From NCBI GenBank assembly GCA_004299145.1, contig SCQD01000004.1:1-42665 (forward strand): a stretch of 42,665 nt of DNA, in the 5' to 3' direction. Origin of the DNA: Methylococcaceae bacterium (GTDB lineage Bacteria; Pseudomonadota; Gammaproteobacteria; Methylococcales; Methylococcaceae). Below the pieces are notes generated by a model. It saw nothing but the letters and a program-made list of their open reading frames with translations, was not told the origin of the DNA and made no database searches. Below are positions 1 through 42,665 of this stretch, one piece after another (within the stretch, counting starts at the first letter, position 1; each line of letters starts with the position of its first letter). A program made the position numbers and the translations under genes.

Positions 1-108
1 GAAGGGAAGCGCATCGCTCGCGACAGATGCACTGTCGTCGGCACATCCTTCTGTGGCCCTCAATATAACGCTTGCAAAATGCGTATGAATTTTTGCCAGA
101 CAGCTTTT
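1..108. repeat. 108-bp direct repeat, left copy
   Basis: These 108 bases are identical, base for base, to 6134-6241. The copy starts at the first base of the window, so it may extend further left. Bases 44-60 equal the right arm of the large palindrome seen complete at 6109-6193, so the matching left arm probably lies just outside the window. The two copies bracket about 6 kb carrying the caspase, RAYT and TIR genes. After base 108 the sequences diverge at once. Confidence 0.95.
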
Positions 109-435
109 AAAGGGATTGCAGATGGGTTTCGGCTATCGCCTCTACCCATCCTACATTTTACCCATTTACCCAGGCTACGCGGGCTCGTCAGCGTAAGCTG
201 CTGCCAATGCCTGGCCGACCCCCAGGCCGAACTGGACACCGTGAGCCATTGCCTGGATGCCGTTGCCGCGCTGCTGGCGCCGGAGGAAGATTTGGATACG
301 GTCGGCCGGGACGATCTGGCCACTTTGCTCAGTTATTTGTTGGAACGGCGCCATTGGGCACTGGCGGCTTGCCAGCCCATGGGAACATCCGCTGAGCCCG
401 CGGACCGCGACGGGGAGGACGGCAACCATGACTGA
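79..435 (+). CDS. Small hypothetical protein, start uncertain
   Basis: I do not recognise this 118-residue product. Residues about 50-105 look protein-like, with an acidic helical stretch (LDAVAALLAPEEDLDTVG) followed by DLATLLSYLLERRHWALAAC. The first ten codons lie inside the 108-bp repeat, and the reading frame is open back to base 1, so the true start is unknown. No Shine-Dalgarno site precedes ATG 79. The N-terminus may be an artefact of repeat insertion into an older gene, leaving a truncated remnant. It lies 205 bp upstream of the caspase gene on the same strand, with a weak terminator-like hairpin between. The codon pattern of the second half supports coding, but no domain can be assigned. 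Confidence 0.4.
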   Translation: MRMNFCQTAFKGIADGFRLSPLPILHFTHLPRLRGLVSVSCCQCLADPQAELDTVSHCLDAVAALLAPEEDLDTVGRDDLATLLSYLLERRHWALAACQPMGTSAEPADRDGEDGNHD

Positions 436-473
436 GCCCTGGCCGAACCGGGTTAAAGAGGAAACACAGAAAC

Positions 474-503
474 CCGCACAGCGTAAGGCTTTGCGGCTTT
501 TTT
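474..503 (+). terminator. Weak terminator-like hairpin
   Basis: CCGCA (474-478) can pair with TGCGG (492-496), followed by six T residues at 498-503. The stem is only 5 bp with a 13-nt loop, so this is a tentative intrinsic terminator between the small ORF and the caspase gene. Confidence 0.3.
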
Positions 504-640
504 GTTGCGTCGCGCAAGCGCTATAATCCCGGAACAATCAGCGCCCAGCCCGGCCAGGCGATCATCGGGATATTTTTCACCCGCCGGCGCCGATTCCGTC
601 AGTACCATCTGGGCAGCAACCACATCAGGAGAACGCAACC

Positions 641-3535
641 ATGGCGCGTTGGCACACGATAGGGGCATTATGCTGGCTGCTGGCGGGTTATATGCCATCG
701 GCAATGGCCAAGGACGCGGGACCGGCCCCGGCCGGCGCGCCGCCCAGCCGGCCCTTCCTGCGCCTGGAAAGCGGCGGCCACACGGCGATCATCAAGCGGA
801 TCGCCGTGGACGCCGCCGGTCGTTACCTGGTGAGCGCCTCCGACGACAAAACCGCGCGGGTCTGGGACGCCGCCAGCGGGGCCTTGCTGCAAACCCTGCG
901 CCCGCCCCTGGGCGAGGGCAACGAAGGCAAGCTCTACGCCGTGGCCCTGTCGCCGGATGGTTCCACGGTGGCGCTGGGCGGCTGGACCGGTTACGGTTGG
1001 GACGGAACCAACTCCATCTACCTGTTCGACCGTGCCGACGGCCGGCTGGTCCGCCGCCTGGCCGGCCTGCCCAACGTCATCCACGACCTGGCTTTTTCCC
1101 GCGACGGCCGCTACCTGGCGGCGGCGCTGGGCGGTGCCAACGGCATCCGCGTTTACCGCAGCGACACCTGGCAGGAAGCATTCCGCGACAGCGATTACGG
1201 CGCGGCCAGCTATTCGCTGGACTTCGCCGCCGACGGGCGCTTGCTTGCCAGCAGTTTGGATGGCTATCTCCGCCTGTACGACGGGGACTTCCGGCTGCTC
1301 GCCCAGCGGGCCGCGCCGGGCGGCAAGCAGCCGTTGTTCGCCCGTTTCGCCCCGGACGGCGACCGGGTGGCGGCAGGCTTCGCCGATTCCACGGCGGTCA
1401 ACCTGCTGGCCGGCCGCGACCTGGCCTTCCTCTCCGCCCCGGACACCGCCCAGGCCGCCAACAGTAATTTGGGCAGCGTCGCCTGGAGCGCCGACGGCGG
1501 CCGGCTGCTGGCCGGCGGGCGTTACATCGAATCCGGCAAGTTTCCGCTGTTGGCCTGGAACGCCGCCGGCACGGGCCGGCCGCAAGCCTGGCCGGTGAGC
1601 ACCAACACCCTCATGGATCTGCGCCCCCTGCCCGGCGGCCGGCTGGCTTTCGCCGCGGCCGATCCGCTGCTCGGCGTGCTGGATGACACAGGCCGGCCGC
1701 TGTGGCGGCGCGGCGGCGGCATCCTGGATTTCCGCGGCCGTTGGAGCGATTTCCGCCTGTCGGCGGACGCCGGCGTGGTGGAGTTCGGCTTCAATACTTG
1801 GAATGCCGACGGCCGGCTGCAACGGCACCGCGCCCGCTTCGACCTGAAGCGGCCCGGCCTGGTGCTGGAGCCCACGCCCCTGGCCGGCCTGGCCGCGCCC
1901 AACACCCAGGGCGAGCCGCGCACCGATTGGCTCGATACCACCTCCCCCAAGGTGCGCGGCCAAGTGCTGACGCTAGAGGTTAACGAAACCGCCTTCAGCC
2001 TGGCCCTGGCCCCCGCCGGTACGGGCTTTTTGCTGGGCACCGAATGGCTGCTGCGCTACTACGACGCCCCCGGCCGGCTGCGCTGGCAAAGCGCCGTGCC
2101 CGGCACCGCCTGGGCGGTGAACCTGTCGGGCGATGCCCGTTATGCAGTGGCGGCGTTCGGCGACGGCAGCATCCGCTGGTACGAAAGCCAAGGGGGCAAG
2201 GAAGTGCTGGCCCTGTTCGTCCACCCGGACAGCCTCAACCCCGCCACGCCGCGCTGGATCGCCTGGACGCCGGAGGGCTTTTACGACGCCGCCCCCGGCG
2301 CGGAGGCGTTGATCGGCTACCACCTCAACCAGGGCGCCGGCCAAGCCGGCCGCTTCGTCGCCGCCGCCCAGTTGCGCGAGCGCTTTTACCGCCCCAGCCT
2401 CATCGCCCGCCGCTTGTCCGCGGAAGGCGACGCCCTGTTGGCCGAGGCCCTGCGGCAATTGGGCGATGTCGGCCAAGCCCTGGCCGAGGGCGCGCCGCCG
2501 CCGGTGGAATTGCTGGGCAGCCCCAAGGAAATCGCCCCCGGCGAGTTCGAATTGAGCCTGCGCGTACCGCCCGGCACCGAGCTGCGCTACCGCCTGGACG
2601 GCAAGGACGAGCTGCAAGGCCGCGACGCCGGCCTGCCCGGCATCGGCCGGGACGTGGTCAGCCGCCGCTTTCGCTTGCCGGAAGGCGAGCACCGCCTGGA
2701 AATCACCGCCGGCAACGCGCGCGGCGTGGCTTCCGAGCCTTTGCAGGTGGAACTGGCGGTGCGCCCGCGCAGCGCGCAGCCGGCTTTGCGCGTGCTGGCG
2801 GTGGGCATCCAGGATTACCGCGACCACGCTTTGGCGCAAGGGGTGAAATTCGCCGCGGCGGATGCCGCCGGCATCGCCGCGCGCTTCCAGAGCCAGGGCG
2901 CCAAGCTGTACAGCCGGGTGGCGGTGCACACCCTGCGCGATGGGGAAGCCAGCGGCGCCGCCATCCGCCAGGCCATGGCCGAGGCCGCCGCCCAAACCGG
3001 GCCGGACGACGTGTTCGTGCTGTACCTGGCCGGCCACGGCTTGGCAGAAGACGACGAATACCACTTCGTGCCCTGGGACGCCCGCTATACCAACCGCGAT
3101 GAGCTGCTCCAGCACAGCCTGAACGAAGCCAGCCTGCGCGACATGCTGGCCGCCATCCCGGCGCACAAAACCCTGGTGATGCTGGACTCCTGCGACTCCG
3201 GCGCGTTCATCACCCACCAGGGCCGCGGCCCCCTGGGCGAAAAAAGCGCCATCGACCGCCTGGCCCGGCTCAGCGGACGCGCCATCCTGGCCGCCGCCAG
3301 CGATAAAAACATGGCCCTGGAAGGCGAAAACGGCCACGGCGCCTTCACCTACGCCCTGCTGGAAGGCCTGTCCGGCAAAGCCAACCGCGACAACAGCGAC
3401 AGCATCGACGTGGGCGAACTGGCCGACTACGTGCAAGACCGCCTGCCGGAACTCACCAAGCAAAAATGGGGCTACGAACAATTTCCCCTGCACGAACTCA
3501 ACGGCGCATCGTTCCCGGTACTACCGAAGCCGTAG
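641..3535 (+). CDS. Exported WD40-repeat caspase-family (C14) protease
   Basis: The 964-residue protein starts at ATG 641, with AGGAG about 10 nt upstream. Residues 1-23 form a signal peptide ending AMA before Lys24, so export to the periplasm is likely. Residues about 40-520 contain WD40-type propeller repeats (for example SASDDKTARVWD). A linker region about 520-710 follows, then a caspase-like domain from about 716 to 930. The catalytic dyad is visible as His799 in YLAGHG and Cys851 in MLDSCDSG; many bacterial relatives read DACHSG, so the residue after Cys differs. Known members (orthocaspase/metacaspase-like) cleave after basic residues and often act in stress or cell-death signalling; the substrate here is unknown. 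The gene sits in the repeat-bounded block with the RAYT and the TIR gene, all on the plus strand. Family assignment is firm, and a role in defence or regulated death is inference. Confidence 0.93.
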   Translation: MARWHTIGALCWLLAGYMPSAMAKDAGPAPAGAPPSRPFLRLESGGHTAIIKRIAVDAAGRYLVSASDDKTARVWDAASGALLQTLRPPLGEGNEGKLYAVALSPDGSTVALGGWTGYGWDGTNSIYLFDRADGRLVRRLAGLPNVIHDLAFSRDGRYLAAALGGANGIRVYRSDTWQEAFRDSDYGAASYSLDFAADGRLLASSLDGYLRLYDGDFRLLAQRAAPGGKQPLFARFAPDGDRVAAGFADSTAVNLLAGRDLAFLSAPDTAQAANSNLGSVAWSADGGRLLAGGRYIESGKFPLLAWNAAGTGRPQAWPVSTNTLMDLRPLPGGRLAFAAADPLLGVLDDTGRPLWRRGGGILDFRGRWSDFRLSADAGVVEFGFNTWNADGRLQRHRARFDLKRPGLVLEPTPLAGLAAPNTQGEPRTDWLDTTSPKVRGQVLTLEVNETAFSLALAPAGTGFLLGTEWLLRYYDAPGRLRWQSAVPGTAWAVNLSGDARYAVAAFGDGSIRWYESQGGKEVLALFVHPDSLNPATPRWIAWTPEGFYDAAPGAEALIGYHLNQGAGQAGRFVAAAQLRERFYRPSLIARRLSAEGDALLAEALRQLGDVGQALAEGAPPPVELLGSPKEIAPGEFELSLRVPPGTELRYRLDGKDELQGRDAGLPGIGRDVVSRRFRLPEGEHRLEITAGNARGVASEPLQVELAVRPRSAQPALRVLAVGIQDYRDHALAQGVKFAAADAAGIAARFQSQGAKLYSRVAVHTLRDGEASGAAIRQAMAEAAAQTGPDDVFVLYLAGHGLAEDDEYHFVPWDARYTNRDELLQHSLNEASLRDMLAAIPAHKTLVMLDSCDSGAFITHQGRGPLGEKSAIDRLARLSGRAILAAASDKNMALEGENGHGAFTYALLEGLSGKANRDNSDSIDVGELADYVQDRLPELTKQKWGYEQFPLHELNGASFPVLPKP

Positions 3536-3542
3536 CTCCCCT

Positions 3543-3655
3543 CGTTCCCACGCGCCGCGTGGGAACGCAGCCCGGGCGCGCCGCGCCCCGTGTCGAGCCG
3601 GCGCCTACGCGGCGCAGCGCGCCGCCACGGCGTTCCCACGCAGCGCGTGGGAACG
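3543..3655. repeat. Pair of REP palindromes upstream of the RAYT
   Basis: Two near-identical hairpins lie between the caspase and RAYT genes. The first has 11-bp arms CGTTCCCACGC (3543-3553) and GCGTGGGAACG (3557-3567). The second has the same arms at 3631-3641 and 3645-3655. Each has a 3-nt loop. A GC-rich tract (3568-3597) beside the first hairpin is the reverse complement of the tract beside the hairpins at 4282-4336 and 4446-4500, so REPs flank the RAYT in inverted orientation. This is the usual arrangement of a RAYT with its cognate REPs. Confidence 0.9.
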
Positions 3656-3689
3656 AGCGATACATCCAGCCATACGAAGGAGCAAAACC

Positions 3690-4226
3690 ATGGGCCGTAG
3701 CCGTTACCGCGTGGTGGGTAAAAACGTCCCCCACTTCATCACCTGCACCGTTTTGAACTGGATTCCCCTGTTCACCCGCCCGCAAACGGCAGAGATTGTC
3801 CTGGAGGCCATCCAGCACCGGCAGGCACAGTCGCTGTGGCGGGTTTACGGCTACGTGCTGTTGGAAAACCATTTACACATGGTCGTCCAGGCCGACGACC
3901 TGGCCGGCGAGGTGGCGCGCTTCAAGTCATACACCGCGCGCCGTTTGATCGACTGTCTGGAAGCCTGCCAGGCGGAGCGGTTATTGAAGCAATTGGCGTT
4001 TTTCCGCAAGGCGCACAAGCATGACCGCGACTATCAGGTGTGGGAGGAGGGCGCGCACCCGCAAGCCATAGAAAATGAGCAGGTGTTGCGGCAAAAGCTG
4101 GAGTATATCCACCAGAACCCGGTGAAGCGCGGCTATGTGGACGATCCGGCGCACTGGCGCTATTCCAGCGCCAGGAATTATGCCGGCCAGCCGGGCTTGG
4201 TGCCGGTGTTTAAGGAGTGGCTGTGA
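3690..4226 (+). CDS. REP-associated tyrosine transposase (RAYT, IS200-like Y1 family)
   Basis: This 178-residue protein has the Y1 transposase features of RAYTs. HFITCTV lies near the N-terminus, the metal-binding HxH motif is ENHLHMVV (His61 and His63), and a candidate nucleophile is Tyr81 in RFKSYTARR. RAYTs are single-strand DNA transposases that bind and cut REP hairpins and are usually single-copy, domesticated genes. The length is normal for the family and there is no frameshift. ATG 3690 has a strong AAGGAG upstream. REP hairpins lie on both sides, in inverted orientation. The TGA stop (4224-4226) overlaps ATG 4226 of the first tandem-repeat frame, and the last 15 or so codons are themselves the 3' part of that tandem repeat. 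Location between the caspase and TIR genes suggests it may have shaped this island. Confidence 0.92.
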   Translation: MGRSRYRVVGKNVPHFITCTVLNWIPLFTRPQTAEIVLEAIQHRQAQSLWRVYGYVLLENHLHMVVQADDLAGEVARFKSYTARRLIDCLEACQAERLLKQLAFFRKAHKHDRDYQVWEEGAHPQAIENEQVLRQKLEYIHQNPVKRGYVDDPAHWRYSSARNYAGQPGLVPVFKEWL

Positions 4227-4390
4227 TGGGCGCTGCTGCGCGTGATGCCGGGGTAGGGTTTTCACGCCGTATTGCCCTGGCCCGATACGGGGCGCGGCGC
4301 GCCCGGGCTGCATTCCCACGCGGCGCGTGGGAACGAGGAAATGATGTCGGCCAGCCGGGCTTGGTGCCGGTGTTTAAGGAGTGGCTGTGA
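4226..4390 (+). CDS. 54-residue frame in tandem unit 1
   Basis: ATG 4226 shares its A with the RAYT stop codon and has AAGGAG (4212-4217) 8 nt upstream. The frame runs through the REP hairpin and the RAYT tail, ending ...PVFKEWL like the RAYT, and stops at TGA 4388-4390. The product is rich in Ala, Arg and Gly. Its middle (AAFPRGAWERG) is encoded by the REP palindrome. It may be translated by coupling from the RAYT, but may be a by-product of the repeat with no function as a protein. Confidence 0.35.
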   Translation: MGAAARDAGVGFSRRIALARYGARRARAAFPRGAWERGNDVGQPGLVPVFKEWL

Positions 4391-4554
4391 TGGGCGCTGC
4401 GCCGCGTGATGCCGGGGTAGGGTTTTCACGCTGTATTGCCCTGGCCCGATACGGGGCGCGGCGCGCCCGAGCTGCATTCCCACGCAGCGCGTGGGAACGA
4501 GGAAATGATGCCGGCCAGCCGGGCTTGGTGCCGGTGTTTAAGGAGTGGCTGTGA
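4390..4554 (+). CDS. 54-residue frame in tandem unit 2
   Basis: This second copy starts at ATG 4390, again overlapping the preceding TGA by one base and preceded by AAGGAG. It encodes a near-identical 54-residue peptide; most of the base differences between the units change an amino acid, but none introduces a stop. Its own TGA (4552-4554) overlaps the ATG of the TIR gene. Both frames staying open despite substitutions is mildly suggestive of translation, but the repeats could simply be recent. Confidence 0.35.
   Translation: MGAAPRDAGVGFSRCIALARYGARRARAAFPRSAWERGNDAGQPGLVPVFKEWL
4540..4553 (+). promoter_or_regulatory. RAYT-derived ribosome-binding site of the TIR gene
   Basis: AAGGAG at 4540-4545 with an 8-nt spacer precedes ATG 4554. 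These bases are the third copy of the RAYT 3' end (codons for FKEWL and the stop). The TIR gene therefore takes its ribosome-binding site and start codon from transposase-derived sequence. A GTG at 4545 also opens the frame but overlaps the site, so ATG 4554 is preferred. Confidence 0.7.
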
Positions 4555-6074
4555 TGGGCGGTGCTGCATTCCCAATCGGCGCTGGGGAACGGGGGAGGCG
4601 CTTTCGCGTCGCCCTGTCTTTTCCCGGCGAACACCGTGCATACGTGGCACAAATCGCCGATTGCCTGGCCCAGCAATTGGGCCGACGGCAGGTGTTTTAC
4701 GACCGTTGGTACGAGGTGGAACTGGCCAAGCCCAATCTGGACCTGCATTTGCAGGCCATCTATCACGATCAGGCCGATCTGGTGGTGGTGTTTTTGTGCA
4801 AAGAGTACAACCAAAAACAATGGTGCGGCCTGGAGTGGCGCGCTTTGCGGGATTTGATCAAGCGGCGCGAGGACGCGCTGTTGCTGCCTATCCGCCTGGA
4901 CGACGCCGACATTCCCGGCCTGCTGTCCATCGACGGCTATGTGGACGCCCAAGGCCGGCCGGCCGAGGAAATCGCCGCGCTGATTTTGCAGCGGCTGGGG
5001 ATGGCGCGGCCGTTCGACCCGCCGCGCCGGGCCTGGCGCAAATGGCTGGCGGCGGCCCTCTTGCTGGCCGGTTTGGGCTTGGCAAGCTGGCTGTTCTATG
5101 TCCAGCCGCGCCAAGAGGAAATCGCCCGCCACCTGGACCTGGCGCGCCGCTATATGGACACCGGCCAATACCGGGAGGCGCAGGACGAGTACGCCCAGGC
5201 GGAGCATTTGGCGGCACCTTTTGACGGCGGGGCGGCGCGTCTGGGGCGGGAAAAAGCCGCCATCGGCGCGCGCTGGCCGTTGGCCGATGCCGGTGAACGC
5301 GAGGCTTTGGCGCGCCGGCTGGATGCCTTGCTGGAGCAGCGGGGCGAGGACGCCGATGTGCTGCTGCTGGATGGCGACCGCCATTATTGGAGCGGGCTGG
5401 ACGATGGGAAGTCCCGCGCTTTGCCTCGGTATCGGCAAGCGTTGGAACGGCGCCAGCAACTGGCCGAGGCCGCTTACCGGCTGGGGGTGCTGTTCGACGA
5501 GGCCGGGGATGGGCGGGCGCCGGACTATTTCGAGGCCGCCTACCGCCAGTCCCCGCAAACGCCGCACTACGCCGTGGATTACGCCGCCACGCTGCTCAAG
5601 CAAGGGCGCTACCGGGCGGCCATCGACGCGCTGGCGCCGGTCGCCGATTATCCCCTGGCGCGCCTGGAGCAAGCCAAAGGCCATTGGGCGTTGGGCGAAT
5701 TCGCCCAGGCGGAAGTGCTACAGGCGGAGGCGGTCAACGATTTGGCCAATCCGGCCAGCGCCGCAAACCCGCGCCTGCGCTATAGCTGGAAGCTGGACTT
5801 GCCCGACGCGGGCCGCGTGCTGCAACTGTCCACTGACGGGGGCAAGCGCTGCTACGCCGGCTTGGCCCTGGCGGCCAGCCGGTTTTTCCAGGGCCGGGAG
5901 CAGGCCGCGCAACAGGCCGCCGGCCAGGCCGGGTGTCCGGCGGATTCGGCGGCGGTGCGGGATGCGCTGGCGCTGGACCTGCGGTGCTACGCCTCAGCCG
6001 GTTTGGCGAACGGGCCGGAGCGGTTGCGGAAATTTTTGCCGCTCCTCGGCGCCCCGTCGGCCACCGAGCGATAG
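4554..6074 (+). CDS. TIR domain - transmembrane - TPR-like protein
   Basis: This 506-residue protein begins with a TIR domain at about residues 18-150. RFRVALSFPGEH is the first strand motif, FYDRWYE follows, and EYNQKQWCGLEW contains the predicted catalytic Glu94. Such bacterial TIR domains often hydrolyse NAD+ or make signalling nucleotides. One hydrophobic segment (about 163-183, LAAALLLAGLGLASWLF) should anchor it in the inner membrane with the TIR domain cytoplasmic. The remaining 320 residues are helical TPR-like repeats, probably periplasmic, which could sense a ligand or partner. The first 16 residues (MGGAAFPIGAGERGRR) match REP-encoded sequence rather than the TIR family. The gene shares strand and island with the caspase gene. 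TIR assignment is firm; NADase activity and a defence role are inferred. Confidence 0.92.
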   Translation: MGGAAFPIGAGERGRRFRVALSFPGEHRAYVAQIADCLAQQLGRRQVFYDRWYEVELAKPNLDLHLQAIYHDQADLVVVFLCKEYNQKQWCGLEWRALRDLIKRREDALLLPIRLDDADIPGLLSIDGYVDAQGRPAEEIAALILQRLGMARPFDPPRRAWRKWLAAALLLAGLGLASWLFYVQPRQEEIARHLDLARRYMDTGQYREAQDEYAQAEHLAAPFDGGAARLGREKAAIGARWPLADAGEREALARRLDALLEQRGEDADVLLLDGDRHYWSGLDDGKSRALPRYRQALERRQQLAEAAYRLGVLFDEAGDGRAPDYFEAAYRQSPQTPHYAVDYAATLLKQGRYRAAIDALAPVADYPLARLEQAKGHWALGEFAQAEVLQAEAVNDLANPASAANPRLRYSWKLDLPDAGRVLQLSTDGGKRCYAGLALAASRFFQGREQAAQQAAGQAGCPADSAAVRDALALDLRCYASAGLANGPERLRKFLPLLGAPSATER

Positions 6075-6080
6075 CGCTCG
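6065..6080 (+). other. Hairpin across the TIR gene stop codon
   Basis: CGAGCG (6065-6070) and CGCTCG (6075-6080) form a perfect 6-bp stem with loop ATAG, which contains the stop codon. No T-run follows, so it is not a standard terminator; it may stabilise the transcript end. Confidence 0.4.
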
Positions 6081-6108
6081 TACCCAGGCAGCGGACATCG
6101 GGGCCATC

Positions 6109-6193
6109 AGGGCCATAGAAGGATGCGCTGAACGAAGGGAAGCGCATCGCTCGCGACAGATGCACTGTCGTCGGCACATCCTTCTGTGGCCCT
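6109..6193. repeat. Large branched palindrome (85 bp)
   Basis: The outer arms AGGGCCATAGAAGGATG (6109-6125) and CATCCTTCTGTGGCCCT (6177-6193) pair over 17 positions with a single G-T wobble. Inside are two smaller hairpins: CGCT/AGCG (6126-6129 with 6141-6144) and CGACAG/CTGTCG (6154-6159 with 6165-6170). The fold is a three-way, cloverleaf-like structure. An alternative stem GATGCGCT/AGCGCATC (6122-6129 with 6141-6148) competes with the outer arm. Its right part is shared with bases 1-60. It resembles a REP or MITE-type element but differs from the TTCCCACGC family at the RAYT. Confidence 0.8.
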
Positions 6194-6241
6194 CAATATA
6201 ACGCTTGCAAAATGCGTATGAATTTTTGCCAGACAGCTTTT
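6134..6241. repeat. 108-bp direct repeat, right copy
   Basis: This is an exact copy of bases 1-108. It includes most of the branched palindrome plus 48 bases beyond it, so the identity is not just that of a shared hairpin. That extra part holds a small inverted repeat (GCAAAA...TTTTGC). Its last base is also the last base of the Uma2 stop codon (minus strand), so the repeat boundary coincides with a gene end. Confidence 0.95.
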
Positions 6242-6855
6242 TAAGCCTCAAACACTTCCGTCAAATCCACCGCCAAATCGGGAAACAAATGCGGCGTTGC
6301 GATATCGTTGTCCGTGTACATGGCTTTTAGCTGGTAACGCCCAGCCTCATCCAGCACAAACTGATGAACCGCCTGGTCATTCGGATAAACAATCCAATAC
6401 TCCTGCACGCCGCTTTCCTGATAAAGCTCATATTTGATCCGCAACTCCCGTTTGGAGTTGCCTTTGGACAAAATCTCGACTATCCAATCGGGCGCGCCGT
6501 TACAACCTTGCAGGTCCAGTATATCCAGGCTACATATCACGCACAGATCAGGCTGCACCACGCTGTGAATATCCTGACTGGCCAGGATGGATTTTTTGCG
6601 ATCATATAAGCGCACGTCAAACGGCGCGAAAAAAAACTGGCAGGGCTTATGGCGAAAATAATTATAAAAAATGCCGCCAAAATTCCTGGCAATGCGCTGA
6701 TGTCCCACATTCGGCGCGGGCGACATCGGCATGATTTTGCCCTTGATCAATTCGACGGCTTCCTCGAATTGCCAGGTCAAATAATCGGCATAGCTGTAGA
6801 TTTTATTCGAATCCAATTGTGATAATTGCGTGATATTAGCCATCGATGTAACCAT
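6241..6855 (-). CDS. Uma2 family putative endonuclease (DUF820)
   Basis: This 204-residue protein matches the Uma2 pattern, a PD-(D/E)XK-like fold. SYADYLTWQ is followed by VELIKGKIMPMSP, a central QPDLCV (Asp103), then APDWIVEILS (Glu127), KYELY (Lys141) and QEYWIVYP. Members are abundant in cyanobacteria and many environmental bacteria, and their substrates are mostly unknown. The C-terminus (FPDLAVDLTEVF) is complete, and the stop codon abuts the 108-bp repeat. Base composition is visibly more AT-rich than the caspase and TIR genes, suggesting separate origin. ATG 6855 was taken; an internal ATG at 6843 is also possible, and neither has a strong ribosome site. Confidence 0.87.
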   Translation of the reverse strand: MVTSMANITQLSQLDSNKIYSYADYLTWQFEEAVELIKGKIMPMSPAPNVGHQRIARNFGGIFYNYFRHKPCQFFFAPFDVRLYDRKKSILASQDIHSVVQPDLCVICSLDILDLQGCNGAPDWIVEILSKGNSKRELRIKYELYQESGVQEYWIVYPNDQAVHQFVLDEAGRYQLKAMYTDNDIATPHLFPDLAVDLTEVFEA

Positions 6856-7048
6856 TCAGCTCGTTTTAAATTGCGGGGAAATAGGGATTCCAGTGGGCCA
6901 CCAACCAGCTGTGTACCCCGCTGGTCGGTGGCTAGAGCATAGCGCCCCGCTTCGAAGCCGTCTTGCTCATATGGGAAATCTACCGCCAAAAAATCAGGCA
7001 ACCGATATGTTACCCCTCTTTATGCCTTTTCCTTTCCCCATAACGCAC

Positions 7049-7070
7049 TCCACCCGCCGAAGCGGGTGGA
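7049..7070 (-). terminator. UUCG-tetraloop hairpin 3' of the RTX gene
   Basis: TCCACCCGC and GCGGGTGGA form a perfect 9-bp stem. Read on the minus strand the loop is TTCG closed by C-G, a very stable tetraloop. It begins 24 nt after the RTX stop codon. No T-run follows, so it may be a transcript end stabiliser or a factor-dependent stop rather than a classic terminator. Confidence 0.5.
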
Positions 7071-7094
7071 ATCCACCAACGATAATGCCGCAGT

Positions 7095-8228
7095 TTATAT
7101 CAAGCTGAAATAACCATCGCCGGCACTGCCCGCGTCGATTTGCAAATCGGCCATGTCCACGCCGACCAGTTTGATGGTGTCCGCTCCGCCGCCGCCGGCT
7201 CTGACCGTGCCCGCAGCCCCCAACTGGATCAGCGTGCCGGATTTAATGGATTGCAGGCTGTAATCGGCGTCGTTGAAAATGCCGTCGCCGTTCTGATCGA
7301 CAGTCTGTATCAGGTCGGCCGTGCTGAAGTCCTTGATCACGTCGTTGCCGATAATCAGGCCTGTGTAGTCGAACAAGTCCGTTCCCGCACCGCCGGTCAA
7401 TACGTCTTTGCCCAGCCCACCGAGCAATGTGTCCGCACCGGCTTCTCCGTTCAGCCGGTCGTTGCCGCTGCCGCCGTCTTGCTGATCGTCCCCCAGGCCG
7501 CCGGCCAAGTCGTCGAGACCGGTTCCTCCCGATAAATCGTCATCGCCCTCGCCGCCGTCTTCGTGGTCGTTGCCGATGCCGCCAATCAGGCTGTCCATGC
7601 CCAAGTTTCCAGCCAAATCGTCATCGCCTGAGCCGCCATTTACAGCATCGTTGCCGGTGCCGCCGATCAGGCTGTCGTTGCCGAAATCGCCATACAAACT
7701 GTCGTCGCCGTCGCCGCCGTCTTCGTTGTCATGGCCATCGCCCCCATTCAAGTCGTCGTTCCCCAGGCCGCCGAACAGCCGGTCGTCACCGTCGCCGCCA
7801 TCGGCGTGATCGTTGCCGTCGCCGCCGTTCATGTCGTCGTTATCCAGACCGCCGAACAATTGATCGTCGCCGTCGCCGCCGTCTTCGTGGTCTTGACCGA
7901 TGCCGCCGTACAAGTCGTCGTCGCCCAGGTCGCCGAACAGCTGGTCGTCGCCATCGTCGCCGTTGACGTGATCGTGGCCGTTGCCGCCGCTCAGGCTGTC
8001 GTTGCCAAATGCGCCGTAGACCGTGTCGTCGCCTTCGCCGCCGTCTTCCTGGTCATGGCCGTTGCCGCCGTCGATGTGATCGCTGCCCAATCCACCGAAC
8101 AGGATGTCGTCGCTGTCGCCGCCGATCTCGTGATCGTCACCGTCAGTACCATGATCATCATCGTGTTCGTAATAGTCATCGCTGTCTTTCGTGATTTTCA
8201 AATAGCCTGTTGCGAGTCGTGTAGCCAT
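7095..8228 (-). CDS. RTX calcium-binding repeat protein, His/Asp-rich
   Basis: Start ATG 8228 has GGAG 8 nt upstream, giving 377 residues; an in-frame ATG at 8288 lacks such a site. After a short N-terminus (MATRLATGYLKITKDSDDYY) and an acidic tract, residues about 35-290 are tandem RTX nonapeptides such as GGDGDDRLFGGLGNDDLNGG, repeating about every 18 residues. Such repeats bind Ca2+ as a beta-roll, usually in proteins secreted by type I systems. Alternate units carry unusual GHDHEDGG-type His/Asp/Glu segments. The C-terminal part (about 290-377) has LFDYTGLIIGNDVIKDF and a final DGYFSLI, resembling a C-terminal secretion region. No RTX toxin or enzyme domain is present. No HlyD or TolC gene is adjacent. 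A role as an extracellular or surface structural protein is inferred. Confidence 0.88.
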   Translation of the reverse strand: MATRLATGYLKITKDSDDYYEHDDDHGTDGDDHEIGGDSDDILFGGLGSDHIDGGNGHDQEDGGEGDDTVYGAFGNDSLSGGNGHDHVNGDDGDDQLFGDLGDDDLYGGIGQDHEDGGDGDDQLFGGLDNDDMNGGDGNDHADGGDGDDRLFGGLGNDDLNGGDGHDNEDGGDGDDSLYGDFGNDSLIGGTGNDAVNGGSGDDDLAGNLGMDSLIGGIGNDHEDGGEGDDDLSGGTGLDDLAGGLGDDQQDGGSGNDRLNGEAGADTLLGGLGKDVLTGGAGTDLFDYTGLIIGNDVIKDFSTADLIQTVDQNGDGIFNDADYSLQSIKSGTLIQLGAAGTVRAGGGGADTIKLVGVDMADLQIDAGSAGDGYFSLI

Positions 8229-8626
8229 GTTAGCCGCTCCGGTTAAGTCGATGGTAGGTAGGTTTGCGACCGGATATTTTCTGGTCATATTTCATACTAA
8301 GCAGGAAGCGTGCCATCACGCCACATAAATCATAATCCTTTGAATTAACAAAATATTGATGCAAATTCCAGAACCACGCCGATGCGGCGATAGCTGCGGT
8401 CAATGCGGGTTGCGCAGAAAGCAGCAACATTTTTTGCAGTAACTTCCGCCATGGGCCTTTTGCCGGCCTTGTTCCCCCTTCAGGCCCGGGCATTATGAGC
8501 CGGGGTAGTGAAAAAGGGCCGACTGATCTATGCTGTGCCCATAATTAATCCAAGGTTTTAAAAACCGCCATGGCTAGCCGCAAGCTGCAGCCAGACTGAA
8601 TCGCCTCAAGCTATTTAATTGTCGAT
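8229..8626. other. Divergent intergenic region between RTX and kinase genes
   Basis: These 398 bp lie between two divergent genes and should hold both promoters. I could not identify convincing -35/-10 pairs, a riboswitch or an RNA gene. A weak hairpin (CCCGG...CCGGG near 8485-8505) is the only structure I noticed. Confidence 0.5.
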
Positions 8627-11600
8627 ATGACTGCCGTCCCCTTTGCGAGCCCCTGCCTGACCAACGCGCTCAGCCGCTATTTGCGTCCACCGTCTTTCTC
8701 CGACGAAAACTCCACCCACACGGCATTCCTGCTGCACGTCATCTTGTGGAGCTGGGTGCTGGTCGTTACCGTGTTTGTCCTGATCAGCTATGGCTTTACC
8801 GCTTACGTCGATGGTTCCTCCACGCTCTATGAACGTGCATTGACGGCCTGGCTGGTGTGGGTCGTTCCTTCCGCATTGTTTCTGGTTTTGCTGCACCATG
8901 GAAAACTGCGGCTGGCCATACTGGGACATTTATTCGTCTCCTGGACGGCAACCAGCGCCATGGCGCTCACCGCCGGCGGCACCATGGCGCCGGGACTGTT
9001 CATTTACGCGGTGATCATTCTGGAATCCGGCTTGCTGTTATGGTCCAGCATAGGCTGGGGCATGGCGGCCTTGTGCACGCTGTCCCTGTTTTTGCTGGCC
9101 GTTGCGGAACGGCAACAGCTGCTGCCCGAAATGACGGTTACGCACGGCCCCCTGTCGCGGGCCGGCACCATTGCCATCATGCTGTGGCTGATGGTGGCGC
9201 TACAGACTTTGGCGACGCGCACCATCCGGCGCTCATTGCAACAGGCGCGCCAGGAGCTGACGGAACGGCGCGCTGCGGAAGCGGCTTTGGCCGTCAGCGA
9301 ACTGCAATACCGCACCTTGTTTGAACAGGCGCCGATAGGCGTAGCCATTTTGGATGCCGCCGGGCGGGTACAGCGCATCAACCCCGGCACCGAGGCCATG
9401 TTGGGCTACAGCGAAGCGGAATTATCGAACCAATCGGTGCTGAGCCTGATTCCGCAACCAGACTTGGCGCAATACCCTTCAGCGGGCACGGAACGCTTGT
9501 GTTCGGTGGAGGCCATTTCCGGTGAAAAACGGCTGCGGCGACGCGACGGCAGCCTGATCCACGTGCGCACCGGCGTCAAGGCATTGCCCGATGGTCAGTG
9601 GCAGGTGGCGTTTACCGACATCAGCGATCTTAAAGCCGCCGAAGTGGTGTTGCGTCAATCCGGCGAGGCCCTGGAACGCCGCGTGGAAGAACGCACCCGC
9701 GCATTGAGCGCCGCCAACGACGAACTGCTGCTGGCCGCCATCGTGTATCGCACTTGCGGCGAAGCCATCCTGGTCACCAACAATGACAACCAGATCATTT
9801 CCGTCAACCCCGCGTTCACCGAAATCACCGGCTACAGCCTCGAAGCAGTCATCGGCAGAAACCCCAAGCTGTTGTCTTCCGGCGCGCAGGATGCGGCGTT
9901 TTACCAGGCCATGTGGCTGGCAATCGAAACCAGCAATGGCTGGCAAGGGGAAATCTGCAATCGCCGCAAAGACGGACAAAACTATTTTGAATGGTTGACC
10001 ATCCGTAAAGTATTGGATGACAATGGCGAGCAGCACGGTTACGTCGCCGTGTTCAGCGACATCACCCGGCAAAAAATCACCCACGAGCTGGATCGCCACC
10101 ACAACCAAGTGTTGGAAATGTTGACCAAGGATGCGCCGTTGCCGGCCATCCTGGAGCGCATCGTGTTGTTCGTGCAACGACAGGTATGCCATGTACAGTG
10201 TGCGGTTCGCGTGCTGGACGGCGAAGGCAAACGACTGCTGCACGGTGCCGCCCCCGGCTTGCCTGACTTTTTCAATGAAGCCATGCACGGCCTGCCCATC
10301 GGCCTGGAGTCCGGTTCCAGCGGCACGGCCATCTGCACGGGCGAGATGGTGAAAGTGGACAATATCGCCAGCCATCCTTATTGGGTCAAATTCCGTGAAG
10401 TGGCACAACGCGCCGGGTTCGTGGCCAGCTGGTCGGCGCCGCTGAAATCCATTGCCTGCCAAAAACTGGGCACGCTGGACATTTACTGGCGCGCCCCGCC
10501 CGCCCCCAACGAAGATGAACTGCGCATCATCCAATCGGCCATTCAGCTGGCAGGGCTGGCCATTGAGCGTAAGCAGTCGGAGGATGAAGTGCGCAGCTGC
10601 TGGGAAGCGGCTTTGCAAGCCAATGTGGCAAAGTCGGAATTCCTGTCGAACATGAGCCATGAATTGCGCACGCCGCTCAATTCGGTGCTGGGATTCTCCC
10701 AGCTGCTGTTAAGCGACGAAGAGCACCCGCTGAGCGAGGAGCAAAAATCCTACGTGCAAATCGTCCTGGACGGCGGCCAGCACCTGCTCAACCTGATCAA
10801 CGACATACTGGATTTATCGAAAATCGAGAGCAGCCAGATCGACACCCACCCGGACAATGTGTTGCTGGACGATATACTGCCCCAGTGTTTTGCCCTGGTG
10901 CACAGCCTGGCCGAAAAAAACGCGGTGCGCCTGATTGCGCCGGAATACCCGTTATCGCTATTGGTATATGCCGACGCTACCCGATTGCGGCAAGTGTTGG
11001 TGAACTTGCTGTCCAACGCCATCAAATACAATCAGCCCGGCGGCTCGGTATCGCTGAGTTTTAACCCGGGCAGCGAGGAACGCCTGCAGATTTGCATCAC
11101 CGACACCGGCATCGGCATACCCATCAACAAACAAGCCGAATTATTCAAACCGTTTCAGCGGCTGGGATTTGAAAACAGCGCCATCGAAGGCAGCGGCATC
11201 GGTTTGGCGCTGACCAAGCGGCTGGTGGAATTAATGCACGGCCGCATTGGTTTTGAAAGCCGCGCCGGTATCGGTTCGACGTTCTGGATCGAACTGCCCT
11301 GGATTAAAGAACAACTGACCGAGCGCATTTCACCGCCGTCCGGCGAGATCAGCCTGCCCGCTTTTATCAGGCCGGTGGCGGCGCCACAAAAAGTGCTTTA
11401 TATCGAGGACAACCATTTCAACCTGTTTTACATCCAGGAACTGCTGCAATCGGTGGAGGGGGTGCACTTGCTCACCGCCACCGATGCCGAGCAGGGCTTG
11501 AAACTGGCCGAAACGGAACGGCCAGACCTGATTTTGCTCGACATCAACCTGCCGGGCATGGACGGCTACGAGGCTTTGCGCCACCTGAAAAGCTCGCCGG

Positions 11601-11764
11601 CAACCGCCCCCATACCCGTGCTGGCCCTGACCGTCAATGCCACGCCGGAGGACATGGGAAAAGGCCTGGAGGCCGGCTTCATAGACTATCTGACCAAGCC
11701 GGTGGACATGGAGCGCGTCATCACCGCATTGGCGACGCATTTGCATTGGACGGTGGCCTCGTAG
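8627..11764 (+). CDS. Membrane hybrid sensor histidine kinase (PAS-PAS-GAF-HK-REC)
   Basis: This 1045-residue protein has about six hydrophobic segments in residues 35-205. Then come a PAS domain (about 225-345), a second PAS (about 365-485), a GAF domain (about 500-650), a HisKA domain with the H-box SNMSHELRTPLN (His678), an HATPase domain (about 780-890, with DTGIGIP and GSGIGLAL) and a C-terminal receiver domain (about 925-1040) with phospho-acceptor Asp972 in LILLDINLPGMDG and Lys in YLTKPV. It should autophosphorylate and pass phosphate to its own receiver, then to an HPt partner not found in this window. The signal is unknown. ATG 8627 has no clear ribosome site. It lies 78 bp before the ABC exporter gene, on the same strand. 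Confidence 0.93.
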   Translation: MTAVPFASPCLTNALSRYLRPPSFSDENSTHTAFLLHVILWSWVLVVTVFVLISYGFTAYVDGSSTLYERALTAWLVWVVPSALFLVLLHHGKLRLAILGHLFVSWTATSAMALTAGGTMAPGLFIYAVIILESGLLLWSSIGWGMAALCTLSLFLLAVAERQQLLPEMTVTHGPLSRAGTIAIMLWLMVALQTLATRTIRRSLQQARQELTERRAAEAALAVSELQYRTLFEQAPIGVAILDAAGRVQRINPGTEAMLGYSEAELSNQSVLSLIPQPDLAQYPSAGTERLCSVEAISGEKRLRRRDGSLIHVRTGVKALPDGQWQVAFTDISDLKAAEVVLRQSGEALERRVEERTRALSAANDELLLAAIVYRTCGEAILVTNNDNQIISVNPAFTEITGYSLEAVIGRNPKLLSSGAQDAAFYQAMWLAIETSNGWQGEICNRRKDGQNYFEWLTIRKVLDDNGEQHGYVAVFSDITRQKITHELDRHHNQVLEMLTKDAPLPAILERIVLFVQRQVCHVQCAVRVLDGEGKRLLHGAAPGLPDFFNEAMHGLPIGLESGSSGTAICTGEMVKVDNIASHPYWVKFREVAQRAGFVASWSAPLKSIACQKLGTLDIYWRAPPAPNEDELRIIQSAIQLAGLAIERKQSEDEVRSCWEAALQANVAKSEFLSNMSHELRTPLNSVLGFSQLLLSDEEHPLSEEQKSYVQIVLDGGQHLLNLINDILDLSKIESSQIDTHPDNVLLDDILPQCFALVHSLAEKNAVRLIAPEYPLSLLVYADATRLRQVLVNLLSNAIKYNQPGGSVSLSFNPGSEERLQICITDTGIGIPINKQAELFKPFQRLGFENSAIEGSGIGLALTKRLVELMHGRIGFESRAGIGSTFWIELPWIKEQLTERISPPSGEISLPAFIRPVAAPQKVLYIEDNHFNLFYIQELLQSVEGVHLLTATDAEQGLKLAETERPDLILLDINLPGMDGYEALRHLKSSPATAPIPVLALTVNATPEDMGKGLEAGFIDYLTKPVDMERVITALATHLHWTVAS

Positions 11765-11842
11765 GGTGCGTCTGTCAGGAAAGCTACAATAAAGCGCACG
11801 ATGGTCCTTCCATTCGCCTTGTGACTTATCCAAACTCTACCC

Positions 11843-13678
11843 ATGCCCCCAACACCCGGCCACGCTACTCCCCAACGCGCACCAGACGCACCGCCCCTGC
11901 CCACAACCACCCTCCGTTTTATCTTTTACAGCCTCAGCCACTTTTGGGGCTGGATGGTGTTGATGCTGTTCCTGGAAACCGGCCAGGCGGTCGGCAATAT
12001 CCTGGTGCCTTACGCCATCAAAGGCATCATGGACGGCGTAGCGCACGGCGCGCCGGCCGGCGGCGCTTCCCTTTGGGCCAGCCTGCAAGGCCCTTTGCTG
12101 CTGCTGGCCGGCTTGAACCTGGCGGAAGTGTTGTTCAGCCGCGCCAGCGGGGCGGTGCTCATCATCGTCGGGCCGCGCTTGCGCCAGCGCATCAGCCGGA
12201 ATCTGTATGCTTATCTGCAGCACCACTCGGCGCGCTATTTCGGCGAACACTACGCCGGCGCTTTGGCGCACCGCATCAGCGAAACCGCCGTCAGTCTGAA
12301 TCACACGGCCTGGGCGGTGCTGTGCGAGTTCTGGCCGATCACCGTGAGTTTCGGCGTGTCCATCGCGCTGCTGTTGAACGTGCACCCGGACCTCGGCGGC
12401 TTCGTCGCCGGCTGGGTGTCGGTTTACGTGCTGGTGTCTTACCGGCTGGCGCTGCACTGCCAGTCTTATGCGCAGGATTACGCCGCCACCCGCAGCCAGG
12501 TGAACGGTAAAATCGTCGACGGCGTTACCCACATCCTCAACGCCAAGCTGTTCGCCCGCCTGGGGTTCGAGCGGGACTACCTGAACCGCTTTCTGGAAAC
12601 CGAAGTCAAAGCGGCGCGCCGCACGTTCTGGTACATGGACTGGGTGCGCTGGTTTCAATTCGCCGCCGCCGCCGTGCTCAAAGTGGGCACGGTGTACTAC
12701 GCGCTGACGCTGTGGCAAAACCAGTTGATCGGCGTGGGCGATTTCACCATGAGTATCGGCCTGGCGCTGCTGGTGATCGGCGACGCGCGCAACCTCAGCC
12801 GGCGCTTTTTGGATTTTTTCGAGTACGTGGGCAATGTCGCCAACGGCGTGCATACCATCGTGCGTCCGCACGAAATCGTCGATGCGCCCGATGCCGGGCC
12901 GCTGCACGTAACCCAGGGCCGCATCGAGTTTCGCCACCTGTGCTTCGGCTACACGCCGGAGCGGCGGGTGTTCGACGATTTGAACGTGGTGATCGAACCC
13001 GGCCAGCGCGTGGGTTTGGTGGGCTTTTCCGGTTCGGGCAAGTCGACGTTTGTCGGCTTGATATTGCGCCATTACGCGCCGCAGGGCGGACAAATCCTCA
13101 TCGACGGCACCGACATCGCCGGCGTCAACCAGGACTCGCTACGCCGCCAAGTCAGCCTGATTCCGCAAGACCCCAGCCTGTTTCACCGCAGCCTGATGGA
13201 CAACATCCGTTATGGCCGGCTGGAAGCCGGCGATGAGGAGGTTTACGCCGCCGCCGCGCTGGCCAATGCGGATGAATTCATTCGCCGGATGCCGCAAGGC
13301 TATGAGTCGCTGGTGGGAGAGCGTGGCGTCAAGCTGTCCGGCGGCCAGCGCCAACGCATCGCCATCGCCAGGGTCATGCTGAAAGACGCGCCGATTTTGA
13401 TCCTGGACGAAGCCACCGCCAGCCTGGACTCGGTGACGGAACAGACCATCCAGGAAAACCTGGACCGGGCCATGGGCCGCAAAACCGTCATCGCCATCGC
13501 GCACCGTCTGTCCACCATCGCCCACCTGGACCGCATCCTGGTGTTCGACCAGGGGCGCATCGTCGAAGACGGCAGCCACGCCGAGCTGTTGCAGCGCAGG
13601 GGCGTTTATCATCGGTTGTGGTCCATGCAGGCGGGCGGTTTTTTGCCGGAGAAGCGCGGGGAGGAAACGGCGTGCTAA
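11843..13678 (+). CDS. ABC exporter, fused permease and ATPase
   Basis: This is a 611-residue half-transporter of the type I exporter class. Residues about 25-340 are the membrane domain, starting FIFYSLSHFWGWM with several hydrophobic helices. The ATPase domain (about 365-600) has Walker A GFSGSGKST, signature LSGGQRQR, Walker B ILILDEATASLD and the H-loop in AHRLSTI. It would work as a homodimer in the inner membrane, exporting an unknown substrate (lipid, peptide or drug-like). It has no N-terminal C39 peptidase domain and no neighbouring HlyD-type adaptor, so secretion of the RTX proteins by this transporter is not supported. Confidence 0.93.
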   Translation: MPPTPGHATPQRAPDAPPLPTTTLRFIFYSLSHFWGWMVLMLFLETGQAVGNILVPYAIKGIMDGVAHGAPAGGASLWASLQGPLLLLAGLNLAEVLFSRASGAVLIIVGPRLRQRISRNLYAYLQHHSARYFGEHYAGALAHRISETAVSLNHTAWAVLCEFWPITVSFGVSIALLLNVHPDLGGFVAGWVSVYVLVSYRLALHCQSYAQDYAATRSQVNGKIVDGVTHILNAKLFARLGFERDYLNRFLETEVKAARRTFWYMDWVRWFQFAAAAVLKVGTVYYALTLWQNQLIGVGDFTMSIGLALLVIGDARNLSRRFLDFFEYVGNVANGVHTIVRPHEIVDAPDAGPLHVTQGRIEFRHLCFGYTPERRVFDDLNVVIEPGQRVGLVGFSGSGKSTFVGLILRHYAPQGGQILIDGTDIAGVNQDSLRRQVSLIPQDPSLFHRSLMDNIRYGRLEAGDEEVYAAAALANADEFIRRMPQGYESLVGERGVKLSGGQRQRIAIARVMLKDAPILILDEATASLDSVTEQTIQENLDRAMGRKTVIAIAHRLSTIAHLDRILVFDQGRIVEDGSHAELLQRRGVYHRLWSMQAGGFLPEKRGEETAC

Positions 13679-13723
13679 GCTTGGCCGATTGTTAGCGTAA
13701 CAAGACCCAATTGGGAGCCAATC

Positions 13724-14281
13724 ATGGGCATGGCGCAAACCATCCCTTATTTCAGTTTTGACGACTACCTGAGCTGGGAAGCCGGACAGGCGGAAAAACA
13801 CGAATTCGTCCGCGGCGAAACTTTCGCCATGACCGGCGCCCGCCGGGTACACGTGCTGGTCAGCTTAAACATCGCCAGCGCTTGCAAAAACCACTTGCGT
13901 GGCACTCCCTGCCAAACATACATGGCCGACATGAAGCTGCGCATCGCCGCCGGCGACGCGGCTTTTTATCCCGACGTCATGGTCACGTGCGATAAGCGCG
14001 ACCATAACACCGAACTTTTCCTCAGCCACCCCATGCTGGTGGTGGAAGTGCTGTCCGACGGCACGGCGGCCTATGACCGGGGCGACAAGTTTGCCGAATA
14101 TCGAAAACTGGACGATTTACAGGAATATGTGCTTGTCGATATCGACGCCAGACGGGTGGAATGCTACCGGCGCAATACCGACAATCACTGGGTGTTGCAG
14201 GACTTTACCGCAGGGGATTGTTATTTCGCCGGCATTCAATTGGCGCTGCCGCTGACGGCGGTATTTGAAGACGTGGATTGA
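13724..14281 (+). CDS. Uma2 family putative endonuclease (DUF820), second copy
   Basis: The 185-residue protein begins at ATG 13724 after GGGAG with a 7-nt spacer. It has FSFDDYLSWE, KHEFVRGETFAMTG, the conserved FYPDVMV (Asp84), HPMLVVEVLSDGT (Glu108), KFAEYR (Lys122) and LQEYVLVD. These are the PD-(D/E)XK-like signature positions of Uma2. It is only distantly similar to the copy at 6241-6855, so the pair is not a recent duplication. It lies 45 bp after the ABC exporter gene and 51 bp before the HD-GYP gene, on the same strand. The substrate is unknown. Confidence 0.88.
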   Translation: MGMAQTIPYFSFDDYLSWEAGQAEKHEFVRGETFAMTGARRVHVLVSLNIASACKNHLRGTPCQTYMADMKLRIAAGDAAFYPDVMVTCDKRDHNTELFLSHPMLVVEVLSDGTAAYDRGDKFAEYRKLDDLQEYVLVDIDARRVECYRRNTDNHWVLQDFTAGDCYFAGIQLALPLTAVFEDVD

Positions 14282-14332
14282 TAGAGATTCCGGCGGAATA
14301 TTTTTTTAGGATTTGGCCGGAAAGTTGTTTTT

Positions 14333-15541
14333 ATGATCAAAAAAATAAAAGTCCAGTTTCTTCGCACCGGCATGTACGTCCACGACCTTAACTGCGACTG
14401 GATGGAACACCCTTTTGCGAACAACCGTTTTCTGGTCGGCGAGCACGATATCGGCCGCTTGAACGAATGGGGCATACGCGAAGTGTATATCGATACTGCG
14501 CGTGGTTTGGACGTGGATGAATCCGCCGCCGCGCTCACGGCGGAGGAAGTCCAACAGGCCATCAACACGCGCATGCAGAGCATCGCCGCCCAGCCTGGCC
14601 CGGCAGCGAAAGTGGCGCTGCGCGAGGAACTGGAACGGGCCGAAATCATTTGTCAGGAAGCCAACTGCGTAATCCAGTCGCTGTTTCTGAATGCCCGCCT
14701 GGGCAAGCAGGTGGAACTGGAGCAGGTACAACCGCTGGTGACGACCATGGCGGCATCCATATTGCGCAACCCCGACGCCATGCTCGGCCTGGCCAGAATC
14801 AAGCGTTCCGATACCTATACCTTTCAGCACTCCGTTTCCGTCTGCGCCTTGCTCATCGCTTTCTGCCAGGCCTTGCACCTGGACAGCGCCCTTGTGGAAA
14901 CCGTGGGCGTCGGCGGCTTGCTGCACGACATCGGCAAAATGAAAATTTCCTCATCCGTGCTCAACAAACCGGGCAAGCTCGACGACCATGAGTTTGCCCT
15001 GATCAAGGAACACGTCGTTTACGGCAAGCGCATGCTGGAAAACATGGCCGGCATCTCTCCCGTTTCCATCAAAGTAGCCGCCCAGCATCACGAACGCTAC
15101 GATGGCCTGGGTTATCCACATGGCCTGCAAGGCGACGATATTTCGCTCTACGGCCACATGGCCGCCATCGCCGACGTCTACGACGCCCTGACTTCCGAGC
15201 GCATTTATCACCACGGCGAAGCACCGACCGCCGTGTTGCACAAGCTGCTGGAATGGAGCGAAGACCACTTCCACCCGGAATTGGTACAGCACTTCATCCG
15301 CGTCGTCGGCATCTATCCCGTCGGCACGCTGGTGAGGCTGGAAAGCGGCCGCCTGGCGGTGGTGATGGAGCAACACCACGGCGATCTTTTGCATCCCAGG
15401 GTCAAAATCATCTACAGCACCCGCTCCAAAGCTTTCCTGCCCCCGCAAGAAATCGATCTTTCGCTGGCAGGCGCAGGGGATCGCATCGTGGCTTTCGAAC
15501 CCTGTGAAAAATGGAAGATCGATCCGCAGCGCTATGCCTAA
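14333..15541 (+). CDS. DUF3391/HD-GYP cyclic-di-GMP phosphodiesterase
   Basis: The 402-residue protein opens with a DUF3391 domain (about 3-130: IKVQFLRTGMYVHDL, GIREVYIDT). An HD-GYP domain (about 150-350) follows. The metal-binding LLHDIGK is His198-Asp199, and HHERYDGLGYPHGL carries the second His pair and the GYP signature. Members hydrolyse c-di-GMP to pGpG or GMP and are typically cytoplasmic. All signature residues are present, so activity is likely. It faces the ODP gene in convergent orientation, with a palindromic repeat between them. Confidence 0.93.
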   Translation: MIKKIKVQFLRTGMYVHDLNCDWMEHPFANNRFLVGEHDIGRLNEWGIREVYIDTARGLDVDESAAALTAEEVQQAINTRMQSIAAQPGPAAKVALREELERAEIICQEANCVIQSLFLNARLGKQVELEQVQPLVTTMAASILRNPDAMLGLARIKRSDTYTFQHSVSVCALLIAFCQALHLDSALVETVGVGGLLHDIGKMKISSSVLNKPGKLDDHEFALIKEHVVYGKRMLENMAGISPVSIKVAAQHHERYDGLGYPHGLQGDDISLYGHMAAIADVYDALTSERIYHHGEAPTAVLHKLLEWSEDHFHPELVQHFIRVVGIYPVGTLVRLESGRLAVVMEQHHGDLLHPRVKIIYSTRSKAFLPPQEIDLSLAGAGDRIVAFEPCEKWKIDPQRYA

Positions 15542-15668
15542 GATAAAACTGCGTTCCGCTTGGAAACCAGCGAACGGGTGTGAGGTTCTTAAGGATATGG
15601 CTGAAAACAACTTTCAGGAAGCCTTAGTCAGTCCGCTGCGCGGCGGCTTTCCGGCCACGCCTATTGAT

Positions 15669-15725
15669 GTAGGGGTACGCTGTGCGTACCTTCAGGCCCA
15701 GAAAGGTACGCACAGCGTACCCTAC
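15669..15725. repeat. GTAGGGTACGC palindrome, copy 1
   Basis: Left arm 15669-15690 and right arm 15705-15725 form a stem of about 21 bp with one extra G, around a 14-nt loop. It lies between the convergent HD-GYP and ODP genes and could act as a two-way transcription stop. Near-identical elements occur at 29017 and 31890. Confidence 0.9.
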
Positions 15726-15756
15726 GGGGAAGCCGCCCTCCTCCTGCTTCATCATT

Positions 15757-16548
15757 TCAGCGCAACTCGGGATACACCACGTCCAAACCGCATTCCAGTT
15801 GTTCCAGATACTCCTTGGCCTGGGCCACCATGGCGGCGGGAATGATGGAACCGTGTTGCGGAACGATCGCCTGTATGTCCAGTCCTTCCAGCCGGCGCAG
15901 AAACCCGCGCGCGGCGATGTTGGACGCCATGTAGTCGATGTGGAACATGTCCATTTTTACGGCATGGCCGGCAAAATCGCTGAGCACCAGACGCCATTCC
16001 GCGCTGATCGCCCCCCAGATGTCGCCGGAAAACAAAAAACGGCAGGCGTTGTCGTAAGTGGTGAAAGCACCGGGAAAATGCAGAAAAGGCGCTTCGATAA
16101 AGCGCAATTCGGCACCGGAGGACAAGCGCAGCAGCGGGTTTCGGCCCACGTCCACAAAGGCATAGCCGCTGCAACCATAGTGGGGCAGCAACACCTGGGT
16201 GCGCAGCGTGGTATACACCTTGATGGCGGGGTCCAGCGCCAGCCAGTCCACAAAGGACGCCGCGACGTCCGGGTCCTGGTGGCACAGAATCATGCCGGTG
16301 ATGCGTTCGGACGGCAGGATTTGCGCGACGCGCCGCCGTATCTGTGGAAATGCCGCTTTGCTGCCGGGATCGACGAGGATGGCCTCCTCGCCGTCCACGA
16401 TCAGGTAGACGTTACAGCGAAAAGCGGCCTTGGCCTGGGTGCCCAGCCAGTAAACCGCGTGTTGCCGCTCGGTATCGCGGAACAACGGCGTGGGAACATC
16501 CAGGTCTATCTGAGCATTCTGGTAATCTTGCAAGCGGATGGCATTCAT
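15757..16548 (-). CDS. MBL-fold ODP (oxygen-binding di-iron) protein
   Basis: This 263-residue protein belongs to the flavodiiron-like metallo-beta-lactamase group without a flavodoxin domain. Metal-ligand motifs are visible: CHQDPDVAAS, FLHFPGAFTTYD, LFSGDIWG and PQHGSI. Related stand-alone ODP proteins bind O2 at a di-iron site and act as sensors, for example with chemotaxis components, while flavodiiron enzymes reduce O2 or NO. No redox partner domain is present, so sensing is more likely than catalysis. ATG 16548 follows AGGA with a 6-nt spacer. It is the last gene of an apparent operon with the coiled-coil and VWA genes (gaps of 27 and 17 bp). Confidence 0.85.
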   Translation of the reverse strand: MNAIRLQDYQNAQIDLDVPTPLFRDTERQHAVYWLGTQAKAAFRCNVYLIVDGEEAILVDPGSKAAFPQIRRRVAQILPSERITGMILCHQDPDVAASFVDWLALDPAIKVYTTLRTQVLLPHYGCSGYAFVDVGRNPLLRLSSGAELRFIEAPFLHFPGAFTTYDNACRFLFSGDIWGAISAEWRLVLSDFAGHAVKMDMFHIDYMASNIAARGFLRRLEGLDIQAIVPQHGSIIPAAMVAQAKEYLEQLECGLDVVYPELR

Positions 16549-16575
16549 GGCAATTCCTGGGCTAAAGAGATAAGG

Positions 16576-17451
16576 TTATTCCAATGGAAATTCAGCGGGT
16601 ATGGAAATATTGGTGTCGATCAGGCGCAGATAATCGTGCCGCAAGCTTTCATAGCGGCGATAAAGCAGGTTATAGGCCTGGTTGCGCTGTTCAAGCTTCT
16701 TGGCCACTTCGGAGCTTTTTCTTTGCCAGAGCAGTTTTTGCTCCTGCAAGTCGCGCGTTTGGGCGATATTGCGCGCCGTCGCCGCCCGTAAATGGGAATT
16801 TTCCCGTTGCAGCGTCTCCAGATAGGGATCGGGTTGTGCCTGCTCTTTTTCCAGCCCTTCCAGCATGCCGCGAATGTTCCCGCTGTTCTCTTCCAGGCGC
16901 ACCATGACGTCCCGCAAGCCTTTCATTTCCGACTTGTCGCCCATTTGCCGCTGCACATAGGACAACAACTCCTGGTTGGAGTCCTGAATGTGCGAAAACT
17001 TGCCCTGCATCACTCTCAGCAGATTGCTTTTATAATCGGTCAGCGCGGTAATCTGCTGATTTTGCTGCGCCAGCAGGTCTTCCACCGCTTGCAACTCCTT
17101 GAGCGTCTGCGGATCTTCCGCCGCTAACGCGGGTTCCACCGCTAATGGCGCCGCCACCGACGGTGGATGCAGCAGCTCCTGCCAGAGCACTTGCCAGCTT
17201 TCAAGGTTGCCGGGCGGCGGCTCGTCGGCCAGCCGCTCCAGAATATCCAGGCAGCCGCCGCTGACGTTGGCCGCGGCTTTGTCTTTAAGCGTGGCGCGCC
17301 GATGCTCCTTGAGAAACCGATCGAACGCTTTCCAGACTTCTTGCAGCCGCCGCTCGGTTTTGCTCAAGCGCCAATACCACCAAGCAGCCAGCGGCAGCAA
17401 AATGACCACCAATTCCAGCAAACCATATAACAACAAAGTACTCTGGCTCAT
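16576..17451 (-). CDS. Membrane-anchored coiled-coil protein, unknown
   Basis: I do not recognise a named family for this 291-residue protein. One N-terminal hydrophobic segment (about 5-27) anchors it in the membrane. The rest is mostly helical and charged, with long coiled-coil stretches (about 120-150 and 185-285; for example LKELQAVEDLLAQQNQQI and LQRENSHLRA). It sits between the VWA and ODP genes in a tight minus-strand operon, so it may link the periplasmic VWA protein to cytoplasmic signalling. That link is a guess from context. Confidence 0.75.
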   Translation of the reverse strand: MSQSTLLLYGLLELVVILLPLAAWWYWRLSKTERRLQEVWKAFDRFLKEHRRATLKDKAAANVSGGCLDILERLADEPPPGNLESWQVLWQELLHPPSVAAPLAVEPALAAEDPQTLKELQAVEDLLAQQNQQITALTDYKSNLLRVMQGKFSHIQDSNQELLSYVQRQMGDKSEMKGLRDVMVRLEENSGNIRGMLEGLEKEQAQPDPYLETLQRENSHLRAATARNIAQTRDLQEQKLLWQRKSSEVAKKLEQRNQAYNLLYRRYESLRHDYLRLIDTNISIPAEFPLE

Positions 17452-17468
17452 ACCGACGGCCCTCCCCG

Positions 17469-18911
17469 TTACAAACGTTTGCGGATATTGACGTGCCAGT
17501 AAACGGCGGCCGCCACGATAGGCAACAGCGCCAGATTGATCCAGACCAGCGCGATCAGTGAAGCGGCATCCGAATCATCATCGCCTGACGATGGCGGTGA
17601 CGCCGGCGTTTCCGCTTTCGGCAGAGCCGCCACGGTCAAGCCGTGTTTCTTGATGCGCCGCAAGTTTTTGGCCTCCGCCTCGACCGTGATCAGATAAGCG
17701 CCGGGCTCCAACCGGGGCAGCGTTTGCTCGAAACGGCCGTCGCCATCTTTATCCGCCAGCTCAATCACAACATCCGGCACTCTCTGGTCGTTGAGCCGGC
17801 TGATTTTAGCCTGGATGTGCAGCGCAGGCGCTTTCAACACCTCGCCATTGCCCCGGTCCAGCCACGCCCGGAGCGTCGGCGTGGGCGATGCGCCGATATC
17901 GAGCAACGTCGGCGCTTCCACGCGCAAAGAAACATCACTCATGATGTAGGCCTTGCCGGCGTGCTCGCCAGCGGGCTGTTGTATCTGCCAATCCCCGTGC
18001 TGCGGATGGTCCATGTCCACCAACTGGTAACCCTGGCCGCTGGTCCAGCGGACGTCCGGCTGATTGCTCGCGGCGTCGATCAAATCCCCTTGCGGCGTTA
18101 CCAGCGCCACGTTGCCGGTTGTCCCAGGTTTGTTTTGGAGCAACAGCGACAAAGAACTGACGTGTTCGTCCACGTGCACGACGCGGTCGACCGGCAGCAT
18201 GTCCGGCTGCTCCAGTATTTCGAAGAGGGTGGTAAACAAGTCGGAAAGTTGTTCGGGCTGGGCGGCGATCATCGCCAAACCGCCCGTAAGCTCGGCAATT
18301 TCCCGTAAAAATCGGGCATCCACGTGCTCGCTGAATGCAATGGTAAAAACGCGAATTCCGGCCGCCTGCAATTGCGCCGCCGTTTGCTGCAGTACCTGTG
18401 TCTGCCGGCCTTGGTTTTCTGCATTACTGCCGACATTCGTGATACCGTCGGAAAACAGCAGAACCACCGGGCGATAATTTTCACCGGACTGTGGGGTGAG
18501 CGTTTGCAACGCCGCTTCGAGAGGAGGCAGAAAATCGGTGCCGACGTTTGTGTGTTTGACGATCTCTTTGGCAAAGTTCGCTACCTTGCGCCGCTGCTCA
18601 TCGTCCAAATGCAGCAGTTCGGTCTGATCGCGCACGTGGCTGTCGAAACCCAAAATTTGCACGCGGGATTGGGCGGGCAACAGTTTGAGCAATAGTTCCA
18701 CCGCTTTGGGCAGCAAGCGCTGCGGATCGCTGACCGCCATGCTGGCCGAAGTGTCCATTTCCAGCACGATATACAGGGGCGGGGCATCGCGCTCGGTTGC
18801 GATGGCACTTTGTGGCAGACATGGCAAAAACGACCAGACGATAAAAGCCGCCCACGCCGCTACAGCAGAAAACGATATTGATTGCCGCACGATAGCACTC
18901 CTTACTGTCAT
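17469..18911 (-). CDS. Exported VWA-domain protein with C-terminal membrane anchor
   Basis: Starting at ATG 18911 gives 480 residues with an N-terminal signal peptide (hydrophobic 13-33, likely cut near Ala38). A further upstream in-frame start at 19007 would bury the signal peptide and is rejected. The VWA domain (about 45-225) has a complete MIDAS: Asp53-Thr-Ser55-Ala-Ser57 in EMDTSASM, the Thr in NVGTDFLPP and the Asp in LLFSDGI. A beta-rich part follows with KDGDGRFEQTLP, then an acidic linker and a transmembrane helix near the C-terminus (LIALVWINLALLPIVAAAVYW). This places the metal-dependent adhesion-type domain in the periplasm. It is the first gene of the VWA/coiled-coil/ODP operon. 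The ligand is unknown. Confidence 0.88.
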   Translation of the reverse strand: MTVRSAIVRQSISFSAVAAWAAFIVWSFLPCLPQSAIATERDAPPLYIVLEMDTSASMAVSDPQRLLPKAVELLLKLLPAQSRVQILGFDSHVRDQTELLHLDDEQRRKVANFAKEIVKHTNVGTDFLPPLEAALQTLTPQSGENYRPVVLLFSDGITNVGSNAENQGRQTQVLQQTAAQLQAAGIRVFTIAFSEHVDARFLREIAELTGGLAMIAAQPEQLSDLFTTLFEILEQPDMLPVDRVVHVDEHVSSLSLLLQNKPGTTGNVALVTPQGDLIDAASNQPDVRWTSGQGYQLVDMDHPQHGDWQIQQPAGEHAGKAYIMSDVSLRVEAPTLLDIGASPTPTLRAWLDRGNGEVLKAPALHIQAKISRLNDQRVPDVVIELADKDGDGRFEQTLPRLEPGAYLITVEAEAKNLRRIKKHGLTVAALPKAETPASPPSSGDDDSDAASLIALVWINLALLPIVAAAVYWHVNIRKRL

Positions 18912-19082
18912 TACACTGGTTGGAAATTCGGCGTCGCATACCCATAGTATTGCCGCCAAATGGGTGATGGGGCCAAACCCCGGGTTGACAATCATAACAA
19001 AAAGCACATCAATACCTGCACGGACTTTGTTTTCAAACCGTCTGCAACAGCGGTTTCCCGAACCCCATCAGGTAGCCACGCC

Positions 19083-21383
19083 ATGCCCCCAACCCCCGCC
19101 TGCCACCGCTATCGCATCCTGATCGTCGACGACCAGCCGGCCAATATCCAGCTGCTGCATCAGACGCTCAAGCACGAATACGACGTCTCCATGGCGACCA
19201 GCGGCCAACAAGCCATCGATTTTTGCCAACGCAAACTGCCCGACCTGGTACTGTTGGATGTGCAGATGCCGGGCATGGACGGCTATGAAGTCTGCCGCAG
19301 GCTGAAGGAAGAACCGGCAACCCGCGACGTGCCGATCATATTCATCACCGCCCGCGACGGGGTGGAAGACCAGACACGGGGCTTGGAAACCGGCGCCGTG
19401 GACTTCATCACCAAACCGGTCAATCCGCTGGTGGTGCTGGCCCGAATGCGCACCCACCTGGCGCTCAAGCACGAAGCGGATATGCAGATCGGACAGCTGA
19501 TCGCCAATATCCCCGGCGCGTTTTACCGGCGCTCGCGCCAGGATTTTTGGCGCTTCGACTTTCTCAGCGAGCGCTTCGAAGAAATTACCGGCTACCTGGC
19601 CGAAACATTCAGCGGGGCCGGTGGACGCGATTTGCGTGAACTCGTTCAAGACGGCGACCACGACGCCATCGTCGGGGAAATGCAGCAAGCCGTGGCACAA
19701 AACCGCATTTACCAGTTCGATTACCGCTTGTCGCATCAAGACGGCTCGACCCGCTGGGTCCACGAACGCGGTCGCGGCATTGTCGACGATCAGGGGGCGC
19801 TGAAATGCCTGGAAGGGGCGATTTTCGACATCACCGAGCGCAAACTGCGCGAGGATGAAGCGCGCCGCGCCCGCCGCGAAGCCGAGCGCGCCAACCGCTC
19901 CAAAAGCGAGTTCCTGGCCAGCATGAGCCATGAAATCCGCACGCCCATGAACGCCATTCTCGGTTTTTCCGAGCTCCTGTCCCATCAAATCAAAGACCCC
20001 CAGCAAAGCGAATATTTGACCGCCATCCGGCAAAGTGGCAAAGCGCTGCTGACTTTGATCAACGACATCCTGGATTTATCCAAGATCGAGGCCGGGCGCC
20101 TGGATTTACACTATGCGGCGATGAACCCGGGTTCCCTGCTGCACGAAATGGAAACGATCTTTCGCTTCAAGGCGCAAGAAAAAGCCCTGGCATTGCGCAT
20201 CGTCGTTGCGGATGACATCCCTGCCCTCATCCACATGGACGAAGCGCGCCTGCGCCAGGTTTTGCTGAACCTGTTGGGCAACGCCGTCAAATTTACCGAA
20301 GCCGGCTCGGTCACGCTGACGCTGGAGTGCAGCGAGCGCCGCACCGAACAGTGCGGCCTGATTTTCAGGGTCGCCGACACCGGCATCGGCATCCCGCAGG
20401 ACAAACTGCAGATGATTTTCGACCCTTTCGAACAAATCGAGCGCGGCGTCTGCTATGGGGGCACGGGGCTGGGACTGGCGATCAGCCGGCGCCTGACGGC
20501 GATGATGGGCGGCGAAATACGGGTGGAAAGCACGCCGGGACGCGGCAGCACTTTCAGCGTGCTGTTGCCGGCGTTGAAAATTCCGTCGCCTGACGTAGCC
20601 GGCGAGGCTGAGCCGCCGGCGCCATTGCCGGAAGTCTGTTGCTTCCGTCCCGCCACCTTGCTGCTGGTCGACGACCAGAAAATCAACCGCGACTTGCTGA
20701 AAGCTTATCTCGCCCCCCATCCCGAACTCACCGTCCTGGAAGCCGAAAACGGCCGGGAGGCCATCGATCTTGCCCTGGAACATCGCCCGCAACTGGTGGT
20801 AATGGACGTTAAAATGCCGGTCATGAACGGTATCGACGCCAGCCGTTTCATGAAACAGCACGAGCAGTTGCATACCATCCCCATCATCATCGCATCCGCG
20901 TCGGTGATGAACGAGCAGAAGCAGGAGTTTCTGCGCGTTGCGGACGGTTTTATCGCCAAGCCCATTTCCCGCAACGGGGTGTTGCAGATTTTGTCGCGCC
21001 ACCTGAAATCCGCGACCGGTTGCGGCCGGCCGCCGCTGCCCGAAGCAGCGGCAGCCCCGCCGGCAACGCAGGAGGAGGAGGACCTGGCGGGACTGTGGGC
21101 GGAACTGGACCCACAGTGGACGGATGCCTGGCGGAAGCTGACGGCGAATCCCGCCGTCGACATCGGCGCCTGGATGCGATACGGCGATAACCTGCGGGAA
21201 ATCGGTAAGCGGCATCGCTATGCGCCTTTGACGGCTTTCGGCGAGCAAATCCAAAAAAACGCCACACAGTGCGATATTCTCGCGTTGTCCGCAACCGCCG
21301 GCGCTTTTCCCGGCTTAATGTCCAAAATAAAAAGTGGGGGCAGCCAAAGCCGCCGCGTTAACGGAATTATTAAGGCTTCTTGA
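19083..21383 (+). CDS. Soluble hybrid histidine kinase (REC-PAS-HK-REC)
   Basis: ATG 19083 was chosen because the receiver domain begins directly after it ([12 protein letters not shown]); an upstream start at 18960 would add 41 unstructured residues. The 766-residue protein has REC1 (about 11-125, Asp59 in [11 protein letters not shown]), PAS (about 140-265), HisKA with [11 protein letters not shown] (His283), HATPase ([15 protein letters not shown]) and REC2 (about 525-640, Asp575 in [12 protein letters not shown]). A helical C-terminal extension of about 100 residues is of unknown function and lacks a recognisable HPt histidine motif. No transmembrane segment is present, so it is cytoplasmic. 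Its TGA directly abuts the ATG of the next gene, so the two are co-translated and probably partners. Confidence 0.93.
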
Positions 21384-22310
21384 ATGAGCGACAAATACAA
21401 CATTCTGATCGTCGACGACAATCCGCAAAACCTGAAAGTGCTCGGCGCCACGCTCATCGAAGCCGGCTATGACATCCATATCGCGCAAAGTGGCGAACAA
21501 GCCCTCAAAGCCGTCGAGCCGCTGGCCCCCGACCTGATACTGCTGGACATCATGATGCCGGGGATGGACGGTTACGAAGTCTGCCGCAGGCTCAAAGCCG
21601 ACCCGCTCACCGAGCAGATCCCGGTAATTTTTCTGACCGCCAAGGTCGAAGAGGACGACGTGGTCCAAGGCTTGGAACTCGGAGCCGTCGACTACGTCAC
21701 CAAGCCGTTTAATATCGCAATCTTATTGGCACGGGTCAAAACCCACGTGCGCCTGGGGACACGCCAGAGGATGCTGTTCGAACAGGCCAACATCGATAGC
21801 TTGAGCCTGTTGCCCAATCGCCGCCGTTTCGACAGCGTGCTGACCATCGAATGGCGCAAAGCCTTGCATGGCAAATTTCCGTTGGCGCTCATCCTGCTGG
21901 AAATCGATTTTTTCAAAAACCTCACCGATATATTGGGGGACTGCGAAGGCGACGATCTCATTCGCTGGCTGGCGGCGATGCTTGACGAAGCGGTTTTGCC
22001 ATCCGGCCACTTCCTGGCGCGTTACGACGCTGAAAAATTCGCCATACTGCTGACCGATAGCGGATTGCAAACCGCACTGGAATTTGCCGAAACCTTGCAT
22101 ACGAGCGTATTCCAGGCGGGCTACTCCCACCCGTCATCCCCGCTCGCCGACTGCGTCACCGTCAGTCTCGGCGTTGCCTGCATGCAGCCGCAACCGGCGC
22201 TGCAACCGTCCGAGCTGATCAAAGCCGCGGATCAGCAATTGGTCTTGGCCAAACAGCATGGACGTAACCGGGTGTATCCGCAATCCGCCGGTCAGGGCGG
22301 CGAGCCTTGA
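21384..22310 (+). CDS. Response regulator with degenerate GGDEF domain
   Basis: This 308-residue protein has an N-terminal receiver (about 5-120, Asp55 in [11 protein letters not shown], Lys in YVTKPF) and a C-terminal diguanylate-cyclase-like domain (about 135-300). The signature expected as GGDEF or GGEEF reads DAEKF (215-219, in [11 protein letters not shown]), so catalysis is almost certainly lost, although some upstream positions ([16 protein letters not shown]) are retained. It may act as a c-di-GMP or protein-binding output, or as an inactive decoy. It starts immediately after the hybrid kinase stop codon, so phosphotransfer from that kinase is the obvious hypothesis. Confidence 0.9.
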
Positions 22311-22359
22311 GGGTTGCCATGGAAGTCGCGGCAACCTTGTGCGCTGACGCGCTCACCCC

Positions 22360-24810
22360 CTAAATGACCACCATATCAGCCGCAGTCAGTTCCGGATGCG
22401 TGGCCGTGCCCAGTATGCAAACGGGCAAGGCGGCGCCTGCGCCACTGCCGTCGGCGTCGTAGAACAAGGCGCCGGTGGCCGCTTTGTAAAACAGGTAATC
22501 GTCGGCGTCGACGACTCTGCCGATGCGGAAATGCTGCGCCGCCAATTCGCCGGTAACCTCCAGGCTGCTGAATATCGCCTGGTCCAATTCGAGGGTGTCC
22601 TCGGCAACATCGAAGTCGAGCACGAGGTCCAGGTTGGCCTTGGCGTTCAAGGCGCTGGTGAAACGAAAGCCGTCACCGCCGCCGCCGCCGCTGAGGCTGT
22701 CGTCGCCGAAGCCGCCGTTGATCACGTTGGCATTGCCGTCGCCGCTCAATGCGTCGCTATGGCGGCTGCCGACCAGATTTTCGAAACCTTGCAGCCTGTC
22801 GGTGCCGGAACCTCCGCTGGCTTGTACTTCGAGCACCGCCAGGCTGATGCTCACGCCGACTTCGCCGGCCACGCCGACGCGGTAGGACAGCGTGTCGATG
22901 CCGTCACCGCCGTCCAGCAGGTTGTTGCCGCTGCCTGCGTATATCAGGTTATCCAGCGCATTGCCGGTAATTCCGGTGATGCCCTCCCCCACCACGCCGT
23001 TTTCGACGTGCTTGGGCAGGGTGTAGGCCACCAGGTGGCTGGTTACGCCGTCCACACCGCCGGTTGCGGTTTCAAAAACCCGGTCGGCGGGATCGTCCAC
23101 CACATACACGTCGTCGCCGTTGCCGCCTGCCAGCCGGTCCGCACCGCCGCCGCCGTTGAGCAGGTCTTTGCCGTTGCCGCCGAGCAGGCTGTCGGCGCCC
23201 GCCCCACCGTTCAGCAAGTCGCGGCGATTGTCGCCGGCCAGGCGATCAGTACCCACGCCGCCGGTCAGCCTGTCGTTGCCGTTGCCGCCGCGCATGCGAT
23301 CCGCGCCATTGCCGCCGAGCTGCGCGTCGTTGCCGACGCCGCCGAGCATGCGGTCGGCGCCGTTGCCGCCGTACAGCAGGTCGTTGCCCTGGTTGCCTTT
23401 GAGTATGTCGTTGCCCTGGTTGCCGGCCAGCGTGTCGTTGCCGCGCAAACCGCGCAGGGTATCCCGGCTGCCGGCCAGCGCGCCGTCGCCGGTCAGGTTG
23501 TCTTTGCCGTCGCTGCCGGTGACCAGGGTAACCTGGTAAACAAAAGGATTGGCGGCCAGAAAAATGTCCGACCATTTGCCGTCGTTGTCGCCAGGCACCA
23601 GGTTGGTGGCGTAGCTTTCGAATGCCACGAAACGCCCGTTGGCGGACAGACTGGGGTTGTAGCTGGCCTGATTGCCTTCGCTGCCGTCCGCGGCCACCGA
23701 CAGGCGCACGATGGCGCCGGTTTTGCCGTCTTTGATGAAGATATCCGATACGCCGTTGTCATCGCCGGCCACCAGGTTGTCGGCGTCGCTACGAAACGCC
23801 ACGTAGCGCCCCGCCGCCGAAATGCTGGGCGTGTAACTGCCGCCGTTGCCTGGCAACCCCGTTGCATCGGCGGATATCAGCGTAACGGCGCCGGTCTGGA
23901 GGTCTTTGCTGAATACGTCCGGCACGCCGTTGCCGTCTTCCGGCGCCAAGTTGTCGGCATCGCTACGGAAAGCCAGGTGCAAACCGTCGGCGGACAGGCT
24001 GGGCGTATAGCTGCCGTTGTTGGCCTGCGCGCCGCTGGACGTGGTGGACAACCGGCTGATGGCACCGCTCAGGAGGTTTTTGAGAAAAATGTCCGAGGCC
24101 TGGTTGCTGTCATCCTTCACCAGATTGCCGGCATCGCTGCGGAAAGCCAGCACGCTGCCGTCGGCGGACAAACTGGGCGTGTAGCTGCCGCCATCGCCCT
24201 GCTTGCCGTTCGCCGTGGTGGACAGCAGCAGGACGGCGCCGGTTTGAGTGTTTTTGACAAACACGTCGGCGGCGTCGTTGCCGTCGTCCGCCACCAGGTT
24301 GGCGGCGAGGCTGTCGAACGCGACGTAGCGCCCGTCGGCGGACAAGCTGGGGTTATCGGCCGTACCGTTGGCCGATGCGCCCTGCGCCGTGGTGGACACG
24401 GCGCTGACGGCGCCGGACAGGCCGTCTTCGAGCAGCACGTCCGGCACGCCGTTGTCGTTGCCGGGCACCAGATTGCCGGCATCGCTGGCAAACACGACGT
24501 AAGCGCCGTCGGCGGAAACGGCGGGATTGTAGCTGGCGTCATCGCCCGGCACGCCCTGGGCGGTTCGGGAAACCAGCGTGATGGCGCCGGTCGACAGGTT
24601 TTGCAGAAACACGTCGGCAACCGCGTTGCCGTCGCCCAGCACCAGATTGGCGGCATCGGTGCTGAACACGGCGTAGGTGGCGCGGGCGGTCAGGCCGGGG
24701 TTGAAATGATCGCGCTCGCCCGGCGGCGAAATCTGGCGGATTGCCGGTGCCGGTGCGAAAAAGCCGGCTGCGCTGGAAAGTTCTTTATCGGACATATGCG
24801 GCGGCGCCAT
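22360..24810 (-). CDS. Seven-bladed propeller fused to RTX repeats
   Basis: ATG 24810 gives 816 residues; ATG 24795 is an alternative. The frame extends further upstream but would overlap the preceding gene, so longer starts are rejected. Residues about 45-430 are seven tandem repeats of about 58 residues, each with SLSADGRYVAF, a DA.NLV.GD core and DVFLKN..TGA, as in TolB/PD40-like propellers. RTX nonapeptides follow (about 430-580: GGNGADRMRGGNGNDRL), then a spacer with further RTX motifs, and a C-terminal domain ending LTAADMVVI. Such architecture is typical of secreted, Ca2+-binding proteins of type I systems; no exporter is adjacent. It follows the HD-GYP gene by 20 bp. Function (adhesin, matrix or enzyme-like) is unknown. 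Confidence 0.88.
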   Translation of the reverse strand: MAPPHMSDKELSSAAGFFAPAPAIRQISPPGERDHFNPGLTARATYAVFSTDAANLVLGDGNAVADVFLQNLSTGAITLVSRTAQGVPGDDASYNPAVSADGAYVVFASDAGNLVPGNDNGVPDVLLEDGLSGAVSAVSTTAQGASANGTADNPSLSADGRYVAFDSLAANLVADDGNDAADVFVKNTQTGAVLLLSTTANGKQGDGGSYTPSLSADGSVLAFRSDAGNLVKDDSNQASDIFLKNLLSGAISRLSTTSSGAQANNGSYTPSLSADGLHLAFRSDADNLAPEDGNGVPDVFSKDLQTGAVTLISADATGLPGNGGSYTPSISAAGRYVAFRSDADNLVAGDDNGVSDIFIKDGKTGAIVRLSVAADGSEGNQASYNPSLSANGRFVAFESYATNLVPGDNDGKWSDIFLAANPFVYQVTLVTGSDGKDNLTGDGALAGSRDTLRGLRGNDTLAGNQGNDILKGNQGNDLLYGGNGADRMLGGVGNDAQLGGNGADRMRGGNGNDRLTGGVGTDRLAGDNRRDLLNGGAGADSLLGGNGKDLLNGGGGADRLAGGNGDDVYVVDDPADRVFETATGGVDGVTSHLVAYTLPKHVENGVVGEGITGITGNALDNLIYAGSGNNLLDGGDGIDTLSYRVGVAGEVGVSISLAVLEVQASGGSGTDRLQGFENLVGSRHSDALSGDGNANVINGGFGDDSLSGGGGGDGFRFTSALNAKANLDLVLDFDVAEDTLELDQAIFSSLEVTGELAAQHFRIGRVVDADDYLFYKAATGALFYDADGSGAGAALPVCILGTATHPELTAADMVVI

Positions 24811-24830
24811 GACGGGACGGAAAGGGATAT

Positions 24831-26144
24831 TCAAGCCAACTCGGCCAGACAGCGATCCACCAGAGCCACCCAGCGGCCAAACGCCGTAGACAGGGCTTTG
24901 GGTTCTATGGATTGGTAGACGGCGCGGTGGCGGTTGACGTCGTGCAGGATTTGCGCAAATTGAAAGAGGATTTCGCGCATCACGCGGGCGATTTTTTTGT
25001 GGTTCAAATCGCGCATCATGCGGGTGATTTTTTTCTGGTCTGCCGCTGTGTCCGGTTTGATCATCGCCAGCAGCGCATCCATATTGCCGAGATCCATGCC
25101 CACATTGGCCAGCGACTTGGGGATTTTGTGCATTTTCACGGCCAAAGGCGCCAGCTCCGATACATCGCCGATGGAGGGGGGCAATGCCTGCCAAGCGCTA
25201 TAAATTTCCTGGATTTTTTCCGCCATGTGCCGGGTTTTGTCCACCGACAGGAATTCCTCGGCGTGGTCCTTGCTGGATAATGCGGCGAGCAGGTTGATGA
25301 CGGTGTCCAAAAGCAGCGGATCGAACTGGGCCCGGCTGGATTTTAAAACCATTTCCAGGTATTCGTTGGATTCCTTTTGCGACAAGCCGGTAATCAGTTC
25401 GGCCAGAGCGACGATGCGTCCATTCTGGCCGACTTGAGCGCCTTTGAGGCCATTCGGGTAACCGCTGCCGTCCAGGCGTTCGTGGTGCTGCAATATCGGC
25501 AGGGTGACAGAGGGGTGATAGCTGGGAATGCCTTGCAGCAATGACACGGCGATGCACGGGTGTTCATACATTTGCCGCCACTCCGCCCAGGACAGTTTGC
25601 GCTTGCTGTCCAGCAGGGCGGGATCAATGAACAAATTGCCGAAATCGTGGCACAGGCCGATTATCGCCAACAATTCGAGGTCCGCCATCTCCAGCTTGGC
25701 GGACAGCCCCAGGCAGACGCAGGCCACCGAGACTTCCAGGGGGTGAGCGTAGTGCTCCGGCAATTGCCTGGCCAGCAAAGATAAAGCGTTGAGCACCAGC
25801 GGCGGCAATGACAAGCGGTTGTAGCAATCCAGCGCCGTACCGTAGCGTTGCGTGGCGCGCAGCAGCAGCTCCAGGTTGGGCGAACGCGACACCGCGCGCT
25901 GCATCTGTACTTTAATCGCCGGCACGCTGAGCGGTTCAGGAAAACGCAGGCTGGCAAGCAGCGGCTTGGCCAGCGCGTGCTCGCTGAGTTTTGCCAGTAC
26001 CCCGGCATCGATAGTGCGGCCTTTATCCAGCAAGCGCTCGCCCACCTCGGTATAGAGGGTCTCCGTAGTCATGATCGGCGGGCTGGTCAGGCAAAAATTG
26101 GCCAGGTGTTTGTAAAAATGCTGCTGTTGCTGCTGCGCAATCAC
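24831..26144 (-). CDS. HD-GYP family protein with N-terminal helical region
   Basis: GTG 26144 is proposed as the start because AGGGAG lies 6 nt before it; ATG 26072 is an alternative without a ribosome site. The 437-residue protein has an unassigned N-terminal half, then a HD-GYP-like domain: GLCHDFGNLFIDPALL (HD pair), HHERLDGSGYPNGLKG (second His pair and GYP) and IVALAELITGL. Metal-binding positions appear kept, so c-di-GMP hydrolysis is plausible, although spacing and flanking motifs diverge from the copy at 14333. The C-terminal 140 residues are helical and unassigned. It precedes the propeller-RTX gene by 20 bp, which suggests joint expression. Confidence 0.85.
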   Translation of the reverse strand: MIAQQQQQHFYKHLANFCLTSPPIMTTETLYTEVGERLLDKGRTIDAGVLAKLSEHALAKPLLASLRFPEPLSVPAIKVQMQRAVSRSPNLELLLRATQRYGTALDCYNRLSLPPLVLNALSLLARQLPEHYAHPLEVSVACVCLGLSAKLEMADLELLAIIGLCHDFGNLFIDPALLDSKRKLSWAEWRQMYEHPCIAVSLLQGIPSYHPSVTLPILQHHERLDGSGYPNGLKGAQVGQNGRIVALAELITGLSQKESNEYLEMVLKSSRAQFDPLLLDTVINLLAALSSKDHAEEFLSVDKTRHMAEKIQEIYSAWQALPPSIGDVSELAPLAVKMHKIPKSLANVGMDLGNMDALLAMIKPDTAADQKKITRMMRDLNHKKIARVMREILFQFAQILHDVNRHRAVYQSIEPKALSTAFGRWVALVDRCLAELA

Positions 26145-26204
26145 GTTGAACTCCCTGAAATAGCCGCACAAACTTCGGTATTTGGCGAGGAATAGGTTAA
26201 ATCG

Positions 26205-28877
26205 TCAGCCCAAGCTTTTACTCGCCACTTCGTAAACGTCTTTGGATATGCCCGGCTCGGCCATGATGCGCTTCAGCACGCTGGTCATGGCGCGCTGACG
26301 GAGAGTATCCAGGCGGCGCCATTGGCTCAAAGGCCCCAGCAAGCGCGCCGCGATTTGTGGATTGAGGGTATTGAGGGCAATGACTTGTGCGGCCAGAAAG
26401 TCATAACCGCTGCCATCCGTCGCGTGAAAGCGCACCGGATTGGATTGGCTGAAAGCGCCGATCAGCGAGCGCACCCGATTTGGATTGCGCAAATCGAAAG
26501 CCGGATGCGACAGCAGCGACCGCGTCGTCGCCAAGGTTCCGGGCAGATGGCAGGTGGCTTGCAAAGTAAACCATTTATCCACCACCAAAGACTCTTCCCG
26601 CCATTGCTCATAAAACGCCGCCAGGCAAGCCGCTTTGGCCGGTCCGCTGCTGTTCGCCAGACCAGCCAGGGCCGCGATCTGGTCGGTCATGTTGCGGGCC
26701 GCGTGGAATTGATCGGTGCATAGCTGCCAGACGGCGGCATTGTCCAACTCGGCCAGATAACCCAGGCACAGATTTTTGATGCGGCGCCGGCCGATGGCCT
26801 CGGCATCGAAACAGCCCGACTCATCCCGGTGGTATTGCGCATACACGCGCCGCCAGTCCTCTTCCAACGCCTCGGCGCAGGTTTTGGCCAGCCACTGGCG
26901 CGCGCCGTGGACGGCATCCGGGTCGAGCACGTCCATCAGCGAGCCGATGTAGTCTTCCGACGGCAAGCCCAACAGCAGCGACAAATATGACATATCCGTC
27001 AGCAGCGGCATGGACTCTGCCCGCTCCCGCCCCGCCAGGCTCAGCAGATGGCGGAACGCATCGACCAGCAGCGCGGCGCTGTTCCCGGCCACGCCTTCGA
27101 CCTGGTTGAGGATGATGCGGCAGGCCAGCGCTTGCCCGGCATCCCAGCGGTTGAAAGGGTCGCTGTCGTGGCGCAGCAAAAAAGCCAATTCTTCCGGCTC
27201 ACGCTGCATGTGCAGGCGCACCGGGGCGGAAAAGCCGCGCAAGGCCGAGATCACCGGTTTGGCCGGCAGATTGACAAAACAAAAACGCTGTTCAGCCTCG
27301 GTAACGCTGAGCACCCGCGTGCTGGCCGGGGATGGGCTGGTTTCTCCGGCCAGTTGCAGCGGCAAGTCGGCGCCATCCGCTCCCAACAGCCCGAGCGCCA
27401 GGGGAATGTGATGCGGTTCTTTGAGCGGCTGTCCGGGCGTGGGCGGGCAATGTTGCTTGACCAGCAGGTGCAGGCTGCCCTCCTGGGCATCATAACTGCT
27501 GCTGACGTGCAGCTCCGGCGTGCCGGCCTGGCTGTACCAGCGGCGGAACTGGGTCAGCGTCAGCTCATTGGCGGCTTCCATGCAATGGACGAAATCATCG
27601 CAAGTGACGGCTTGGCCGTCGTGGCGCTGAAAGTACAAATCCATGCCTTTGCGAAACCCGGCCTGGCCCACCAGGGTGTACAGCATGCGCACCACTTCCG
27701 CGCCTTTTTCGTAGACGGTAAGGGTATAAAAGTTGTTGATTTCGATGTAAGACTCGGGGCGCACCGGATGCGCCAAGGGGCCGGCGTCTTCGAGAAACTG
27801 GCGGTTGCGCAGCAGGTCGACGTCTTCGATGCGCTTGACGCCGCGCGAAGTGAGGTCGGCGGTGAACTCCTGGTCGCGGAATACGGTAAGGCCTTCCTTG
27901 AGGCTCAGCTGGAACCAGTCGCGGCAGGTGATGCGGTTGCCGGTCCAGTTGTGGAAATATTCGTGGCCGATCACGCCTTCGATGTGTTCATAGTCGGCGT
28001 CGGTGGCGGTATCGGGCCGGGCCAGCACGTATTTGGTGTTGAATATGTTGAGGCCTTTGTTTTCCATGGCGCCCATATTGAAATGGCTCACCGCCACGAT
28101 CATGTACAAATCCAGGTCGTACTCGCGGCCGAACGCCCGCTCGTCCCACGCCATGGCGTGTTTCAGCGCCGCCATGGCGTGGTCGCACTTGTCGATGTCG
28201 TGTTTTTCCACGTAAATCTGCAGCGTGACGTCGCGTCCCGATGCAGTGGTGTAGTGCTCTTCCAGGCACTCCAGGCGTCCCGCCACCAGGGCAAACAAAT
28301 AGCAGGGCTTTTTATGCGGGTCTTCCCAGCGCACCCAGTGGCGGTTCTTTTTCAGCTGGCCGGAGGCCACCCGGTTGCCGTTGGACAGCAGCACAGGAAA
28401 GCGCCACTTGTCGCCGATCAGGGTGACGGAGTACTTCGCCATCACGTCGGGCCGGTCCAGAAAATAGGTGATGCGACGAAACCCTTGCGCTTCGCACTGG
28501 GTACAGAGCATGTCTTCGGACAGATACAGCCCTTCCAGCGCGGTATTGGCTTTGGGATCGATGCGGGTGGCGATTTCCAGCGTGAACACGTCCAGTTTAG
28601 GCGTGCCGGGAATGATCAGGCTTTCTTCCGTAACCTGGTATTCGTGTTCCTTGAGCAGACGATCATTGAGGCGCACCGATTCCAAATACAGGTTTTCCCC
28701 ATCCAGCACCAGGGGTGCGTTGGGATTTTGCGCATGGGGATTTTTTTGCATTTTGAGGCGTGAAGTCACGCGGCAGCGCTCTTCGTGCAACAAAAAAGTC
28801 AAATCCACCTGCCCAATCAGATACTCGGGCGGCGTGTAGTCTTTCAGAAAAATGGTTTTAGGGGTCGCTTCGCGCAT
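26205..28877 (-). CDS. pepN: Aminopeptidase N (M1 family)
   Basis: This 890-residue zinc aminopeptidase removes N-terminal residues from peptides in the cytoplasm. The exopeptidase motif GAMENKGLN and the zinc site HEYFHNWTGNR (His305, Glu306, His309) with Glu328 18 residues further on (LKEGLTVF) are complete. Length and start (MREATPKTIFLKDYTPP) match the E. coli-type PepN. The gene is on the minus strand downstream of the DUF423 gene, with a palindromic repeat about 140 bp upstream of its ATG. Confidence 0.97.
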   Translation of the reverse strand: MREATPKTIFLKDYTPPEYLIGQVDLTFLLHEERCRVTSRLKMQKNPHAQNPNAPLVLDGENLYLESVRLNDRLLKEHEYQVTEESLIIPGTPKLDVFTLEIATRIDPKANTALEGLYLSEDMLCTQCEAQGFRRITYFLDRPDVMAKYSVTLIGDKWRFPVLLSNGNRVASGQLKKNRHWVRWEDPHKKPCYLFALVAGRLECLEEHYTTASGRDVTLQIYVEKHDIDKCDHAMAALKHAMAWDERAFGREYDLDLYMIVAVSHFNMGAMENKGLNIFNTKYVLARPDTATDADYEHIEGVIGHEYFHNWTGNRITCRDWFQLSLKEGLTVFRDQEFTADLTSRGVKRIEDVDLLRNRQFLEDAGPLAHPVRPESYIEINNFYTLTVYEKGAEVVRMLYTLVGQAGFRKGMDLYFQRHDGQAVTCDDFVHCMEAANELTLTQFRRWYSQAGTPELHVSSSYDAQEGSLHLLVKQHCPPTPGQPLKEPHHIPLALGLLGADGADLPLQLAGETSPSPASTRVLSVTEAEQRFCFVNLPAKPVISALRGFSAPVRLHMQREPEELAFLLRHDSDPFNRWDAGQALACRIILNQVEGVAGNSAALLVDAFRHLLSLAGRERAESMPLLTDMSYLSLLLGLPSEDYIGSLMDVLDPDAVHGARQWLAKTCAEALEEDWRRVYAQYHRDESGCFDAEAIGRRRIKNLCLGYLAELDNAAVWQLCTDQFHAARNMTDQIAALAGLANSSGPAKAACLAAFYEQWREESLVVDKWFTLQATCHLPGTLATTRSLLSHPAFDLRNPNRVRSLIGAFSQSNPVRFHATDGSGYDFLAAQVIALNTLNPQIAARLLGPLSQWRRLDTLRQRAMTSVLKRIMAEPGISKDVYEVASKSLG

Positions 28878-29016
28878 GGGATCGTAATAAATGCTGGAAA
28901 TAGTGTGGTCTCGTTTCTATGCCAGGCAAGGGTGGAGAAAAACGGCCAGCCACTTGGGATTTGGTCGGAAATAACGCCCTGAATCGCCGCGATATTTCCA
29001 GAGGCTGGCCCACCTT

Positions 29017-29074
29017 GTAGGGTACGCTGTGCGTACCTTCGAGGGCATCGAACGGTACGCACAGCGTACCCTAC
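29017..29074. repeat. GTAGGGTACGC palindrome, copy 2
   Basis: Perfect 21-bp arms (29017-29037 and 29054-29074) surround a loop that itself holds TTCGA/TCGAA. The element is the only structure I see in the 350-bp gap between pepN and the DUF423 gene (28878-29227). It could attenuate read-through into pepN or stabilise the upstream transcript. Confidence 0.93.
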
Positions 29075-29227
29075 ATCAATGGGCGTGGTCGGGAAGTTAT
29101 ATCCTTACCGTCTCAATGTCCGTCGAATATCGCAGACAGCGTTTTGGCAGCCAGGATTAAGATTCAGCCATTCATCATGCGCCGATTCTACCATCGGGCA
29201 CGTTCACTCGCTCACGACGGGGCGGTG

Positions 29228-29602
29228 CTACAGCGCGGTAGCGGCAAAAACCGCCAGCAGCAGCCAACCCGCCATGAACGACATGCCGCCCAGCGGGGCC
29301 AGTTTGGCGCTGGCCGCCCAGCCGCCGGCCGTTAATCCATACAAACCGCCGCTGAACAATACGATGCCCAATAAAAATGCGCAGCCGCTCCAGCACAGCC
29401 AGCGAGATGTGGGATATTGGCGCGCCAGCAGAGCCACCAGTCCCAACGCCAGCGTATGCCAGAAATGGTATTGCACGGCGATTTGAAACACTTGGGTCAA
29501 ATGTTCGTCCAGCTGGCCGCGCAACAGGTGCACGCCGACCGCGCCCATCAGCGTGGATAAAAAGCCGCTCAAGGCGCAGGCAATCAGGAAAAATCGAGGC
29601 AT
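29228..29602 (-). CDS. DUF423 membrane protein (YgdD-like)
   Basis: About 124 residues from ATG 29602; ATG 29620 would add six. It has four hydrophobic segments and the DUF423 pattern: GAVGVHLLRG near the N-terminus, AVQYHFWHTLALG, and GIVLFSGGLYGL followed by LAPLGGMSFMAGW. Members are small inner-membrane proteins of unknown function in many Proteobacteria. It lies between the unknown gene at 29649 and pepN on the same strand. Confidence 0.9.
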   Translation of the reverse strand: MPRFFLIACALSGFLSTLMGAVGVHLLRGQLDEHLTQVFQIAVQYHFWHTLALGLVALLARQYPTSRWLCWSGCAFLLGIVLFSGGLYGLTAGGWAASAKLAPLGGMSFMAGWLLLAVFAATAL

Positions 29603-29648
29603 GGCATCATTCTCTTGCATTCAGAATGCTTTGGATAACGTGAACAGC

Positions 29649-30203
29649 TTATTCACCCCACCCCAGCGATTCTTCCGGTTCGGCAGGCTGTTGCGGAGCG
29701 GATGGAGTAGCCGGCTGCGGTTGGGGTGCTGCGGCCGGCGTCGCCACGGCGGCCGGCTGTGGCGGATCTTTTTTGGCGACCGGGATTTGGTTCAAGCTTT
29801 CAAGAAAAGCTTGAACCACGCGCGGCTTGAACAGGCTTTTCTGTTGGGTTTCACGAAAGTAGATGCGGGCGCCTTGGCCGCCATCCACGTGGGGACAGCA
29901 AATTTCGATTCTGAGCATGCCGAGATCGCCGAATACTTTACTGGCGTTTTTTTTGTTGCCGACCAGCAACCTGACCAGATCGGCAAACACGTCTTCGACG
30001 ACTTTGGTGTTTTTGGGACCGTCCAAAAGAATGATCAGATTCTTGTCGAACGCGCAGCGGATATATGGCTTTAATCTGCCGGGGATGGGAACCGTGGCTT
30101 CCCAGGCCACCATTTCCTCTTCACCCTGTATATCCACCTCTATCCCCGAATGCACGATTTCATGCAAAAGTTTGGCGATGCTGACCGCAACCGATTCAGA
30201 CAT
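29649..30203 (-). CDS. Hypothetical protein with Pro/Ala-rich tail
   Basis: I do not recognise this 184-residue protein. Residues 1-135 look like a compact alpha/beta domain (IVHSGIEVDIQGEEEMV, LKPYIRCAFDKNLIILLDG, MLRIEICCPHVDGGQG). Residues about 140-184 are a low-complexity Pro/Ala/Gln tail ending EESLGWGE. No signal peptide or membrane segment is present. It starts 29 bp after nadE on the same strand, so it is probably co-transcribed with it. Confidence 0.75.
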   Translation of the reverse strand: MSESVAVSIAKLLHEIVHSGIEVDIQGEEEMVAWEATVPIPGRLKPYIRCAFDKNLIILLDGPKNTKVVEDVFADLVRLLVGNKKNASKVFGDLGMLRIEICCPHVDGGQGARIYFRETQQKSLFKPRVVQAFLESLNQIPVAKKDPPQPAAVATPAAAPQPQPATPSAPQQPAEPEESLGWGE

Positions 30204-30232
30204 TAAATAATTCCATAAATGTAAAGCACATT

Positions 30233-31870
30233 TTATGCGCCTTTAAAGCCGCAGGTCATAGGATAACGCCTGTCACGGCCAAAAGCACGCGCGGTAATTT
30301 TGATGCCGGGCGGCGCTTGGCGGCGTTTGTATTCGTTGCGATCGACCATGGCCAGCACCCGGCGCACTTCATGCTCGGGATAACCGGCGGCGATGATGGC
30401 CGCAGCGGATTGATCCTGCTCCACGTACAGGGCCAGAATGGGGTCCAGCACGGGATAAGGCGGCAGTGAATCTTCGTCTTTCTGGTCGGGCCGCAACTCC
30501 GCCGAGGGCGGCCTGTCGATCACCCGTTGCGGAATAACCGGGGCCAGGCTGTTGCGGTATTCGGCCAGTTCATACACCAGCAGTTTCGGCACGTCCTTGA
30601 TGGGGGCAAACCCACCGGCCATGTCGCCGTATAAAGTGGCATAACCCACGCTCATTTCACTTTTATTCCCGGTAGTAAGCAAAATTTTACCCGTCTTGTT
30701 GGACAAGGCCATCAGCAACAGCCCCCGGCAGCGGGCCTGGATGTTTTCTTCGGTAGTGTCGGGCAGCGAACGATCATGGCAATCGGCAAAAACATTGGCC
30801 AACAACTGGTTAAAAACCTGCAAGGCCGGCTCGATGGGGATGAGGTGATGACGCACGCCCAAGGCTTCCGCTTCGGCCACCGCATCTTGCACGCTCATGT
30901 CCGCCGTATAGCGGGACGGCATCAGCAGCACTTCCACCTGCCCCGCCCCCAGGGCATCCACTGCCAAGGCCAGTACCAGCGCCGAATCGATGCCACCCGA
31001 CAGGCCCAGCACCGCGCCTTTGAAGCCGTTTTTACGCACGTAATCGCGTATTCCGGTCACCAGCGCGTTATAAATGCTGGCGGTGCGCGGCGGCAAGGGT
31101 GCGATCAAACCGGGCAACGGCTCGGCAAATACGCCATCCCACTGGAAAGTGAGGGGAATCAGCGCGGATTGAAACTCCGGGGTGCGCAAAACCAACTGTC
31201 CCAGCGCATTCAATGCGAATGAAGCGCCGTCGAACACCAGTTCATCCTGCCCACCCACCAGATTGACGTAAATAACCGGAATGCCGGCACCGGCCACGCG
31301 CTGCTGCACCGTCTGTTCACGCTGCACGGATTTATCGGCATCGTAGGGGGAAGCATTGAGGTTGATCATCAGCTTCGCGCCGGCGCCAACGGCTTGCTCC
31401 ACCGGGCCCTGCACCCAGATGTCTTCGCAGATACACAGCCCCACCGGTACGCCGGCCAGTAAAAACACGCAAGGTTCGCTGCCGGGGGTGAAATAACGCT
31501 TTTCGTCGAACACGCCGTAGTTGGGCAACGCCTGTTTACGGTACAGCGCGTGTATCCGGCCATCGCGCAACACGGCAGCGCTGTTATACAGCTTGCCGTC
31601 GGCTTGTTCGGGAAATCCCAGGATTACGTCGATATCGCTCACGGCTTGCGCCACTTCCTGCAGCGCCGCTGCGCAACGCTCCAGAAAATCCGCCCGCAGC
31701 AGCAGGTCTTCCGGTGGGTAGCCGGACAAAGTCAGTTCGGGGAAAACCACGGCCCGGCAGCCCGGCTCCCGCTTTGCGCGCTGCGCCAGGTCGATGATGC
31801 GCCGGGTATTGCCGGTGATATCACCCACCAGCAAATCGGTTTGGGCGATGGCGATGCTGAAAGTGTTCAA
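30233..31870 (-). CDS. nadE: Glutamine-dependent NAD+ synthetase
   Basis: This 545-residue enzyme makes NAD+ from deamido-NAD+, ATP and glutamine in the cytoplasm. The N-terminal nitrilase-like glutaminase domain shows its Glu-Lys-Cys triad: Glu45 in FPELTLSGYPPEDL, Lys112 in LYRKQALPNY and Cys148 in CICEDIW. The C-terminal synthetase domain has the PP-loop SGGIDSALVLAL, TTGNKSEMSVGYATLYGD and RPPSAELRPDQ. A palindrome lies about 20 bp upstream of ATG 31870. The previous gene, lapB, ends 129 bp upstream. Confidence 0.97.
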   Translation of the reverse strand: MNTFSIAIAQTDLLVGDITGNTRRIIDLAQRAKREPGCRAVVFPELTLSGYPPEDLLLRADFLERCAAALQEVAQAVSDIDVILGFPEQADGKLYNSAAVLRDGRIHALYRKQALPNYGVFDEKRYFTPGSEPCVFLLAGVPVGLCICEDIWVQGPVEQAVGAGAKLMINLNASPYDADKSVQREQTVQQRVAGAGIPVIYVNLVGGQDELVFDGASFALNALGQLVLRTPEFQSALIPLTFQWDGVFAEPLPGLIAPLPPRTASIYNALVTGIRDYVRKNGFKGAVLGLSGGIDSALVLALAVDALGAGQVEVLLMPSRYTADMSVQDAVAEAEALGVRHHLIPIEPALQVFNQLLANVFADCHDRSLPDTTEENIQARCRGLLLMALSNKTGKILLTTGNKSEMSVGYATLYGDMAGGFAPIKDVPKLLVYELAEYRNSLAPVIPQRVIDRPPSAELRPDQKDEDSLPPYPVLDPILALYVEQDQSAAAIIAAGYPEHEVRRVLAMVDRNEYKRRQAPPGIKITARAFGRDRRYPMTCGFKGA

Positions 31871-31889
31871 GGAAGGCTCCTGGTTGGAT

Positions 31890-31947
31890 GTAGGGTACGC
31901 CGTGCGTACAGTTCGACGCCCTCGAAGGTACGCGCAGCGTACCCTAC
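31890..31947. repeat. GTAGGGTACGC palindrome, copy 3, in the nadE leader
   Basis: Arms at 31890-31909 and 31927-31947 pair with few mismatches, and the loop holds TTCGA/TCGAA as in copy 2. It starts 19 bp before the nadE start codon and lies 52 bp after the lapB stop, so a lapB-nadE read-through transcript would carry the hairpin just before the nadE ribosome-binding region. Confidence 0.88.
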
Positions 31948-31999
31948 GGCATCAGGGCTACGTCTGCATTTCCCATGAAGCTGAATAGTGACGGAAATT

Positions 32000-33169
32000 C
32001 TATTCGAAAACACACGGCGCATCGTGGCGCAACCGCATGGTTTCCCAGTATCGGCACGCAGGGCAACGCCAGTACAGGATTTCGGCGCTGAATCCGCATT
32101 GCCGGCAATGGTAACTGGGGCTGCTCAGCATAAATCGCTGCAAGGATTGGCGTACGACGAACAAATGGGGAAAAGGCACAGGCATTTCACACAACAACCC
32201 CAGCAGTGCGTGTAAACCGCGCAAAGTCGGGCGCGCCGCCACGGTGGCGGATAGATAATCCACCGCCTTATCCAGGCCTTCGCTGCGAGATATCAGTGCC
32301 GCCAAGGTCATGGCGGCTTCCGCCGAATTGTATTTGGCGCCGATCCAGTCCAGATAATCCAGCAGTTCCCGGCGTTCGCTCAAACGCTCGCCGTGTGCCA
32401 GAAAGTAGGGAAATATTTCGGATATATAGACGGGGTTTTGTTCCGCAACCCGCTTTAAACAGCGGTAAGCCAGCGCATAATCCGCCGACGCCAGCGCCAG
32501 CTCCGTGGCGATCAAGCTGGCCCGGACACAATCCGCCGCCTGTTCCAGTGCCGCCGCTACGTGCGCTTGCGCTTCCATTGCGTTACCGGTAGTAGTCCAG
32601 GCCGCCAGCGCCACCTCACAATAAAACTGCGCCAGCGACTCGCCGCGACGGCCGCAGCCCCCCATGCCGCGCAGGCACTCCATGGCTTTGGGCCAGTCTT
32701 TTTCCTGCTGGTAAATATCCAGCAACTGGGCTAAAGCGATTTCCCGCTGCGCCGGCAATGCCAACAGGCTGGTAAAAATGTCTTCCGCGCGATCGAACAA
32801 GCCGGCACGCAAAAAGTCCATGCCCAATTCGAAGCGGATTTGCCCGCGCTCAACCTCCGCCAGACCGTTCTTCGCCAACAGGTTCTGGTGCAAGGCGATG
32901 GCTTTCTCGACCAAGCCTTCCTTGCGGGCCAAGGCTGCCAACGCCATATGGGCACTGAAAGAATCGGCGCTGCTGCTCAACGCCCCGGAAATCAACTCCA
33001 CCGCTTTGTCCGGGCTGTCGCGCAACAGAATATCCATGCCGCCACGGCATGCTCGCCGCAAACTGTCCATTTCGCCGCTCGTTGCTTTGGCGATGTAATG
33101 TTTGCGTGCGCCCAGCCAGCCGGAGGCTGCGGCTACGGGTAGAAGACAATAGAGGAGTAATTCCTGCAT
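32000..33169 (-). CDS. lapB: Lipopolysaccharide assembly protein B (YciM)
   Basis: The 389-residue protein has an N-terminal membrane helix (LLLYCLLPVAAASGWLGA), a long series of TPR-type helices, and a C-terminal rubredoxin-like metal site with Cys355-x2-Cys358 and Cys369-x2-Cys372 (YHCRQCGF, RCPACRYW). LapB works at the inner membrane with FtsH to control LpxC turnover, balancing lipopolysaccharide synthesis. It follows ihfB by 37 bp. The usual lapA gene between ihfB and lapB is absent. Confidence 0.94.
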   Translation of the reverse strand: MQELLLYCLLPVAAASGWLGARKHYIAKATSGEMDSLRRACRGGMDILLRDSPDKAVELISGALSSSADSFSAHMALAALARKEGLVEKAIALHQNLLAKNGLAEVERGQIRFELGMDFLRAGLFDRAEDIFTSLLALPAQREIALAQLLDIYQQEKDWPKAMECLRGMGGCGRRGESLAQFYCEVALAAWTTTGNAMEAQAHVAAALEQAADCVRASLIATELALASADYALAYRCLKRVAEQNPVYISEIFPYFLAHGERLSERRELLDYLDWIGAKYNSAEAAMTLAALISRSEGLDKAVDYLSATVAARPTLRGLHALLGLLCEMPVPFPHLFVVRQSLQRFMLSSPSYHCRQCGFSAEILYWRCPACRYWETMRLRHDAPCVFE

Positions 33170-33206
33170 GGAAGATCAGCCTCCAAGAGGGTTGAGACAA
33201 CGGGCT

Positions 33207-33506
33207 TCAATCAGCGATATCGTCCCAAGCGCCGTCGACCCGATCGCGCAATTCCTTGCCGGGCCTGAAGTGGGGTACGTATTTGGGCGTGAGATCAACC
33301 ACGTCGCCGGTTTTAGGATTACGGCCGACACGTGGAGAGCGATAGCGGAGGGAAAAGCTGCCGAAACCGCGTATCTCGATACGCTGTCCTTTACAAAGCG
33401 CGGCACTCAGATATTCCAATAGGGATTTGACCGTCAATTCCACGTCCTTATGCGCGAGATGCTTCTGTTTCCCGGCGAGCAACTCAATCAATTCCGACCT
33501 GGTCAT
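33207..33506 (-). CDS. ihfB: Integration host factor beta subunit
   Basis: This 99-residue DNA-bending protein pairs with IHF-alpha. It begins [11 protein letters not shown] and has the family signature [14 protein letters not shown] with the beta-ribbon tip [14 protein letters not shown] precedes ATG 33506. An intrinsic terminator separates it from rpsA. The gene order rpsA-ihfB-lapB matches other gammaproteobacteria. Confidence 0.96.
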
Positions 33507-33520
33507 TTACTACTCCTTAC

Positions 33521-33551
33521 AAAAAATAAAGGGGCACAACCATGCCCCTTT
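33521..33551 (-). terminator. Intrinsic terminator between rpsA and ihfB
   Basis: On the minus strand, AAAGGGGCA and TGCCCCTTT form a 9-bp stem with a 6-nt loop, followed by a T-rich run (complement of 33521-33526). It begins 13 nt after the rpsA stop and ends just before the ihfB ribosome-binding site, so ihfB needs read-through or its own promoter. Confidence 0.88.
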
Positions 33552-33564
33552 ATACCATGATGTA

Positions 33565-35235
33565 TTACTTCTCCATCTGTTCCTTGAAAATATCGCCCAA
33601 GGTGGCGGAAGTGGCGGCCTGCTGTTGTGAATAGCCTTTCAACACGGCCGTTTCTTCTTCATGATCCTTGGCTTTGATGGACAGACTGATGCTCTTGCTC
33701 TTTTTGTCCACGCCGACAAACTTGGCTTCGATTTCATCGCCCACTTTCAAGATGGTGCGCACGTCTTCGACGCGGTCACGCTGAATTTCGGAAGCGCGCA
33801 GATAACCGTCCACACCTTCGGTCAACGTGATGACGGCGCCTTTGGCGTCGACTTCTTTGACCACGCCTTTGACGACGTCACCCTTTTCGTGCGCTGCCAG
33901 GAAGTTCTGGAACGGGTCTTGCTCCAGCTGTTTGATGCCCAACGAAATGCGCTCGCGTTCGGGGTCGATCGCCAGAATGACGGTTTCGACTTCATCGCCC
34001 TTTTTGTAATTGCGGATGGCTTCTTCGCCGGTCGTCGACCAGGAAATATCCGACAAATGCACCAGGCCGTCGATGCCGCCGTCCAAACCGATGAAAATGC
34101 CGAAATCGGTGATGGATTTGATGACGCCTTTGATGCGGTCGTTTTTCTGGTGGGTCGCGCCAAACTCATCCCAGGGATTCATTTTGCACTGTTTCATGCC
34201 CAGAGAGATGCGGCGACGGTCTTCGTCGATTTCCAGCACCATGACTTCGACTTCATCACCCAGTTGCACGACCTTGGACGGATTGACGTTTTTGTTGGTC
34301 CAATCCATTTCGGAAACGTGCACCAAGCCTTCGACGCCTTCTTCCAGCTCCACGAAGCAGCCGTAATCGGTCAGGTTGCTGACTTTGCCGAATACGCGGG
34401 TGTTCTGCGGGTAGCGGCGCGAAATGTTCTGCCACGGGTCTTCGCCCAGCTGCTTGAGCCCCAGCGATACGCGGTTTTTCTCCTGATCGTATTTGAGGAC
34501 TTTGACGCGCAGTTCCTGGCCGATCTGTACGGCTTCGGACGGGTGGTGAATGCGCTTCCAGGCCATGTCGGTGATGTGCAGCAGGCCGTCGATGCCGCCC
34601 AGGTCGATGAACGCACCGTAATCGGTGAGGTTTTTGACCACGCCGTTGATGATGGCGCCTTCTTTCAGGCTGTCGATCAGCGCTGCGCGTTCTGCGCTGT
34701 ATTCGGATTCGACCACGGCGCGGCGCGACAGCACCACGTTGTTGCGCTTCTGGTCGATTTTGATGACCTTGAATTCCAGGTCGCGGTTTTCCAGGAAAGC
34801 GGTATCGCGCACCGGGCGTACGTCCACCAAAGATCCCGGCAGGAAGGCGCGCAAAGCGCCGATCGATACGGTGAAGCCGCCGCGCACTTTGCCGCTGATG
34901 CGGCCCACCACCGTTTCGGTGGTTTCGAAAGCTTTCTCCAGTTCGCCCCAAGCCATTTGCTTTTTGGCTTTGTCGCGGGACAGCAGGGTCGAGCCCATGC
35001 CGTCTTCCAGCATTTCCAGGGCTACGTCCACTTCGTCGCCGATCTGGACTTCGATTTCGTTCCTGTCGTTGAGGAACTGCCACTTGGGGATGAGTCCCTC
35101 CGACTTGAGTCCGGCATTGACCACGACTACATCGGAACCGATGTCCACCACCGTACCACGCAGGATGGTACCTTGACGCATATCAGCCTGCATCAGGCTG
35201 CTTTGTTCTAATAATTCAGCAAAGCTTTCGCTCAT
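33565..35235 (-). CDS. rpsA: 30S ribosomal protein S1
   Basis: The 556-residue protein carries six S1 RNA-binding domains, visible as repeated blocks such as [19 protein letters not shown] and [20 protein letters not shown]. It helps mRNA docking on the 30S subunit. The start [12 protein letters not shown] and length match the gammaproteobacterial protein. It is downstream of cmk (113-bp gap) and ends at a strong terminator. Confidence 0.98.
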
Positions 35236-35348
35236 AAAACCACGTTACTTCCCTGGACAGATCAACCGGAGAGTAAAATCTGACCAACTGTCAAAAGATT
35301 AATAAACGCCGTGTCGCCACGGCACCTGGATAAACGTCCCTGCCATTG

Positions 35349-36023
35349 TCACTTCCCGCCCCTGCCCGTCACCGCCAACACCTGATCGATGACCTGGTCG
35401 ATGGTCAAGCAGGAAGAATCGATTTCCACCGCGTCGCCGGCCGGCACCAAAGGCGCTATCGCACGCTCGCGATCACGGCTGTCGCGCACCGCCAATTCCC
35501 GGGTTAACTGTTCAAGGTTAACATTAATACCTTGGTCCATCAACTGCTTATAACGCCGCCGGGCGCGCACTTCAGCGCCGGCGGTAAGAAATATTTTGTA
35601 GCGGGCATCGGGAAAAACCACCGTCCCCATATCCCTGCCGTCCGCCACCAAGCCGGGAGCCCGGCAAAAAGCGCGTTGTTTTTCCAGCAGCACGGCGCGC
35701 ACTTCGGCGTGCTGTGCAATGCGCGATGCGGCAGCGCCGATGAGTTCCAGCTGAATTTCGGCGCTGATATTTTTGCCGTCCAACAGCACGGTCAACCCAT
35801 TGTCCGCCAGGAATTCCAGCGCCATATCCCTGGCGCACTGCACCACGGCGGGTAAGTTTTCCAGCAACACGCCGCGCCGCTGCACCGCCACCGCCAATGC
35901 CCGGTAAATGGCGCCACTGTCCAGATAATGCCAGCCCAGGCGACGGGCGACGGCACGGCTGACCGTGCCTTTACCCGCGCCGCCGGGTCCGTCGATGGTA
36001 AGAACCGGAACCAATTCGACCAT
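35349..36023 (-). CDS. cmk: Cytidylate kinase
   Basis: This 224-residue cytoplasmic kinase phosphorylates CMP and dCMP. The P-loop GPGGAGKGT is near the N-terminus, followed by HYLDSGAIYRALA, GRDMGTVVFPDA and RDSRDRERAIAPL. The start ATG 36023 is 3 bp after the aroA stop, so the genes are probably translated from one message. Confidence 0.97.
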   Translation of the reverse strand: MVELVPVLTIDGPGGAGKGTVSRAVARRLGWHYLDSGAIYRALAVAVQRRGVLLENLPAVVQCARDMALEFLADNGLTVLLDGKNISAEIQLELIGAAASRIAQHAEVRAVLLEKQRAFCRAPGLVADGRDMGTVVFPDARYKIFLTAGAEVRARRRYKQLMDQGINVNLEQLTRELAVRDSRDRERAIAPLVPAGDAVEIDSSCLTIDQVIDQVLAVTGRGGK

Positions 36024-36026
36024 AAG

Positions 36027-37343
36027 CTATTCCAGTACGCTGATAGCCAGCCCCAAGTGACGGGCCAGCGCCACAAAGCTGGGGAAGGAAGTGTTTACAT
36101 TGGCACAATCGTCGATCTGAATGGCTGCCGAGGCGCGCAAAGCGGCGATGGCGAAAGCCATGGCGATGCGATGATCCCCCTTGGAATCCACCCGACCGCC
36201 CGTCATACGGCCACCGCGAATCATCATGCCGTCAGGCGTGGGCCTGGCATCGATACCTAAGGCCAGCAAACCGTCCGCCATGGATTGAATGCGGTCGCTT
36301 TCTTTGACCCGCAATTCCTCGGCGCCCGTCAGCACGGTTTCGCCCTCGGCACACGCCGCCGCGACGAATAACACCGGAAACTCGTCGATAGCCAGCGGCA
36401 CCAGATTTTCAGGAATGGCGATGCCGTGCAGTTTGGCGGAACGCACCCGCAAATCGGCCACCGGCTCCCCGCCGACCAAACGCCCGTTGAGCAACTCGAT
36501 ATCCGCGCCCATGAGTTTGAGTATGTCGATCACGCCGGTACGGGTGGGATTGACGCCCACGTGGCGCAACAACACTTCCGAATCCGCCGCGATGGATGCG
36601 CCCACCAGAAAAAAGGCGGCGGAAGAAATATCCGCCGGCACGTCGATATCGCACGCCGTCAGCTTGCCGCCGCCGCGCAGGCTGACGGTATCGCCCACGC
36701 GCTGCACGTCGTAACCGAAGCCTTGCAGCATGCGCTCGGTGTGATCGCGGGTGGGAGCCGGCTCGCTGACGCTGGTTTCGCCCTCGGCATGCAGCCCGGC
36801 CAGCAGCAGACAGGATTTGACCTGGGCGCTGGCCATGGGCATGGCGTAGTGCAGGCCTCGCAGTGTATGCCCGCCGTGGATGTGCAGCGGCGCCGTGCCC
36901 TGTTCCGTAGTGTCGATCACCGCGCCCATTTCGCGCAACGGCGTGGTGACCCGTTTCATGGGGCGGCGCGACAGAGACGCATCGCCGACCAGCACGGAAT
37001 CGAAAGCCTGTCCCGCCAGCAACCCGGACAACAAGCGCATGGAAGTACCGGAATTGCCCAGATCCAAGGGCTTATCCGGTGCTTGCAATCCGTGCATGCC
37101 GACGCCGTGGATGATCAGTTGTCCCGTTGCCGGTCGTTCGATATCCACGCCCATGGCTTGAAAAGCCGCCAGCGTCGACAGCGCGTCCTCCGCTTCCAGA
37201 AAGCCGCTGACGTGGGTGGTGCCCTCGGCCAAAGACCCCAGCATTACCGAACGATGGGATATCGATTTATCCCCGGCCACGCGGCCTTCGCCCTTGAGGC
37301 TGCCGCCTGCCGCCACTTGAAACTGAACTGACTTACTGTGCAT
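36027..37343 (-). CDS. aroA: 3-phosphoshikimate 1-carboxyvinyltransferase (EPSP synthase), class II-type motifs
   Basis: This enzyme joins shikimate-3-phosphate and PEP in the shikimate pathway. ATG 37343 (MHSKSVQFQVAAGG) was chosen over the upstream start at 37394, giving 438 residues. The start overlaps the tyrA stop by 11 bp. The sequence has GDKSISHRS, LGNSGTSMRLL, SAQVKS, RDHTE and NPTRTG. These match the four motifs used to define class II EPSP synthases (RxHxE, GDK, SAQxK, NxTR), a class often less sensitive to glyphosate. Class assignment is from motifs only. Confidence 0.95.
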   Translation of the reverse strand: MHSKSVQFQVAAGGSLKGEGRVAGDKSISHRSVMLGSLAEGTTHVSGFLEAEDALSTLAAFQAMGVDIERPATGQLIIHGVGMHGLQAPDKPLDLGNSGTSMRLLSGLLAGQAFDSVLVGDASLSRRPMKRVTTPLREMGAVIDTTEQGTAPLHIHGGHTLRGLHYAMPMASAQVKSCLLLAGLHAEGETSVSEPAPTRDHTERMLQGFGYDVQRVGDTVSLRGGGKLTACDIDVPADISSAAFFLVGASIAADSEVLLRHVGVNPTRTGVIDILKLMGADIELLNGRLVGGEPVADLRVRSAKLHGIAIPENLVPLAIDEFPVLFVAAACAEGETVLTGAEELRVKESDRIQSMADGLLALGIDARPTPDGMMIRGGRMTGGRVDSKGDHRIAMAFAIAALRASAAIQIDDCANVNTSFPSFVALARHLGLAISVLE

Positions 37344-38217
37344 TATGATTATTCTCGAACATGGCCAAAAAACGTTGCCGTGCCTGTCTGGCACGCTGAA
37401 ACCTTTGCAGCAAAGCGGTCCCCTCGCCCGCCTCGATCAGCGCCGCCAGATCGGCCAACTCCTGACGCAAACTCTGAATGCGTGCCAGGATCGGCCCGCG
37501 ATTGGCGAGGCAGATGTCGCGCCACATGACGGGATCGCTGGAAGCGATGCGGGTAAAATCGCGAAAACCGCCGGCGGCATAGCGAAAAATCGCTTCGGTT
37601 TCATCCTCCCGGCCCAGGCAGTCCACCAGGGCGAAAGCCGTTACGTGCGGCAAGTGGCTGGTAGCGGCCAACACCTGGTCGTGGCGTGCCGGTTCCATCT
37701 CGGCGACTTCCGCGCCGGCGCACTGCCACAGCTGGGCGACCAAATGCAGCGCAGCGGGCTGGGTTTCCGGCAGCGGCGTCAGAATCACCCGCTTGCCGCG
37801 AAATAAATCGGGTTGGGCGGCATCCACGCCGCTCAGCTCCGCGCCGGCAATCGGGTGGCCCGGCACAAAATTGCCCGGCACTGAACCAAACACCCGCTGC
37901 GCCGCCTCGACCACGCTGAGCTTGGTGCTGCCGACGTCGGTATACACCGTCTGCGGATTCCACACCGGTTTGAGCGCGCTCAGCACCGCCTCCATGGCCT
38001 GCACCGGCACGGCGATCAGCACCACATCCGCGCGCCGCGCGCCTTCGGCCACGTCCGTGCAACCCTGGTCGATGACCCCCAAGACTTGCGCGCGCTGCAA
38101 CACGGCGGCATCGGCATCCACCCCGACGATATGTTTGCACCACCCCGCGCGCCTGATCGCACGCGCCAACGAACCGCCGATCAACCCCACGCCGATGAGG
38201 CAAAGGCGCTCAATCAT
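37333..38217 (-). CDS. tyrA: Prephenate dehydrogenase
   Basis: This 294-residue enzyme oxidises prephenate (or arogenate) on the way to tyrosine. The NAD(P)-binding GVGLIGGSLA is at residues 8-17, followed by TDVGSTKLSV and PGHPIAGAE. It has no chorismate mutase or ACT domain. It overlaps hisC by 4 bp (ATGA) and aroA by 11 bp, so translation is tightly coupled. Confidence 0.96.
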   Translation of the reverse strand: MIERLCLIGVGLIGGSLARAIRRAGWCKHIVGVDADAAVLQRAQVLGVIDQGCTDVAEGARRADVVLIAVPVQAMEAVLSALKPVWNPQTVYTDVGSTKLSVVEAAQRVFGSVPGNFVPGHPIAGAELSGVDAAQPDLFRGKRVILTPLPETQPAALHLVAQLWQCAGAEVAEMEPARHDQVLAATSHLPHVTAFALVDCLGREDETEAIFRYAAGGFRDFTRIASSDPVMWRDICLANRGPILARIQSLRQELADLAALIEAGEGTALLQRFQRARQARQRFLAMFENNHNAQ

Positions 38218-39329
38218 GCCGCCAATACTTCATCTAATACGCGCAAAAAAACGGCATTTTGCTCGGCGGTTCCTACGGTCACGCGCAAGTGATTCGGCAA
38301 GCCGTAATTCGCCACCGGCCGTACGATCACCCCTTTGCGCAGCAGCGCGTCGTACAAAGGGCCGGCCGGTTGGTCCACGTCCACGCAGATAAAATTACCC
38401 ACCGATGGGATGTAGGCCAGACCGCGTTCATTGAACGCCGCGGTCAGTTGCCGCATGCCGTCGGCATTGGTCGACAGTGTCCGCTGCAAGTGCGCCTCAT
38501 CGCCCAGCGCCGCCGTGGCCGCCGCCAGCGCCACGCTGCCGACGTTGAAAGGAGGGCGCAAGCGGTTCATCAAATCCGCCACGTCGGGGTGGGATACGGC
38601 GTACCCCACGCGCAAGCCGGCCAAACCGTAGCACTTGGAAAAAGTGCGCGCCACGATCAGATTGGGATAACGATTCACCCAGGCCAAAGTGTTCGGATAA
38701 TCTGCGGCCCCCATGCCGGCATGGCTGGCGTATTCAAAATAGGCTTCGTCCACCACTACCATCACCTGGGGCGGCAGATCGCGGATAAAGCTTTCCAAAG
38801 CGGCCCCACCCACCCACGTCCCGGTCGGGTTGTTCGGGTTGGCGATAAATATCAGCCGGGTGCGCGGCGTAATCGCCCGGCGCATGGCGTCGAGATCGTG
38901 CCCCCACTGCGCGGCGGGCGTCACCACCGCCTTGGCGCCGATGATTTGGGTAAAAATAGGGTACAAGGCGAAGGAGTGCTGGGAAAACACCACTTCGTGT
39001 TCAGCCGCCACAAAAACCCGCGCGGCAAACTCCAACACTTCGCTGGAACCGTTGCCCAAGGTGATTTGTTCGGCGGCCACGCCCAGCTTGGCGGACAACG
39101 CCGCTTTCAGCGCAAAACCGCTGCCGTCGGGATACAGCTCAACGCCGGCCAGCGCGGCTTGCGCCGCCGCCAACCCCTCGGGGCTGGGACCGAGTGGATT
39201 CTCGTTTGAAGCCAGCTTGAGGATATTGCTCAGGCCCAACTCCCTTTCCAATTCCTCGATGGGTTTGCCGGGCTGGTAAGGCGTCAAGCCGCGTACGCCG
39301 GGTTGCGCCAGTTCATAAAAATTCATCAC
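38214..39329 (-). CDS. hisC: Histidinol-phosphate / aromatic aminotransferase
   Basis: This 371-residue PLP enzyme (fold type I) has NPNNPTGTW, a DEAYFEY motif and the PLP lysine in ARTFSKCYGLAGLRVGY. It is of the HisC2 type found beside tyrA and pheA, where it may serve aromatic amino acid transamination as well as histidine synthesis. It lies 10 bp after pheA. A second ATG one codon on (39326) is also possible. Confidence 0.94.
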   Translation of the reverse strand: MMNFYELAQPGVRGLTPYQPGKPIEELERELGLSNILKLASNENPLGPSPEGLAAAQAALAGVELYPDGSGFALKAALSAKLGVAAEQITLGNGSSEVLEFAARVFVAAEHEVVFSQHSFALYPIFTQIIGAKAVVTPAAQWGHDLDAMRRAITPRTRLIFIANPNNPTGTWVGGAALESFIRDLPPQVMVVVDEAYFEYASHAGMGAADYPNTLAWVNRYPNLIVARTFSKCYGLAGLRVGYAVSHPDVADLMNRLRPPFNVGSVALAAATAALGDEAHLQRTLSTNADGMRQLTAAFNERGLAYIPSVGNFICVDVDQPAGPLYDALLRKGVIVRPVANYGLPNHLRVTVGTAEQNAVFLRVLDEVLAA

Positions 39330-39339
39330 ATCAACCTAA

Positions 39340-40419
39340 TTAATTCTGGGCGCGCGGATAAGAACCCAGCACTTTGAGAAAGCTCACCTGGGTTTGCACT
39401 GTAGTCAAAGCCGCCGCCACTTGCGCATCTTCCCGGTGACCTTCCACGTCGATGAAAAACACATAATCCCAGGCGCCGCGCCGCGAGGGCCGCGACTCGA
39501 TCTTGCTCATGCTGATGCCATGGGCGGCAAAAGGCGCCAAAGCCCGGTGCAAAGCACCGGGCTGGTTGCCCGTGGAAATCAGCAGCGTGGTTTTATCGCA
39601 ACCGGTGGGGCCGACTTTCAAGCGGCCGATCACCAAAAAGCGCGTGGTATTCTCCGCGTCGTCTTCGATGTGGCGTTCCAGCAGGTTGAGACCATACAAG
39701 TCGGCCGTCATTTCTCCGGCCACCGCCGCGCTGTCGGGGGCTTGCGAGGCCAGACGCGCCGCTTCGGCATTGCTGCTCACGGCGATTTGCTCCGCGTGCG
39801 GCAAATGAAGCTCCAGCCAGGCGCGGCACTGGCCCAGCGACTGCTGATGGGAAAACACGCACCGAATGGCGCTCAGCTCGGTTTGCTTGCTGAGCAGATT
39901 GTGGTGTATGCGTAGCGCCACTTCGCCGCAAATGTCCAGCGAAGCATTCAGGAAACAGTCCAGCGTTTGGGCGATCACGCCCGCCGTGGAGTTTTCCACC
40001 GGCACCACGCCGAACTGGCAGGCGCCGTCATCCACGGCGCGAAAAATTTCATCAATGGAGGCACGCGGCGAACCTTTAATGGCGTGGCCAAAATGCTTGA
40101 AGGCGGCTTGCTGGGAAAACGTGCCTTCCGGCCCCAGATAGGCGACCATCAAAGGCTTTTCCAGCGCCAGGCAGGCGGACATCAGCTCGCGAAACAGCCG
40201 CGCCACCGTGTCATCGTCCAGAGGGCCTGGATTCAGCTCGCGCACCCGTTGCAACACTTGGGCTTCGCGCTCGGGGCGATAGAAATGATCACTATCCCCC
40301 GCCGCCAGCTTGGCCTCAGCCACTTGCTGGGCCAAACGGGCGCGGCGATTGAACGATGCAAGGATTTCCGCGTCGAGAGCGTCTATCTGTGTACGAAGAT
40401 CAGCGAGAGTTTGCGTCAT
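39340..40419 (-). CDS. pheA: Chorismate mutase / prephenate dehydratase (P-protein)
   Basis: From ATG 40419 (MTQTLADLRTQIDALD) the bifunctional enzyme is 359 residues, committing chorismate to phenylalanine. The chorismate mutase domain is about 1-90, prephenate dehydratase about 95-275 (LGPEGTFSQQAA, PVENSTAGVI, NTTRFLVIG), and a C-terminal ACT domain about 285-355 (GALHRALAPF, ESRPSRRGAW) for feedback by phenylalanine. The upstream start at 40506 is rejected because it adds unrelated residues. It is the first gene of the minus-strand aromatic operon in this window; serC is not upstream. Confidence 0.96.
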   Translation of the reverse strand: MTQTLADLRTQIDALDAEILASFNRRARLAQQVAEAKLAAGDSDHFYRPEREAQVLQRVRELNPGPLDDDTVARLFRELMSACLALEKPLMVAYLGPEGTFSQQAAFKHFGHAIKGSPRASIDEIFRAVDDGACQFGVVPVENSTAGVIAQTLDCFLNASLDICGEVALRIHHNLLSKQTELSAIRCVFSHQQSLGQCRAWLELHLPHAEQIAVSSNAEAARLASQAPDSAAVAGEMTADLYGLNLLERHIEDDAENTTRFLVIGRLKVGPTGCDKTTLLISTGNQPGALHRALAPFAAHGISMSKIESRPSRRGAWDYVFFIDVEGHREDAQVAAALTTVQTQVSFLKVLGSYPRAQN

Positions 40420-40682
40420 GAATGGCGCGTTGGTTGAATTCAGGTTTTTTAAGGTGTAAACAAACCGGCCGGATAACCCATAATGTTCAGACTGGCCGAC
40501 GGGCAAAAAGAGAGCATCCTACCCGGAGACGCGCGCAAATTCCACCGCTGATGCCGTGAAACCTTGCGCCACCGTGCAATGCGCCCCTAGCCAAAAATTC
40601 CAACACATTGTTTTTACACCATTTGTTTCAGACTGACGCAAACGTATACCGTTGTTTTACCCGTTGCCATAGGAAGCCGCCC

Positions 40683-41348
40683 ATGCGCTCTTACTTATCG
40701 CCTTTTTACCTGTTTTTGTTGATGTGCATACTTTTCGGCTTGCTCGTCAGCCTGCAGTTCGGACTGATGACCTTGAGCTTTGAACGCCTGGGCCTGTCCG
40801 CCGATTCCGCCACGCTGCTATTGTTTGCCTCCTTGCTGGGCAGTCTGATCAACCTGCCGCTGACCAGCATCGAGTGCCTGCCGCCGGAAGAAGTAATACT
40901 GCCTTTCCACTCCGGTTTGCTGCGCATCACACCGCAGCCTTTTTCGGGCTACACCCTCATTGCCGTCAACGTCGGCGGTTGCCTGGTGCCTTTGTTTTTC
41001 TGTATCTACCTGCTGCGCCACTACGAACTCACCGCCGTTTCGGTTGTGCTGGGCATAGCGGCGGTCAGCACGGTCAGTTACCTGTTCAGCCGACCGATTG
41101 CCGGCATAGGCATTGGCATGCCGATACTGGTAGCGCCGTTAACCGCCGCGCTGGTATCGCTGCTGTTGGACGGCGAGTTGCGCGCACCGCTGGCTTATAT
41201 CAGCGGTTCCATGGGCGTTTTATTCGGCGCCGACCTGCTGCGCCTGCGCGATATTCGCAGCATGGGCGTACCGGTGGCGGCCATCGGCGGCGCCGGCACG
41301 TTCGACGGCATTTTTCTGACCGGCATCGTGGCGGTGTTGTTGACGTGA
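40683..41348 (+). CDS. DUF1614 membrane protein
   Basis: ATG 40683 has AGGA about 8 nt upstream, giving 221 residues; a longer start at 40608 lacks this. About seven hydrophobic segments are visible, with LINLPLTSIE, VNVGGCLVPLFF, SRPIAGIGIGMP and the C-terminal GVPVAAIGGAGTFDGIFLTG. These fit the DUF1614 family of integral membrane proteins, whose function is unknown. It is divergent from pheA; the 263 bp between (40420-40682) shows no clear structure. Confidence 0.88.
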   Translation: MRSYLSPFYLFLLMCILFGLLVSLQFGLMTLSFERLGLSADSATLLLFASLLGSLINLPLTSIECLPPEEVILPFHSGLLRITPQPFSGYTLIAVNVGGCLVPLFFCIYLLRHYELTAVSVVLGIAAVSTVSYLFSRPIAGIGIGMPILVAPLTAALVSLLLDGELRAPLAYISGSMGVLFGADLLRLRDIRSMGVPVAAIGGAGTFDGIFLTGIVAVLLT

Positions 41349-41432
41349 TGGGTTGGGGAGCAGTGCGGATTCCAGGATGGCTTTTTCCTGCAATGCTAAA
41401 CTGCCCACATTACTTCCCCATAAGGCTTGGTT

Positions 41433-41747
41433 ATGCAACCCACTGAATTGACTTTGCGCTGCTACGCAGAATGCGAGCGGGATGGCACATGGTTTGCCCT
41501 GTGTCTGGATTTGAACCTGTATGCACGAGCCGACACAGCCGAAACCGCCAAAGCAAAACTGCACGAGATTATTCGCGATTATGTCACTGAAGCCTGTACG
41601 GTGGATTTGCCCTACTTTGAGCAATTGATCCCCCGCCGTGCTCCCTGGATATTCTGGCTCCACTACTACTGGTACTACGGCATTTCGTTGTTGTACCTCC
41701 GTCCTGCATACCATTTTCACGACCGCCTGCCGCTTGTCCCTGTGTAG
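41433..41747 (+). CDS. HicB-like protein, probable partner of HicA-like toxin
   Basis: ATG 41433 has AAGG with a 7-nt spacer, giving 104 residues. The first 60 residues resemble the HicB partial RNase H fold (LRCYAECERDGTWFALCLDL, ARADTAETAKAKLHEII). The C-terminal half, rich in aromatic residues (WIFWLHYYWYYG), contains no visible helix-turn-helix or ribbon-helix-helix. Its TAG overlaps the GTG start of the HicA-like gene by one base. A role as antitoxin is inferred from the pairing. Confidence 0.75.
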   Translation: MQPTELTLRCYAECERDGTWFALCLDLNLYARADTAETAKAKLHEIIRDYVTEACTVDLPYFEQLIPRRAPWIFWLHYYWYYGISLLYLRPAYHFHDRLPLVPV

Positions 41748-41998
41748 TGGTTTCGCTATTTCTCAAGTTTACGGACTACCCTTGCCGTGATGTAAAACGC
41801 GCTTTGTCGGCGCTGGGTTTCCGGTTCATTGCGCAAAAGGGCTCGCACGAGCAGTGGGAAAAAATCGAGAATGGCATTAAGCGCAAAGTAACGGTGGACT
41901 GCCATGGCGGAGTAGTTAAAGCCAAGGACGTACGCAGCATCATTGCCCAAGCCGGTGTTTCTAAATCCGATTTTCTCAAGGTGATCGGGAAAAATTGA
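41747..41998 (+). CDS. HicA-family mRNA interferase-like toxin
   Basis: This 83-residue protein starts at GTG 41747, overlapping the upstream stop by one base. It has the HicA dsRBD-like pattern: DVKRALSALGFRFIAQKGSH with the catalytic-type His34, then KVTVDCHGGVVKAKDVRSII and QAGVSKSDFLKV. HicA toxins cleave mRNA and are neutralised by HicB. The order antitoxin-then-toxin is reversed compared with classic hicAB. Confidence 0.85.
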   Translation: MVSLFLKFTDYPCRDVKRALSALGFRFIAQKGSHEQWEKIENGIKRKVTVDCHGGVVKAKDVRSIIAQAGVSKSDFLKVIGKN

Positions 41999-42042
41999 TA
42001 CCTTGCTGCCCCATCCTTGAATGATCAAAACAAGAGCGACGC

Positions 42043-42430
42043 AACGTCACCGTCATCGAAGCCGGCAGCGGCAAGGTGCTGTCCAGCCACAAAGTCTCCA
42101 ACGGCCCCGATGCCATCGGCGCCGTGCCGGTGGAAGTGGCATTTCTGCCCGACGCCAAGCCGCCCCTGGCATACATCAACAACATGCTGTCCGGCACGCT
42201 ATGGACGGCTATGTGGCAAGCAGACCGCAAAGCCTTCCATTTCAGCGGATGAACGCTACGCCTTCGTACAAAACAGCCTGCTGAACCTGCCGGACATGAA
42301 CGACGGCTCGATCACGGTGCTCGACCTGGAAAAGCTCGAAGCCATCGCGCGCATCGACACGCTGAAAAACCAGGGCTTGCCCCCCAACAGCATCGTCCTG
42401 ATGCCGCGCTGGCACCGCAAAACCGATTAG
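42043..42430 (+). pseudogene. Frameshifted 3' fragment of a beta-propeller gene
   Basis: Two adjoining frames read as one protein. From 42043 one frame gives NVTVIEAGSGKVLSSHKVSN and continues to AYINNMLSGTLW and DRKAFHFSG before a stop at 42252. The next frame continues from about 42247 with DERYAFVQNSLLNLPDMNDG, SITVLDLEKLEAI and NSIVLMPRWHRK to a stop at 42430. The pieces resemble the end of a secreted YncE or selenium-binding-like propeller. The 5' part is missing, because the HicA-like gene ends 45 bp upstream. This is a decayed remnant. Confidence 0.75.
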
Positions 42431-42482
42431 CAAAGACGACTGAAAGCCGCGCGGCCCGACCTGAGCGTCTCCCGGCGGGCAG

Positions 42483-42665
42483 CTATACTGCCCGCGCCTT
42501 GATCCATTCTTTCAGGGCTTCGTCCATACGGGATTGCCAGCCTGGCCCCGTAGCGCGGAAATATCCGATAACTTCGGGGCTATATCGAACGGATAAAAGT
42601 TGCTTTCTGCTGTCCGCCTTCGGTCTTCCGCGCCGAATCAATTGGGCGCCTTTGTACAAATCCGC
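42483..42665 (-). CDS. BrnA-like antitoxin, C-terminal part (runs off window)
   Basis: The frame is open from the window edge (42665) to TAG at 42483-42485, giving the last 60 residues. It reads RRGRPKADSRKQ, LLSVRYSPEVIGYFRATG and GWQSRMDEALKEWIK, the pattern of BrnA or DUF4415 antitoxins that use a ribbon-helix-helix fold to bind DNA and neutralise a BrnT toxin. The start and any brnT gene lie outside the window. Confidence 0.8.
   Translation of the reverse strand, partial: ADLYKGAQLIRRGRPKADSRKQLLSVRYSPEVIGYFRATGPGWQSRMDEALKEWIKARAV

Follow-up and report, generated by a model that had tools for sequence, protein, structure and literature searches.

Adjacent genes for a WD40-caspase and a TIR-TM-TPR protein recur in a fixed order across four bacterial phyla, and we read them as a conserved two-gene module that may work across the cell envelope, a reading to which we assign a probability of about one in two. 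It is built on gene order, close spacing, restriction to one caspase clade, co-divergence, conserved catalytic residues and domain content, all of which are observed, and on export of the caspase and a membrane topology of its partner that are predicted from sequence. With an apparently exported caspase beside a protein whose TIR domain is predicted inside and whose TPR arm is predicted outside, the pair resembles a device for alarm or cell death that spans the membrane.

The locus and its genes

The window, that is, the whole stretch of 42,665 nt analyzed here, is the complete contig C69 of genome G000 (353 contigs, 4.64 Mb), whose same-family kin in sequence collections include methanotroph bins named Methylococcaceae. 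Open reading frame and profile searches found three intact plus-strand genes between two copies of a 108-bp sequence. This arrangement, including the positions, agrees with a preliminary description of the DNA. The features are as follows.

1 to 108 (+): left 108-bp copy, cut through by the contig end; outside the module
641 to 3535 (+): WD40-caspase, 964 aa, with signal peptide MARWHTIGALCWLLAGYMPSAMA, N-terminal beta-propeller repeats, C-terminal caspase fold and His799/Cys851 (Pfam, NCBIfam, AF2)
3540 to 3658 (no strand): REP palindrome pair directly 3' of the caspase stop, the 5' end of the RAYT/REP insertion (inverted repeats, fold, genome matches)
3690 to 4226 (+): RAYT, 178 aa, HUH motif ENHLHMVV, inserted between the partner genes (NF047646, motif)
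4176 to 4567 (+): three 164-bp tandem units, the third truncated; each contains the 3' end of the RAYT gene, and the first two contain a REP
4554 to 6074 (+): TIR-TM-TPR protein, 506 aa, with a REP-derived N-terminus of about 14 aa, a TIR domain, one TM helix and a TPR arm with a conserved C-terminus (Pfam, AF2, homology)
6109 to 6241 (+): right 108-bp copy (6134-6241), with the remainder of a hairpin (6109-6193) and a probable insertion-sequence relic (6199-6241); outside the module

Rfam and tRNA scans of the window returned no match. Scanned genes elsewhere in it include kinases, an ABC transporter, a PepN-type peptidase and an S1-domain protein. Two minus-strand genes (7098-8288 and 22363-25194) encode RTX-type calcium-binding repeat proteins, the second of which also bears PD40 propeller repeats. 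A minus-strand Uma2-family gene (6244-6855) has 10 more copies in genome G000 at E<=1e-30, one of them with an internal stop. A 61-bp inverted repeat pair (29017-29077 and 31887-31947; 93% complementary, 2.8 kb apart) is related to positions 15696-15727 and thus represents another dispersed repeat family.

The pair across bacteria

A caspase search using one genome per species yielded 80 loci, from which a tree of 80 caspases was built, and TM-TPR partners were detected downstream with profiles made from the first relatives. A single clade of 23 caspases (SH-aLRT 99) accounts for 19 of the 20 partnered rows of the tree. Nineteen of its members are followed by a TM-TPR gene (with a TIR domain in 16), two are not, and two lie at contig ends; among the 57 caspases outside the clade, 44 have no partner, 12 lie at contig ends, and one has a weak TPR match. 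When fragmentary loci are included, there are 21 pairs, 17 of them with TIR. The pair is found in Pseudomonadota, Acidobacteriota (L047, L050, L052 and L056), Cyanobacteriota (L065 and L089) and a Desulfuromonadales bin (L067), and the order of caspase followed by TIR partner is constant over these four phyla. Spacing is tight: 15 of the 21 junctions fall within -4 to +6 nt, with overlaps of the form ATGAG, GTGAG or TGATG, the last of these in the nearest relative that has the pair (L033; caspase 58-59% identical). Distances among the caspases parallel those among the TPR ectodomains (Mantel r=0.84, 0/5000 permutations), a correlation that shared descent of neighboring genes could also give. 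The earlier proposal that the caspase and the TIR protein belong together is thus borne out by an ordered pair that recurs in four phyla, marks one clade and keeps its catalytic residues.

Two caspases of the clade (L054 4920-7940 and L083) have no detected TM-TPR partner. In the Desulfuromonadales bin (L067) and an Accumulibacter bin (L104), the TIR protein gene is followed in tandem by a further caspase start, and pairs may be repeated there.

The neighborhood of the pair was surveyed with PADLOC at 1e-10 on 90 flanking proteins. Matches were few, a raw count taken without a baseline, and several were to generic helicase profiles; no obvious defense island around the pair was seen among these proteins, which are mostly products of ordinary genes. 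A role for the pair in anti-phage defense is possible, although the neighborhood gives no pointer to it. These ordinary flanks, together with the four of 21 partners that have TM and TPR parts but no TIR (L037, L053, L058 and L081), in which the TIR is evidently not strictly required, and with caspase relatives outside the clade that have no TIR partner, would suit a pair devoted to envelope or developmental signaling and unrelated to phage. There, the caspase would process envelope proteins, the TM-TPR protein would be mainly a scaffold, and the output of the TIR domain would be regulatory rather than lethal. We consider this rather unlikely, given that 17 of the 21 partners do carry a TIR, that its glutamate is conserved, that the TIR of the window appears to have been replaced by another TIR rather than lost, and that the patchy presence of the pair looks accessory, with a close caspase in only five same-family genomes among those searched.

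The WD40-caspase

The caspase of the window matches Pfam Peptidase_C14 (4e-16) and WD40 (6e-21), and its AF2 model has a pLDDT of 87.4. Its His/Cys dyad is part of a site that is intact in all 17 paired caspases aligned. Signal peptides and topology were judged from hydropathy and inspection. Across the caspase family, N-termini inspected by eye are mostly signal-peptide-like or carry a lipobox; within the clade, several are of the lipobox type and most others are signal-peptide-like. The caspases look exported. Among solved structures, the caspase domain alone has only marginal relatives, GSU0716 and metacaspase-4, and in a Foldseek search with the whole model the list of matches was filled by propellers.

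Two described groups invite comparison. First, the EACC1-caspase system, which is System 4 of Kaur et al. 2020 (PMC7159879), is presented in the passages concerned as a two-gene system in which a TM-helix protein and a caspase are proposed to act at the membrane. The window likewise joins a TM-helix gene to a caspase gene, and its caspase matches the profile for EACC1-associated caspases (NF047832) at 1.3e-26. The score of 93.4 bits, however, is under the curated cut-off of 140, the caspase domain is C-terminal rather than N-terminal, and the partner is a downstream TIR-TM-TPR gene in place of the upstream EACC1 gene of those passages. On cut-off, domain position and upstream gene, then, the window caspase falls outside that system. 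Second, WD40-metacaspases/orthocaspases share the combination of WD40 and caspase parts, and an N-terminal helix has been noted in them as a possible signal peptide (Asplund-Samuelsson 2012, PMC3501461). They differ in that a TIR-TM-TPR partner gene is absent from the passages on operons in the main text of that paper.

The TIR-TM-TPR protein

The open reading frame at 4545-6074, for which the ATG at 4554 is the better start, matches Pfam TIR_2 at 2.6e-14, and the AF2 model of its product has a pLDDT of 87.7. Its TIR domain keeps the catalytic-type glutamate (in WCGLEW), which is aligned in 14 of 14 TIRs. A single TM helix follows, with positive charge flanking its N-side, and then a TPR ectodomain homologous to those of the partners in relatives. 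This pattern, a single TM helix behind the TIR with net positive charge on the N-side of the helix, recurs in most partners; the exceptions are a few TM flanks without a positive N-side and two partners without a TM helix above threshold. By the positive-inside rule, this charge places the TIR in the cytoplasm and the TPR arm outside, as a prediction. The recurrence of these export and topology signals also supports, again as a prediction, the earlier suggestion that the caspase and the TIR act on either side of the membrane.

The TIR of the window is not typical of its family. Among other partners, that of L035 has a TIR whose matches to solved structures include the NADase Cat1 (1.9e-9) and, at a weak level, AbTIR, and partner TIRs match the PADLOC ThsB profile PDLC00420, down to 4.5e-64, with 14 of 22 aligned proteins matching it (over the TIR half of the profile in those inspected). 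The window protein matched no PADLOC family, ThsB profiles PDLC00419/00420/00436 included, and a sequence search of solved structures gave no convincing relative of its TIR; in the Foldseek/VIA search with the model, TPR chains filled the matches and the TIR part was barely tested. The window TIR is 21% identical to those of the other partners, which average 38% among themselves, whereas its TPR arm is as close to the other arms as they are to one another (28% versus 27%). It would seem that the original TIR was replaced by one of another subtype with the catalytic-type glutamate kept, and such a swap of TIR for TIR suggests that TIR activity is under selection. Among relatives, the TIR-TM most similar to that of the window is in genome G036 (L039 4901-6169), of the same SFPGE TIR subtype as the window and with 48% identity over TIR and TM. 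That protein has a beta-rich-looking ectodomain instead of TPR, and no caspase was seen on its contig stretch, which suggests that TIR-TM units combine with different outer domains. With an unusual TIR subtype, an ordinary arm and the nearest TIR-TM joined to another ectodomain, it seems that TIR domains are traded, the arm remaining paired with the caspase. Genome G000 also has one more TM-TPR gene of this family, whose product lacks TIR (L040 6702-7895, minus strand; G000:C308); no caspase was seen on that stretch, and an unrelated ORF lies upstream.

Cooperation of TIR and caspase proteins in bacteria has so far been described as type IV Thoeris, in which the two are encoded in one operon and a nucleotide made by the TIR protein activates the caspase-like protease (PMC12847820, citing Rousset et al. 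2025). As far as the passages on this system go, the resemblance is clear: the two genes are adjacent in one operon, separated in the window by the RAYT insertion, both catalytic sites are conserved, with the TIR glutamate present in 14/14, and partner TIRs match the ThsB profile. The pair could then work as type IV Thoeris does, with cyclic ADP-ribose made by the TIR activating the caspase in the cytoplasm, provided that the apparent signal peptides stay attached as anchors and the protease is on the inside. But unlike the protease in those passages, the caspase here is predicted to be exported and has a WD40 propeller as its N-terminal part, and the TIR protein is held in the membrane by an additional TM helix and has a TPR arm as well. 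A cytoplasmic nucleotide could not readily reach a protease outside the cytoplasm, where the lipobox-type and signal-peptide-like N-termini would put it, and this argues against activation by cytoplasmic N7-cADPR. We therefore hold a Thoeris-like mechanism to be improbable.

The RAYT/REP insertion

The gene between the two partners encodes a RAYT with a Y1-type HUH motif and flanking REP palindromes, which matches the NCBIfam REP-associated tyrosine transposase family NF047646 above its cut-off (8e-29). The genome has one further full-length RAYT-like gene, a paralogue on C315 with 56% identity, plus fragments. The 25-bp REP palindrome has 110 forward and 116 reverse matches in genome G000 (control, 0), and the REP pair at 3540-3658 has a predicted fold of -93.8 kcal/mol. 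In relatives, no RAYT was seen at the caspase/TIR junction, and in most of them the caspase stop codon touches or overlaps the start codon of the next gene, whereas in the window a REP begins almost immediately after the caspase stop and is followed by about 1 kb of RAYT/REP sequence. On these grounds, the RAYT/REP cassette is best read as an insertion that split the gene pair later, in this lineage. The preliminary description had the two effectors linked by a transposase; this link is not supported, as the gene was not seen at the junctions of relatives and belongs to a REP/RAYT locus in a genome with more than 100 REP palindromes, and we rejected the RAYT as a component of the system on the same observation in relatives.

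The third 164-bp unit supplies an AAGGAG (4540-4545) and the ATG at 4554, and the first 14 or so residues of the TIR-TM-TPR protein are encoded by a degenerate REP and are of low confidence in the AF2 model. The REP unit thus seems to furnish the TIR gene with both ribosome-binding site and start codon, and the locus illustrates how a RAYT/REP array can enter an operon and provide the start signals of its neighbor.

The flanking repeats

The two 108-bp copies (1-108 and 6134-6241) are, as first described, identical over all 108 bases and diverge from base 109. It had been proposed that they bound a mobile two-effector block, which would have the RAYT as its mover. The identical copies do enclose the genes, and with an insertion-sequence-like 3' part, integration by recombination between the copies is conceivable, the copies themselves being its only support. 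Several observations speak otherwise. The window is a whole contig, so that the left copy is truncated by the contig end and its extent to the left is out of view. The right copy is part of a full hairpin (6109-6193; predicted fold of -51 kcal/mol as a single strand) that has at least 10 other partial copies scattered through genome G000, at 82-93% identity, and a left copy starting inside this hairpin plausibly explains the assembly break there. The 3' part (6199-6241) recurs once elsewhere, at the start of contig C311 after the apparent last codons of a transposase; a Pfam search of the 32-aa transposase-like peptide there gave no match, and read by eye, the element is a probable insertion-sequence relic. 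The repeat is therefore in part a member of a scattered family, as the hairpin is dispersed, and in part not, as the full 108-bp copy occurs only twice in the genome. The RAYT, moreover, was not seen at the junction in relatives, and no empty site with one repeat copy was found, for the reason that the right flank is common to none of the relatives searched. RAYTs are not known to have a cargo-moving role. Matches in plasmid records spanned at most 59% of the caspase, and viral contigs yielded just two caspase matches, both distant. With no empty site in relatives, partial plasmid matches and two distant viral-contig matches, we rejected the mobile block, which is very improbable. A short dispersed repeat to the right of the left copy (121-157) has matches on at least six other contigs.

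Discussion

How the module might work can be outlined from its parts. The first gene would encode a Sec-exported WD40-caspase, often a lipoprotein, that is periplasmic or sits on a membrane of the envelope, and the second a protein that crosses the membrane once, with a cytoplasmic TIR domain and a periplasmic TPR arm. The WD40 propeller, the TPR arm or both would sense an event at the envelope, such as phage entry, damage or the signal of a neighbor. The caspase would then meet the TPR arm and probably cleave either the arm itself or a bound protein, and as a result the TIR domains would cluster and cleave NAD+, through either depletion or signal production, with growth stop or cell death as the outcome. 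In this outline we infer the interaction of caspase and arm, the direction of signaling, the NADase activity, the purpose and the cell-death outcome.

More generally, and more tentatively than for the module itself, the pairs could represent an undescribed class of receptor-protease systems with exchangeable TIRs, where control passes from a caspase in the periplasm, by way of a transmembrane TPR arm, to a TIR NADase in the cytoplasm. In such a class the caspase would stand upstream of the TIR, the reverse of type IV Thoeris. We found no description of the caspase/TIR-TM-TPR pair in the literature, which is weak evidence, as most subscription journals lay outside the search.

Two genes suffice to test the system directly. 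If the proposed working is true, a protease outside and a TIR domain inside would represent a version of these death enzymes that senses the envelope in the manner of a receptor, in a layout nearer to that of animal Toll-type receptors.

Follow-up and report, generated by a model that had tools for sequence, protein, structure and literature searches.

Four cases in which the 3' ends of rayt genes, together with the sequence from the stop codon to the REP, have been built into BIMEs are described in the part of Nunvar et al. 2010 (PMC2817692) on which we draw. Tandem arrays of REPs or REPINs with their flanks, lying beside a gene for a REP-associated tyrosine transposase (RAYT), are reported by Bertels and Rainey 2011 (PMC3116915); neither coding tails of RAYT genes nor captured starts of genes come up in the sections used here. 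For translational coupling through stop/start overlap in E. coli, the portion of PMC7538156 cited here names melting of structure by the upstream ribosomes, rather than re-initiation, as the favoured mechanism. Here we describe a locus with likenesses to all three, found in a window of 42,665 nucleotides, the whole stretch of Methylococcaceae bacterium DNA that was analysed (assembly GCA_004299145.1, contig SCQD01000004.1). Like the rayt-adjacent BIMEs of PMC2817692, it repeats a RAYT 3' end and the sequence from stop to REP in a REP array beside the RAYT gene; like the REPIN clusters of PMC3116915, it is a tandem array with flanks at a RAYT; and like the coupled genes of PMC7538156, it has TGATG overlaps with an AAGGAG upstream of the next ORF. 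Unlike the BIMEs as described in that part of PMC2817692, its palindromes are without the GT(A/G)G head, and a TIR gene is fused to its last tail copy, which supplies the only start of that gene; unlike the coupled genes, its intermediate frames carry no coding signal, the likeness being one of layout. The kind of rearrangement is already described, and what is unusual here is that the last tail copy supplies the TIR gene's only start. We consider it very probable that a RAYT-tail/REP segment was duplicated locally within a caspase/TIR gene pair, that the third copy took over the start of the TIR gene, and that the 54-codon frames of the array are by-products.

The RAYT gene, its palindromes and the 164-bp array

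The RAYT of the window scored 100.4 bits against NCBIfam NF047646 (cut-off 80), which places it in that family, and its position between REP-like palindromes that are dispersed through its own genome likewise supports membership. On the 5' side these palindromes form an inverted pair directly 3' of the caspase stop. We call them REP-like because they are without the published GT(A/G)G head, which is absent next to the palindrome, where the borders read from the sequence are CTCG and CGAG. A second RAYT in the same genome (L029, 1200-1760 of G000:C270) consists of adjoining N- and C-terminal pieces between REPs, corresponding to residues 1-57 and 125-178, and is an internally deleted copy.

Tandem Repeats Finder returned a period of 164, 2.4 copies, a 96% match and no indels across 4176-4564, which bears out the 164-bp tandem repeat of the original prediction; this repeat is far beyond chance. 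The array comprises two full 164-bp copies and one partial copy. A unit starts with the ~46 nt that end the RAYT gene, continues through a spacer and closes with a REP-like palindrome (last ~65 nt), and the third, partial copy ends within the start of the TIR gene. The locus belongs with the REP arrays that have captured a RAYT 3' end, which both full units and the partial third carry, and the stretch from AAGGAG to ATGGGC is intact in three of three copies (Table 1). When its own genome was searched with the array, 65 places matched (40 of 185 first-look candidates were scored), the full unit at a single one of them and the REP part only at all others. A search of 311 genomes of the order with the RAYT tail and spacer gave matches in 12 genomes, its own included, and outside the array these were pieces of at most 40 nt only. 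No Rfam match to a structured RNA was obtained in the window. Short-read repeats can be mis-assembled and the window comes from a draft genome of 353 contigs, of which it is one, yet we regard an assembly artefact as extremely unlikely, given that six substitutions distinguish units 1 and 2, that unit 3 differs further, and that the same kind of array is found in the single-contig genomes G185 and G218. Elsewhere in the window, a minus-strand gene at 7539-8137 contains long tandem repeats with periods of 81 and 162 that encode Gly-Asp-rich repeats, which we take to resemble RTX-type proteins.

Table 1. Features of the RAYT/TIR locus, in window coordinates
Feature	Position	Strand	Description
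WD40-caspase (Peptidase_C14) gene	641-3535	+	Pfam PF00656, PF00400; upstream of RAYT
Inverted REP-like palindrome pair	3540-3657	.	3540-3599 (-), 3606-3657 (+); own-genome matches
RAYT gene	3690-4226	+	178 aa, C-terminus FKEWL*; NCBIfam NF047646
Unit 1	4181-4344	+	RAYT 3' end 4181-4226, spacer, REP-like element about 4274-4341
54-codon frame 1	4226-4390	+	Judged spurious; codon log-odds -0.47 outside tail
Unit 2	4345-4508	+	RAYT-tail copy, spacer, REP; 6 substitutions relative to unit 1
54-codon frame 2	4390-4554	+	Judged spurious; codon log-odds -0.54 outside tail
Unit 3, partial	4509-4567	+	RAYT-tail copy, 98%; AAGGAG 4540-4545, putative TIR start ATG 4554
TIR-TM-TPR gene	4554-6074	+	506 aa; Pfam TIR_2; TM by eye; TPR from weak NCBIfam hits
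Decayed REP core in first TIR codons	4564-4597	+	Encodes AAFPIGAGERG; 27/34 identical to unit-1 REP

The 54-codon frames and the start of the TIR gene

An AAGGAG lies 8 nt before an ATG that overlaps a stop as TGATG at 4226, 4390 and 4554, so that the overlap and ribosome-binding site of a coupled gene chain are present at three junctions, and the two frames between them, each of 54 codons plus stop, are open throughout. RAYT, frame 1, frame 2 and TIR had been proposed to be chained by four copies of one ribosome-binding context; the overlaps are there, but the copies number three, as the start context of RAYT itself (AAGGAG, 7 nt, ATGGGC) lies outside the repeat and is similar to the repeat context without being a copy of it. 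Openness of this kind is expected by chance: dinucleotide shuffling of the unit left the frame open 49% of the time and gave the chain in 16.5% on average over three length classes, and frame 2 adds no independent evidence because it is a duplicate of frame 1. In codon log-odds per codon, true gene windows scored 0.63 ± 0.24, wrong frames -0.55 ± 0.46 and the RAYT gene, held out of training, 0.53, while the two frames scored as off-frame windows do and so lack the signal of real coding sequences. Neither frame had a match in Pfam, NCBIfam or PADLOC, and the six codon differences between units 1 and 2 divide into four that replace a residue and two that are synonymous, a split that is uninformative about selection on the frames. 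The 54-codon frames look accidental, as by-products of a G+C-rich unit with a length of 2 modulo 3. Short ORFs containing REP are treated as plausibly spurious in the part of PMC3733652 cited here. The motifs and open frames of the original prediction are real features of the sequence, but their reading as genes is not supported, given non-coding codon usage and chance-level openness.

From this layout a translational relay had been proposed, in which ribosomes move on from RAYT to frame 1, frame 2 and finally TIR through stop/start coupling, with the number of units tuning TIR output. Such a relay fits the three junctions, each with an exact AAGGAG-N8-ATG and a TGATG, and the open frames between them; the number of tandem units could also change. 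Against it stand the chance-level, non-coding character of the frames, the occurrence in a single genome, and the absence of an ATG overlapping the stop in other arrays. The AAGGAG has an explanation of its own: it represents the Lys-Glu codons of the RAYT C-terminus, and related RAYTs end in K-[D/E]-W-L, with AAGGA encoded there. We also considered a hidden ribosome-binding site at TIR, which was rejected, as the predicted unpaired probability of its AAGGAG was 0.34-0.86 depending on the folded context, random hexamers averaging 0.37, and no clear sequestration was predicted. Because the TIR AAGGAG is not predicted to be specially hidden, nothing indicates a need for passage through the 54-codon frames. 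A designed relay of small genes was rejected as the main reading on the basis of the chance rate, the codon usage and the lack of overlap in other arrays; tuning by copy number is not supported either, the unit being of a published kind, the overlap absent from the similar arrays, the frames scoring as non-coding and the AAGGAG not predicted to be specially hidden. The positive evidence for a copy-number relay is confined to its layout, and we consider such a relay very unlikely. Among freely available papers, screened by title and the opening of the abstract, no tandem coupled-frame system was found.

The start of the TIR gene points to the last repeat copy. In the TIR frame, position 4539 holds the last stop before the domain, and start codons are limited to GTG 4545, GTG 4551 and ATG 4554, all of them within the third RAYT-tail copy. 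Homologues with an N-terminal TIR domain start 6-10 residues upstream of the domain (L118, L056, L121, L122, L124, L126 and L058), in L059 starts are possible at 5, 9 and farther upstream, and L119 and L120, in which the TIR domain is not N-terminal, are uninformative on this distance. The TIR protein of the window has 16 residues before the domain, which come from the RAYT tail, the REP or their junction with the domain, and the 27/34 match of the decayed REP core was reached by none of 5000 shuffles. The most likely start of TIR translation is ATG 4554, where the captured AAGGAG would act on its own or with the help of ribosomes that terminate at the stop overlapping this codon. As TIR takes its only start codons and its AAGGAG from the last repeat copy, local RAYT-to-TIR coupling is plausible and may possibly occur. 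A simpler account would have only this last copy matter, used directly or by local coupling, with the extra units neutral. The location of every TIR start codon within that copy agrees with it, as does the frequency of stop/start overlap, at over 30% of E. coli gene pairs in the portion of PMC7538156 cited, and judged from the sequence its chances are about even; here it is indistinguishable from the local duplication that we prefer, of which it is the functional half.

Comparable arrays at other RAYT loci

Copies of the RAYT 3' end were sought downstream at RAYT loci from named genomes and from the 311 genomes of the order. The sample represents the best matches among the matches listed, comprising most of the listed RAYT places, and is not random; it holds 156 loci and 160 ends of full-length RAYTs, the window included. 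A tail-copy score of at least 26 was reached by twelve loci, of which three were dropped and nine kept, namely the window (L023) and eight others, so that similar arrays occur at L147, L204, L159, L156, L192, L048, L095 and L217 among the 156 listed loci. The dropped loci were L040, where the copied stretch is the REP itself and the ORF reads through, L073, where the copy stops before reaching the stop codon and the RAYT is 29% identical, and L078, with a 35-nt copy and a RAYT 29% identical, which may be a tenth case. Tandem REP arrays are also found just downstream of cyanobacterial RAYT loci (e.g. L043 and L040).

The anatomy of these arrays is constant: a RAYT stop, at least one REP, a 5'-truncated RAYT tail running to the same stop, and a REP, with the exception of L217, where the whole RAYT gene is repeated rather than a truncated tail. 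Junctions were examined in seven of the other arrays. Six of them have the truncated tail starting within about 10 nt of a REP palindrome; the sole exception is L095, a decayed array whose junction is not at the usual REP end and whose tail copy ends 7 nt short of the stop. In L159, L156, L192 and L095 the truncation falls close to one position (codons 144-149), possibly a preferred break point. The two near-identical whole RAYT genes of L217 (G253) are 725 bp apart, and at L222 (G066) three whole RAYT genes lie within about 4.5 kb.

None of the eight other arrays has an ATG overlapping the stop. In this best-match sample, AAGGA occurs near the stop in 11 of 160 full-length RAYT ends and TGATG in 13 of 160, and the two occur together in the window only, with about 0.9 such ends expected by independence; their sole co-occurrence in the window could also be explained by selection for coupling. 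The unbroken AAGGAG...ATGGGC of all three copies likewise weighs against the reading that we prefer, as do the decayed L095 array with its unusual junction and the missing GT(A/G)G head. A wider proposal, that RAYT/REP arrays are portable start modules in which a tail-encoded Shine-Dalgarno sequence with its overlapping start is amplified before a neighbour, unit number setting how many coupled frames separate RAYT from TIR and array expansion tuning TIR translation, is in our estimation very unlikely indeed.

Proposed origin within a caspase/TIR gene pair

In relatives the WD40-caspase gene adjoins a TIR-TPR, TPR or TIR gene without an intervening RAYT (G018, G027 and G028). G018 has two such loci, with the genes 282 nt apart at one and overlapping or abutting at the other, and G028 has a caspase-TIR pair. 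Since in relatives a TIR or TPR gene immediately adjoins the caspase gene, we place the RAYT/REP array of the window inside a caspase/TIR pair. The caspase and TIR-TM-TPR genes are possibly a stress or defence module; assignment to a known defence system was rejected, the PADLOC caspase model having matched weakly and TIR and the small frames being unmatched.

In the simplest history, a RAYT gene and the REP-like palindromes on either side of it would have entered the caspase/TIR pair, and the segment comprising the RAYT 3' end, the spacer and the downstream REP would then have been duplicated in tandem. The third copy would have lost its spacer, become fused to the TIR gene and replaced the native start, such that the AAGGAG...TGATGG of the RAYT tail would now serve as ribosome-binding site and start of TIR, and a decayed REP would encode the first TIR residues. 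Any coupling would be ordinary local coupling. The array is known from one draft genome and no other strain carries it, so the order of these events is one that we infer, as are any coupling and the use of this start in vivo.

This locus, in which a RAYT/REP array would have taken over the start of a neighbour, offers a concrete way for transposase-like genes to reshape operons and a compact setting in which to study the origin of 5'-truncated RAYT-tail/REP copies. It is also a warning that short frames derived from REPs, when they have good ribosome-binding sites, can mimic designed relays.
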